DNA of 45,395 bases from Sideroxydans sp. (GTDB lineage: Bacteria; Pseudomonadota; Gammaproteobacteria; Burkholderiales; Gallionellaceae), in the NCBI GenBank assembly GCA_028687425.1, contig JAQUAD010000017.1, positions 1-45,395 on the forward strand, given 5' to 3'. Shown one piece after another: positions 1 to 45,395 of the stretch. Within the stretch, counting starts at the first letter, position 1. Each line of letters begins with the position of its first letter. The notes under the pieces were generated by a model, which worked only from the letters and a program-made list of their open reading frames with translations, made no database searches and had not been told where the DNA came from. Both the position numbers and the translations under genes were made by a program.

Positions 1-572
1 TGTCGCGGGTGACGCAGTGTGACTTTATCTCCACCCCTTTGGCCGAAGCGCATCGCCAGGCATTCATGGCGTTTGAGGATGGCAAGGCTGCCAAGGCCAC
101 GCTGGGCTTCCACTGGGCGCGCATGATAGAGATGCTGCATGCTGCAGAGCTGATACGCGACATCCTGCATGACCCGGACTTACAAGGGACGGACCTGGTC
201 AACATCGGAGAACGACAGGAACGCGGGGTCGGCGTCATCGAAGCGCCGCGCGGCACATTGATCCATCATTACCGTGTGGACGAGAACGACCAGATCGTGC
301 GCTGCAACCTGATCGTCTCCACGACGCATAACAATCAGGCGATGAACGAGTCCATACGTCAGGTGGCACGACAATATATAGACGGCAAGAAGCTCACCGA
401 AGGCTTGCTCAACCATATCGAGGTTGCCATCCGCGCTTTCGATCCCTGCCTGTCTTGCGCGACCCATGCCTTGGGCAAAATGCCGCTGGAAGTGGAGTTG
501 CTGAATGCCGAGGGTGAGCAGATCGACAAGTTGTCACGCGGTTCAGACGGCGTCTGCGCAACACTGGTGTGA
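1..572 (+). CDS. hoxH: NiFe-hydrogenase large subunit, C-terminal part (HoxH-like, group 3)
   Basis: This is the 3' end of a NiFe-hydrogenase large subunit; the frame is open to the left window edge, so the 5' part lies outside. The key signature is DPCLSCATH, residues 145-153 counted from a GTG at position 9. Its two cysteines are the C-terminal pair that binds the Ni-Fe centre. A 34-residue tail follows the His; in this family such a tail is removed by a dedicated endopeptidase after metal insertion, and the next gene encodes one. The wording of the motif and tail resembles cytoplasmic group 3 enzymes, most likely the NAD-linked HoxH type. Group 3b cannot be excluded without the missing small-subunit and diaphorase genes. 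Confidence 0.8.
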   Translation, partial: SRVTQCDFISTPLAEAHRQAFMAFEDGKAAKATLGFHWARMIEMLHAAELIRDILHDPDLQGTDLVNIGERQERGVGVIEAPRGTLIHHYRVDENDQIVRCNLIVSTTHNNQAMNESIRQVARQYIDGKKLTEGLLNHIEVAIRAFDPCLSCATHALGKMPLEVELLNAEGEQIDKLSRGSDGVCATLV

Positions 573-1036
573 TGGTCGCGCCTGTCCTGCTCTTCGCTGT
601 CGGCAATGAATCGCGCGGGGACGATGCGCTGGGGCCTTTGTTGTTGAGGCACATCCAGCAAGGTGCGCCAGATACAGTGGAATGTCTGGAGGACTTTCAG
701 TTGCAGGTGGAGCATGCGGCAGATCTGCTCGGGCGTAGTCAGGTCGTGTTCCTGGATGCGGATGTCTCATGCGAGCCGCCTTTCCATTTTTCAGAAATAA
801 AGGCAGCACACGACCACAGTTATTCCAGCCATGCGCAATCGCCTGCCGCGCTGTTGCATACCTTCCAACAGGTCTATGAAGAGAAGCTGCCGCAATGCCA
901 TGTGCTGGGCATCCGTGGCTATGGTTTCGAACTGGGTGACGGGCTGAGTCCAGAAGCATCGGACAATCTGGAGCAAGCCGCTGCATTTTTGAGTGACTGG
1001 CTGGCGCGTAGCCTTGAATCTCTGGAGGTGTGCTGA
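572..1036 (+). CDS. hoxW: Hydrogenase maturation endopeptidase (HoxW/HyaD family)
   Basis: Predicted Ni-dependent protease that clips the C-terminal tail of the preceding large subunit after the Ni-Fe site is built. The N-terminus has the family motif around GNESRGDDALG, with the metal-binding Asp; a second acidic metal ligand probably lies in FLDAD and a His in the SYSSHAQSP stretch. At 154 residues it is of normal length. ATG at 572 is chosen over the GTG at 569 because it overlaps the hoxH stop (TGATG), typical of translational coupling. The SSHAQSPAALL segment resembles HoxW proteins serving bidirectional hydrogenases, which supports the group 3 assignment upstream. It ends by overlapping hypA. 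Confidence 0.85.
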   Translation: MVAPVLLFAVGNESRGDDALGPLLLRHIQQGAPDTVECLEDFQLQVEHAADLLGRSQVVFLDADVSCEPPFHFSEIKAAHDHSYSSHAQSPAALLHTFQQVYEEKLPQCHVLGIRGYGFELGDGLSPEASDNLEQAAAFLSDWLARSLESLEVC

Positions 1037-1377
1037 TGCACGAGATGTCATTGGCGCAGAGCGTGCGCGAGATCATAGAGCAGGCGGCGTTGGAGCAGGG
1101 ATTCTCGCGAGTAAAGACGGTGTGGCTGGAGATCGGTCGCTTGTCGTGCGTGGAGCAGGAGGCGATGCGTTTCTGCTTCACTGCAGCAATGCAAGGCAGT
1201 GTCGCCGAAGCCGCGCGACTGGAGATCATCGACACGCCGGGTAGGGGACTGTGCCGGAAATGCGGCCATGAGGCCGAGATCGAGAATGTGTATGACGCGT
1301 GTCCGCGATGCGGTAATTACGGTTTGCAGCTGGTCGCCGGCGATGCGATGCGCGTGAAAGAGCTGGAGGTGGCGTGA
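1036..1377 (+). CDS. hypA: Hydrogenase nickel-insertion protein HypA
   Basis: A 113-residue nickel metallochaperone acting with HypB to deliver Ni to the hydrogenase large subunit. It begins MHEMS, where His2 and the N-terminus form the Ni site in the family. It carries the structural zinc site as two pairs, CRKC and CPRC, in the C-terminal half. ATG at 1036 overlaps the hoxW stop and is preceded by a GGAGG ribosome-binding site at about 1024-1028. The GTG six bases upstream would displace the essential His2, so it is rejected. The 3' end overlaps hypB. Confidence 0.95.
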
Positions 1378-2159
1378 TGTGTCTGACGTGCGGATGTGGT
1401 TCGGATGAGGTGCTGATACGCGGCAGGAAGCCGTTGAACAAACCGAAGGCGCCGGTCAGTTTCAAGTTGCATCGTGTGGAAGCCAAGGTCGCTGAAGACA
1501 GCCAGCGCATCGTGAAGCTGGAGCAGGACATCCTGCACAAGAACGATCAGCATGCGCAGGCTAATCGCGATTATTTCGCACGGCACGGCGTTCTTGCGTT
1601 GAACCTGGTTTCCAGTCCCGGTTCCGGCAAGACCACCTTGCTGGTGCGCACGTTGCAGACGCTGACAGGGCGTTATCCCTTGGCCGTCATCGAAGGCGAC
1701 CAGCAGACCGAGCAGGACGCAGACCGTATCCGTGCGACCGGCGTGTCAGCCGTGCAGATCAATACCGGCAAGGGCTGTCATCTGGATGCGCAGATGGTGG
1801 AGCGCGCCTTGGCGGAACTGCCATGCCCGGATGGCGGCATGCTGTTCATCGAGAACGTGGGCAATCTGGTGTGTCCGGCCGGTTTCGATCTGGGGGAGTT
1901 CGCCAAGGTGGTGGTGCTGTCGGTGACCGAAGGCGAGGACAAACCGCTCAAATATCCCGACATGTTCCGCGCCGCAGAGCTGATGCTGCTCAACAAGTGC
2001 GACCTGTTGCCGTATCTCAGTTTCGATGTGGAACAAGCTGAAGCCTATGCACGCCGCGTCAATCCGGACATCCGCATCATCCGTCTGTCCGCGGTCAGTG
2101 GCGAGGGGATGGATGAGTGGACCTCATGGCTGGAAGCGCAACGCCCGCAAGCGAGCTAA
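1377..2159 (+). CDS. hypB: Hydrogenase nickel-insertion GTPase HypB
   Basis: SIMIBI-class GTPase of 260 residues that drives Ni transfer to the hydrogenase large subunit. It starts MCLTCGC, the N-terminal high-affinity Ni motif seen in a subset of HypB proteins, and has no His-rich stretch after it. The P-loop SSPGSGKTT is at 79-87, the metal-binding Cys-His lies in NTGKGCHLD, and the guanine-specificity motif NKCD occurs near residue 204. ATG at 1377 overlaps the hypA stop with a GGAGG site upstream. The gene ends only two bases from the converging pat-like gene, with no visible terminator between. hypC, D, E and F are not in the window. Confidence 0.95.
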
Positions 2160-2161
2160 AT

Positions 2162-4840
2162 TTATAGCCGCTTGCTGACCTTCATGATGCCGGGATCTTC
2201 GCTGCTCGGCTTGGCGGTGAAACCCAGCCGGCTCATTAGTTTGAGCATGTTGTGGTTGTGACTCAGCACCTCACCTTCGATGGTCGCCAGACCGATGGAG
2301 CGTGCCGCTTCCATCAATGACACCAGCAGCTTCTGTCCCAGTCCCTTGCCTGTCACCTTGTCGGCAACCACCAGCGCGAACTCGCAAGTTTCGCCATCCG
2401 GATTGATGGAGTAGCGTGCCACGCCCAATTCGGTCTCGGGCTCTTCTTCGCTGCTGACGGCAACCAGCGCCATCTCGCGGCTGTAATCGATCTGGGTGAG
2501 GCGCGCGAGCATCTCTTCCGTCAGTTCCTGCACGCTGTTCATGAAGCGGAAGTATTTGGACTCTTCCGACAGGTCGTGCACGAATCGTTTTACCAGTTCG
2601 GCATCTTCGGGGCGTATCGGGCGGATCACGATGTCGGTCCCGTCGGCCAGTTGCCACTGTGTCACCAGATGGGTGGGATATGGGTAGATGGCCATGTGGG
2701 CATAGCGGTCCGAACTGGGCTGGCGATATTCCACGACCACGCGTGCGTCGGCGGCGAGTGCGCCGTTCTCGTCCAGGATCAGTGGATTGATGTCCATCTC
2801 CTTGAGCAGCGGTAGTTCGCACACCATTTCCGAGACGCGCAGCAATACATCTTCCAGTGCTTCGATGTTGGCCGGTTGCAGATTGCGGAATGCGCACAGC
2901 ATCTTCGAGATGCGCGTTTCCTGTATCAGTTCTTTGACCAGGAAGCGGTTCAGCGGCGGCAGGGCGACAGCGCGGTCGCCCATGATCTCGACCGCCGTGC
3001 CGCCTGCGCCGAAAGTGATGACAGGCCCGAACACCGGGTCGCTGGTCACGCCTATCATCAGCTCGCGCCCGTTGGGTTTGACGATCATCGGTTCGATGGA
3101 GATGCCGTCCACTGTCGCATTCGGGCGGTTCAGTTTCACATTGTCGATGATGTGCTGGTAAGCCGCACGTACCTCATGCGCATTGCGCAGGTTGAGCATG
3201 ACGCCGCCGGCATCGCTCTTGTGCGAGATGTCCGGCGAGTTGACCTTCATCGCTACCGGATAGCCGAGCTGCTGGGCGATGAGCAGCGCCTCATTGCCGG
3301 TGTGGGCAACCATGGTGCGGGCGACCGGTATATGGAAGGCGGACAGCAATGCCTTGGATTCCATCTCGCTCAATACCTTGCGACGTTCCTGCATCGCACC
3401 CTCAATGATCAGACGCGCACTCTCCACATCCGGCTCGATATGATGCGAGAACGGCCCGGGCATCTGCATCAGCAGCTTCTGGTTGCGGTAGTAAGCGGAT
3501 AGGTGCGAGAACACTTCAACCGCAGGTTCGGGCGTGCGGAAGTGGGGACGATGCGCTTTAGTGAACGCCTTGCGGGATTCACCCACCTGCATTTCGCCCA
3601 TCCAGCAGGTCAGCAGCGGTTTGCTGTGGCTGTTGCCCAGTTCGATCAAGGCTTCGGCTGATTCCAGCGGTTTGGTCATCGCCTGCGGCGTGAGGATGGC
3701 CAGCACGCCGTCCACGTTTTCGTCCTCCAGGCAGGCTTTCACGGCATGATGATAACGATCCGCCTGCGCATCGCCGATGATGTCCACCGGGTTGCTGTGC
3801 GGCCAGTTGGCAGGCAGATGCTGGTTCAGGTACTCGATGGTGCTGTCGGACAGCTCGGCGATGTTGAGGCCAAGGTCGACTGCGCGATCGGTCGCCATCA
3901 CGCCCGGCCCACCGCCGTTGGTGACGATGGCCAGCCGGTTGCCGACCGGTTTGAAGCCGCAGGAAAGCGCACGCGCTGCGGTGAACAGCTGGGTGACGGT
4001 CTGCACGCGCACCACGCCGACGCGACTCACCGCCGCATCGAACACATCGTCCGCACCGACCAGGGAGGCGGTATGCGACATGGCGGCTTTGGAGCCGGCG
4101 GCATGGCGACCGACCTTGACCAGGATCACCGGTTTGATGCGGGCGGCGGCGCGCAGCGCGCTCATAAAGGTGCGCGCATCGCGGATGCCTTCGATGTACA
4201 TCAGGATGCTGTGGGTCTTGGCGTCGGACACCAGGAAATCGAGGATTTCGCCGAAGTCGACATCCGTTGAAGAGCCCATGGAAACAACGCTGGAAAATCC
4301 CACATCGTTGCTTTGCGCCCAGTCCAGAATGGCAGTGCACAGCGCACCGGACTGTGAGACAAAGGCGATATTGCCGGTATTGGCTGCACCTTTGTTGAAA
4401 GTGGCATTCAGGCCGAGAGAGGGGCGCATGATGCCCAGACAGTTGGGGCCGATCAGGCGGATGTCATAGCGCCGGGCATTTTCCAGCAGCTGCTTTTCCA
4501 GGGCGATGCCTTCATGACCGGTTTCGCCAAACCCCGCCGTGATGATGACAGCAGCCTTGACGCCGTGGATGCCGCATTCTTCGATGATGCCGGGGACTGT
4601 TTGGGGAGGTGTCGCGATCACGACCAGATCCACCGGCTTGCCGATGCTGGCGATGGAAGGGAAGGCGCGCTGTCCCTGTATCTGCTCACTCTTGGCATTG
4701 ATCGGATATAGCTCGCCCTTGAATCCGCCCTCCAGCATGTTCTGAAAGACGATCTGGCCGACTGAATCGGGGCGCTCACTGGCGCCGATCACGGCGACGG
4801 ACTTGGGGGCGAACAGCGGGTTGAGGTAATGCTGGCTCAT
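2162..4840 (-). CDS. Fused NDP-forming acyl-CoA synthetase/GNAT acetyltransferase (Pat/PatZ type)
   Basis: 892 residues. The N-terminal CoA-binding domain (about 10-135, with AVIGASERPDSVG) is followed by a succinyl-CoA-ligase-like domain containing SHTASLVGADDVFDAA. An ATP-grasp domain covers roughly 480-710, and a GNAT domain (about 730-892) carries the acetyl-CoA loop near VTGKGLGQKLL. This order matches enterobacterial Pat/PatZ, which acetylates lysines of acetyl-CoA synthetase and other enzymes. In that family the ligase part is often regulatory rather than catalytic, and which applies here cannot be judged by eye. It is divergent from a HDAC-family deacetylase across 85 bp, which fits a role in reversible acetylation. 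An actual ADP-forming acetyl-CoA synthetase is the alternative. Confidence 0.85.
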   Translation of the reverse strand: MSQHYLNPLFAPKSVAVIGASERPDSVGQIVFQNMLEGGFKGELYPINAKSEQIQGQRAFPSIASIGKPVDLVVIATPPQTVPGIIEECGIHGVKAAVIITAGFGETGHEGIALEKQLLENARRYDIRLIGPNCLGIMRPSLGLNATFNKGAANTGNIAFVSQSGALCTAILDWAQSNDVGFSSVVSMGSSTDVDFGEILDFLVSDAKTHSILMYIEGIRDARTFMSALRAAARIKPVILVKVGRHAAGSKAAMSHTASLVGADDVFDAAVSRVGVVRVQTVTQLFTAARALSCGFKPVGNRLAIVTNGGGPGVMATDRAVDLGLNIAELSDSTIEYLNQHLPANWPHSNPVDIIGDAQADRYHHAVKACLEDENVDGVLAILTPQAMTKPLESAEALIELGNSHSKPLLTCWMGEMQVGESRKAFTKAHRPHFRTPEPAVEVFSHLSAYYRNQKLLMQMPGPFSHHIEPDVESARLIIEGAMQERRKVLSEMESKALLSAFHIPVARTMVAHTGNEALLIAQQLGYPVAMKVNSPDISHKSDAGGVMLNLRNAHEVRAAYQHIIDNVKLNRPNATVDGISIEPMIVKPNGRELMIGVTSDPVFGPVITFGAGGTAVEIMGDRAVALPPLNRFLVKELIQETRISKMLCAFRNLQPANIEALEDVLLRVSEMVCELPLLKEMDINPLILDENGALAADARVVVEYRQPSSDRYAHMAIYPYPTHLVTQWQLADGTDIVIRPIRPEDAELVKRFVHDLSEESKYFRFMNSVQELTEEMLARLTQIDYSREMALVAVSSEEEPETELGVARYSINPDGETCEFALVVADKVTGKGLGQKLLVSLMEAARSIGLATIEGEVLSHNHNMLKLMSRLGFTAKPSSEDPGIMKVSKRL

Positions 4841-4858
4841 GATGGCGGTCGAGGTGGG

Positions 4859-4887
4859 TTGGAGGTATATCTGGCGAGCGTTATGAT
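4859..4887 (+). promoter_or_regulatory. Candidate sigma70 promoter for the HDAC-family gene
   Basis: TTGGAG at 4859-4864 and TATGAT at 4882-4887 are separated by 17 bp, 39 bp before the GTG start of the deacetylase gene. The -10 is a 5/6 match and the -35 only 3/6, so this is a weak-consensus call. The pat-type gene starts on the other strand at 4840, so the short gap must hold promoters for both directions. Confidence 0.4.
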
Positions 4888-4925
4888 AGCACCGACATTT
4901 ACGCGATACACGACTGGAGATCGAT

Positions 4926-5849
4926 GTGCAGACCGCTTATATCAGCCATCCTTTGTGCCTTAAGCACGACATGGGGGGGCATCATCCGGAATGCCCGGCA
5001 CGCCTGCACGCCATCGAGGATCAGCTGATCGCTTCCGGACTATACAGTTACCTGCAACATCACGACGCCCCGGAAGTTACGCGCGAACAATTGCTGCGCG
5101 TGCATGATGCGGCATATATCGATTCGATCATTGCGGCAGCGCCGACGGACGGCATCATTTCACTCGATGGTGACACCTTGATGAACCCTTATACCTATCC
5201 TGCAGCGCTGCGTGCTGCCGGGGCGGTGGTGATGGCGGTCGATCTGGTGATGGCGGGCAAGGTCGAGAATGCTTTCTGCAATGTGCGGCCACCTGGGCAT
5301 CACGCGGAAAGAGGCGAGGCGATGGGGTTCTGCATCTTCAATAATGTTGCAGTCGGTGCGGCCCACGCGCTGGCAGCGCACGGCCTGGCGCGCGTGGCCA
5401 TTGTCGATTTCGATGTCCATCACGGCAATGGCACAGAAGATATCTTCAGGGACGAGCCTCGTGTCATGTTGTGTTCGACCTTCCAGCACCCGTTCTATCC
5501 CTACAGTGGTGCCGAAACACAGTTGCCGCATATCGTGAACGTGCCACTAGCGGCGGGTACGGATGGGGCGGGGTTTAGACGTGCGGTGACGGAAGGCTGG
5601 TTGCCAGTTTTGGAGGCGTTCGAGCCGGAGTTGATATTTGTCTCGGCTGGATTCGACGCGCACCGTGAGGATGATATGTCTTCCATCGGGCTGGTGGAGG
5701 CTGATTACATTTGGGTGACTGAGCAGATCAAACGTGTCGCTGCGCATCATGCGAAAGCGCGCATCGTATCTGTACTGGAAGGTGGATATGAGTTGCATGC
5801 GCTTGGGCGTAGCGCAACCGCGCATATCAAGGTGTTGAGTGGCCTGTAA
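4926..5849 (+). CDS. HDAC-family deacetylase (class II/acetoin-utilisation type)
   Basis: Zn-dependent deacetylase of the arginase/HDAC fold, 307 residues. Visible family motifs in order are HHPECPARL (substrate rim), RPPGHHAER (the catalytic His pair), GFCIFNNVA, DFDVHHGNGT (Asp and His zinc ligands), SAGFDAHREDD (second Asp ligand) and VLEGGY. All catalytic residues seem intact. The start is GTG at 4926 with TGGAG about 8 bases upstream; the ATG two bases earlier is out of frame. Bacterial relatives act on acetylated proteins, acetylpolyamines or acetoin-related substrates, so the substrate is not fixed by sequence. The divergent Pat-type acetyltransferase suggests acetyl-lysine removal. 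Confidence 0.9.
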   Translation: MQTAYISHPLCLKHDMGGHHPECPARLHAIEDQLIASGLYSYLQHHDAPEVTREQLLRVHDAAYIDSIIAAAPTDGIISLDGDTLMNPYTYPAALRAAGAVVMAVDLVMAGKVENAFCNVRPPGHHAERGEAMGFCIFNNVAVGAAHALAAHGLARVAIVDFDVHHGNGTEDIFRDEPRVMLCSTFQHPFYPYSGAETQLPHIVNVPLAAGTDGAGFRRAVTEGWLPVLEAFEPELIFVSAGFDAHREDDMSSIGLVEADYIWVTEQIKRVAAHHAKARIVSVLEGGYELHALGRSATAHIKVLSGL

Positions 5850-5853
5850 ATAA

Positions 5854-5880
5854 AAAGACCGGCTGTTCAGGCCGGTCTTT
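5854..5880. terminator. Bidirectional intrinsic terminator between HDAC gene and dksA
   Basis: A perfect 10-bp stem, AAAGACCGGC pairing with GCCGGTCTTT around a 7-base loop. It begins five bases after the HDAC-gene stop. The A-run on the left and T-run on the right make it usable from both strands, fitting its position between convergent genes. Confidence 0.9.
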
Positions 5881-5896
5881 CATTTGCAGCCATAAC

Positions 5897-6319
5897 TTAC
5901 TTGGCTACTTGTTTTTCGCGAATCTCGTCCAGTGTCTTGCAATCGATGCAAAGGGTTGCGGTTGGACGTGCTTCCAATCGGTTCAATCCGATCTCTACGC
6001 CGCAATTATCGCAATATCCATAGTCGCCCGAATCGATACGCGCCAGCATCTTGTCGATGTTCTTGATCAATTTTCTTTCGCGGTCACGACTACGCAATTC
6101 CAGGCTCATGTCGGATTCCTGTGTTGCGCGATCATTGGGGTCGGCAAATACGGTCGCCTCGTCCTGCATGGTATGCACGGTGCGGTCAATATCCTGGCTC
6201 AGTTCGAGCTTCAGGCCAGCCAACACAGAGCGGAAATGCTCCAGCTGTTTGGCGCTCATGTAAGCCTCGCCCTTTTTGGGTTTGTACGGGGCGGTGTTCT
6301 TATTCGCTTGTACTGGCAT
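5897..6319 (-). CDS. dksA: RNA polymerase-binding transcription factor DksA
   Basis: A 140-residue DksA, which with ppGpp resets RNA polymerase at stable-RNA and amino-acid promoters through its secondary channel. The coiled-coil tip has the functional acidic residues in FADPNDRATQE. The C-terminal zinc finger is CDNC with CIDC 17 residues later. The frame stays open 23 codons upstream, but ATG at 6319 is preferred: it gives MPVQANKN, has a GGAG site about 10 bases upstream, and gives a length close to the E. coli protein. It is convergent with the HDAC gene across the terminator. Confidence 0.95.
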   Translation of the reverse strand: MPVQANKNTAPYKPKKGEAYMSAKQLEHFRSVLAGLKLELSQDIDRTVHTMQDEATVFADPNDRATQESDMSLELRSRDRERKLIKNIDKMLARIDSGDYGYCDNCGVEIGLNRLEARPTATLCIDCKTLDEIREKQVAK

Positions 6320-6359
6320 TGCGTGTATCTCCAAGTTGGGCTGAAATTTCAAGCGCGCT

Positions 6360-6388
6360 TTAATAACAGAAAGCGTATGGGCTCGCAA
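6360..6388 (-). promoter_or_regulatory. Candidate promoter of dksA
   Basis: On the minus strand TTGCGA (6388-6383) and TATTAA (6365-6360) are 17 bp apart, about 40 bp before the dksA start and downstream of maf. Each hexamer matches the sigma70 consensus at only 4 of 6 positions, so the call rests mainly on spacing and position. Confidence 0.35.
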
Positions 6389-6411
6389 TGAAAAAATTCT
6401 GCCATGTTGCT

Positions 6412-6996
6412 TCAGATTATCTTAATGCCTTGTTTTTCAAGCATGTTGATCAATGCGATCAGCGGCAAGCCGATCAAGGCGTTGGGGTCGTTCCCTTCGA
6501 TGCGTTGGATCAGCGCGATACCCAGCCCCTCGGATTTCGCGCTACCGGCGCAATGATAAGGCTGTTCTTTAAGCAGATAGTTCTCGATCTGCTGGTCATC
6601 GACATTCCGGAAGGTGACCCGCGTTTCGACGACCTCAGTCTGTATATTGCCTGTACGGGCATTGAGCAAGCTCAATGCTGTGTAAAAGGTAACCGTCTTG
6701 CCGCGCATGGAACGGAGCTGGCGCACGGCATTGTCATGGGTCAAGGGTTTGCCGAGCTGCTCGTTATCCAGCAGGGCGACCTGGTCGGAGCCTATGATCA
6801 AGGCATCAGGATGGCGCGCGCTGACAGCTTCCGCTTTCAGGCGGGACAGTCGATATGAGGTTTGCTTCGCATCCTCGCCCGGAAGCGGCGTTTCGTCGAC
6901 GTCGGGCGAGTCGGTCAGGAATGGGATTTGCAGAACTGACAGCAGCTGACTCCTATATATAGAAGTCGAAGCCAAAACAAGTGACTGGGAATTCAA
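6412..6996 (-). CDS. maf: Maf-family nucleotide pyrophosphatase (YceF-like)
   Basis: A 194-residue Maf protein that hydrolyses non-canonical or modified NTPs to monophosphates; the YceF subgroup prefers 7-methyl-GTP. Motifs are LASTSIYR at the N-terminus, IGSDQV (catalytic Asp) in the middle and GSAKSEGLGI near the C-terminus, where the residues separate YceF from the dTTP/UTP-type YhdE. The start is TTG at 6996, supported by AAGGA seven bases upstream and by the family start just before SLVLAST. It is divergent from yceD, the usual E. coli-like neighbourhood (yceF-yceD-rpmF-plsX). Confidence 0.9.
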   Translation of the reverse strand: MNSQSLVLASTSIYRSQLLSVLQIPFLTDSPDVDETPLPGEDAKQTSYRLSRLKAEAVSARHPDALIIGSDQVALLDNEQLGKPLTHDNAVRQLRSMRGKTVTFYTALSLLNARTGNIQTEVVETRVTFRNVDDQQIENYLLKEQPYHCAGSAKSEGLGIALIQRIEGNDPNALIGLPLIALINMLEKQGIKII

Positions 6997-7017
6997 GATG
7001 TTCCTTGCGCGGTGTCT

Positions 7018-7046
7018 TTGACAGGGGAGGGGGGAATATATATCAT
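7018..7046 (+). promoter_or_regulatory. Near-consensus sigma70 promoter of the yceD-rpmF-plsX-fab operon
   Basis: TTGACA at 7018-7023 (perfect -35) and TATCAT at 7041-7046 (5/6 -10) are separated by exactly 17 bp. Transcription would start near 7052-7054, only a few bases before the yceD ATG at 7056, so the transcript would be almost leaderless. A G-rich run lies between the hexamers and is not transcribed. This is the strongest promoter seen in the window. Confidence 0.75.
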
Positions 7047-7055
7047 GCGCGCCTC

Positions 7056-7541
7056 ATGTTTGCACGGCCTTTGATCGACAGCACCGAATTCGCCCGTAAC
7101 GGCAAGACTTTGAACGGGGAAATCGCTGTTTCCGAGCTGCCGAGATTGACTGAATTGCTGGCCAATTCCGAGGGTTTGATTCGATATACCGTGCGAGGGA
7201 TGCAAGCGGATGGCAAGTTTTTCCTGCTACTGGATATAAGCGGGATCTGTCATTTACGTTGCCAGCGCTGTCTGGAAGAGATGGATCATCCGCTGGATAT
7301 TGCTTCAAGGCTGCAGTTGCTGGAGGGCGAAGATCTGATGCAGGACGATGCTTCGGATGAGGTCGACGGGATAGAGGCCAGCAAAGAGCTGGATATCCTT
7401 GATCTGATCGAGGAAGAGATTCTGCTCTCTTTGCCTTTTGCCCCCAGGCATGACGAAGGCTCTTGTGAGCTGGCAAGCAACAGTTTTGGGAAGGCTGACG
7501 ATCGATTCGCTGCGTTGGCCCAATTGAAGAATAAATTTTAA
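7056..7541 (+). CDS. yceD: YceD/DUF177 large-rRNA accumulation protein
   Basis: A 161-residue DUF177 protein. In E. coli and plants its relatives are needed for normal 23S rRNA accumulation, consistent with its constant place before rpmF (ribosomal protein L32). Visible features are the [10 protein letters not shown] motif in the middle, the acidic stretch after it, and [12 protein letters not shown] further on. ATG at 7056 is chosen although the frame stays open 25 codons upstream, because [14 protein letters not shown] matches the family start. No good Shine-Dalgarno precedes it, and the promoter would put the transcript 5' end almost at the ATG. Confidence 0.9.
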
Positions 7542-7567
7542 GTAGGTTTTTTCGAGGAGTAGTAATC

Positions 7568-7747
7568 ATGGCAGTTCAACAAAACAAAAAGACCCCATCC
7601 AAGCGCGGGATGCATCGTTCACACGACTTCCTGACAGCACCTGCACTGGCTATCGAGCCTTCTACAGGCGAACCGCATCTGCGTCACCATATCAGCCCAA
7701 GCGGCTACTATCGTGGCAAGAAGGTCGTCAATACCAAATCCGAATAA
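7568..7747 (+). CDS. rpmF: 50S ribosomal protein L32
   Basis: A short gene of 59 residues beginning [20 protein letters not shown] and containing [17 protein letters not shown], the L32 core. It lacks the CxxC zinc pairs, so it is the C-minus form usual in proteobacteria. The start at 7568 has GAGGAG about 10 bases upstream. It sits 26 bp after yceD and 82 bp before plsX, the classical arrangement linking ribosome and membrane-lipid synthesis. Confidence 0.95.
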
Positions 7748-7767
7748 GCGCCTTGTTCAAGTTGTCT

Positions 7768-7794
7768 AGCCATCCCCATATACTGGGGATGGCT
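7768..7794 (+). terminator. Hairpin between rpmF and plsX (possible attenuator)
   Basis: A perfect 10-bp stem, AGCCATCCCC with GGGGATGGCT, around a 7-base loop, 20 bp after the rpmF stop. The T-run (7806-7812) begins only after an 11-base gap, so it is not a canonical terminator. It may be a partial terminator, an RNA-processing site or an mRNA-stabilising hairpin that lets rpmF be expressed above plsX. Confidence 0.5.
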
Positions 7795-7829
7795 TGCGTT
7801 CGACCTTTTTTTGTATTTGGGGGTAACTG

Positions 7830-8870
7830 ATGGGCGTCACAATTGCCATTGATGCCATGGGCGGCGACCATGGGGTTTCCGTTACGGTGCCGGCTGCGAT
7901 GGCCTATCTCGACAAACATGCGGACGATGTTATCGTATTGGTCGGCTTGACTGATGCGATCCAGTCCGAGCTCGACAAGCTTGGTGTTCCTTGCGACCGC
8001 AAGAATCTGCGTATTCATCACAGCACCGAAGTGGTTGGTATGGATGAGCAGCCGCAGTCCGCTTTGCGCGGCAAGAAGGACTCGTCCATGCGGGTTTCCA
8101 TCAATCTGGTGAAGAGCAACGAGGCTTCCGCGTGCGTCAGCGCCGGCAACACAGGGGCGCTGATGGCGACCGCGCGTTATGTCCTCAAGACGCTGGCGGG
8201 TATTGATCGTCCAGCCATCGCCTCATATTTGCCCACACATTCCGGTCAGGTGTGCATGCTCGATCTGGGGGCGAATGTCGATTGCACCGCCGAGCATCTG
8301 CTGCAGTTCGCCTTGATGGGCAGCACGCTGGTCACCGCGCTCGAGCATAAAGAAAATCCGACTATCGGTCTGCTGAATATCGGCAGCGAAGACATCAAGG
8401 GCAACGAGACTGTCAAAAAGGCTGGCGAGTTGCTGCAGGCCAGCGACTTGAACTTCTATGGCAACGTCGAGGGTGACGACATCTTCAAGGGCGTCACCGA
8501 TGTGGTGGTGTGCGACGGGTTCGTGGGTAATGTCGCACTCAAGACCGCTGAAGGTGTAGCCAAGATGATGGGTGGCTTCCTGAAAGAGGGCTTCGGTCGT
8601 AACGCACTGACCAAGATCGCGGCCCTGGTGTCTTTGCCGGTCCTCAAGGCTTTCAAACACCGTCTGGATCACCGCCGCTATAACGGCGCCAGTTTTCTCG
8701 GGTTGAAGGGGATCGTAGTCAAGAGTCATGGCTCGGCAGATGCTTTTGCATTTGAGTGCGCGATCGAGCGCGCTGCCGAGGAAGCTCGGGGTGGTATGCT
8801 GGAGCACATTAGCGAGCACGTGGAAAAATGGCATAACGCGCGCCAGGCCAATGAAGGGGAGGTTGCTTGA
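7830..8870 (+). CDS. plsX: Phosphate acyltransferase PlsX
   Basis: A 346-residue enzyme converting acyl-ACP to acyl-phosphate, the first step feeding PlsY-dependent phospholipid synthesis. The N-terminus [11 protein letters not shown] is diagnostic, and the internal [10 protein letters not shown] and GSEDIKGNE blocks are also family signatures. The start at 7830 has a GGGGG(T) site 7 bases upstream. Its stop overlaps the fabH start codon (TTGA), indicating coupling to fatty-acid initiation. Confidence 0.95.
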
Positions 8871-9799
8871 AGACTTATTCCAAAATTATCGGTACCGGCA
8901 GCTGTTTGCCGGCCAAAACACTGACCAACTTCGATCTCGAAAAGATGGTCGAAACCTCGAACGACTGGATCCTTACCCGAAGTGGTATCTCCGAGCGCCA
9001 TGTGGCGGCAGAAGGAGAATTGACCAGCGATCTGGCCTGTCAGGCCAGCCTGAAGGCAATCGAAGCGGCGGGTATTTCTGCTGACGAGATCGACCTGATC
9101 ATTGTCGCCACGACCTCTCCGGATATGCCTTTCCCAAGCACGGCTTGCGTGCTGCAGGACAAGCTGGGCATTCGCAACGGCGCCCCTGCATTCGACATGC
9201 AGGCGGTTTGCGGCGGCTTCGTCTTTGCCTTGAATACAGCCGATCTGTACATCCGTGGCGGCCAAGCCAAGACGGCGCTGGTCGTCGGTGCCGAGGTGCT
9301 GTCGCGCATGCTTGACTGGAATGATCGCACCACCTGCGTGCTGTTCGGAGATGGTGCAGGGGCGGTGGTGTTGCGTGCTTCTGAAGAGCCCGGCATTGTG
9401 GTCGGCAAACTGCACGCTGATGGCCGTCATCGCGAATTGCTCAAGGCCGATCCCAAAATCTCGATGGATGGGAAGTCGGTATTCAAGTTTGCAGTCAATG
9501 CATTGAGTGATGTCGTTGAAGAGCTTTTGGAGGATCAGAAGCTGACTGGTTCGGATATCGATTGGCTGGTGCCGCACCAGGCGAATATCCGCATCATCGA
9601 AGCGACCGCCAAGAAGCTGGGCATGTCCATGGAGAATGTGGTGCAGACAGTCGCCATGCACGGCAACACATCGGCGGCCTCAATTCCGCTGGCGCTGGAC
9701 GTGGCAGTTCGCGACGGGCGCATCAAGGCAGGGCAGAACATCCTCATCGAAGCCATAGGTGGCGGGTTCACCTGGGGCGCGATGCTCATCAAGTGGTAG
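8867..9799 (+). CDS. fabH: Beta-ketoacyl-ACP synthase III FabH
   Basis: A 310-residue KAS III that condenses acetyl-CoA with malonyl-ACP to start fatty-acid synthesis. The catalytic triad is Cys115 (in MQAVCGGF), His237 (in VPHQANIRI) and Asn267 (in MHGNTSAAS). The start is TTG at 8867, overlapping the plsX stop, with a strong AGGGGAGG site 4-11 bases upstream. TTG starts recur in this stretch (maf, fabH, fabF). Confidence 0.95.
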
Positions 9800-9808
9800 G
9801 ACATATAT

Positions 9809-10741
9809 ATGACTCAATTCGCTTTCGTATTTCCCGGTCAGGGTTCCCAATCGCGCGGCATGATGAACGGTTATGCCGATTTTTCCGCCGTTCGCGACAC
9901 CTTCGCTGAAGCCTCGGATGTGCTGAAACAGGATCTGTGGCAACTGGTCACCGAAGGAGAGGATGCGGACCTGAATGCGACAGTGAACACGCAGCCCGTC
10001 ATGCTGACAGCCGGCGTGGCGGTCTATCGTGCCTGGCAATCGCAAAATGGCTCACAGCCGACAATGATGGCAGGCCACAGCCTGGGTGAATACACCGCGT
10101 TGGTCGCAGCGGGGGCATTGAGTTTCGCTGATGCCTTGCCATTGGTGCGCTACCGCGCGCAATGCATGCAGGAAGCAGTGCCGGAAGGCGTGGGTGGTAT
10201 CGCCGCGATTCTCGGCCTGGATGATGAGGCCGTACGCGCTGTTTGCGCCGAAGGTGCGCAGGGCGAAGTACTGGAGGCGGTGAACTACAACTCTCCCGGG
10301 CAGGTGGTGATCGCAGGTAACCGCAGCGCCGTCGAGCGCGGTATGGAGCTGGCCAAGGCCAAGGGTGCCAAGCGCGCGTTGATGTTGCCGATGAGTGTTC
10401 CGTCCCATTGCAGTCTTCTGACGGGGGCGGCCGACAAGCTGCGTGCCTATCTGGAGAATGTCCTGGTCAATACACCATCCGTGCAGGTTCTGCACAACGC
10501 CGATGTCGCAGCTTACAGTGATGCCGCAAAGATCAAGGATGCACTGGTTCGTCAGCTGTATTCGCCGGTGCGCTGGGTCGAGACGGTGCAGGCATTCGGT
10601 AAACTGGGCATCACGCACAACGTGGAATGCGCGCCGGGCAAGGTGCTGGCAGGACTGAACAAGCGCATCGACACCAATCAGCAGGCTATGGCAATCAACG
10701 ACGGCGAAGCACTGAAGGCTGCTTTGGCCGCACTCGCATAA
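9809..10741 (+). CDS. fabD: Malonyl-CoA:ACP transacylase FabD
   Basis: A 310-residue malonyltransferase loading malonyl groups onto ACP. It begins with the FVFPGQGSQ motif. The nucleophile is Ser91 in GHSLGEY and the catalytic His is His199 in SVPSHCSLL. The start at 9809 has AGGA seven bases upstream and lies nine bases after fabH, with fabG following after nine more, a tight operon. Confidence 0.95.
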   Translation: MTQFAFVFPGQGSQSRGMMNGYADFSAVRDTFAEASDVLKQDLWQLVTEGEDADLNATVNTQPVMLTAGVAVYRAWQSQNGSQPTMMAGHSLGEYTALVAAGALSFADALPLVRYRAQCMQEAVPEGVGGIAAILGLDDEAVRAVCAEGAQGEVLEAVNYNSPGQVVIAGNRSAVERGMELAKAKGAKRALMLPMSVPSHCSLLTGAADKLRAYLENVLVNTPSVQVLHNADVAAYSDAAKIKDALVRQLYSPVRWVETVQAFGKLGITHNVECAPGKVLAGLNKRIDTNQQAMAINDGEALKAALAALA

Positions 10742-10750
10742 GGGGAAGAT

Positions 10751-11494
10751 ATGACACTGCAAGGACAGATCGCGCTGGTGACCGGCGCTTCACGCGGCAT
10801 CGGCCAGGCTATCGCGCTGGAATTGGGCAAGCAGGGCGCAACCGTGATCGGTACGGCAACCAGTGACAAAGGCGCGCAAGCCATCAGCGAATATCTGGCT
10901 GCCGCAGGCGTGACTGGAACCGGATTGGCGCTGAACGTGAATGACGCTGCCCAGGTCGAGCAAGTGCTTGATGCACTGCGCAAGCAGTTCGGCGAAGTTT
11001 CCATCCTGGTCAACAATGCAGGCATCACCAAGGACAACCTGCTGGCCCGCATGAGCGAAGAGGAGTGGGACGACGTATTGACGACCAACCTCAAGTCCGT
11101 GTTCCGCCTGTCGCGCGCCGTGCTGCGCGCAATGATGAAGGCGCGTGCCGGTCGCATCATCAACATTTCTTCAGTGGTGGGCAGTAGCGGCAATTCTGGG
11201 CAGACCAACTATTCTGCTTCCAAAGCAGGCATGGTCGGTTTCACCAAGTCCTTGGCGCAGGAGATTGGCAGTCGCAACGTGACAGTGAACTGCGTTGCAC
11301 CGGGTTTCATCGATACTGATATGACACAGGCACTAGGTGAAGAGCAACGTGCCAAACTGGTCGAGCATGTGCCGCTGAAACGACTGGGCAAACCGGAGGA
11401 CATTGCGGCTGCCGTAGCTTTCCTGGCTGGCCCCGGCGCAGCCTATATCACGGGTACAACAATGCACGTCAATGGCGGCATGTACATGGAGTAA
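10751..11494 (+). CDS. fabG: 3-oxoacyl-ACP reductase FabG
   Basis: A 247-residue NADPH-dependent short-chain dehydrogenase performing the first reduction of each elongation cycle. The cofactor loop TGASRGIG is at 11-18 and NNAG at 88-91. The catalytic Ser141, Tyr154 and Lys158 lie within the SSVVGS...YSASK region. The start at 10751 follows AGGGGAAG. The acpP promoter begins just after the stop. Confidence 0.95.
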
Positions 11495-11502
11495 GCGGTA
11501 GT

Positions 11503-11530
11503 TTGGAATTCGGCGCGAGTTTGGTAGAAT
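11503..11530 (+). promoter_or_regulatory. Candidate acpP promoter
   Basis: TTGGAA (11503-11508) and TAGAAT (11525-11530) are 16 bp apart, about 40 bp before the acpP ATG in the only sizeable gap (77 bp) between fabG and fabF. A separate strong promoter would fit the high demand for acyl carrier protein. The match is 4/6 and 5/6. Confidence 0.5.
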
Positions 11531-11571
11531 GCCCGCGCTTTTTATACTTTAACTTAATGGGAGCACTACAA

Positions 11572-11808
11572 ATGTCCAACAACGAACAACGCGTTAGAAA
11601 AATCGTCGCAGAACAATTGGGCGTGAACGAATCCGAAATCAAGAACGAATCGTCCTTCGTGAACGATCTGGGCGCAGATTCTCTGGACACCGTTGAGCTG
11701 GTGATGGCGCTGGAAGAAGAATTCGGCGTTGAAATCCCTGACGAAGACGCAGAAAAGATCACGACCGTTCAGCAAGCGCTGGACTACGTCAACGCACATT
11801 CCAAGTAA
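11572..11808 (+). CDS. acpP: Acyl carrier protein
   Basis: A 78-residue acidic protein carrying acyl chains on a phosphopantetheine arm attached to Ser37 of [14 protein letters not shown] at 11572 gives the standard [13 protein letters not shown]-terminus with a GGGAG site about 9 bases upstream; the open frame extending 23 codons further is not family-like. Its AT-richer, highly biased codon use compared with neighbours fits very high expression. Confidence 0.97.
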
Positions 11809-11843
11809 TTTCCAATCATTCCTAAATCTCATCGGAGTTCAGT

Positions 11844-13076
11844 TTGACTAAGCGTAGAGTCGTAGTGACCGGCCTTGGGGCGTTCACTCCCGTCGGTAAC
11901 GGAGTGGGCGCAACCTGGCAAAACATCGTGGCAGGCAAGTCGGGGATCGCTCGAATCACCCAGTTCGATCCCTCGGCATTGGCCAGCCAGATAGCGGGCG
12001 AAGTCAAGGATTTCGATGTGACACAATTTGTTCCGGCCAAGGATGCCCGACGGATGGATCGCTTCATCCATCTGGGCATGGCTGCTGGAATAGAGGCGTT
12101 CAAGGATAGCGGGATCGAAGTGACCGAAGCGAATGCAGACCGTATCGGCGTCTGCGTGAGCTCCGGTATCGGCGGCCTGCCTAACATTGAACAGACGGAA
12201 AGTGAATATCTTGCCGCGGGTCCGCGCAAGATATCCCCATTCTTCATTGCCGGAACCATCATCAATATGATCTCCGGCAATCTATCCATCATGTTTGGTC
12301 TGCGCGGTCCGAACTTTGCCGTGGTTTCTGCCTGCACGACCGGCACCCACAGCATCGGTGAGGCCATGCGCATGATCCAGTATGGTGATGCCGACGTGAT
12401 GCTGGCCGGCGGTGCCGAATCCACAGTTTGCCATTTGGCAGTTGGCGGTTTTGCAGCTTCTCGTGCGCTGTCTACGCGCAATGACGACCCGGCGACTGCC
12501 AGCCGTCCCTGGGACAAGGATCGCGACGGCTTCGTGCTGGGCGAAGGTGCCGGTGTACTGGTGCTGGAAGAGTACGAGCATGCCAAGGCACGCGGTGCCA
12601 AGATCTATGCCGAGGTAGCAGGTTATGGCATGAGCGCAGATGCTTACCACATCACGGCGCCGAACATGGACGGTCCGCGTCGCAGTATGGTCAATGCCTT
12701 GCGTGATGCCGGCATCAATACAAGCGACGTGCAGTACGTCAATGCACACGGCACTTCGACTCCGCTGGGCGACAAGAATGAATCCGAGGCCATCAAGGCC
12801 GCATTCGGAGACCATGCCAAGAGCCTGGTGGTGAATTCCACCAAGTCCATGACGGGACACTTGCTGGGCGGCGCGGGTGGTATCGAATCCCTGTTCTGCG
12901 TATTGGCGATCCACAATCAGGTTTCTCCGCCGACCATCAACATCTTTGAGCAGGATCCGGAATGTGATCTGGATTACTGTGCCAACTCAGCACGTGACAT
13001 GAAGATTGATGTAGCGGTGAACAACAACTTCGGCTTCGGCGGTACCAACGGCACGCTGGTGTTCCGCAAGGTTTAA
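11844..13076 (+). CDS. fabF: Beta-ketoacyl-ACP synthase II FabF
   Basis: A 410-residue KAS II extending acyl-ACP chains. Cys164 in [10 protein letters not shown] is the nucleophile; the two active-site histidines lie in [12 protein letters not shown] and [12 protein letters not shown]. The start is TTG at 11844 ([12 protein letters not shown]) with CGGAG seven to eleven bases upstream. It follows acpP by 35 bp, the conserved pair order. Confidence 0.95.
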
Positions 13077-13090
13077 CCTTCCGAACCGTG

Positions 13091-13897
13091 ATGCTGGTCA
13101 ACGGCAAACCGGCTGACACCATTTCAGTAGCAGATCGTGGGCTTTCCTATGGCGACGGCGTGTTTCGAACACTCCGTATCCAACAGGGAAGCCCATTTTG
13201 TTGGCATCGTCAATATGAAAAGCTGCATCATGACTGCCGTGCTTTGCAGATCGCATGTCCCGACGAAAATATCCTCCTGCATGAATTGAAACAGCTGGCC
13301 GGGGCTGACAGCGGTGTTGCGAAAATCATTGTGACGCGTGGTGTGGGAGGGCGTGGATACGCGCCTGCGGTGCAGGCTGATGCGACGCGCGTAGTCGGTT
13401 TTTATCCGGCGCCAGAGTATGACGCGGACTACTATTCCGCAGGGATTACGCCCCATATCTGTGATTTGAAACTATCCCGCCAGCCTCGGTTGGCGGGCAT
13501 CAAGCATCTGAATCGTTTGGAAAACGTCATTGCAGCAGCTGAGTGTCAGGCTGCCGGCAGTCCTGAGGGGCTATTGGAAGACGAAGAGGGTTTCGTCATA
13601 TCTGGAACCCGCTCCAATTTGTTTGCCGTGATTGATGGCAGTCTGGCGACCCCGGATCTCTCGGCAAGTGGCGTGGCAGGGGTGCAGCGTGATCGCGTAT
13701 TTGCCTGGGCTGAAAATAATGGAGTTCATTGCGAGGTCGCTAGAATGAGAATGAGCGACCTGCTCCGGGCTGATGAAGTGTTTTTGGTGAACAGCGTGTT
13801 CGGCCTGTGGCCTGTGGCACGTTTGCAAGGTAAAGAATTTACCCAGCGGAGGATCTCCCTGGAAATCAAATCATGGTTGAATGATGCGCAAAACTAA
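13091..13897 (+). CDS. pabC: Aminodeoxychorismate lyase PabC
   Basis: A 268-residue fold-type IV PLP enzyme making p-aminobenzoate for folate from aminodeoxychorismate. The N-terminal block ADRGLSYGDGVFRT and the PLP lysine (Lys138 in GIKHLNRLENV) are clear, as is SGTRSNLFAV near the C-terminal part. Either GTG 13088 or ATG 13091 could start it, and both lack a strong ribosome-binding site. ATG is chosen by family alignment. It lies 14 bp after fabF and overlaps mltG. A branched-chain aminotransferase is a distant alternative that the neighbourhood argues against. Confidence 0.9.
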   Translation: MLVNGKPADTISVADRGLSYGDGVFRTLRIQQGSPFCWHRQYEKLHHDCRALQIACPDENILLHELKQLAGADSGVAKIIVTRGVGGRGYAPAVQADATRVVGFYPAPEYDADYYSAGITPHICDLKLSRQPRLAGIKHLNRLENVIAAAECQAAGSPEGLLEDEEGFVISGTRSNLFAVIDGSLATPDLSASGVAGVQRDRVFAWAENNGVHCEVARMRMSDLLRADEVFLVNSVFGLWPVARLQGKEFTQRRISLEIKSWLNDAQN

Positions 13898-14885
13898 ACA
13901 GAACAAGATCGGGCTACTGCTGGGGGCCCTGGCGCTGAGCCTGTCATTGATAGGTTATCACCTCTTTTCCAACCTGGCTTTGAGCAAGTTGCCGATCGAG
14001 TTCGAGATCGATCCGGGCAGCAGCCTGAAAGCCACGACAGCCAAATTGCAGCAAGTCGGCATTCTGGATGGCGCTTGGTCGTTCAACATACTCGCGCGGG
14101 TGACCGGCAAAGCAAAGAAGATCAGGTACGGCAACTATCTGCTGGATAAGCCCATTTCCAGATACGACCTGCTGGATATGATCAGCGAAGGTAAAACCGA
14201 TCAGAGTCTGATCCAGATCCGCATCATCGAGGGCATAACCTTCAAGGATCTGCGCAAGCAGCTGGATGCGTTGCCCAAGCTGCGGCACGATAGTGCCGGG
14301 TTGACGGAGGCAGAATTACTGCAACGCATCGGTGCTGTGGAACCTGCTGCCGAAGGCCTTTTCTTCCCGGATACCTACTATTTTGCAACCGGCAGTAGCG
14401 ATCTGGCGGTATACAAACGAGCCTATCAGACGTTGCAGCGCCATCTTGATACTGCCTGGCAACAGCGCGATCCGCAGACACCGCTCGCATCACCCTATGA
14501 GGCTTTGATTCTGGCTTCCATCGTGGAAAAGGAAACAGGCAAGGCCAGCGACCGGCCCATGATTGCCACCGTATTCCTGAATCGACTGGTAAGACGGATG
14601 CGCTTGCAGACTGACCCGACCGTCATTTACGGCATGGGCGACGCCTTCGACGGCAATCTGCGGCGTCGCGATCTGACTGCGGATACGCCGTATAACACCT
14701 ATACTCGCTATGGCCTGCCGCCTACACCGATCGCATTGCCGGGTTTGCAGTCCATCCGGGCAGTCATGCAGGCACCTTTGGGTAAGGAGCTGTATTTCGT
14801 GGCAAAAGGAGATGGCAGTTCACATTTCTCCCGCAGCCTGATCGAACACAACCAGGCAGTCAGACAATATCAATTGAAAAAATGA
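13881..14885 (+). CDS. mltG: Endolytic peptidoglycan transglycosylase MltG
   Basis: A 334-residue inner-membrane YceG/MltG protein that cuts nascent glycan strands and so sets their length. A single N-terminal membrane segment (about 10-30) precedes a LysM-like subdomain and the catalytic domain with Glu216 in SIVEKETG, matching the essential Glu of E. coli Mlt[10 protein letters not shown] and the GLPPTPI block are conserved. Two adjacent ATGs (13881, 13884) are possible. It overlaps pabC by 17 bp and tmk by 4 bp. Confidence 0.93.
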
Positions 14886-15490
14886 AGAAAGCCCGATTCA
14901 TCACATTCGAAGGCGTGGACGGGGCAGGCAAGAGTACTGGCCTGGAATGGTTCGCCAACGGGCTGCGCGAGCGCGGTATCGATCTGCTGGTGACGCGCGA
15001 ACCGGGTGGCACACCGCTTGGGGAAAAACTGCGCGAACTGGTGTTGCATGAACCCATGCATGCGGAAACCGAAGCCATGTTGATGTTCGCCTCGCGCCGC
15101 GAACACGTGGAGCAGGTGATCCGTCCCGCGCTGCAGCGCGGCACTTGGGTCATCTCCGACCGCTTCAGCGACGCCAGCTTTGCCTATCAGGGCGGGGGCA
15201 GGGGAGTGCCGGTCTCCAAGCTGGAGCAACTGGAGCAATGGACGCACGGCGATCTGCAGCCCGACCTCACCTTGCTGTTCGACATTCCCATCGAGGTCGC
15301 CAGGGAGCGCTTATCCAATAATGTAAGTCTGGATAAATTCGAGCGCGAACAGGGGGAGTTTTTCGACAAGGTCCGTCAGGCATATCTGGCCAGAGTCGCA
15401 AAAAATCCTGATCGTTATGCAGTGATACGCGCAGAAAAGTCCTTGCAGCAAGTTCAGCGGCAGCTTGCAGAGATACTTGCATCCATTTGA
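14882..15490 (+). CDS. tmk: Thymidylate kinase
   Basis: A 202-residue dTMP kinase producing dTDP for DNA synthesis. The P-loop [10 protein letters not shown] is at 10-19, the substrate motif is [16 protein letters not shown], and a lid region follows. The position after the P-loop Ser-Thr is Gly, where many homologues have a polar residue, a minor difference. The ATG overlaps the mltG stop (ATGA). Confidence 0.94.
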
Positions 15491-15491
15491 T

Positions 15492-16499
15492 ATGAAACAA
15501 CTCTATCCGTGGCAGACTGAATCCTGGCAAGCCTTGCACAACTTGCGCGCCCGATTGCCGCACGCTGTATTGCTGAAAGGTGCGCAAGGGATAGGCAAGC
15601 TGGATCTGGCATTGAATTTCGCACAATCGCTGCTGTGCGACACGCCCAAAGAGAACGGTTTGCCGTGCGGAAATTGCGACGCGTGCCACTGGTTCGATCA
15701 GGAAAGTCATCCGGACTTTCGTCTGGTACAGCCTGATGCCTTATCTACCTCTGATGAAGCAGAAACAAAAGCGGGGAGCAAAAAGCCTTCTCGTGAGATC
15801 TCGGTCGATCAAATCCGCGGCTTGTCGGGCTTTTCCAATTTTTCGGCGCATCGGGGCGGCTATCGCGTTGTTGTTGTATATCCGGCTGAGGCCATGAACA
15901 ACAATGCGGCCAATTCCCTGCTCAAGACGCTGGAAGAGCCTACTGAAAACTTGCTGTTTCTGCTGGTGACGCACAAGCCCCAGCAACTCCTGCCGACCAT
16001 CCTCAGTCGTTGTCTGGCGTTCCCGGTGGCTACCCCCAGTAGGGAAGCCGGCTTGGACTGGCTATCGCAACAAGGCGTCAAAGACCCGGCACAGGCTTTG
16101 GCGCAAACCGGTTTTGCACCGTTACAGGCTCTGGATTGGGCGGAATCGGGCGAGGGCGCCGATGAGCGAGCAACCCTGCTGGAGGCTATCCGCCAACCTG
16201 CCCGAATGGATGCCCTGGCGGTCGCGGAAAAGTTGCAGCGCGGTATTCCCGTGCACATCATTCACTGCCTGCAGCAATGGAGCCATGATCTGGTCTCGGC
16301 CAAGCTGGCTGGTTCGGTCCGCTATTTCCCGGAACAACTCAAAGTGCTGGAGAAATTGGCGCAAAATACCTCGACACCGGCCTTGTTGCAGTTCCAGAAG
16401 GAATTGCAGGCGGCGCGCCGTGCGGCTTACCATCCCCTTAATCCCAGACTTTTTCTTGAATCCTTGCTGATGTCCTATTGTCAGCTATTCAGTCGCTGA
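15492..16499 (+). CDS. holB: DNA polymerase III delta' subunit HolB
   Basis: A 335-residue clamp-loader subunit of the AAA+ class. The P-loop-like GAQGIGKL at 30-37 lacks the Ser/Thr after Lys, consistent with delta' being non-hydrolysing. The zinc cysteines are Cys49, 59, 62 and 65, and the SRC motif occurs in TILSRCLAF. ATG at 15492 is two bases after the tmk stop; an open extension of nine codons upstream overlaps tmk and is not family-like. Confidence 0.92.
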   Translation: MKQLYPWQTESWQALHNLRARLPHAVLLKGAQGIGKLDLALNFAQSLLCDTPKENGLPCGNCDACHWFDQESHPDFRLVQPDALSTSDEAETKAGSKKPSREISVDQIRGLSGFSNFSAHRGGYRVVVVYPAEAMNNNAANSLLKTLEEPTENLLFLLVTHKPQQLLPTILSRCLAFPVATPSREAGLDWLSQQGVKDPAQALAQTGFAPLQALDWAESGEGADERATLLEAIRQPARMDALAVAEKLQRGIPVHIIHCLQQWSHDLVSAKLAGSVRYFPEQLKVLEKLAQNTSTPALLQFQKELQAARRAAYHPLNPRLFLESLLMSYCQLFSR

Positions 16500-16501
16500 T
16501 C

Positions 16502-17266
16502 ATGTTTATCGATTCCCACTGCCATTTGAATTTTCCCGGTTTGAGCGAGCAACTGGACGTATTGCTCGCCAACATGAAAGAGAATCAGGTCAGTCATGCG
16601 CTGTGCGTATCGGTTGAGCTGGCCAGTTTTCCCGAAGTCCTGGCGCTGGCTGAGGGACATGACAATCTATATGCATCCGTTGGCGTTCATCCTGACTACG
16701 AGTTGGATGAAGAGCCCACCCAAGCCGATCTCGTCAAATTGGCGCAGCATCCCAAAGTCATCGCTATCGGTGAAACCGGTCTGGATTACTACCGCCTGAC
16801 GGGCGATCTGGAATGGCAGCGGGAACGGTTTCGTACCCATATTCGCGCCGCCAGAGAAAGCGGCAGGCCGCTCATCATCCATACCAGATCGGCTGCGGTC
16901 GACACCTTGCGCATCATGGCCGAGGAAAAAGCCGGAGAGATCGGCGGTGTGATGCATTGCTTTACTGAAAGCCTGGACGTGGCCAAGGCGGCCATTGATC
17001 TTGGCTTCCATATCTCGTTCTCGGGAATCCTCACGTTCAAGAATGCGACCAGCATCAAGGAAGTCGCGCAGAACATCCCGCTGGACAAGATGCTCATCGA
17101 GACCGACTCGCCATACCTTGCGCCGACACCGCATCGCGGCAAGACCAATCAGCCGGCATTCGTAAAACATGTGGCTGAAGAGATCGCCAGACTGCGCAAC
17201 ATAGCTGTGGAAGAAGTCGGTGCTGCTACCAGCCAGAATTTCAACAGACTGTTTAAATTGAAATAG
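16502..17266 (+). CDS. tatD: TatD-family metal-dependent nuclease
   Basis: A 254-residue TIM-barrel metal-dependent hydrolase of the TatD/YcfH family (3'-5' DNase/RNase activity in characterised members). Metal ligands are visible: DSHCHLNF at the start, Glu in GETGLDYYR, His in IIHTRSA, His in VMHCFTES and Asp in IETDSPYLAP. It starts two bases after the holB stop. Many proteobacteria have a pilZ gene between holB and tatD; here there is none. The plus-strand operon probably ends at this gene. Confidence 0.93.
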   Translation: MFIDSHCHLNFPGLSEQLDVLLANMKENQVSHALCVSVELASFPEVLALAEGHDNLYASVGVHPDYELDEEPTQADLVKLAQHPKVIAIGETGLDYYRLTGDLEWQRERFRTHIRAARESGRPLIIHTRSAAVDTLRIMAEEKAGEIGGVMHCFTESLDVAKAAIDLGFHISFSGILTFKNATSIKEVAQNIPLDKMLIETDSPYLAPTPHRGKTNQPAFVKHVAEEIARLRNIAVEEVGAATSQNFNRLFKLK

Positions 17267-17294
17267 CAGCCATGTTCAGGGTGGCCTTGCCATC

Positions 17295-17335
17295 TGACAT
17301 AAAAGCACATTATGCGCATAATGTATATTATGTCA
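17295..17335. promoter_or_regulatory. Nested inverted repeat upstream of the sensor-kinase gene
   Basis: A perfect 18-bp palindrome, ACATTATGCGCATAATGT (17307-17324), lies inside an outer inverted repeat, TGACATAA (17295-17302) and TTATGTCA (17328-17335), with nearly the same centre. It lies 28 bp after tatD and about 200 bp before the kinase start. It could be a two-dimer operator or the tatD transcript's end hairpin, though no T-run follows. The rest of 17267-17535 is AT-rich with no other clear signal. Confidence 0.6.
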
Positions 17336-17535
17336 AATTTAGGATTTTCTGCCTCAGGCATCTTCATGGTGGTTCTTCTGCTGCTTTGCTTCTGCCTCCT
17401 TCCCGAAATCAGCGTTTCTGCTTCCTTCAAAAATATATTCATCCGGATACAGTCAACACAGTAAACCGCTGTTGTTTTGTGATCCGGTTGTGGTGCACAT
17501 TCCGAACTGTATTGTTCAAGGATAGGCAGCAAGTC

Positions 17536-18888
17536 ATGTTCAAACTGCAGCGCTTTTACTCGTGGACCAGCTTTATCGTGATTTTTATCGCAGCGGCGCT
17601 ACTCACCCTGTTCTACCGCCAAGTGACGATGAACTGGATCGAGCATCTGGCCAAGACGAATCACCAGGCAGTGGCAACCACAGCCCTGAATGCAGTGAAT
17701 GCTGAACTGACGTCATACCTCAATGCGGTCCAGAACCAGCAAGCTGATCCTGCTGCTATTCCGCCTCGCCTCGCGGAAAAAATTCATCGGCTGACGCAAG
17801 GAACGACAGTAGATGACATTGATATATACGATCGTAAGGGTAATTTGTTGTATTCGACACATGCCGATACCAAGGATGCCAGCCTGCAGCCGGATTCTTC
17901 TCTCATGGCAGCTGCCAGCGGCAATATGGACAGCTCTATGCTGGCGCATGAAGACTTCAATTGGGGCAATGGCGTCGACGCAACCGGCAGCCTGATCATG
18001 ACGCATGTGCCTATCCGTCAGTCGCAGGATGCGCCTGTCATCGGGATATTCGGCATCCAGTCAGACATGGGGCATGTGATCGAGGAAAGCAATCGTGTCA
18101 TGCTACAAATCCTGATCGGTGGTGAGTTCATCCTGGCGGTCCTGTACGCCATCCTGGTCTTCGTTGTGCGTCACGCCAAGAAAATAATAGACAGCCAGCA
18201 AAAGACCATACGGGATCGCACGGCTAGCCTTGAAATACTTTCCCGGCGTCTGCTTGAAAGCGAAGAATTGAGGAAAAAGAAGATCGCGACCGATTTGCAT
18301 GAAGGGCTGGCGCAGACCCTGAGTGCGCTAAAGATCAATGTGGAAAGCAATGAACTGAAGGTGATGGCAGCCAATGCGCCCCAGCAGCCATCGCTGGTTC
18401 CCGTGCTACAGCAAGCCATACAGGAAGTGCGCAGTATCGCTACCGAGTTGCGGCCATCCAGCCTGGACGACCTCGGTTTGTTGCCTACCCTCAATTGGTT
18501 CTGCAGGGAGTTTGAATATCTGCATCCTGACATCCAGATCCAGCGCGAAATATCCCTCTCCGAGGGAATGATACCCTCGCACCTTAAAATCGAGATCTAC
18601 CGGATTATAGAAACGGCATTCAAAAACATCGCCAAGTATTCGAATACAGACAGAATTCAGTTCATCATGCACTGGGCGGATGACATGATACATCTGGTGA
18701 TCGGTGACCGCCCCAGCGTTGACCTTGCGGATGCGGGCTACAAACAACTTGACCAAGGCGCGGAACCACAATTCAGATTCGCAGAGGTCAAAGAGCGAAC
18801 TTCCCTGTCGGGAGGCGCCTTCTCTACCTCTCAGGAGCGAGAAGGCTGGGTCACGCTACGCTCATCGTGGGCTTGCGCAGCAAACTGA
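17536..18888 (+). CDS. Membrane HisKA_3 sensor kinase with decayed ATP-binding domain
   Basis: 450 residues: membrane segment 11-29, periplasmic sensor about 30-188, membrane segment 189-212, then a NarX-type dimerisation domain with the phospho-acceptor His255 in TDLHEGLAQTL. The ATPase domain is recognisable but damaged. Where its paralogue at 30516-31349 has EDNGDGF, this protein has GDRPSVD. The glycine-rich GLGLLSM lid is replaced by FRFAEVK, and the N-box Glu is shifted, so it may not bind ATP. ATG at 17536 starts just before the hydrophobic segment; the frame is open 88 codons further upstream but that part is not protein-like. It converges on a NarL-type regulator 16 bp away. Confidence 0.8.
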   Translation: MFKLQRFYSWTSFIVIFIAAALLTLFYRQVTMNWIEHLAKTNHQAVATTALNAVNAELTSYLNAVQNQQADPAAIPPRLAEKIHRLTQGTTVDDIDIYDRKGNLLYSTHADTKDASLQPDSSLMAAASGNMDSSMLAHEDFNWGNGVDATGSLIMTHVPIRQSQDAPVIGIFGIQSDMGHVIEESNRVMLQILIGGEFILAVLYAILVFVVRHAKKIIDSQQKTIRDRTASLEILSRRLLESEELRKKKIATDLHEGLAQTLSALKINVESNELKVMAANAPQQPSLVPVLQQAIQEVRSIATELRPSSLDDLGLLPTLNWFCREFEYLHPDIQIQREISLSEGMIPSHLKIEIYRIIETAFKNIAKYSNTDRIQFIMHWADDMIHLVIGDRPSVDLADAGYKQLDQGAEPQFRFAEVKERTSLSGGAFSTSQEREGWVTLRSSWACAAN

Positions 18889-18904
18889 CTCGGCCGCCCC
18901 CCGC

Positions 18905-19561
18905 TTAGGAAGCGACCAGCCCTTTTTCTATCGCATACGCCGTCAGCATCGAAGCATTGTGCAGATCGAGCTTCTTCATCAGGTTGGAGCGATGTTTCTC
19001 AACCGTCTTGATGCTCAGGCAGAAGTAATCTGCGATGAACTTGTTCGGGTGCCCTTCTGCCACCAGCTTCAGCACCTCCCGCTCGCGGTGGGTCAGCGTG
19101 TCCCATGTGCTCAGCGGCGTGGTCGATTTGTCCGTCCCCAGGTAGCCATTGATGACCTTGGCTGAAATGTCCGGACTTAGATAGGTCTTTCCATTCAATA
19201 CACTACGGATGGCGATGCGCAGTTCGTCGTGTGTGGCATCCTTGAGAATGTAGCCGTCGGCACCGGCACGCAGGCTTTCATGGATGTACTCGTCGGTCTT
19301 GTGCACCGTCAGCACCAGCACATGCACGTCCGGATAGCGCCGCTTGATGTCAACGATAGCTTCTATGCCGTTCATGCCCGGCATGGAAAGATCGGTCAGC
19401 ACCAGGTGTGGCGACAGGGAACCGATCATCTGCACTGCATCGTGGCCGTTGTCGGCCTCCCCCACGATCTCGATATCCGGATCCTGAGCCAGCAAGGCCC
19501 GCAGGCCGACCCGCAACAGGGTGTGATCTTCCACAATCAGTACGCGTTTTTTCTCACTCAT
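18905..19561 (-). CDS. NarL/LuxR-type response regulator
   Basis: 218 residues: receiver domain with Asp57 in LTDLSMPGMNG and the acidic pair in VEDH, then a LuxR-type helix-turn-helix (LTHREREVLK...SIKTVEKHRSNLMKKL). It would bind DNA after phosphorylation by a HisKA_3 kinase; both kinases of that class in the window are candidates. ATG at 19561 has GGAGG about 6 bases upstream and is preferred to an in-frame TTG six codons earlier. It is the last gene of the minus-strand secretion array, 38 bp after a pseudopilin, so it may be co-transcribed with it and feed back on it. Confidence 0.9.
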   Translation of the reverse strand: MSEKKRVLIVEDHTLLRVGLRALLAQDPDIEIVGEADNGHDAVQMIGSLSPHLVLTDLSMPGMNGIEAIVDIKRRYPDVHVLVLTVHKTDEYIHESLRAGADGYILKDATHDELRIAIRSVLNGKTYLSPDISAKVINGYLGTDKSTTPLSTWDTLTHREREVLKLVAEGHPNKFIADYFCLSIKTVEKHRSNLMKKLDLHNASMLTAYAIEKGLVAS

Positions 19562-19599
19562 TTTGGCCTCCGCTATCAAGGTGTTTCAATGATCTTGCA

Positions 19600-20121
19600 T
19601 CACTGCGCTTGCATATACCCCATACGCTGGCCGGGAATCGGCATGAATACCCAGTCGGCATAGTGTTCTTTCCCCTCAAAGTTCTTGTCGGCCAAGGTGA
19701 AGTTGCCTTTTTTTATCGGCATCTCTTCAGACAGGCTGTGTATCCCGTATATCTCGCCGTCCGCCCCCCGCACCAGTCCCCACTGATCGCTACCACTGAT
19801 CGGATCCCTGTATATCTTGCGCAGATAGCGCCGAGTCGAAGGATAGCGCGGATCCTTCAGCAGATCTTCCAGTTGCATCGGATAGCGCGGCGCTCGCTCC
19901 GGCGAGTGCTCATAATAGCCGTTGAGTGCTTGCCTGAACTGGTTACCCACAAACAACAATTCCTGCTCCTTATCGCGCTGTTGCACGGTATGCCAGACCT
20001 GACCGGCGGCCATCATCATCACGCCCATGATGGCGATCAGCGCCAGCAGGATCAGATAGGTAAAGCCAAACTGCCGGCATCCGGTGCTGCTTTCGATCGG
20101 ATTGTCCATGGAAAACCTCAT
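19600..20121 (-). CDS. Atypical pseudopilin lacking Glu5
   Basis: 173 residues with an 18-19 residue basic leader and a prepilin-peptidase-like site after Gly19 (FG/FTYLILL). A hydrophobic helix, a coiled KEQELLFVGNQFRQAL region and a C-terminal globular part follow. The mature position 5, Glu in ordinary pilins, is Ile here. In type II systems the tip subunit GspK lacks Glu5, so a tip or initiator role is possible. RYPMQLEDLLKD and RYLRKIYRDPI parallel the preceding pseudopilin (ERLEELV, YLRKLPDDPF), showing shared ancestry. The start overlaps the upstream stop (TGATG). Confidence 0.8.
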   Translation of the reverse strand: MRFSMDNPIESSTGCRQFGFTYLILLALIAIMGVMMMAAGQVWHTVQQRDKEQELLFVGNQFRQALNGYYEHSPERAPRYPMQLEDLLKDPRYPSTRRYLRKIYRDPISGSDQWGLVRGADGEIYGIHSLSEEMPIKKGNFTLADKNFEGKEHYADWVFMPIPGQRMGYMQAQ

Positions 20122-20501
20122 CACCAGTCCTTGTAGGCCGTGCCGTCGCGAGCCGTGCCGGGGGCGCCGCTCCGGATATCGAACACCCCGCCTTTATCCG
20201 CGCTGTCAGGCGGGACGATGAGCCAGCTCGTGGCATCGCCGGTGAACGGATCGTCCGGCAGTTTGCGCAGATACCTGCGGCTGACCAGTTCCTCCAGTCG
20301 TTCAGGATATCTGCCGTTGTCGCCATAGAACTTATCCAGCACTTCGCGTACCAGCGCCAGGTTCTGGTGCAACACCGTCTCCCTGGATTTATCCACGCTG
20401 TTGAAATACCGCGGGACGGCGATGGTGAGCAAGGTGGCGATGATCGCCATGACCACCAGCAGTTCGATCAGGGTGAAACCGTTGTCTGATTGTTTTCGCA
20501 T
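20121..20501 (-). CDS. GspG-like pseudopilin
   Basis: 126 residues with a short leader MRKQSDNG, the cleavage site before FTLIELLVVM (Glu5 present) and a GspG-like globular domain (YGDNGRYPERLEELVSRRYL, DDPFTG, then GVFDIRSGAPG). It should be cleaved by a prepilin peptidase, which is not encoded in the window. It lies between two other pseudopilin genes and 12 bp after the one upstream. The C-terminus ends in DGTAYKDW, comparable to the GIPYRNW end of its neighbour, a shared feature of this sub-cluster. Confidence 0.88.
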   Translation of the reverse strand: MRKQSDNGFTLIELLVVMAIIATLLTIAVPRYFNSVDKSRETVLHQNLALVREVLDKFYGDNGRYPERLEELVSRRYLRKLPDDPFTGDATSWLIVPPDSADKGGVFDIRSGAPGTARDGTAYKDW

Positions 20502-20513
20502 GGCCGCTACCTC

Positions 20514-20999
20514 CTACCAGTTCCGATAGGGAATGCCATTCATGCCGACGGCCCCGGACAGGGAATACACGTCGAACACATCATCGCCGGCTTCAGGCTG
20601 GTCGGCACTGCTTTCATAGCTGCGCGTACCCCATGTCTCTTCATCCGGAATATCCGGGCCGGCGGCGGACATCGGGTCACGCGGGATATGACGCAGGAAG
20701 AATATGCGCCCTTTCCCGTTTGCACTGTGGGCGTCGGGTACGCCCTCCACCAGCACCTGTAGCGAGGGCGGGTAGCCGGATTTGATCAACGAATGCGCAA
20801 TGCGTCCCTCCTCCACTGCCTGCTTGTAGGCATCCAGCCCGTTACGGATCTCACGCAGGGACTGACGCAGTTCCTGTTCCTTGCTGCGCTGCACGGCCAT
20901 TTCCCCCATCGGCCAGGCCATCGTTGCCAAAATGCCGAGGATCGCCAGCGTGATCAGCAGTTCGATCAAGGTGAACCCTTTGTCGGGATGGGCGCTCAT
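20514..20999 (-). CDS. GspG-like pseudopilin
   Basis: 161 residues: leader MSAHPDKG, cleavage before FTLIELLITL (Glu5 present), then an N-terminal helix and a globular domain with RHIPRDPM and DDVFDVYSLSGAVG. It is larger than the main GspG gene at 28722-29171. Its start overlaps the secretin stop (ATGA), so the two are translationally coupled. Together with the two following genes it would provide minor subunits of the pseudopilus. Confidence 0.88.
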   Translation of the reverse strand: MSAHPDKGFTLIELLITLAILGILATMAWPMGEMAVQRSKEQELRQSLREIRNGLDAYKQAVEEGRIAHSLIKSGYPPSLQVLVEGVPDAHSANGKGRIFFLRHIPRDPMSAAGPDIPDEETWGTRSYESSADQPEAGDDVFDVYSLSGAVGMNGIPYRNW

Positions 21000-23317
21000 G
21001 GCGCCACCGCAATGAAATGAGTGGCCGGGGCGGTGAACGGCAAGGCCTCGCCGCTGTCGCCGGACAGACTGATACGGCTCACCGTGACCGGGGACTGTTG
21101 GGTGGCGGCCGTCACTTCAAAGGTGATGGTGACCACACTCCCCTCCCCTCCGGCGACGGCCCCTTTCACGTCAATCAGAATCTGCCCGCTGGCTTGGTCT
21201 ATGGTGCGCGTGAAGTTGGTTGGCAGGCCATCCTGTTGCATGAAACTGCCCTCGGATACGTCGACCGCCTTCAGTACTGCCGGGTCGAACCCCACCAGAA
21301 AGCCGATATCACTCACCCCCTGCGGGGCCTTTGTGTCGAAGGCCAGGCTGATCTTGTCGCCAACCTTGGCCTGCTCAGGCCCTTGCCAAGTGAATACCTG
21401 AGGCAGCGCAGCAGCCGGCGCCTGTGCAGGCGCAGGGCTGGCGGGGAGCTGCTTGGCGGCGGCCTTGCCGGGCGGTGCGACTTCGACGATACCCAGCGGC
21501 TTCATCACCAGCGGACTGCTGCGCAGGGTCGCTTCGGTGCCGGACCAGTATTCCATCCCGCGGGCATCCGGCTGCGTGTTGTTGCCCACCAGATGCGGGG
21601 TGATGGACAACACGATCTCGGACTTGCTGTCGGTATCCTTGTGGCTGGAGAACAGCCGTCCGAGCACCGGCATCTGTCCCAGCCCCGGCACCTTGTTGGC
21701 GGTGTTCCTGTCCTCGTCGTTGATCAGACCGGCCAGAATCTGCGTCTCGCCGTCGCGCAGGCGCAGTACGGTTGAAGCGTTGCGGGTGCCGACCTGATAG
21801 GACAGCGTGCCGGACACCGTATTCAGCACTTCCTTGATGATGGAACTGACTTCCAGATTGATCTTGATGGTGACCTCATTATCCATATGGATGTCAGGCT
21901 CTACTTCCAGCTTCAGTCCCACATCCAGATACTGCACGCTGCCGGTGATGACCGGGCTGCCGGTGGTCACCGGCGTCACCGCATTGGTGATGACCGGTAC
22001 CCGGTCGCCGATCATGATCTTGGCCTTTTCGCGGTTGCGTGCACGGATACGCGGGCTGGCCAGCAGGTTGGTATTGCCGTCCTGCAGCATCATGTTGAGC
22101 GTCACTGCCGGCGCCGGTGAGACCAGGATGTCGCTGCGCTTCAGGTTGTTAAATGTCGCCAGAGTCGGTCCAACATCGGCATTGGCGCCCTGCGCCGTCA
22201 GCGTCAGCTGGGTGGGGAATTGGGCGCCGATCTCGGACAGGCGCGAACGGCTGATCTCCAGCACTTCGACCTCCAGCATCACCTCCGGCTCGGCGATGTC
22301 CTGGTCGGCCACCATCTTCTCGGCCAGGCGTATCGCCTCCGGCGTATCGCGCATCACCAGCGAATTGGTCTTCTCGTGCACGAACACGTCCTTGGTCTTC
22401 AGCAGCGTCTTGATCATGGTCAGCATCTGCTTGGGATCGGCGTTGGTCAGGTGGAAGCTGCGGATCTTGAGATCCTGATATTCCTTGATCTTGGCTGGCG
22501 TATTCGGATAGATGAACACCGTGTTGTCGCTGACGATCTTCTTCTCCAACTGGTTCTGTAACAGGATAAGGTCGATCGCATCCTCTACCGACACATCCTT
22601 GACGAAGATCGAGGTGCGCCCGTCCGGGCGCACATCCTTGTCCATCAGCACGTTGATGCCGCTGGCACGGGACAGTGCCTCGAACACCTGTTTTACGTTC
22701 GCATCGCGGAATTGCAGGGTCACAGGCTTCTTGAACTTGGCCTTGAGCGCAGGCCCCTCGACCATGCGCTTGGCAGCCAGTTCGTCGATCTGTCTTTGCA
22801 GCAGCAGGGCCTGGCCATGCCGTGGATTTTCCAGCAGCACCGGCTTGAGGGCCGCGCGTGCCGCCTCGGTATCCCCTTTCTTCAGCAGCCCGCGTGCGTC
22901 TTCGATCATCGTCTCATGTCGCTTGTCGGCGGCCAGTGCCTCCAATCCTTTCGTGGCACGGCTGTCTCCGGCATCGATCTTCAGGATGCGTTCGTAGATC
23001 GCCTGTGCCATCTCGGCGTGTCCCGCGCTGCGCTCGCTGTCGGCTGCCACATGCAGGCGGTTGACCAATATCTCCCGGTTACGCAGCCAGTCGCGACGGT
23101 AGGCGGCGTTGCCAGGCTCTGCCTTGCTGGCCTCTTCCAGCTTGAGCAACGCTGCTTCAGGCTGGCCTTCTTCCAGCAAAGACATCCCCTCGCCGTGCAG
23201 CTTTTGCCCGGCACAACCGGCCAAGGCCAGCAACATCAACAATAGCGGGAGCAGCCAGGAACCCGGCTGACTGTATGTCAGGCTAGTGAGAAAGTGAGCT
23301 GATGTCTTGTTCATCAT
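20996..23317 (-). CDS. Lipoprotein secretin (GspD/MshL/PilQ class) with C-terminal cohesin-like domain
   Basis: 773 residues. A signal peptide ends in the lipobox LAGC (Cys35), followed by a TPR-like helical part (about 40-170). Next come STN and N1 periplasmic domains (about 195-375) and the secretin pore domain (about 400-600, with VPVITNAVT, VEPDIHMDNEV and VPGLGQMPVLGRLFS). A proline/alanine linker leads to a beta-rich domain at about 650-770 (GDKISLAFDTK, GFDPAVLKAVDVSEG, GSVVTITFEV) that looks like a cohesin module. It would form the outer-membrane gate. The cohesin-like end is unusual and may bind a partner or substrate. The start overlaps the pilP-like stop; ATG 23314 is equally possible. 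Confidence 0.88.
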   Translation of the reverse strand: MMNKTSAHFLTSLTYSQPGSWLLPLLLMLLALAGCAGQKLHGEGMSLLEEGQPEAALLKLEEASKAEPGNAAYRRDWLRNREILVNRLHVAADSERSAGHAEMAQAIYERILKIDAGDSRATKGLEALAADKRHETMIEDARGLLKKGDTEAARAALKPVLLENPRHGQALLLQRQIDELAAKRMVEGPALKAKFKKPVTLQFRDANVKQVFEALSRASGINVLMDKDVRPDGRTSIFVKDVSVEDAIDLILLQNQLEKKIVSDNTVFIYPNTPAKIKEYQDLKIRSFHLTNADPKQMLTMIKTLLKTKDVFVHEKTNSLVMRDTPEAIRLAEKMVADQDIAEPEVMLEVEVLEISRSRLSEIGAQFPTQLTLTAQGANADVGPTLATFNNLKRSDILVSPAPAVTLNMMLQDGNTNLLASPRIRARNREKAKIMIGDRVPVITNAVTPVTTGSPVITGSVQYLDVGLKLEVEPDIHMDNEVTIKINLEVSSIIKEVLNTVSGTLSYQVGTRNASTVLRLRDGETQILAGLINDEDRNTANKVPGLGQMPVLGRLFSSHKDTDSKSEIVLSITPHLVGNNTQPDARGMEYWSGTEATLRSSPLVMKPLGIVEVAPPGKAAAKQLPASPAPAQAPAAALPQVFTWQGPEQAKVGDKISLAFDTKAPQGVSDIGFLVGFDPAVLKAVDVSEGSFMQQDGLPTNFTRTIDQASGQILIDVKGAVAGGEGSVVTITFEVTAATQQSPVTVSRISLSGDSGEALPFTAPATHFIAVAP

Positions 23318-23829
23318 GATGACTCCCCAGTTTTGAGCGTCTGTTTGATGTTCAACGGCAAGTACACCAGCTCCACTGCGGCAGGCGTGACATGTTCGAC
23401 GCGGTAGGTGTTCTCGATGACTTCCCCTTCCGAAACCGTATACATGTGCTCTCCCCGGAGCAGAATTACCAGTTGCGTCGGCGCATCCTCATAGCGACCG
23501 ATATAGGTGAACGGCAACGGCGGTGCAGTAGGTGCCACTGGCGCAGCCGGCGGTGGCGGAGGCGGCGGTGGCGGCGGCACATACCAGGACGTGATGGCGA
23601 ACGCATTGCCTATCGGCCTGCGCTCCTGTGGGCGCTGCAAGCGTTCCAGCTCCACATGGGGCGCTTGCCCCGCCCTTCGCACCGGCGCTGAAATCGCCGC
23701 CACCTCGCTGGTCGCGCGCGTAGCCTGAACCACAGAGCCGTCAGCACCCGGTGTGGCCGCCATCACGATGGCCGTGACGGTCGTGCCGAACACGAGCCAC
23801 CAGCCTGCCCTGCGCGCTTGCGGTTTCAT
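23314..23829 (-). CDS. PilP/GspC-like bitopic protein with polyproline linker
   Basis: 171 residues: one N-terminal membrane segment (about 9-30), a disordered region with ten consecutive prolines, and a small beta domain (FTYIGRYEDAPTQLVILLRG...YTVSEGEVIENTYRVEHV). That domain resembles the homology region of PilP/GspC, which links the inner-membrane platform to the secretin. The start is ATG at 23829, overlapping the pilO-like stop. The frame runs 92 codons further upstream inside pilO, but that part is arginine-rich and lacks family features. No sequence-specific motif fixes the name; position between pilO and the secretin is the main support. Confidence 0.75.
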   Translation of the reverse strand: MKPQARRAGWWLVFGTTVTAIVMAATPGADGSVVQATRATSEVAAISAPVRRAGQAPHVELERLQRPQERRPIGNAFAITSWYVPPPPPPPPPPAAPVAPTAPPLPFTYIGRYEDAPTQLVILLRGEHMYTVSEGEVIENTYRVEHVTPAAVELVYLPLNIKQTLKTGESS

Positions 23830-24455
23830 GATCCCTGCTCCATATAAAGTGCCAGTCTGATATGCGCCTCGACGACCGGGTCGGCCACGCTCTGGCGGCT
23901 GAACTGCACATCTTCCAGTGCGATGATGGGCAACTCGGCCGGCATCGCCTCCAGGAAACGGCGTATCTGCCGGTATTGCCCTGTCACCGGCAACAGCAAC
24001 TGCAGTCGCATCAGACGCCCAACCTTGTCGGGCGTCGAGCGGTATTCGCCCTCGTTCAGGTGCAGCCCGTGTTTGCGGGCCAGGATCACCAGTTTTTTCA
24101 ACCATAGCGGCGCATCGCTCTGCTGCGGGAAGATGCGGTAAAACGCCGCCAGCTGCTCGGCAGGCGTGCCGCGCACGCCATCCATGCTGCGGCTGGCATG
24201 TTGTATCTGTTCTTGCAGAGATAACGAACTACTGCGTGCAGCTATCAGCCGTTCCTGTGCCGGCGCGATGGCGGAAAAATAGAAAGGCGGTAGCAGCAGC
24301 AGGATGGCGATAGCCAGCAAACCCGGCCTGCCCAGAATGTTTGAGCCACGCCCCAGCGACCACAGCAGGCGCTGCCGCACCTGCAAGGACAGCGGCACGA
24401 ACCGCCGCTGGGCGAGACGGTAGCGTGCCATCCATTTGCGCATCGTGCTGTTCAT
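23826..24455 (-). CDS. PilO/GspM-like platform protein
   Basis: 209 residues with a basic cytoplasmic N-terminus, one membrane segment (about 44-63), a coiled region and a ferredoxin-like periplasmic domain (LLLPVTGQYRQIRRFLEAMPAELPIIALEDVQF) typical of PilO. It is expected to dimerise with the PilN-like protein. ATG at 24455 overlaps the pilN-like stop and has AAGGGAAG upstream. Five extra in-frame codons exist upstream but would extend into pilN. Confidence 0.82.
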   Translation of the reverse strand: MNSTMRKWMARYRLAQRRFVPLSLQVRQRLLWSLGRGSNILGRPGLLAIAILLLLPPFYFSAIAPAQERLIAARSSSLSLQEQIQHASRSMDGVRGTPAEQLAAFYRIFPQQSDAPLWLKKLVILARKHGLHLNEGEYRSTPDKVGRLMRLQLLLPVTGQYRQIRRFLEAMPAELPIIALEDVQFSRQSVADPVVEAHIRLALYMEQGS

Positions 24456-24982
24456 GATCTTCCCTTCCATGCCGCCAGCAGCACGAAGCGCACCGGCTTG
24501 TCCGGGTCACGCAACTGTACCTGATGGCTTTGCAGATCGACCTGCCCGAATACCGCTTGTGCTTCCAGGCGCGAGATGTAATTGAGCAGCACCATCATGT
24601 CGCGCGCCTCGCCGCTGATCTTCACCTGATGTTTCTCCAGGTCCGGTTCCATCGACAGCAACGAGACTTTGCGGTCGCCAGCGGCCTCCACTGCCTGCAG
24701 CAATTCCTGCCAGGGCAGGGTCAGCTGCTGCAGCACTTCGTTTGCGCGTGCAACTTCCTGTGCCAGCACCTGGGGTGACTGGCGGGTGCGCTGTGCGTCC
24801 ATGCCGTGTTTACCCTGTCTGTCCATCAGTGCAAGTTTCTGCTCCACTGTTTCAGCGCTGTCATTCAGGTCGAACAGATAGAGCATGGAAAGCATGGCCA
24901 TGAGCGCAGCCACGCCCAGCAGCAAGGGACCTGCCCAAGGATAAGGATGAGGTTGCTGGTAATCGAGCCACAGGAAAGTCAT
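24452..24982 (-). CDS. PilN/GspL-C-like platform protein
   Basis: 176 residues: a short cytoplasmic tail (MTFLWLDYQQPHPYPWA) that would contact PilM, a membrane segment (about 18-38), a coiled coil and a ferredoxin-like domain (VSLLSMEPDLEKHQVKISGEA, then MVLLNYISRLEAQ). ATG at 24982 is two bases after the pilM-like stop with GGGGAG upstream. Family naming rests on topology, size and place between pilM and pilO. Confidence 0.8.
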   Translation of the reverse strand: MTFLWLDYQQPHPYPWAGPLLLGVAALMAMLSMLYLFDLNDSAETVEQKLALMDRQGKHGMDAQRTRQSPQVLAQEVARANEVLQQLTLPWQELLQAVEAAGDRKVSLLSMEPDLEKHQVKISGEARDMMVLLNYISRLEAQAVFGQVDLQSHQVQLRDPDKPVRFVLLAAWKGRS

Positions 24983-24984
24983 GG

Positions 24985-25824
24985 TCAGCTCCCCATCGCC
25001 ACGGCGAAACATTGTTCGTAATCCGGCTCGATACCGGCTTTGAGCGCAGGTTGCAGGGCGTCGAATTTCCAGCGGGTGCTTTGCGGGAGGCTGGCATGAT
25101 CGAAGCCCGGTGCCCACAGCAGCACCTCATTCGTCTGCACCTCCTGTTCGATCAGATAGGCTTCGCGCTCCAGCAACAGCGGCAGCATGTGCTGCCAGTC
25201 GGTATCCGCCCGCAGCGTACGCACGCTGCACCAGTCGCCGTGCTGCAGCAAGGCGATGCACAGGCTGCCGTTTTCATACAGCACCAGCCAGGCATTGCGA
25301 TCCTGCAATTTGTCGTGGCAGGTATTGCAAGCCGCCATCAGGCTGGGCTGGATCGAACGTAGCGGTATGTCAGCCTCGGCGAACACACGGCGCAGTGACA
25401 GCAGCAACTCGTCCTCCACTGCGCTGGCAAGACGTGTCTTGCCGAAGCTGCCTGCACTCAGGCGCAGCTGCCAGGAATCGGCGGCGGGTCCGTACAACTG
25501 CCTGAAGAAGTGCCGCGCCACTACACGCTCTTCTTCCGCATTCATCAGTGCACCACTCCAGGGCACCAGTGCGTAATGCATGAAATGATTGGACAGGATC
25601 ACGGTCGCAGCGGCGGTGTTGCCCGCCAGCGCCGGCAGTTCCGTCTGCAATGCACCGAGCGCCCCGCTCCAGCGCGCATCGCCGCCTGGTTCGCAGGAAA
25701 TTACCCGTTTCTGCCGCACACGGCGTATGAGCCCGCGCCGGGTCCATTCGCGTCCGATGCCGACCAGCAAAAGCTGCTCCGGCGCCAGTACCACTCTGAG
25801 CTCTTCACGCAACGAAAGTGACAC
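24985..25824 (-). CDS. PilM-like cytoplasmic platform protein (diverged)
   Basis: 279 residues without membrane segments. The order GspE, this gene, PilN, PilO matches PilM or the cytoplasmic half of GspL, which have an actin-like fold. Weakly recognisable segments are TVILSNHFMHYALVPW, an NAEEERVVARHFF block and ACNTCHDKLQDRNAWLVLYENGSLCIALLQHG. I do not see clear ATP-binding motifs. The start is GTG at 25824, overlapping the gspE 3' end by 20 bp, with GGAG about 10 bases upstream. The call rests on context more than on sequence. Confidence 0.7.
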   Translation of the reverse strand: MSLSLREELRVVLAPEQLLLVGIGREWTRRGLIRRVRQKRVISCEPGGDARWSGALGALQTELPALAGNTAAATVILSNHFMHYALVPWSGALMNAEEERVVARHFFRQLYGPAADSWQLRLSAGSFGKTRLASAVEDELLLSLRRVFAEADIPLRSIQPSLMAACNTCHDKLQDRNAWLVLYENGSLCIALLQHGDWCSVRTLRADTDWQHMLPLLLEREAYLIEQEVQTNEVLLWAPGFDHASLPQSTRWKFDALQPALKAGIEPDYEQCFAVAMGS

Positions 25825-27505
25825 GATTGATCTCCTGTAAGGTGGTCTCGCCGCGCATCACCATGTCCAGCGCGCCTTCGCGCAGGAAGCGGGTGCCGTT
25901 GCGGCGGGCGGCTTCGCGCACCAATCGCACCGGCTGACGCGCGATGATGAGTTCGCGGATCTCGTCGTTCAGATTGAGGATCTCGGCGATGGCTTTGCGT
26001 CCCTTGTAGCCGGTGCCGCGACACTGGCCGCAACCGCGGCCGGCGCGGAATGTGAAGTTGCGCGCATCGGCCAGACTGATGCCTGAATCTAGTATCAGCG
26101 CCTCGTCCGGATGGTCCTCCGTCGCACAATGTGTGCAGTTCACCCGTACCAGACGCTGCGCCAGAATACCGTTCATGGCCGACACGAAGCTGTACGGGTC
26201 GACACCCATGTGCATGAAACGGCCGATCACATCGAACACGTTGTTGGCATGCACGGTGGTGAACACCAGATGGCCGGTCAGCGCCGACTGCACGGCGATC
26301 TGCGCGGTCTCGGCATCGCGGATCTCGCCCACCATGATCTTGTCCGGGTCGTGGCGCAGGATGGAACGCAGGCCGCGCTCGAAGGTCAGCCCCTTCTTCT
26401 CGTTGACCGGGATCTGCAGCACGCCGGGCAACTGGTACTCGACCGGATCCTCGATGGTGATGATCTTGTCCTGCCCCTGATTGATCTCCGAGATCGCCGC
26501 GTACAGCGTGGTGGTCTTGCCGCTGCCGGTGGGGCCGGTGACCAGCACCATGCCGTAAGGCTCGTTGGACAGTCGGCGCAAGGTGGAGATGGAATGATCG
26601 TCGAAACCCAGATAGTCCAGGCGCAAGCCCTTGATCTGGTCGGACAGCGTCTGCTTGTCCAGCACGCGCAGCACCGCGTCCTCGCCGAACACGCTGGGCA
26701 TGATGGAGACGCGGATGTCCACTTCGTGATGCTGGATCGACACCTTGAAGCGCCCATCCTGCGGCACGCGCCGTTCGGCGATGTCCAGGCCGGAGATCAC
26801 CTTGACGCGCGAGATCACCTGCTCCGCCATGTCCAGGCCCGACATCGAGCCAACCGAGGTCAGCACGCCGTCGATGCGGTATTTGATGTTGAGGCCGGAC
26901 GGGCCTGTCTCCAGATGGATGTCGCTGGCCTCGGCCTTGAGCGCGTCGTACACCGTCGAGTGCACCAGCTTGACCACCGGGCTGACGTCCTCGCTGATGG
27001 TCTTGAACGACAGCTCTTCCACGTTGTCGTCCAGTGCCACCAGCTTGCTGGCCACTGCTTGCAGGTTGTCCATCGCATGCAGCGACTCTTCGTAATGTGC
27101 CAGATAAGCCGCGATGTCGCGGCTGTGCGCCAGTCCCCAGCTGAAATCCGCTGGGATGCGCTGCTCGGCCCAGGCCTGCAGTGCGGGGTTGAACGGATCG
27201 CTCATGATCAGCAACAGCTGTTCATCTTCGTCCCGCAGCGCGAGGCATTCCCGTTCCAGTGCCTCGGAAAAAGGCAATGTCTCGAACGCAGGCACCAGCC
27301 GGCTCAATGACTCCATGTCGAACACGCGGTAACGCAGCATGCTGCCCAGCGCATCGACGAAGCGGTCCGCGTCCAGGCCGGCCTGTTCTTCCAGCACGTT
27401 CACCACGCTGCGCAGGCTCTGCGCGGCGATGCCTCGCGCCTCGCGCACTTGCTGTGCCGAGAACAGCGGTCCGCTCAAAGCGGGATCGGTCGCACTCATG
27501 TTCAT
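25805..27505 (-). CDS. Type II secretion/type IV pilus assembly ATPase (GspE/PilB/MshE family)
   Basis: 566-residue hexameric motor. An N-terminal MshEN/GspE-N-like domain spans about 40-150. The P-loop GPTGSGKT is at 324-331, the Asp box follows at ITIEDPVEY, the Walker B-like stretch MVGEIRD is at 391-397 and the His box is TTVHANN. The tetracysteine zinc site is complete (Cys457, 460, 492, 495). These place it with extension/secretion motors rather than retraction PilT. ATG at 27505 overlaps the gspF stop with GGGAG upstream. Confidence 0.93.
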   Translation of the reverse strand: MNMSATDPALSGPLFSAQQVREARGIAAQSLRSVVNVLEEQAGLDADRFVDALGSMLRYRVFDMESLSRLVPAFETLPFSEALERECLALRDEDEQLLLIMSDPFNPALQAWAEQRIPADFSWGLAHSRDIAAYLAHYEESLHAMDNLQAVASKLVALDDNVEELSFKTISEDVSPVVKLVHSTVYDALKAEASDIHLETGPSGLNIKYRIDGVLTSVGSMSGLDMAEQVISRVKVISGLDIAERRVPQDGRFKVSIQHHEVDIRVSIMPSVFGEDAVLRVLDKQTLSDQIKGLRLDYLGFDDHSISTLRRLSNEPYGMVLVTGPTGSGKTTTLYAAISEINQGQDKIITIEDPVEYQLPGVLQIPVNEKKGLTFERGLRSILRHDPDKIMVGEIRDAETAQIAVQSALTGHLVFTTVHANNVFDVIGRFMHMGVDPYSFVSAMNGILAQRLVRVNCTHCATEDHPDEALILDSGISLADARNFTFRAGRGCGQCRGTGYKGRKAIAEILNLNDEIRELIIARQPVRLVREAARRNGTRFLREGALDMVMRGETTLQEINRVTFVA

Positions 27506-28692
27506 TGGATGCTCCCTGCCAGTTCAAAGATCGGGAAATACATCAGCACCACGATGACGCCGATGACCAGACCGACGACCGCCATCAACAGCGGCTCGAA
27601 CATCTTGATGAAACGTTCCACCCAGCGTGCCGTCTCTTCCTCGTAGAACACCGCGATGCGTTCCATCATCTCGCCCATGCGGCCGGTGCGCTCGCCCACG
27701 CGCAGCATGCGCATGGCTAGTGGTGTGGCCAGACCGTTCTTCTCCATCGCCTGCGAGATCGAGCCACCCTCCTTGATGCCGGTCGCGGCCAGCACCAGCT
27801 GGCCGCGCATCGATGCCTGCAACAATCCACCGACCAGCTGCAAGGCCTGCAGCACCGGCATGCCGCCCTGCAGCAACATGCCCAGCGAGCGGTAGAAGCG
27901 CGCCATCTGGTACAGGTGCAGCCGCTTGCCCAGCGCAGGCAAACGCCATAACTTCAGCTCTGCCCAACGGCGACATGCCGGTTGCATGGCAGCGAAGAAC
28001 AGCATCGCTACCGACAGCACCGTGACCAGCAGGAACGCCAGCCAGTGCGCATCCAGAAAGCGGCCCCATTCCATCAGCAACCAGGACATGAGCGGCAGCT
28101 CGCCGCCGATGTCCTCGTAGATGTGACTGAAGCGCGGTACCACGAACAACATCAGGAACAACAGCACCAGCCCGCCCACCCCGGCCAAGATGGCCGGGTA
28201 GATCGAGGAACTGACCACCTTGCGGCGGATGCCATCCATCTGCGTCTGGTACACGATGTAGCGCGACAGCACCTCGGCCAGCGCGCCGGTCTTTTCGCTG
28301 GCGCGCACGGTCGCCACATACAGCGCGGGAAACTCCTTCGGCGACTGCTCCAGCGCATGCGAGAAGCTGTGGCCTTCATACAGCGAGGTGATGATCTGCG
28401 TCAGGGTCTTCTTGATATGCGGTTGCGCTTCCTTTTCGGCCAGCGCTTCCAGCGCCTCCACCAGCGACAGGCCGGCCTCCAGCAATGCCACCAGTTCCTG
28501 GCTGAACAGCAACAGCGGGAAGGCGGCATGCTGCCAGGGCAACATCGCCGACCAGCGTTGTTTGAGGCGGGTTGCGATCACGGTATAGCCCTGGGCCTGG
28601 GCCTGGGCAGCGGCATCAAGCGCGTCCGCCGCTTCCAGCATGATCGCCATCAAGCCCTGATTGCCGCGCAACACTTTCACCTCGTATTGCAT
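27502..28692 (-). CDS. Inner-membrane platform protein GspF/PilC
   Basis: 396 residues with two repeated T2SSF domains (FSQELVALLEAGLSLVEALEAL and FYRSLGMLLQGGMPVLQALQLV are the paired repeat starts). Three membrane segments are visible, the last at the C-terminus (LLMAVVGLVIGVIVVLMYFPIF). It couples the ATPase to pseudopilin assembly. The start at 28692 has GAGGGGG upstream; the gene follows gspG by 29 bp. Confidence 0.93.
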   Translation of the reverse strand: MQYEVKVLRGNQGLMAIMLEAADALDAAAQAQAQGYTVIATRLKQRWSAMLPWQHAAFPLLLFSQELVALLEAGLSLVEALEALAEKEAQPHIKKTLTQIITSLYEGHSFSHALEQSPKEFPALYVATVRASEKTGALAEVLSRYIVYQTQMDGIRRKVVSSSIYPAILAGVGGLVLLFLMLFVVPRFSHIYEDIGGELPLMSWLLMEWGRFLDAHWLAFLLVTVLSVAMLFFAAMQPACRRWAELKLWRLPALGKRLHLYQMARFYRSLGMLLQGGMPVLQALQLVGGLLQASMRGQLVLAATGIKEGGSISQAMEKNGLATPLAMRMLRVGERTGRMGEMMERIAVFYEEETARWVERFIKMFEPLLMAVVGLVIGVIVVLMYFPIFELAGSIQ

Positions 28693-28721
28693 AACCGCCC
28701 CCTCGTTCGATACGCGACCAG

Positions 28722-29171
28722 CTACCAGCTGGTGATGTCGCGGTCTTCGCCCTGACCGCCGGGCTTGCCATCCTTGCCGTACGAATACAGGTCGTATTCA
28801 CCATGCTCGCCCGGAGATTTGAAAACATACGGGTTACCCCATGGATCGAGCGGCACCCCCTTGCTCAGGTATGGGCCGTCCCATCTCGCCTCGTTGGCAG
28901 GGCGGGTGATCAGCGCCATCAAACCGTCTTCCATGCGCGGGTAATGTCCGGTGTCCACCCGGTAGTAATCCAGTGCCTTGCCCAGTGCCTCGACCTGCGC
29001 CAGTGCAGCCTTCACCTCGGATTTGCCGATCTGCGAGAAATAGCGCGGCCCCACAAAACCGGCGAGCAGGCCGATGATCACCATGACCACCAGCAATTCG
29101 AGCAAGGTGAAGCCCAGATTGGCGGCCGGATTGCGCAGGGTTCGACTGGCCGGTATGAGAAGTTTTTCCAT
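28722..29171 (-). CDS. gspG: Major pseudopilin GspG
   Basis: 149 residues with a 20-residue leader, a prepilin-peptidase site LG/FTLLELLVVM (Glu5 present) and the GspG globular domain ending in GEYDLYSYGKDGKPGGQGEDRDITSW-type sequence. Its aspartates form the calcium site of major pseudopilins. This C-terminus is the strongest argument for a type II secretion rather than pilus identity. It is the first gene of the minus-strand array, with GGAG about 10 bases before the ATG. Confidence 0.93.
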   Translation of the reverse strand: MEKLLIPASRTLRNPAANLGFTLLELLVVMVIIGLLAGFVGPRYFSQIGKSEVKAALAQVEALGKALDYYRVDTGHYPRMEDGLMALITRPANEARWDGPYLSKGVPLDPWGNPYVFKSPGEHGEYDLYSYGKDGKPGGQGEDRDITSW

Positions 29172-29478
29172 GTTTGCCAGGCTCCGTTCGATGGGTGATT
29201 TTTACGGCTCCTACCTTAGCGCCCGTGCGCCGCACTGGCTCTGGGCAGCCAACTGTATTTGTGCGTACATCGAATCCTGTATTTGTTGGGTGGCGTTCCT
29301 CGCATACAGTGCGAAGCAGTTCCCGGAGCAGGACATTAGTCGGCGAATACCGGATATTCAGCCGCGTATTCAAGTCCATTGCTGATTGGAGCGATTCGCG
29401 CGAGGCGCTAATGTGCCAACCGTGTGAACGGGATCTGCCGTTTAACGGGAAGCCATGTCGTGCAAACAGGGAGGCGCT
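29172..29478. promoter_or_regulatory. Divergent intergenic region between gspG and the PAS-GGDEF gene
   Basis: A 307-bp stretch that must contain promoters for both directions. The only clear structure is a direct repeat CTGTATTTGT at 29253-29262 and 29277-29286, 24 bp apart, which could be a tandem regulator site for the secretion array. No convincing sigma70 or sigma54 pair was found, and no protein-like open frame. Confidence 0.45.
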
Positions 29479-30486
29479 ATGAATAACAAGGCCATACAGC
29501 CCGCACAGGAAAAATCCCATACCCGATTCTTCGATTCGTCCGGATTCGAGCTGGCCGAGATGCGGCAGCAACTTGAAGCGGCAACCTTGCTGACCGCATG
29601 CATCATCGAAGATGCCGCCGAAGGCATCATGATCACCGACATGCGCAACATCATCCGTTCGGTCAATCCGGCCTTCGAACGGATCACCGGCTACAAGGCC
29701 GAAGAGGTCATCGGCCGCACCCCTGCCATGTTCCGTTCCGGTTATCACGATGGCGATTTTTACCGGGCCATGTGGGACATGCTGGAAAAGACCGGGCATT
29801 GGCAAGGCGAGATATGGAACCGCCACAAGAGCGGCGAGACCTACCCCGAATGGTTGAGCATCAGTGCCGTCAGGCACTATCAGCAGAATGTTAGCTACTT
29901 CGTCGGTATCTTCTCCGATGCGCACACACAGGAATCCATCATCGAGCGTCTGCAGTACATGGCCTATTACGACGGGCTTACCGGCCTGCCCAACCGGCGC
30001 CTGTTCATCGACCGACTCAACATGGGCATCTCCAACGCGCGGCGCGAGCGGCACAAGCTGGCAGTAATGTTCGTCGATCTCGACCAGTTCAAGCAGATCA
30101 ACGACAGCCTGGGGCACGGCATCGGAGACGGTCTGCTCAAGGGCGTGTCGCAACGCATGAAAGGCTGTCTGCGCGATGTGGACACCCTGGCACGGCTGGC
30201 CGGCGACGAATTCACCGTGGTCCTGCCTTCCCTGTTTGAAGCGGGGGCTGCCGGCAATGTCGCCGAGAAGTTCCTTGCCTGCTTTGCCGATCCGCTGGAG
30301 GTCGAAGGCCACCATTTACGCGTCACTGCCAGCATCGGCATCTACCCCGACGATGGCGAAGATGCCGACAGCCTGATCCAGCACGCGGATGCAGCCATGT
30401 ATCGAATCAAGGAGTCCGGGCGCAACGGCTACCAGCGCTATGAGGCGGGCATGACCAGCTGCCCTTTGCCGGGCAGCGGTAACTGA
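29479..30486 (+). CDS. PAS-GGDEF diguanylate cyclase
   Basis: 335 residues: a PAS domain at about 40-150 (TDMRNIIRSVNPAFERITGYKAEE) and a GGDEF domain at about 160-330. The active-site motif is AGDEF (241-245), a variant found in many active cyclases. An RxxD inhibitory site, RDVD (232-235), sits exactly five residues before it, so product feedback is likely. No EAL domain or membrane segment. The start at 29479 has GGAGG six bases upstream; eight more in-frame codons exist but lack such a site. It probably makes c-di-GMP in response to a PAS-bound signal. Being divergent from the secretion array hints at a surface-related role. Confidence 0.9.
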   Translation: MNNKAIQPAQEKSHTRFFDSSGFELAEMRQQLEAATLLTACIIEDAAEGIMITDMRNIIRSVNPAFERITGYKAEEVIGRTPAMFRSGYHDGDFYRAMWDMLEKTGHWQGEIWNRHKSGETYPEWLSISAVRHYQQNVSYFVGIFSDAHTQESIIERLQYMAYYDGLTGLPNRRLFIDRLNMGISNARRERHKLAVMFVDLDQFKQINDSLGHGIGDGLLKGVSQRMKGCLRDVDTLARLAGDEFTVVLPSLFEAGAAGNVAEKFLACFADPLEVEGHHLRVTASIGIYPDDGEDADSLIQHADAAMYRIKESGRNGYQRYEAGMTSCPLPGSGN

Positions 30487-30515
30487 AAAATCGCGCGTCA
30501 TACGACAACGCAGTT

Positions 30516-31349
30516 TCAAATGACATTCTGCAGATTGTCGATGTGCCAGCAGATGCTGATCCGTGTCCCTTGTCCGCAGCATGAATCCAGCGAGTATTCG
30601 CCGCCGGAAAGGTTGGCGCGTTCCTTCATGCTCAGCAATCCCAGTCCCCGGTCAGAACCGTTGCGGATCGCGACCTCGGCCGGATCGAAACCGTCGCCGT
30701 TGTCCTCGATGGTGAAATGCAAGGCATCGCCGACTTTCTTCAGATGTACGCGAATGCGGTCTGCGTTGGCGTACTTGACGATGTTGCTGGTCGCTTCCTG
30801 GATGATGCGGAAGATGGTGATCTTGAGTTTGCCGGGGATGCTGTGCTCTTGCAGATTGAATTCCTTCTCCACCCGTACGCCGTGGCAGTCGGACTCGAAC
30901 TCGCGGAAGAACCAGCTCAATGTGGGCAGGATACCGAGGTCGTCCAGCATCGGCGGCCGCAGGTCCATGGCGACCTGGCGCACTTCATCCAGCGCCGCCT
31001 GGGTCTTCTGGCGCAGGCGCTTGAGCGAGGATGCGGCCTGTTCGATCGCGCCGCTGGCCAGCAACTGCTCGGATTCAGCCAGTGCCAGCTTGAACATCGT
31101 CAGCGACTGCCCCAGGCCGTCATGCAGGTCACAGGCAATGCGCTTGCGTTCGCTCTCCTGTATCGACAACAGCAGTCCGGCAATGATGCGCTGTTCCGAT
31201 TGCGATTCGCAGCATTCTTCCTTTGAGAATCCGCAGTCTGCGAACGGCTGGCACGAGTTGGCTCGCAGTACGATGCGAGCGGCGAGCGGCAGTTCCTGCT
31301 GCGTTGACTGTTCCACTTGAGTCAACTGCTTCATGGTCTCGATGTCCAT
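30516..31349 (-). CDS. Soluble HisKA_3 histidine kinase with N-terminal cysteine cluster
   Basis: 277 residues, no membrane segment. An N-terminal segment has Cys33, Cys39, Cys46 and Cys47 within 15 residues. The dimerisation domain has His76 in CDLHDGLGQSL. The ATPase domain is intact, with QEATSNIVKYA (N-box), EDNGDGF and RGLGLLSMKERA. It is a clear paralogue of the decayed kinase at 17536-18888 (compare RPPMLDDLGILPTLSWF with RPSSLDDLGLLPTLNWF). The start at 31349 has AAGGGGG upstream; a longer open frame of 42 codons lacks this. The cysteines could hold a redox or metal cofactor. Partners may be the NarL-type regulator or the adjacent FixJ-type one. Confidence 0.87.
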   Translation of the reverse strand: MDIETMKQLTQVEQSTQQELPLAARIVLRANSCQPFADCGFSKEECCESQSEQRIIAGLLLSIQESERKRIACDLHDGLGQSLTMFKLALAESEQLLASGAIEQAASSLKRLRQKTQAALDEVRQVAMDLRPPMLDDLGILPTLSWFFREFESDCHGVRVEKEFNLQEHSIPGKLKITIFRIIQEATSNIVKYANADRIRVHLKKVGDALHFTIEDNGDGFDPAEVAIRNGSDRGLGLLSMKERANLSGGEYSLDSCCGQGTRISICWHIDNLQNVI

Positions 31350-31481
31350 GGCGTCCCCCTTTTCCTGCGTTAGGCTGATGCCTGCCCGGTGCGCTCCAGC
31401 AAAAGAACAAAACTGGAAAACCAGCGCCGCCATGACATGCTCGTTCTGCAGCGGATGCGGTACATGCTGGTTCAATCACTG

Positions 31482-31525
31482 CATATTTTCAATATGGAGG
31501 ATTACCTAGGGAGAACTACCTATGG
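31482..31525. promoter_or_regulatory. Operator-like elements upstream of the soluble kinase gene
   Basis: In the 225-bp gap between the FixJ-type gene and the soluble kinase, CATATT and AATATG form a 15-bp inverted repeat (31482-31496). TACCTA then occurs twice, at 31503-31508 and 31517-31522, 14 bp apart and in the same orientation. Clusters like this often mark LuxR/NarL-class binding sites, but the regulator is not identifiable by eye. The remainder of the gap shows nothing clear. Confidence 0.4.
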
Positions 31526-31574
31526 CGTACCGGCATACGGTGTTGCCGGCAGTGCGGGGGGCGCGTGCCGCGAA

Positions 31575-32195
31575 TCAGTCGTCGCGCAGGGCGAGCCGGC
31601 TTTGCACCAGTTCGGCCACGGTACGGATGTTGAGCTTGCGCATGATATTGGCGCGATGGATGTCCACCGTGCGCGAACTGATGCCCAGCCGCATGCCGAT
31701 CATCTTGCTCGAATCGCCGGACACCACCAGTTCCATGATCTCGCGTTCGCGATCGGTCAAGGCCTCGAAATGGCTGCGCAATTCGTTGCGGGCGCGGTTC
31801 TTGTGACTGTCCTGTTCCACCTGCAGCAGCGCGGCACGCACCCGGTCCAGCAGGTCGTTGGCATTGAACGGTTTCTGCACGAAATCGAAAGCGCCCAGCT
31901 TCAGCGCACGTACCGCGAGAGGGACATCGCCGTGACCGGTGATGATGATGACCGGCAGGTTTATGCCGTTGATCTTCAGGTGTTCCAGCAAGTCCATGCC
32001 GCTCATGCCCGGCATGCGGATGTCCAGCAGGATGCAGCCATGCAGTTGCGGACTGCAGAATTCAAGGAAGCTGTTGGCATCGGAGAACTGCCTGCTGGGC
32101 AAGTCCACCGAGTCCAGCAGGCAGGCGATGGAATCGCGCATCGCCTCGTCGTCGTCGACCACGCATACCACTGCTTGTCCGATTTCACTGTGCAT
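31575..32195 (-). CDS. FixJ/NarL-type response regulator
   Basis: 206 residues: receiver domain with DDDE at 14-17 and phospho-acceptor Asp58 in LLDIRMPGMSG, conserved TGHGDVPLAVRA and KPF, then a LuxR helix-turn-helix (LTDREREIMELVVSGDSSKMIG...RTVDIHRANIMRKLN). The TGHGDVPLAV wording is typical of FixJ. ATG at 32195 overlaps the stop of the large sensor kinase (TGATG), so these two are a coupled two-component pair. It likely controls the copper-protein array upstream or the secretion array downstream; no sequence proof of targets. Confidence 0.92.
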   Translation of the reverse strand: MHSEIGQAVVCVVDDDEAMRDSIACLLDSVDLPSRQFSDANSFLEFCSPQLHGCILLDIRMPGMSGMDLLEHLKINGINLPVIIITGHGDVPLAVRALKLGAFDFVQKPFNANDLLDRVRAALLQVEQDSHKNRARNELRSHFEALTDREREIMELVVSGDSSKMIGMRLGISSRTVDIHRANIMRKLNIRTVAELVQSRLALRDD

Positions 32196-35100
32196 CAATC
32201 ACCCCATGCTGGAAGTGTGAAGTTGAATTCCGCGCCGCCGCTGCTGTTCTGCTCCGCCCATATCTGGCCGCCGTAGTTCTCGATCATCGAGCGGCAGATC
32301 GGCAGGCCCAGGCCCAGACCATCCGGTTTCGAAGTCTGGAACGGGTTGAACACCTTGTCCAGTTCGTCGGCGGCGATCCCCTTGCCGTTGTCACGGATCG
32401 ACACCATGATAGCGCCCGACTCTATCTGGCGGGTAGTGATATGCAGTTCGCGCCGCTGCGAAGACTGCATCGAATCGATGGCGTTCTTGATCAGGTTGAT
32501 CAGGATCTGCTCGATCTCGACCCGGTTCGCCAGCACCGGCGGCAACGGGGAAAGTTCCAGCGCGAGCGACACGTAATGCTGCTGCAACTCGTACTCCATG
32601 AAGCCGACGGTATCCTTGATCAGCGTGTTGATCTCCAGCATGCTGCGTTCCTGCTTCTGCTTGCGCACCAGATTCTTCATGTGGTTGATCATCGCGCCGG
32701 CGCGTTCGGTCTGGATATAGGCATGGCGGATCGACTTGTGCAGACCTTCCTTGTCCCAGTTGTTGCCCTCCATGCGGCGCAGGCAGGCGTCCAGATAGTT
32801 GCTCGCGGCGGACAGCGGCTGGCTCAGCTCGTGCGCCAGACTGGATGCCATCTCGCCGGCGATGTTGAGCCGACCGACATGCTCGATCTCTTCGCGGATC
32901 TCGTCGAACAGCTTGTGGTCGGTGATGTCGATGCAACTGCCGATCAGGCCCAGGAAACTGTTCCTGGCAGTAAAGCGCGGCACACCAGAATCCCTCATCC
33001 AGCGATACACCCCGTCGTAGCGGCGCAACCGGTATTCCAGCTTGAACGGCGACCATTCTTCGAAAGCCGCGCGGTAAGTATCGAGACAGCGCACTCGATC
33101 TTCCGGATGCACACACTCCAGCCATTTCAGCCCGGCCGCCTGCGCCAGCGAGCGGCCGGTAAAGTCGTGCCAGCGCTGGTTGAAGAAACTGCAACCCGGG
33201 AAGTCCGTCGTGTCGGCAACGTCCGCCATCCAGATCAGGTTGGGCGCGCTGTCCGCCATGGTGCGGAAGCGCTGCTCGCTTTCCGCCAGCTGGCGCTCGG
33301 CCTGCTTGTGCGCGCTGATGTCGAACAAAGTGGTGCGGCTCATCAGGAAGTTGCCGTCGGCGTCATATACCGAACCTGCATTCAGCAGCACGGGGAAGGT
33401 CGAGCCGTCCTTGCGCAACAGTTCGTACTCGATGTCCTGCACCGAGCCGGCAAGACGGAAGCGCTCGAAGTTGGAACGGAAGGCCTCGCGGCTGGCCGGG
33501 GTCAATATATCCGTGAAATGCATGCGGCCGACCACCTCCTCCCGCTCGTAGCCCAGCCAGCCGAGTTCGGTGCGGTTGATGCGGATGATCAATCCGTCCG
33601 CGTTCAGCGAGTGGTAACCGCAGGGGGCATTGTTGTACAGGTCCTCGATCTCCGCCGCCGACTGGTGCAGTGCCGCATAGGCCTCCTGCTGGTCAGTGAT
33701 GTCCTGCGTGGTGCCGATCGAACGCAGCGGCTTGCCGGCTTCGTCGTAGAAGGTCTGGCACCACTCGCGCACATGCTTGATGCGGCCGTCGGCGAACAGC
33801 AAGCGGTGCACGATGTCGTAGGGTTCGCGCGCCTGCACCGAACGGGTATACACCTCGTTCACGTAAGCGCGGTCATCGGGGTGCACGGTATCCAGGAAGG
33901 CCTCGTAGGAAGCGCCGAACCTGAAGTGGTTGAGGCCGAAGATGCGGTAGTTCTCTTCCGACCAGTACAGGATGTTGTTGACCAGATCCAGTTCCCAGCT
34001 GCCGATATGTGCCTGTTGCTGCGATTCGTTGAGCAGGGTCTCGCTCTTGCGCAGCACCTCTTCGCCGCGTTTGCGCTCGCTGATGTCGCGGCTGATGCCC
34101 TGCATGTATTTCACGCCTTCCACCTCGATCAGTCGCGCACTGACCTCGACCGGGAACAGCGTGCCGTCCTTGCGCCGGCTGCGGGTCTCGTAACGCAGAC
34201 TGCCCTCCTTCTGCAACTGTTCGACCTGTCCGGCGAACACGGCCGGATCTTCGCTTGTGTCGCGCAGGTCGGTGACGCGCATCTCCAGCAATTCATCGCG
34301 CGTGTAACCGTAGGCATCCACCGCGCGCTCGTTGGCCTCGACGACGCGTCCCGTCTCGTCGGTCACCACGATGATGTCGTTCGCGTACTTGGTCAGGTAC
34401 TCGAAATGCTTGACCAGCATCTCCCGCTCGATCGCGGCATCATGCTGCGTCCGCAGCAATCTGGTCTGCGCCTTCTGGCCGCGCAACCAGGCCAGCACCA
34501 GCAAGCCGCCGATGGCCACGTAGAACACGGCCACGCCGCTCGCCCAGTTCTCCAGCTGCATGATGGGACCCAGCAATTCCTCGCGGTCGACCTTGCTGAC
34601 CATATACCAGGACGTGTCCGCCACGCGGCGCATCTCCGCCACGACCGGCACGCCGCGATAGTCGATGCCGTTGGCCGTCCTCAGTTCGCCCCTGAGCGCC
34701 ATGGCGGCCGGCAAATTTTCGGTCTTTGCGGGAATTTTCAGGGATAGCGTGGTGTTCTTGCGGTGCCGCAGTTCATTGAGGAACAGCACATGTTCGCCTT
34801 CCCGGCGGATCAGCAACGTTTCACCGCTGGCGCTGGGGACGGGCCAATTCCGGATCAAAGGATAGAGGAAGCGGGAAGGATCGATCTTGATCACCACGGC
34901 ACCATCGATCCGTTCCGGCTTGCCCTCGGCATCCGTCAGGGGTTCGATCAGATCGATGGTGATGCTGCCATCGCTTTCATTACGGTGGAAATCCGAGAAT
35001 ACGGCCTGTCTGCTCTCCATCGCCTGCCTGGCCAGACGCATATCCCCGGCGCTCGCGACCGAACCGTTCGGCAGCGACAGCCGGGCCACGCCCTGGCGAT

Positions 35101-35479
35101 CCAGCAGCATCACGGACAGGTAATCGTCGGCGCGCTGCAGTTCTTCCAGCCTTTGCAACAACATCTGCTTGCGCCCGTTGGCGGGGCTTCCCTCGCGCAG
35201 CCACTGCCTGAACTCGGAGGCCAGCAGGGAGTGGCGGGCAAAGGTCTCGCCGAAGCGCTGCTGGTTATCGTGCCAGGAGGTGATCTGTCCGGACTTCTCT
35301 TCGGCGATGGCGCCGAGATAGTTGAGCTTCTCCTGCAGGATCAGGCTCTCGATCTGCTGGATGGAGGAGAAATAGATGGTGGCGAGCAACGCGGCGACAG
35401 CCGCATACACCAGCAGTGGAAAGAACGGCTTGATGCTTTGGACGACGGGGCTTTCGCCCGCAGCGGAAAACAGGGTCAT
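32195..35479 (-). CDS. Multi-PAS membrane sensor histidine kinase (FixL-like core)
   Basis: 1094 residues: membrane segment 18-38, periplasmic Cache-like sensor about 40-310, membrane segment 313-333, then four PAS domains (about 355-470, 485-600, 610-725, 735-855). The kinase core has His883 in LAHELSQPLS, an N-box in INLIKNAID (about 994-1002), RDNGKGI (1029-1035) and GLGLGLPICRSMI. The LAHELxQPLxA phospho-acceptor block is that of FixL/TodS-type kinases paired with FixJ-like regulators. The start at 35479 has AAGGA upstream. Heme binding by any PAS domain cannot be judged here. The periplasmic sensor could read a metal or redox signal related to the neighbouring copper proteins. Confidence 0.9.
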   Translation of the reverse strand: MTLFSAAGESPVVQSIKPFFPLLVYAAVAALLATIYFSSIQQIESLILQEKLNYLGAIAEEKSGQITSWHDNQQRFGETFARHSLLASEFRQWLREGSPANGRKQMLLQRLEELQRADDYLSVMLLDRQGVARLSLPNGSVASAGDMRLARQAMESRQAVFSDFHRNESDGSITIDLIEPLTDAEGKPERIDGAVVIKIDPSRFLYPLIRNWPVPSASGETLLIRREGEHVLFLNELRHRKNTTLSLKIPAKTENLPAAMALRGELRTANGIDYRGVPVVAEMRRVADTSWYMVSKVDREELLGPIMQLENWASGVAVFYVAIGGLLVLAWLRGQKAQTRLLRTQHDAAIEREMLVKHFEYLTKYANDIIVVTDETGRVVEANERAVDAYGYTRDELLEMRVTDLRDTSEDPAVFAGQVEQLQKEGSLRYETRSRRKDGTLFPVEVSARLIEVEGVKYMQGISRDISERKRGEEVLRKSETLLNESQQQAHIGSWELDLVNNILYWSEENYRIFGLNHFRFGASYEAFLDTVHPDDRAYVNEVYTRSVQAREPYDIVHRLLFADGRIKHVREWCQTFYDEAGKPLRSIGTTQDITDQQEAYAALHQSAAEIEDLYNNAPCGYHSLNADGLIIRINRTELGWLGYEREEVVGRMHFTDILTPASREAFRSNFERFRLAGSVQDIEYELLRKDGSTFPVLLNAGSVYDADGNFLMSRTTLFDISAHKQAERQLAESEQRFRTMADSAPNLIWMADVADTTDFPGCSFFNQRWHDFTGRSLAQAAGLKWLECVHPEDRVRCLDTYRAAFEEWSPFKLEYRLRRYDGVYRWMRDSGVPRFTARNSFLGLIGSCIDITDHKLFDEIREEIEHVGRLNIAGEMASSLAHELSQPLSAASNYLDACLRRMEGNNWDKEGLHKSIRHAYIQTERAGAMINHMKNLVRKQKQERSMLEINTLIKDTVGFMEYELQQHYVSLALELSPLPPVLANRVEIEQILINLIKNAIDSMQSSQRRELHITTRQIESGAIMVSIRDNGKGIAADELDKVFNPFQTSKPDGLGLGLPICRSMIENYGGQIWAEQNSSGGAEFNFTLPAWGD

Positions 35480-35538
35480 GCGCGTCCTTTATTCAACTGG
35501 AGTCGACGTGGATGCCAGTCGGGACTTGCGATCGAAGC

Positions 35539-35580
35539 TGCGCATACCCCGCTATCCCCTCCCGGCAACGTGTATGCGCA
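35539..35580. repeat. Inverted repeat upstream of the multi-PAS kinase
   Basis: TGCGCATAC (35539-35547) and GTATGCGCA (35572-35580) are perfect reverse complements 24 bases apart. They lie in the 165-bp gap between the CusF-like gene and the kinase gene, about 60 bp before the kinase start. It could be an operator or a long-loop hairpin; no T-run follows on either strand. Confidence 0.45.
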
Positions 35581-35644
35581 TGCTACCCGATTTGTCGTCG
35601 CGGAATAAAGCGAATGCCGCCGTCGGGTGTGAATGCCGGCCGGG

Positions 35645-35995
35645 CTAATCCATAGGCGAGCTCTTCTTGCTGAAGCCCAGATAGACCGTGATGGTGTCGC
35701 CGTTCTTCAGGTCCCTGATCGCGGACGGCGGGAAATGCAGCATCATGTCCGCCGCCTGATGCTTGAGCATCAGCGTGCCCTTGGCATGGTCGATCTTGCT
35801 GACCTTGCCGGTCATGCTGTGCGAGCCCATCATCGGGCAATCGCCGCGCATGCCGCTGCCGTCCATCATGCAGTCGCCCTTCATCATGTGGCCATGGTCC
35901 ATGCCCATTGCGCCCGGCCCGTATCCTTCGGCCAGAACGCTTATGGACAACGCGCCGGCCAGCAGCCCGCCCAACATCAATGTGATTTTATTCAT
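35645..35995 (-). CDS. Small periplasmic Met-rich CusF-like copper-binding protein
   Basis: 116 residues with a Sec signal peptide (cleavage after LA, about residue 22). A Met/His-rich linker follows (GMDHGHMMKGDCMMDGSG, with MRGDCPMMGSHSM close behind). A C-terminal beta domain (TGKVSKIDHAKGTLMLKHQAA...LKNGDTITVYLGF) resembles the CusF OB-fold that binds Cu(I)/Ag(I). In CusF the ligands are in the barrel; here the methionines concentrate in the linker. The start has AAGGAGAA eight bases upstream, directly after a palindrome. Likely a copper carrier for the oxidase proteins encoded upstream, by context. Confidence 0.75.
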   Translation of the reverse strand: MNKITLMLGGLLAGALSISVLAEGYGPGAMGMDHGHMMKGDCMMDGSGMRGDCPMMGSHSMTGKVSKIDHAKGTLMLKHQAADMMLHFPPSAIRDLKNGDTITVYLGFSKKSSPMD

Positions 35996-36008
35996 GGCGA
36001 AGTTCTCC

Positions 36009-36024
36009 TTTTCAACGTTGAAAA
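36009..36024. promoter_or_regulatory. Perfect 16-bp palindrome next to the CusF-like gene's ribosome-binding site
   Basis: TTTTCAACGTTGAAAA is self-complementary and ends where the GGAG ribosome-binding site of the CusF-like gene begins, about 15 bases before its ATG on the minus strand. It could be a repressor operator, or in RNA a hairpin that limits ribosome access. The surrounding 84-bp gap shows nothing else. Confidence 0.5.
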
Positions 36025-36079
36025 ACGGGCCCGGTCCGCAGCCCCATTCAAAGCCTGCCTGTCACGGCGCAAGGCGGAT

Positions 36080-37702
36080 CTAGGGCACCAGCCAGTCCTG
36101 AGGCTGTGCCGTGGCAAGTGTGCCGTTGGCTGCATAGCCGCTCACATAAGCGCCCTTGGAGGCGAAGCGCTGTCCCGGCCCGAGGCTCAGGCGCGGATAG
36201 ACGGAAGGCAGCAGCGATTGCTCGGTCATGTGTTCGACACGCTCGATGAAATAGTCGCGCGAATAGTTCTCGTCCATGTGCGCCAGCGCATCGCCGGCCA
36301 AGCTCGCGGCAAAGAAAGCATTGGACTGAATGCGTTCATCCAGCAGCGGCACATTGCGCATGCGCAGCCATACCTTCATGCGTGCCATGCGTGGCGACCT
36401 GCGCGTTGCCGGCTCCGACTGGTCGACGATGTGCAGCTTGTCCAGCCAGCCGTCTGCCGGTTGCAAATGTTCGGGCTGCACCAGGCTGGCCGAGACATAC
36501 AGGCGAGCCAGCCCGGGTGGGGCCTTCTGTTGCAAAGGGAATGCGGCCATGTCCGCTTCGTTCAGCCACAACACCAGTGTTTGTGGGTGTGCCGCATCAA
36601 GCAGGCGCGACCAGAAGGCGGCTGACAGGTCGCCACCGGCGGCCAGCGGTCGGTCGGCCACGGCCAGGCCGCGTTGCTGCAAGGCGCTGCGCAACGATTG
36701 CGCGGCGGCCCGGCCGCCGGCATCGTCGCGGAACACCTGCACGATGTCTCCACTCTGCCCGGCTGCGACCAGATGCTTGGCCAGCACTTCTGCTTCCAGT
36801 TGCGCGCCGCGCGAGAAGTAGAACGAGGCATAGCCGTCCAGCGCCTGTCCCGAAAAATCAATGCTGGGGAACAGACAGGGAATCTCGTTGCGTTCGCAGA
36901 ACGCATGCACCGGCTGCCAGTCGCCGTTGCCTATGCCGCTCAACAGGGCGAACACCGGCTGCTCGCGGTAATACTTGTCCAGTTGCGCCGGCCACGCTGC
37001 CGGCGGCCCCTTCAGCCGCCATTCATGCAACTGCCATGTACGGTAGGACAGGTACATCTTTTCGTTGCCGGTCACATTGCCCCCGTTCTGTCTGCGCCCG
37101 ATCTCGCGCCGCCGCTGTTCCTGGCGCGTGGCGCCGTTCTTGCCGGCGAAGAAGGCTTGCAGCACGCTCAACAGCGCCTGCTCCTGCCGGGCATCGACGT
37201 TGGGTGCGATGACCGTGGCGAAGTGGATCTCGCTGCCGCTCACGCCCGGTGTGCTGGTGCTGGAGAGTTGCTGCAGATAGGCGGCCAGCTGGCCGATCTG
37301 CGCGTCGCTCAGTTCGAAGCGCGGCATCAGTGCATCCAGCCTGCGTCCGTTCGGATCGACGCCTTCACGCAGCGCGCGCGCCAGTGTGTCCAGATCGTAG
37401 GCAGGTCGTGAAGCATCGGTGGCGGCCGGTGGCGTGAACAGCAAATCGCCCGTGATCGGACGCACGGTGTTCGGACCTTCGCCGCCGCCCAGCCCGCTGC
37501 GCCGGTGACAGCGCGCGCAGGCGGCAGTCGGGCCGCTCAACAATGCACCGTTGCGCAACTGCCCGCGCAAGGGTTGGCCGGAAGGCAACATGCCATCCCG
37601 GTAGATATGCTGGCCGGGCAGCATATCTGCCCGGACCGGCGACAGCCACACCAGCACCAGCAGTGCGGCAAGTGCCACACAGCGGTTAATGGTGGTGGGC
37701 AA
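36080..37702 (-). CDS. Cytochrome c fused to a type 1 periplasmic-binding-protein domain
   Basis: 540 residues from the chosen TTG start. A signal peptide (MPTTINRCVALAALLVLVWLSPVRA) precedes a monohaem cytochrome c domain with CARCH at 62-66 and a likely distal Met near 126 (ALMPRF). A long domain from about 160 to the end follows, resembling leucine/amide-binding periplasmic proteins (HFATVIAPNVDARQEQALL, later GDIVQVFRDDAGGRAAAQSLRSAL). The start is uncertain: TTG 37702 overlaps the SCO gene by 17 bp with only a weak ribosome-binding site, while the frame is open further upstream inside SCO. It is secreted and probably shuttles electrons. The role of the binding domain is unknown. Confidence 0.8.
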   Translation of the reverse strand: MPTTINRCVALAALLVLVWLSPVRADMLPGQHIYRDGMLPSGQPLRGQLRNGALLSGPTAACARCHRRSGLGGGEGPNTVRPITGDLLFTPPAATDASRPAYDLDTLARALREGVDPNGRRLDALMPRFELSDAQIGQLAAYLQQLSSTSTPGVSGSEIHFATVIAPNVDARQEQALLSVLQAFFAGKNGATRQEQRRREIGRRQNGGNVTGNEKMYLSYRTWQLHEWRLKGPPAAWPAQLDKYYREQPVFALLSGIGNGDWQPVHAFCERNEIPCLFPSIDFSGQALDGYASFYFSRGAQLEAEVLAKHLVAAGQSGDIVQVFRDDAGGRAAAQSLRSALQQRGLAVADRPLAAGGDLSAAFWSRLLDAAHPQTLVLWLNEADMAAFPLQQKAPPGLARLYVSASLVQPEHLQPADGWLDKLHIVDQSEPATRRSPRMARMKVWLRMRNVPLLDERIQSNAFFAASLAGDALAHMDENYSRDYFIERVEHMTEQSLLPSVYPRLSLGPGQRFASKGAYVSGYAANGTLATAQPQDWLVP

Positions 37703-38315
37703 GTTGGTGGTACTCGCGGATGATGTCGCTGGCGCTGGCGAATCCGTCCAGTCGCAACCAGGGCGTGCCGGGCCCGCCGGCACGCAGATAGGTGGCCGGC
37801 GCGTGGTTCATCTTGTCGCCGCGGAAGGCACCGAATGCGCGCTGCACCGCGATGCTGTCTTCCAGTTTGCCGGTCAGCATCTGCCAGTTCCCGTTGGCCC
37901 GGTAGCGCTCGGCATATTCATGCAGGCGTGCCGGCGTGTCGTGCTCGGGATCGATGGAGATCGACACCATGCGCACCTTGCCGCCCTCCTCGCCCAGTTG
38001 CTGCTGCACCTGCTGGAAGGTGGAACTCATCACCGGACAGATCGAGGTGCAACTGGTGAAGATGAAGTTCAGCATCACCGGTTCATCGCCGGCCAGATCG
38101 TCGCGCAGGGAGACCGCAGCCCCCTCTTTGTCCATCAGCTTGACGTCGGGCACTTCGTAGGCCGCGAGCGTGCTCTGGTAACCGCTGCTGTCGCTCATCA
38201 TCATGTGGTGATGATGGTGCATGTCCTCCATCTCGGCCCGGGCCATGCCGCTGCTTGCCAGCGCGGCGCTGCCCGACAGCAAGGCGAAATACAACATCGT
38301 TTTCAAGTCGTTCAT
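37686..38315 (-). CDS. SCO1/SenC-type copper chaperone
   Basis: 209-residue thioredoxin-fold protein with the copper motif CTSICP (Cys89, Cys93) and the third ligand His171 in KMNHAPATYL. A signal peptide ends after ARA (residue 27). The mature N-terminus is rich in metal ligands, DMHHHHHMMM, which is not part of the SCO core. SCO proteins insert copper into cytochrome oxidase CuA or other periplasmic copper enzymes. Here the neighbours are copper oxidases, so they are the likely clients. ATG at 38315 has AAAGGAGA upstream; 41 more in-frame codons exist but are not protein-like. Confidence 0.92.
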   Translation of the reverse strand: MNDLKTMLYFALLSGSAALASSGMARAEMEDMHHHHHMMMSDSSGYQSTLAAYEVPDVKLMDKEGAAVSLRDDLAGDEPVMLNFIFTSCTSICPVMSSTFQQVQQQLGEEGGKVRMVSISIDPEHDTPARLHEYAERYRANGNWQMLTGKLEDSIAVQRAFGAFRGDKMNHAPATYLRAGGPGTPWLRLDGFASASDIIREYHQLAHHH

Positions 38316-38385
38316 GGTGTTCTCCTTTGTCTGCGTACGTTCATTCATCCCGCCATCCGGCATGTCTGCCGCGCATGGCTTTGCT

Positions 38386-40653
38386 TCATTGCACATTGAC
38401 CTGTACCTGGGCCGCTTTGGAAATATAGGGGGGGCCATAGTTGTCTTTCACTGCGTAGGTGAAACGTTCGCTGCCGCTGAAACCGGGGCGCGGCGCGTAA
38501 TGGATGCTGCCGTCCGCATTCACCGTCACCGTGCCGCCCTGATCGGGCTGACCGCCGAACGGGATGAACACCGTCGCCGGGTCGATGTGGTTGGCGGGAT
38601 CTATCGCTGTGTCCGGGTCGCTGTCGTTGGCCAGCACATTGATGTCCAGCGCGGTCGCAGGCGCAGTGGCGGCGAGATCGGCCACCGTCTGCGGTGCATG
38701 GTTGCCGCGCACCGCGATGCTCACAAAACCGGCCTGGGGACTGGCTGTGCCATGGTTGTCGCGCGCCAGATAGGCGAAGCGCACCATGCCGCTGTAGGTC
38801 GCGGGCGGCGTGTAGCTGAAGCTGCCGTCGGCATTGCCGGTCAGGCTGCCGCCGCTGGGCATGCCGTAGTTGGTCGAAGTGAGCGTGTCGCCCGCGTCGG
38901 GATCGCTATCGTTGGCGAGCAATCCCGGCGCGGCGATGTACAGCGTGCCGCCCTTGATCATGCTGTAGCTGTCGTTGGCGGCCAGCGGCGGCCGGTTCGT
39001 GTCCTGTACCGCAAGGTTGAACGATTGCGTGCTGCTCAGGCCGGAGGGATCGGTCGCGCGCACCGTCACGATATGGCTGCCGGTCTGGGCATAGCCCGGC
39101 CACCAGCCTATCCAGGCGATGAAATCGGAAGTGGTCTTGAGCGTCATGCCGGGCGGTGCCTGGTCGAGGCTGAAACTGAGCGGACCGCCGTCGGGATCGC
39201 TGGCCGTCACCTTGTATGCATAAGCATGCCCCGGCAGCGTGGTCAGCAGTGGCGTCGACACGATCACGGGCGGATTGAGCGCCGGCGTGTTCAGGCGCGT
39301 GTAAGCCGACGCCGCATCGACCAGTCCGTAACCGTAGCCGTTGTCCGCCCCGCCCACGCCCAGGTCGCGCGCCGACTGGGTCAGCGCTGCATCCAGTTCG
39401 GCCACGCTGGCATTGGGAAAGGCGCCGGCCAGCAGCGCCAGCGTGCCCGCCGCATGCGGTGCCGCATAGGACGTGCCGGATACATAGGCGTATTGCGGCA
39501 GACCGCCTAGCGACAGGTCGGCCACCTTGATGCCGACGCCGGGCGCGGTCAGTTTGGGAAAGATCAAACCGTCGCAGGCGGAAGGACCGCGTGCGCTGAA
39601 ACTGGCCAGTGCCAGCGTCTGGTCGACTGCGCCGGTGGCAAAACCGGACACGTTGTTGGCCGGGCTCAGGCTGGTCAGCGGTGCCGGGCCGTCGTTGCCG
39701 GCGGCGAAGGTCACCGCGATGCCGGCCGTCTTCAGCGCATCGATGTCGTTGCTGAATTCGGTGATGCACTGCCCGGCGTTACCCACCAGTCCCCATGAAG
39801 CGTTGACCACGTCCGGCGCATCCAGCGTGTTCGGGTTGCCGTCGGGATCGAGCAGCCACTGGAAGGCAAGATGGATGTCGCTGTAAGTGGCCTGCCCCGC
39901 ATCGTTGTAGATCTTGGTCGCGATCCACTGCGCGCCAGGCGCCACGCCGATCGCGCTGCCGCCGATATCGCCGCCGACCATGATGGACATCGTCTGTGTA
40001 CCGTGGCCGGAAGCGTCATAAGGGGTGGCATGCTGGCCGTGCGGATCGAACCAGCTGTTGTTGCCGCCGCGCCATCTGCTCGCCAGATCGGGATGGTTGG
40101 CATCGACGCCGGTGTCCATGTTGGCCACCACCACACCGCTGCCGTTAATCCCCTGCGACCACAGGCCGGGTATCTGGATGGTGTTCAGGTTCCACTCGGG
40201 CGGGGATGCGGCAGCTGCATAATTCACGGCCGGGGCCTGCAACAAAGAGTCGACGCGGATGCTGGCGATGCCTTTGCGTGCGGCCAGTTCGCGGATGACA
40301 TCGGCACGCGCGCTGACGGCGATGCCGTTGATGCCCCACAGCTCGCGCATGCGGTGCGCGCCGCGCCTCTGCAGGAAATCCCGGTGCGGCTTCTGGCTGA
40401 TGCGCGCCTTGTCCTTGAGTGCGCGATACAGTTTGTTATCGCGCTGATGACGATCCTTGTTCTCGAAGCGGTGGTGATCCACCCTGTCGCTCAGGGTGAC
40501 GATCACCTGCATCTCTTCATAGGGGGCGCGCTTGTCCATTTCCCGCTCCAGTTCCGTATCGATGACTGCCGCCTGCGCGACGGAACTGCACGCAAGCCCC
40601 AGCATGACCGCACCGCAAACCCGCTTCATCGCTATCGCTTCTGCGGCCGGCAT
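38386..40653 (-). CDS. Secreted S8 (subtilisin-like) protease with cadherin/Ig-like C-terminus
   Basis: 755 residues: signal peptide, I9-like propeptide (about 45-140), and a catalytic domain with Asp180 (VANMDTGVD), His217 (SGHGTQT), oxyanion Asn320 (AAGNDG) and Ser395 (VSGTSYAAPHAAG), all intact. Three C-terminal beta modules follow: a dystroglycan-type cadherin-like domain (about 458-552) and two VCBS/cadherin-like tandem domains (about 553-755). This end is closely similar to that of the oxidase-like protein at 41265-43193. Start: ATG 40653 has GAGG seven bases upstream, while ATG 40629 gives a more conventional signal peptide. It may mature the neighbouring secreted proteins or itself; its substrate is unknown. 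Confidence 0.88.
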   Translation of the reverse strand: MPAAEAIAMKRVCGAVMLGLACSSVAQAAVIDTELEREMDKRAPYEEMQVIVTLSDRVDHHRFENKDRHQRDNKLYRALKDKARISQKPHRDFLQRRGAHRMRELWGINGIAVSARADVIRELAARKGIASIRVDSLLQAPAVNYAAAASPPEWNLNTIQIPGLWSQGINGSGVVVANMDTGVDANHPDLASRWRGGNNSWFDPHGQHATPYDASGHGTQTMSIMVGGDIGGSAIGVAPGAQWIATKIYNDAGQATYSDIHLAFQWLLDPDGNPNTLDAPDVVNASWGLVGNAGQCITEFSNDIDALKTAGIAVTFAAGNDGPAPLTSLSPANNVSGFATGAVDQTLALASFSARGPSACDGLIFPKLTAPGVGIKVADLSLGGLPQYAYVSGTSYAAPHAAGTLALLAGAFPNASVAELDAALTQSARDLGVGGADNGYGYGLVDAASAYTRLNTPALNPPVIVSTPLLTTLPGHAYAYKVTASDPDGGPLSFSLDQAPPGMTLKTTSDFIAWIGWWPGYAQTGSHIVTVRATDPSGLSSTQSFNLAVQDTNRPPLAANDSYSMIKGGTLYIAAPGLLANDSDPDAGDTLTSTNYGMPSGGSLTGNADGSFSYTPPATYSGMVRFAYLARDNHGTASPQAGFVSIAVRGNHAPQTVADLAATAPATALDINVLANDSDPDTAIDPANHIDPATVFIPFGGQPDQGGTVTVNADGSIHYAPRPGFSGSERFTYAVKDNYGPPYISKAAQVQVNVQ
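38389..39282 (-). repeat. Cadherin/Ig-like module, copy A (in the S8 protease)
   Basis: Codes for the last ~298 residues of the protease. It is the partner of the stretch at 41268-42155, in the same orientation. Shared protein blocks include YAYKV, DPDGGPLSFSLD, APPGMT, KTTSDF, AWIGW, AANDSDPD-type calcium-loop motifs and the IDPATVFIP and GGTVTVNADGSI runs. DNA is also similar over long parts, for example ATCGCTGTCGTTGGCCAG-like sequence in both. It indicates duplication or gene conversion of a whole C-terminal module. Confidence 0.85.
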
Positions 40654-40662
40654 GTTTCATCC

Positions 40663-41193
40663 TCACTCGACGACAAGGTCTTCGATCCGCTTGTCGCCCA
40701 TCACCAGCGTCATCCTGCTGCCGGACTGGATGAAGCGGCCGGGATTGGCGAACAGGATGAAATAGTCCTGGTCGGTCCTGATCTTGCTGCGCCCGGTGGT
40801 GCGCAGCTGTCCCAGCTTGTCGGTGTCCGGCACGCCCAACTGGGCGCCGGTCGCTTCGTCCAGCAGATAGGGGCGTACCTTGCGGTCCAGCATGGCGACG
40901 GCCTTGGCCGGATCGGTGATGCGATAACGGAAGTCCAGGATGTAACCGGCGGCCGAGCGGCGCAGGCCTTGTGGATGTATGCCCAGCTGGCGCTCCGATT
41001 GCGCGGGTGCCGATTCTTCCTGGGCGGGGACGACGTCCTGCGGCGCATACGAATAGCCGCTTCCCATATGACTGGCACAGCCGCCCAGGCTGCCGCCGAC
41101 GATGATTGCAGCCAGCAGCAGCGACAGCCGGCGCGGCGCTGTCGTCTCGTTGAATATCTTGCATCGCTTGCCTGTCGTCTTGTGCTGGTCCAC
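40663..41193 (-). CDS. Predicted outer-membrane/periplasmic lipoprotein, unknown function
   Basis: 176 residues with a lipobox in GGSLGGC after a hydrophobic segment. A low-complexity linker follows, then a domain containing ILDFRYRITDPAKAVAMLDRKV, PYLLDEATGAQLGVP and QDYFILFANPGRFIQSGSRM. I do not recognise the family. The residue after the lipobox Cys is Ala, then Ser, with no Asp at +2, so sorting to the outer membrane is likely by the E. coli rule. The start is GTG at 41193, with AAGGAGG seven bases upstream; a GTG eight codons earlier is less supported. It lies between the oxidase genes and the protease, so it may anchor or assemble that complex. Confidence 0.75.
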   Translation of the reverse strand: MDQHKTTGKRCKIFNETTAPRRLSLLLAAIIVGGSLGGCASHMGSGYSYAPQDVVPAQEESAPAQSERQLGIHPQGLRRSAAGYILDFRYRITDPAKAVAMLDRKVRPYLLDEATGAQLGVPDTDKLGQLRTTGRSKIRTDQDYFILFANPGRFIQSGSRMTLVMGDKRIEDLVVE

Positions 41194-41264
41194 GGTGTGC
41201 CTCCTTCCGTCGTTCACTGTCGTTCAGCTATGCCCGCCCCCGCCCTGCGGGAGCGGTCCCCTCG

Positions 41265-43193
41265 TTACTGCACGTTCACCCGTACATAGGCGGCTTTGGA
41301 GAAGGCCGACGGGGTGTAGGTGTCCTTCACCGCGTAGGCGAACACCTCGCTACCGGTGAAATTCAGCTTGGGCGTGTAAGTGATGCTGCCGTCCGCATTC
41401 ACTGTCACCGTGCCGCCCTTGTCAGGTTTGCCGGTGACCGGGATGAACACCGTGGCCGGGTCGATGTGGTTGGCTGCATCGATGACCGTATCCGGATCGC
41501 TGTCGTTGGCCAGCACATTGATGGTTACCGCGGTGTTGGCGGCGGTGCTGGCGATGTCATCCACCGTGACCGGAGCCCGGTTGTTCCGCACTGCGATCGA
41601 GACATAACCCTTGGTATGGCTGGCCAGTCCCCAGTTGTCGCGCGGCACATAGTTGAAGCCGGTCATGCCGGTGAAGCCTGCCGGCGGCGTATAGGTGAAG
41701 CTGCCGTCCGGGTTGCCGCTCAGGGTGCCGACCGAGGGGGTGCTGTAGTTGGTGGCGGTGAGCGTATCGGCGATGTCCGGATCGCTGTCATTGGCCAGCA
41801 CGCCGGCTGCCGCCACGTTCAATGTGCCGCCCTTGATCATGGTGTAGGCATCGTTGGCTGCCAGCGGCCGGTCGTTCACGTCGGCCACCGTGATGCTCCA
41901 CGACTGGGTGGTGAACAGGCCGAGCGGATCGGTCGCGCGTACCGTCAGGTCATGTACGCCGATCTGCGCGTTGGTCGGCCGCCAGCCGATCCAGGCAACG
42001 AAATCCGAGGTGGTCTTGATGGTCATGCCGGGCGGAGCCTTGTCCAGCGAGAACGAGAGCGGACCGCCGTCCGGGTCGGTTGCCATCACCTTGTAGGCGT
42101 AGGACAGGCCCTGCGTCGCTGCCAGTCCCGGCGTGGAAGTGATCGCCGGCGGGTTGCCGCTGCCGGAGACTTCCAGCTTGGCCAGCATGCCGCTGTCCTG
42201 TGTTGCGCCCGTGCTCAGGTTGAGCCGGCGGTCGTACACCGTGTAGCGGGTCGGTGTAGCGCCGGCTTGCAGCTGCGGCGTCAGGATGGCGTCGATGGTC
42301 TTGGCGGCCGGCAGCAACACCGAATATTGCTGGCGCGGGTTGCCCGGCCACGGATAGGGATTGCCGTCCTCGGCGATCATCTGCATGTACTGGCCGTTGA
42401 TCACCGGCACGTGGGTCTGCAGTCCCGCGTTGAGGAAGCGCAGCAATGTCTTCTGCCCTGCCGGTAGCGTGGCCAGCGGCGGCGTGCCGGTAGTGTATGG
42501 CTGGCCGTTGATCAGGAAATACTTGGGCTGGTAATCGAAGGTGCTGGTCGGCCCGTTCAGGGTGCCGTAAGTGCCGCCGGCTACCGCCGCATGCAGAGCG
42601 GGATCGATCTCGCTGAACAGCAATGTCACCTCGTTATCGAACGGCACGCCGGCGTAGGCCTGGCTCGCCGTCGCGTTGCGCGTCACGCTGCCGTACAGTC
42701 CCATCTGGATCTGCACTTGCGGGTGGGTGCCGCTCTGGTACAGATAGGTGCCGGGTCGCATGGCGTTCCATGTGTAGTCGGCGGTACCGCCGCCGACCAG
42801 CGCTTCATGGGTGAATGAACGCACGCGGGCATCGGCCGAAGGGCGTGGCCCGCTCATGCCGTTGTCCCACACCGGCGTCATCTGCGCGACCTGGCCGGGA
42901 ATGACGAGCGAGGTCGGCTCGGGCAGGCCGTTCTTGAGGTGCACGGTCAGCGTGGTGTCGCCGGGCGGCACCGTCAGCGCCGGCCCCGGCACGGTGGCGG
43001 TGCCCGGCAGGAAGCTGGCGTCGGTCAATGCGTAGCCCCACATCGGCACGCTCGCGCCGCCGGGCATGGTCACGTTCAGCGCTTCAGCGCGCAGCCAGTA
43101 TTCGACGGCGCAGGCCGGGGCCGAGGCGGTGACCAGCCCGGCCAGCAGCAGGGTCCGGCCGAGTCTGCTCATGGTTGGCAATTGGGTTTTCAT
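41265..43193 (-). CDS. Multicopper-oxidase-like protein without copper ligands, with cadherin/Ig-like C-terminus
   Basis: 642 residues: signal peptide (cleavage near ACA, residue 29), two cupredoxin-like domains (about 30-175 and 190-345), then three beta modules (347-642) matching the neighbouring protease. The cupredoxin scaffold is clear (PGPALTVPPGDTTLTVHLKNGLP, PGTYLYQSGTHPQVQIQMGLYGSV, LLRFLNAGLQTHVPVINGQYMQMIAEDG). The His-x-His pairs that bind the trinuclear centre are absent at all four places, and there is no type-1 cysteine. It is probably a structural partner of the two other oxidase-like proteins encoded just upstream. The start has GAGGAGGAA upstream. Confidence 0.85.
   Translation of the reverse strand: MKTQLPTMSRLGRTLLLAGLVTASAPACAVEYWLRAEALNVTMPGGASVPMWGYALTDASFLPGTATVPGPALTVPPGDTTLTVHLKNGLPEPTSLVIPGQVAQMTPVWDNGMSGPRPSADARVRSFTHEALVGGGTADYTWNAMRPGTYLYQSGTHPQVQIQMGLYGSVTRNATASQAYAGVPFDNEVTLLFSEIDPALHAAVAGGTYGTLNGPTSTFDYQPKYFLINGQPYTTGTPPLATLPAGQKTLLRFLNAGLQTHVPVINGQYMQMIAEDGNPYPWPGNPRQQYSVLLPAAKTIDAILTPQLQAGATPTRYTVYDRRLNLSTGATQDSGMLAKLEVSGSGNPPAITSTPGLAATQGLSYAYKVMATDPDGGPLSFSLDKAPPGMTIKTTSDFVAWIGWRPTNAQIGVHDLTVRATDPLGLFTTQSWSITVADVNDRPLAANDAYTMIKGGTLNVAAAGVLANDSDPDIADTLTATNYSTPSVGTLSGNPDGSFTYTPPAGFTGMTGFNYVPRDNWGLASHTKGYVSIAVRNNRAPVTVDDIASTAANTAVTINVLANDSDPDTVIDAANHIDPATVFIPVTGKPDKGGTVTVNADGSITYTPKLNFTGSEVFAYAVKDTYTPSAFSKAAYVRVNVQ
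41268..42155 (-). repeat. Cadherin/Ig-like module, copy B (in the oxidase-like protein)
   Basis: Codes for residues 347-642 of the copper-less oxidase-like protein and pairs with 38389-39282. Both copies have the same three domains in the same order, both end in VNVQ, and length differs by only a few codons. No terminal repeats or mobile-element signs flank either copy. Confidence 0.85.
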
Positions 43194-43211
43194 GATCGCG
43201 TTCCTCCTCGT

Positions 43212-44495
43212 TTACGGAATCGGCGCACTGGGCGGTTCGATGACCAGCATGGTCATCATGCCGCCGGGGAAGATGTCGTTATTCACGATCTCCCGTTCGT
43301 TGTGCGAGTGCCACATATGGAAGTAGCCGGCATTCAGGTTGATCAGGGCGCCGCCCGGCGGCAGCGCACCGAAGTTGCCGAGGAACGGGCTGCCGCTGTA
43401 GTGCGCGCCGAAGCTCAGGTCCTGCAGGTTGGGCAGCACCACCGGGATCGGTTTGCCATGGTCGGGGGCATATTCATGCGGTTCCATCGGGTCGGAAGCG
43501 CTGGTGTGGCCGTACATGTCCCAGCCCAGGCGTTCGCCGGTCCACTCGAAGATGGTGTCGAAGGTCTCGCCGGGTACCGCGCGCAAGGTGAATTCCGACT
43601 GTCCCAGATCGGGGCCGGCACCGGGTGCGCTCTCCAGCATGCGCCCGTCGTGCGCGATGATGGTGAAGTTATTGCCGTGGGTGTGCAGCGGGTGCAGGTC
43701 GCGTCCGGCATTGACCACGCGCATCAGCAGCCGGTCGCCGGGGTGCATGCGCGGCAGGCAGTTGTAGGGCTGGTTGGGCAGCCAGGGTACGTTGGCATCC
43801 AGCAGCGTGTCAGGCGCGGTGCGGCCATTGATGAACCACAGCACCGGGTGATAGGCGCTGGTATCCGCGCTGATCGCGCTGCCCGCGGCCGCCTGGATCG
43901 CGACCTGATCGTGGATGGCCGGATCCATCTCGGTCAGCAGGAACAGGTATTCGTGATCGAAGCGGGTATCGGGGTGGCTGTAGGCCTGATGCAGCGGATC
44001 GATGGCGGATGGCCGCACCACGAGTGTGCCGAGCAGGCCCATCTCCACTTGCAGCGCGGGCTGGGTGCCGCTGTGATAGAGATAGGTGCCGGGCTGGCTG
44101 GCGACGAAGGTGTAGCTCACGCTGCCATTGGATGCCGCCACTTCGCGTGTCATGATGCCGGCGCTGCCGCCGCTGGCAACCACACCCTGCTGGCCGGGGA
44201 ACACGATGGAGACCGGTACCGGCAATTGGTTGGAGAGGTTGACGGTGACCGTATCGCCCTGATTCACGATCAGCGTCGGCCCCGGATATTGCATGTTGCC
44301 GTTGCCGTTGGCGTAACCCCAGCTGTAGATGCTGGCGCCGTCGCCGGCCGAGATGTAGTCCGCCTTCGCCGTCAGGTTGAAGGTCGGGCCGCTGATGCCT
44401 TCGACCACCGCCCACACCGGTTCCATTGCGCTGAACAGAAACAGTGCGAGGCTCAAGACCAGCGATCGCGGCAGTTTGTGCAGTAGTGTGTCCAT
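43212..44495 (-). CDS. Multicopper-oxidase-like protein carrying only the C-terminal copper-cluster motifs
   Basis: 427 residues with a signal peptide (cleavage around AVWA or nearby, residue 29) and two to three cupredoxin domains. The first domain lacks copper motifs (VSIVFPGQ, YLYHSGTQPALQVEMG). The last has HPLHTHG (His268, 271, 273) and MWHSHNERE (His396, His398), two of the four His-x-His pairs needed for a trinuclear copper centre. Ser397 stands where the type-1 cysteine normally is, and the following His of HCHxxxH is missing, so this domain has no type-1 copper. It ends in FPGGMMTMLVIEPP. It follows the first oxidase-like gene by 37 bp; GGGAGG precedes the ATG. Confidence 0.87.
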   Translation of the reverse strand: MDTLLHKLPRSLVLSLALFLFSAMEPVWAVVEGISGPTFNLTAKADYISAGDGASIYSWGYANGNGNMQYPGPTLIVNQGDTVTVNLSNQLPVPVSIVFPGQQGVVASGGSAGIMTREVAASNGSVSYTFVASQPGTYLYHSGTQPALQVEMGLLGTLVVRPSAIDPLHQAYSHPDTRFDHEYLFLLTEMDPAIHDQVAIQAAAGSAISADTSAYHPVLWFINGRTAPDTLLDANVPWLPNQPYNCLPRMHPGDRLLMRVVNAGRDLHPLHTHGNNFTIIAHDGRMLESAPGAGPDLGQSEFTLRAVPGETFDTIFEWTGERLGWDMYGHTSASDPMEPHEYAPDHGKPIPVVLPNLQDLSFGAHYSGSPFLGNFGALPPGGALINLNAGYFHMWHSHNEREIVNNDIFPGGMMTMLVIEPPSAPIP

Positions 44496-44532
44496 GATGC
44501 CTCCCAGTGTTCCTGGCTAGTCTTCCGCCACG

Positions 44533-45395
44533 TTATTGAATGACGATCTCGGTCATCATTCCGCCGAAATCCTGATCGAAGTTGCTCAGATAGTTGAGGT
44601 TGCTGGTGTAGAGGAAATATGTCCCCGCCGGCACCCCCGCCGTATCGATGATGACGTCAGCCGATTCGCCGCCGCCCAGCGTCACCGAATTGGTGTCGTA
44701 GTACAGATCCTTGCCGCCGGGGCCGCGCGCGATGTGCGCCCCGCTGCCGACCACATGCATCTTCAGTCCCAGCGTGGCCAGCGTGTAATAGTTGGTCACG
44801 CTCAGATTGGTCAGTCTGAGCAGCAGCTTGTTGCCTTCCGTCGCCCTGTCGATCTGCATCAGTGCGTTGAGTTTCTGCGATTCGATGCCGCCGTTCTCGG
44901 CCGGGCCCGGCAAGGGGCCGGGTTTGGTGGTGTCCGGGTAGCCGCGTCCGTTGAGCATGGCATAGGTGTCGCGCATGTTGGCGAACGGCAAGGGCTGGAT
45001 GCCCAGGTGCAGCTCGTGGAACATGTGGTCCATCGAACTGAGCTGTATCGCATACGACTTGTCATAGCCGGTCGAACCGTCGCCGTCGTTGTACACGAAG
45101 CGCGTGTAGTTCCTGCCCTGATAGGTTTTACTGGTGCCGTCCTGCGCCGGTCGCACGTAGATCTGCCCCAGCATGCCCATCTGCATGTGTTCGGCCGCTT
45201 CCTGGTGGCAGTGGTACATGAAGGTACCCGGCTGCACCACGTTGTAGAAGTAGGTCAGGCTGGAACCCATGTTGACGCCGAAGGAGCCGTCCGGCATGCC
45301 GTCGAACACCGGTGCGGCATTGGGGAAACCGTGGAAGTGCACCGTGTGCGGATCGAACAGGTCGGGCCGCATCGACATGCCGACGTTGGTCAGGG
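44533..45395 (-). CDS. Multicopper-oxidase-like protein carrying the N-terminal copper-cluster and type-1 motifs (5' end outside window)
   Basis: At least 286 residues; the frame is open to the right edge, so the signal peptide and domain start are missing. Numbering from the ATG at 45378, HTVHFHG gives His11, His14 and His16. MYHCHQEAAEHMQMGM gives His56, Cys57, His58, His64 and Met69. Together these supply a complete type-1 site plus two His-x-His pairs, as in the N-terminal domain of nitrite-reductase- or ceruloplasmin-like enzymes. The second domain has lost its copper motifs (TNYYTLATLGLKMHVVG; YTSNLNYLSNFDQDFGGMM). The remaining ligands are found in the next protein. Likely a periplasmic or exported metal/phenol oxidase subunit. 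Confidence 0.87.
   Translation of the reverse strand, partial: LTNVGMSMRPDLFDPHTVHFHGFPNAAPVFDGMPDGSFGVNMGSSLTYFYNVVQPGTFMYHCHQEAAEHMQMGMLGQIYVRPAQDGTSKTYQGRNYTRFVYNDGDGSTGYDKSYAIQLSSMDHMFHELHLGIQPLPFANMRDTYAMLNGRGYPDTTKPGPLPGPAENGGIESQKLNALMQIDRATEGNKLLLRLTNLSVTNYYTLATLGLKMHVVGSGAHIARGPGGKDLYYDTNSVTLGGGESADVIIDTAGVPAGTYFLYTSNLNYLSNFDQDFGGMMTEIVIQ

Follow-up and report, generated by a model that had tools for sequence, protein, structure and literature searches.

The window analysed here is the entire contig of 45,395 nucleotides (contig C27 of genome G000 in our set) from the Sideroxydans sp. assembly GCA_028687425.1, and one contig end cuts off the 5' part of the first gene of interest. Three consecutive genes on the minus strand, designated P1, P2 and P3, encode oxidase-like proteins at the positions that a first-pass annotation had assigned to them. 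The features of the locus, with the copper motifs of P1 and P2 listed under each gene, are as follows.

44533..45395, minus strand: P1, truncated at the contig end; of its two cupredoxin domains, domain 1 has the type-1 copper set and four trinuclear-cluster His
45331..45348, minus strand: P1 motif H-T-V-H-F-H; of its three His, invariant in 81 of 81 covering sequences, two form a cluster pair and one is a type-1 ligand
45172..45213, minus strand: P1 motif HCHQEAAEHMQMGM; supplies a pair of cluster His together with the type-1 Cys, a type-1 His and the axial Met
43212..44495, minus strand: P2; signal peptide (by eye) and two cupredoxin domains, domain 1 without a copper site and domain 2 with the other four cluster His
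43677..43694, minus strand: P2 motif H-P-L-H-T-H; cluster His pair and one further His, invariant in 85 of 85 sequences
43302..43310, minus strand: P2 motif H-S-H; second cluster His pair, invariant in 84 of 84 covering sequences (85 rows, one gap)
41265..43193, minus strand: P3; signal peptide (by eye) and two ligand-free cupredoxin domains, then He_PIG, Cadherin_4/5 and Big_9 repeats
40663..41217, minus strand: probable small lipoprotein (lipobox by eye) without a Pfam match; 66 of the 85 trio loci, window included, have a relative
38386..40653, minus strand: subtilase (Peptidase_S8); 29 of the 85 trio loci, window included, have an S8 relative
37686..38438, minus strand: SCO1/SenC copper chaperone; 26 of the 85 trio loci, window included, have a relative
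36080..37783, minus strand: MofC-like protein with a cytochrome c domain and a periplasmic binding domain; 23 of the 85 trio loci, window included, have a relative

Cu-oxidase Pfam matches were found in both halves of each of the three chains, which measure about 400 aa (P1), 427 aa (P2) and 642 aa (P3), and each chain has its own start and, judged by eye, its own signal peptide in the Sideroxydans sp. genome. The Big_9 and cadherin-like repeats at the C terminus of P3 had been absent from the first-pass annotation. Over its last 296 residues, the subtilase shares 68.6% identity with the C-terminal part of P3. The real start of the MofC-like gene is probably nearer 37708, and a MofC-like gene adjoining the Sideroxydans trio is mentioned in the accessible text of PMC5566968.

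Copper ligands of P1, P2 and P3

The distribution of copper ligands over the three chains agreed with the one outlined in the first-pass annotation. Domain 1 of P1 contains HTVHFHG and HCHQEAAEHMQMGM, and domain 2 lacks any His-x-His pair; domain 1 of P2 is likewise devoid of such pairs, and its domain 2 contains HPLHTHG and MWHSHNE; P3 has no His-x-His pair at all. The ligands of P1 and P2 are complementary, that is, one complete set can be assembled only from both proteins together and from neither alone. The eight cluster His are H19, H21, H61 and H63 in the P1 fragment of the window and H271, H273, H396 and H398 in P2. The P1 alignment had 83 rows, with two gaps at H-T-V-H-F-H and one gap at HCHQEAAEHMQMGM; in the latter motif, H, C, H, H and the last M were invariant in all 82 covering sequences. 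The roles of the residues in H-T-V-H-F-H were assigned from known oxidases. Since the ligands were invariant in all covering P1 and P2 sequences, the split into half-sites is not a product of chance.

The missing start of P1 was traced to the end of contig C51, which belongs to the same genome; there, bases 4-321 encode a segment with 80% identity to residues 1-106 of a complete relative. A missing 5' part supplying all four pairs, an outcome that the first-pass annotation had named as fatal to its model, is ruled out by this sequence, which contains no His-x-His pair and, together with the window, covers P1 except for about eight residues between the two contigs. The uncut P1 of a relative (genome G075) also has just one half-site.

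Both halves were found together in one chain in none of the 251 family ORFs scoring at least 100 bits (copies at locus L023 included). As a control, we picked 11 ordinary oxidase ORFs from previously collected loci, four of them mutually close relatives, and all 11 had the HCH motif and at least four His-x-His pairs in a single chain. This control set excludes the cut ORFs of L013 and L015, the nitrite-reductase-like L021, and also L130 and L131.

Occurrence of the trio and of a two-gene family

A search of other genomes for the same trio, as suggested by the first-pass annotation, gave the order P1-P2-P3 in 81 of 85 loci, which carried 13 phylum labels; 80 of the 311 reported relatives were among the loci taken. 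The four loci without a full trio (L041, L104, L054 and L078) end at contig ends. P1 was immediately upstream of P2 in 83 of the 85 loci (contig ends cut the remaining two), and P3 was immediately downstream of P2 in 83 as well. The Cupriavidus metallidurans CH34 record has the same three-gene layout; in a Paraburkholderia record, the sole one with usable annotation, the three genes are labelled hypothetical. Correlations of intergene distances over 80 loci were 0.79 for P1-P2, 0.70 for P2-P3 and 0.65 for P1-P3, a weak argument for association, since the same would be expected for any jointly inherited genes.

It should be considered whether the three genes are an artefact, namely an assembly error, a frameshift or the decay of one long gene, as P1 indeed runs off a contig end here. 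However, the three-gene layout recurs in 81 of the 85 loci, in many assemblies and in the CH34 record, and every chain has a start and a signal peptide (by eye) of its own. An artefact is thus rejected, its probability being negligible. No single-chain fusion of P1 with P2 or of P2 with P3 was present among the ORFs of the 85 loci. In a separate set of 369 genomes, P1 and P2 occurred in the same 10 genomes (E of 1e-30 or better, own genome included), at 13 neighbouring places; no P1-P2 fusion was seen at these 13 P2 places, where the frames measured 434 to 640 aa, too short for both chains.

In addition to the trio, a two-gene family was identified with complementary halves as in P1 and P2 in 25 of 27 loci, and its genes were sorted into 27 A and 25 B genes. 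Besides the P2 of the window, 24 of the 26 A matches were examined, those left out being at contig C44 of genome G258 and at one place in genome G410. In the fetched stretches, most of which extend only about 1.5 kb on each side, the A/B pair had no third chain of this kind next to it, and a plasmid search gave no match to this family. The A gene of L154 is without the second pair. A few stray pairs were also observed: a single His-x-His after the type-1 motif in two B genes (L152 and L154), and a His-x-His outside the two regular pairs in five A genes (L134, L135, L140, L148 and, as an overlapping one, L152).

These data also bear on the possibility that the half-sites never meet, P1 carrying electrons as a blue-copper protein and P2 binding copper separately, both forming a chain with the nearby cytochrome. 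Such a chain would fit the MofC-like cytochrome c gene found in the same cluster in 23 of the 85 loci, the window among them. However, the four cluster His of P1 and the four of P2 are invariant, which would be needless for a lone blue-copper carrier, and neither P1 nor P2 has the matching site within its own chain. Moreover, in the 10 carriers among the 369 genomes one gene never occurred without the other, and the two-gene family shows equal complementarity. We consider separate carriers very unlikely.

Relationship to known copper proteins

The best PDB match of both the P1 profile and the P2 profile was 3g5w, the blue copper oxidase from Nitrosomonas europaea, a type C two-domain enzyme with the HCH type-1 motif in its first domain. 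The HTH of P2 domain 2 was aligned with the HTH of 3g5w domain 2. With the single P2 sequence as query, 2zwn was the best match and 3g5w ranked lower; according to the alignment, the first domain of 2zwn has the same HCH motif.

Multicopper oxidases are classed as two-, three- and six-domain enzymes, the two-domain ones being trimers and the others monomers, and two-domain oxidases draw their cluster ligands from two protomers (PMC13151041, accessible text). P1 and P2 resemble the type C two-domain oxidases in having two cupredoxin domains per chain, with the second domain giving the other cluster His. The type-1 ligands follow the type C pattern as well, in that they lie in the N-terminal domain, being invariant in P1 domain 1 and aligned to domain 1 of 3g5w. 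However, a type C enzyme has one gene for all ligands and repeats its site in each subunit, whereas the ligands of the trio are spread over two genes, accompanied by a ligand-free third. The eight cluster His that a type C enzyme has in one chain are divided here, four in P1 and four in P2.

The first-pass annotation had favoured a ceruloplasmin-type model, in which the trio would be a six-domain oxidase cut into three. Like ceruloplasmin and the bacterial six-domain oxidases (MnxG and relatives), the trio counts six cupredoxin domains altogether and has only one functional centre, for which it offers one type-1 site and one possible cluster. However, the type-1 sites of ceruloplasmin are in domains 2, 4 and 6, and bacterial six-domain oxidases have theirs in domain 2 and the cluster between domains 2 and 3 (PMC3600357, accessible text), whereas the type-1 site of the trio is in the N-terminal domain of P1, an odd-numbered rather than an even-numbered domain. 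In addition, the six-domain oxidases are one chain and the trio consists of three genes in 81 of the 85 loci, and the best sequence matches are two-domain enzymes. On the basis of the domain order, the ceruloplasmin-type arrangement was not borne out and is rejected as highly improbable.

The OmpB/MofA outer-membrane oxidases resemble the trio in being extracellular and encoded near a MofC-like cytochrome, some of them also near SCO1-type genes (PMC5566968, accessible text). Both kinds of neighbour are present in the window, yet only in 23 (MofC-like) and 26 (SCO1) of the 85 trio loci. In contrast with P1, P2 and P3, which are three chains, OmpB/MofA of metal-reducing and metal-oxidising bacteria are a single large chain. 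The same text describes the Sideroxydans trio as having no homology to MofA/OmpB, and it is by description that we set the two apart here.

Copper nitrite reductase (NirK) was also compared: the NCBIfam model TIGR02376 gave 38.5 bits for P2 and 33.7 bits for P1 against a cut-off of 296.3, and P1 differs from NirK in its oxidase-type HCH and further His-x-His motifs. NirK likewise has two cupredoxin domains, and it forms a trimer with a copper site between chains. We also considered the PDB structure 9cck as a solved heteromeric precedent, because its chains come in two lengths at 8 to 4, but dropped it because both sequences align identically over domain 1 and look like one protein of two lengths. 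No paper on 9cck was found in a search of the open-access literature.

The trio itself has been reported before. Slit_1816-1818 of Sideroxydans lithotrophicus ES-1 (PMC12016527) very probably represent the same three genes, with the same order and a large third protein free of copper motifs. The accessible text of that paper describes three cupredoxin proteins and assigns canonical oxidase motifs to two, names similar clusters in Paraburkholderia, Ralstonia, Anaeromyxobacter and Steroidobacteraceae, and reports from the proteome that the probable trio orthologues rise on magnetite; it contains no statement that each motif-bearing protein has half a site. The gene trio is therefore already in print, and no description of a split centre was found in the open-access literature searched.

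A proposed heteromeric oxidase

On the basis of their sequences, many bacteria appear to possess a secreted copper enzyme whose oxygen-reducing centre is split over two genes. We propose, with a probability of roughly 80%, that P1, P2 and P3 together make up a single secreted multicopper oxidase, heteromeric in composition and descended from a type C two-domain enzyme. By analogy with two-domain homotrimers, in which domain 1 meets domain 2 of the neighbour, domain 2 of P2 would dock on domain 1 of P1. The type-1 copper of P1 would accept the electrons, and reduction of O2 would take place at a cluster common to P1 and P2. P3, with its ligand-free two-domain core, would most likely occupy the third seat in the cyclic order P1, P3, P2, such that domain 2 of each chain contacts domain 1 of the next and each trimer has one centre instead of three. 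SCO1 may supply the copper. Our leading guess for the substrate is an extracellular metal such as Fe(II); among the substrates put forward in the first-pass annotation (Mn(II), Fe(II) or phenols), the one lead is the published rise of the probable orthologues on magnetite.

The role of P3 may be judged from its core, its neighbours and its relatives. Of the P3 ORFs that lie complete within their locus, 73 of 73 spanned the two-domain model. A large adhesin-like neighbour was also observed: among the 85 loci it stood as a gene of its own upstream of P1 in 50, and was fused to the N terminus of P1 in 12 and fused to the C terminus of P3 in 10, the last forming single ORFs of 2230 to 2880 aa. Its fusion to either P1 or P3 suggests that these two chains are parts of the same assembly, and P3 and this neighbour could together retain the enzyme outside the cell.

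The relationship among the chains was analysed using a tree (quick method, SH-aLRT support only) of P1, P2 and P3 from 15 of the 85 loci together with 23 A and 23 B genes; the A genes of L144 and L145 were outside the tree. With all columns, P2 and P3 were sisters (97) and the A genes joined them (96). After removal of the ligand motifs, the P2+P3 group still had 93.9, whereas support for A+P2+P3 dropped to 9.5. Domain 1 alone gave 98 and 96, with the B genes not forming one group, and domain 2 alone did not resolve the groups.

A simpler enzyme would consist of P1 and P2 alone, for example as a 2:1 trimer of the kind suggested for the two-gene family, with P3 as an adhesin or anchor and its cupredoxin part a leftover that lies outside the ring. 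The repeats of P3 and its union with the large neighbour in 10 of the 85 loci fit an anchoring role, and the A/B pair likewise showed no third chain within its mostly 1.5-kb flanks. On the other hand, P3 retains the full two-domain model in every ORF that could be judged, lies directly behind P2 in nearly all loci, and is the sister of P2 even without the ligand motifs (in the 15 loci sampled), which fits a copy that took one ring seat. We therefore regard an enzyme of P1 and P2 alone as unlikely, although it is the most probable of the competitors of the three-subunit oxidase.

More tentatively, and at somewhat less than even odds, the trio and the A/B pair may represent an obligately heteromeric oxidase class distributed over many phyla, in which a one-gene homotrimer gave rise to two-gene enzymes (probably two A and one B) and three-gene enzymes, each step keeping a single shared centre. 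In such a staged history, the one-gene homotrimer would have three centres, and in the three-gene form every seat would have a chain of its own; through duplication and complementary losses, a symmetric ring would have become an asymmetric one that could be anchored and steered at one seat, here to mineral surfaces. It should be noted that the groupings P1+B (p-AU 0.70) and P1+P2+P3 (p-AU 0.60) were not rejected. Given this result and the loss of support for A+P2+P3, neither the deep order nor the staged history is established by the tree.

Genes that each code for half a centre fall outside the two-, three- and six-domain scheme of multicopper oxidases, and both halves would escape motif searches that demand all motifs in one chain. 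If our proposal is true, a symmetric enzyme ring has been turned asymmetric in nature, with one-, two- and three-gene forms all extant, and the trio would be a candidate extracellular metal oxidase of iron-oxidising bacteria.

The three genes and their distribution

The window is one entire contig (G000:C27) of the 2.79-Mb genome and carries three consecutive genes, each for a protein with two cupredoxin domains:

44533-45395, minus strand: P1, cut by the contig end
43212-44495, minus strand: P2
41265-43193, minus strand: P3

The ligand motifs described for them in the first-pass annotation are present as given in all three genes. The N-terminus of P1 was recovered at the end of another contig (C51), directly adjoining a gene for a protein of ∼1740 residues. 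This part has no His-x-His, and full P1 (∼400 residues, ∼8 of them unseen between the contigs) therefore contains one half-site only; the half-site reading thus survives the possibility, raised earlier, that the lost 5′ part would supply the missing pairs. At the start of domain 2, a conserved His lies in a similar setting in all three subunits (in the window, SMDHMFH in P1, EMDPAIH in P2 and EIDPALH in P3). No NCBIfam model reached its cut-off for P1 or P2, and P3 passed repeat-domain models only.

Among 100 genomes of the host's family, P2 matched 37, and strong relatives (E below 1e-40) were found in five besides its own (G075, G081, G017, G050 and G069), all with the same three genes; the remaining matches were weaker and included ordinary oxidases. 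Across 369 genomes of the class, the P1 and P2 profiles picked out an identical set of 10 (the host's own included), with their hits neighbouring each other. The 80 best loci from the 311 relatives reported by a contig scan were combined with the window and loci L024-L027 into a set of 85 P2 genes (L023 was left out as a copy of L028). P1 was directly upstream of P2 in 83 of the 85 loci and P3 directly downstream in 83. The search for the same trio, proposed in the first-pass annotation, found P1-P2-P3 in 81 of the 85 loci (window included), the four misses being contig ends. Most of the genes are separated by no more than ∼60 bases or have small overlaps, the few large ones being an effect of taking the longest ORF. 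Record titles gave 13 phylum labels among the 80 loci (7 unlabelled), individual labels possibly being wrong as most are metagenome assemblies. One gammaproteobacterial assembly has two trio copies on two contigs (L074 and L076); P2 of a Thioploca assembly (L060, 9968-11246) contains in-frame stop codons ahead of its last motif; and a Paraburkholderia record (L158, 7302-18721) annotates the trio genes merely as hypothetical proteins.

A proposed copper centre divided between two chains

The ligands of both halves are invariant wherever they are covered. Of the 83 P1 rows, all 81 that cover HxxHxH have its three His, and all 82 that cover the other motif have HCH, the further type-1 His and the Met. 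H268, H271 and H273 of P2 were found in 85 of 85 rows, and H396 and H398 in all 84 covering rows. No such ligand set occurs at the matching alignment columns of P2 domain 1 or P3, and none of 251 family ORFs has both halves in one chain; as a control, 11 of 11 hand-picked ordinary oxidase ORFs carry HCH plus four or more His-x-His on a single chain. No description of such a split centre was found in the portions of the open-access literature searched.

The best solved-structure match for both the P1 and P2 profiles was 3g5w, the Nitrosomonas europaea blue copper oxidase, whose first domain shows the HCH type-1 motif in the alignment; a single P2 sequence instead of the profile ranked 2zwn first. 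The first-pass annotation had taken ceruloplasmin as the model. However, ceruloplasmin and bacterial six-domain enzymes have their type-1 copper in even domains (PMC3600357), and ceruloplasmin is therefore not the right parent. The defining feature of type C enzymes is an N-terminal domain with type-1 copper; two-domain oxidases form trimers in which two protomers contribute residues to the cluster (PMC13151041), and exactly these residues are divided between P1 and P2.

If the type C trimer is retained, P2 domain 2 and P1 domain 1 would form the only interface able to hold the cluster, and with one copy of each chain the cyclic order would thus be P1, P3, P2, with P3 as a putative structural seat. 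All 73 P3 ORFs that lie entirely within their locus span the two-domain model. P2 and P3 were sisters in a tree, a relationship that would suit duplication of one seat; the deeper branching order of the tree lost resolution when the ligand motifs were removed.

A second family with two genes

Genomes of the host's family and class also contain a separate family of two adjacent genes, A and B, whose half-sites complement each other. A has both His-x-His pairs in domain 2, its domain 1 lacking an oxidase site; in B, domain 1 carries the type-1 set together with its pairs, and domain 2 has no such pairs. The loci are:

L127, 3163-5086: A/B locus
L128, 3806-5846: A/B locus
L129, 4227-6287: A/B locus
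L133-L156: A/B loci

These 27 loci comprise 24 of 26 A matches and three loci from the host's family. Both genes were present in 25, whereas contig ends truncate L134 and L156. All 25 B genes have a complete site and 26 of the 27 A genes both pairs, alongside a few stray His-x-His. In the class, A matched 23 of 369 genomes (E 1e-15 or better), one solely through the window's P2, and B matched 30 (E 1e-20 or better), where the weaker matches may be to ordinary oxidases. The host's family also has an ordinary type C enzyme whose single chain holds the whole site (L132). Thus, one-gene, two-gene and three-gene forms coexist.

The second domain 2 pair is HCH in some A genes (L144 1342-2541, L145 1495-2535, L146 1474-2505 and L151 3-593). 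In L153 (699-4058), the A gene makes up the C-terminus of an ORF of 1119 residues. In L156 (4262-4921), the A gene is followed by a lipoprotein-like frame that is rich in Thr/Ser over a long stretch and is truncated by the contig end before an oxidase site could appear.

Surroundings and possible function of the trio

A large protein, usually of ∼1700 residues, adjoins the trio; in L023 it matches SdrD_B and, below the curated cut-off, fn3_3:

G000:C51, 388-5592: large SdrD_B-match protein (∼1740 residues) beside P1
L023, 11874-17111: large SdrD_B-match protein (∼1740 residues) beside P1

Among the 85 loci, some of them cut by contig ends, 50 encode it separately upstream of P1 (three at odd distances) and one separately downstream. 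It forms the N-terminus of P1 in 12 loci and the C-terminus of P3 in 10, and was not seen in 12. That it is fused to P1 in some loci and to P3 in others argues for a single complex. In many loci P3 is followed by a small probable lipoprotein (window 40663-41217; no Pfam match). Its relatives occur in 66 of the 85 loci, and those of an S8 protease, SCO1 and a MofC-like protein in 29, 26 and 23, counts that include the window as source of the queries and many fetched stretches ending too early to show these genes. Over their C-terminal 296 residues, the S8 protease (window 38389-40653) and P3 (41268-43193) are 68.6% identical, a likeness that suggests a copied surface module.

Many trio carriers belong to groups that, to our knowledge, are not known as iron oxidisers. 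G050 is a genome that we take to be Sideroxydans lithotrophicus ES-1, and its gene order matches. A tandem of three oxidase genes, accompanied by MofC-like and chaperone genes, had been recorded in this strain (PMC5566968). Its three cupredoxin proteins Slit_1816-1818, together with SCO1 and a cytochrome, are described as reaching higher abundance in late magnetite cultures than in those on Fe(II)-citrate (PMC12016527), a hint that solid Fe(II) or another extracellular metal may be the substrate of the trio.
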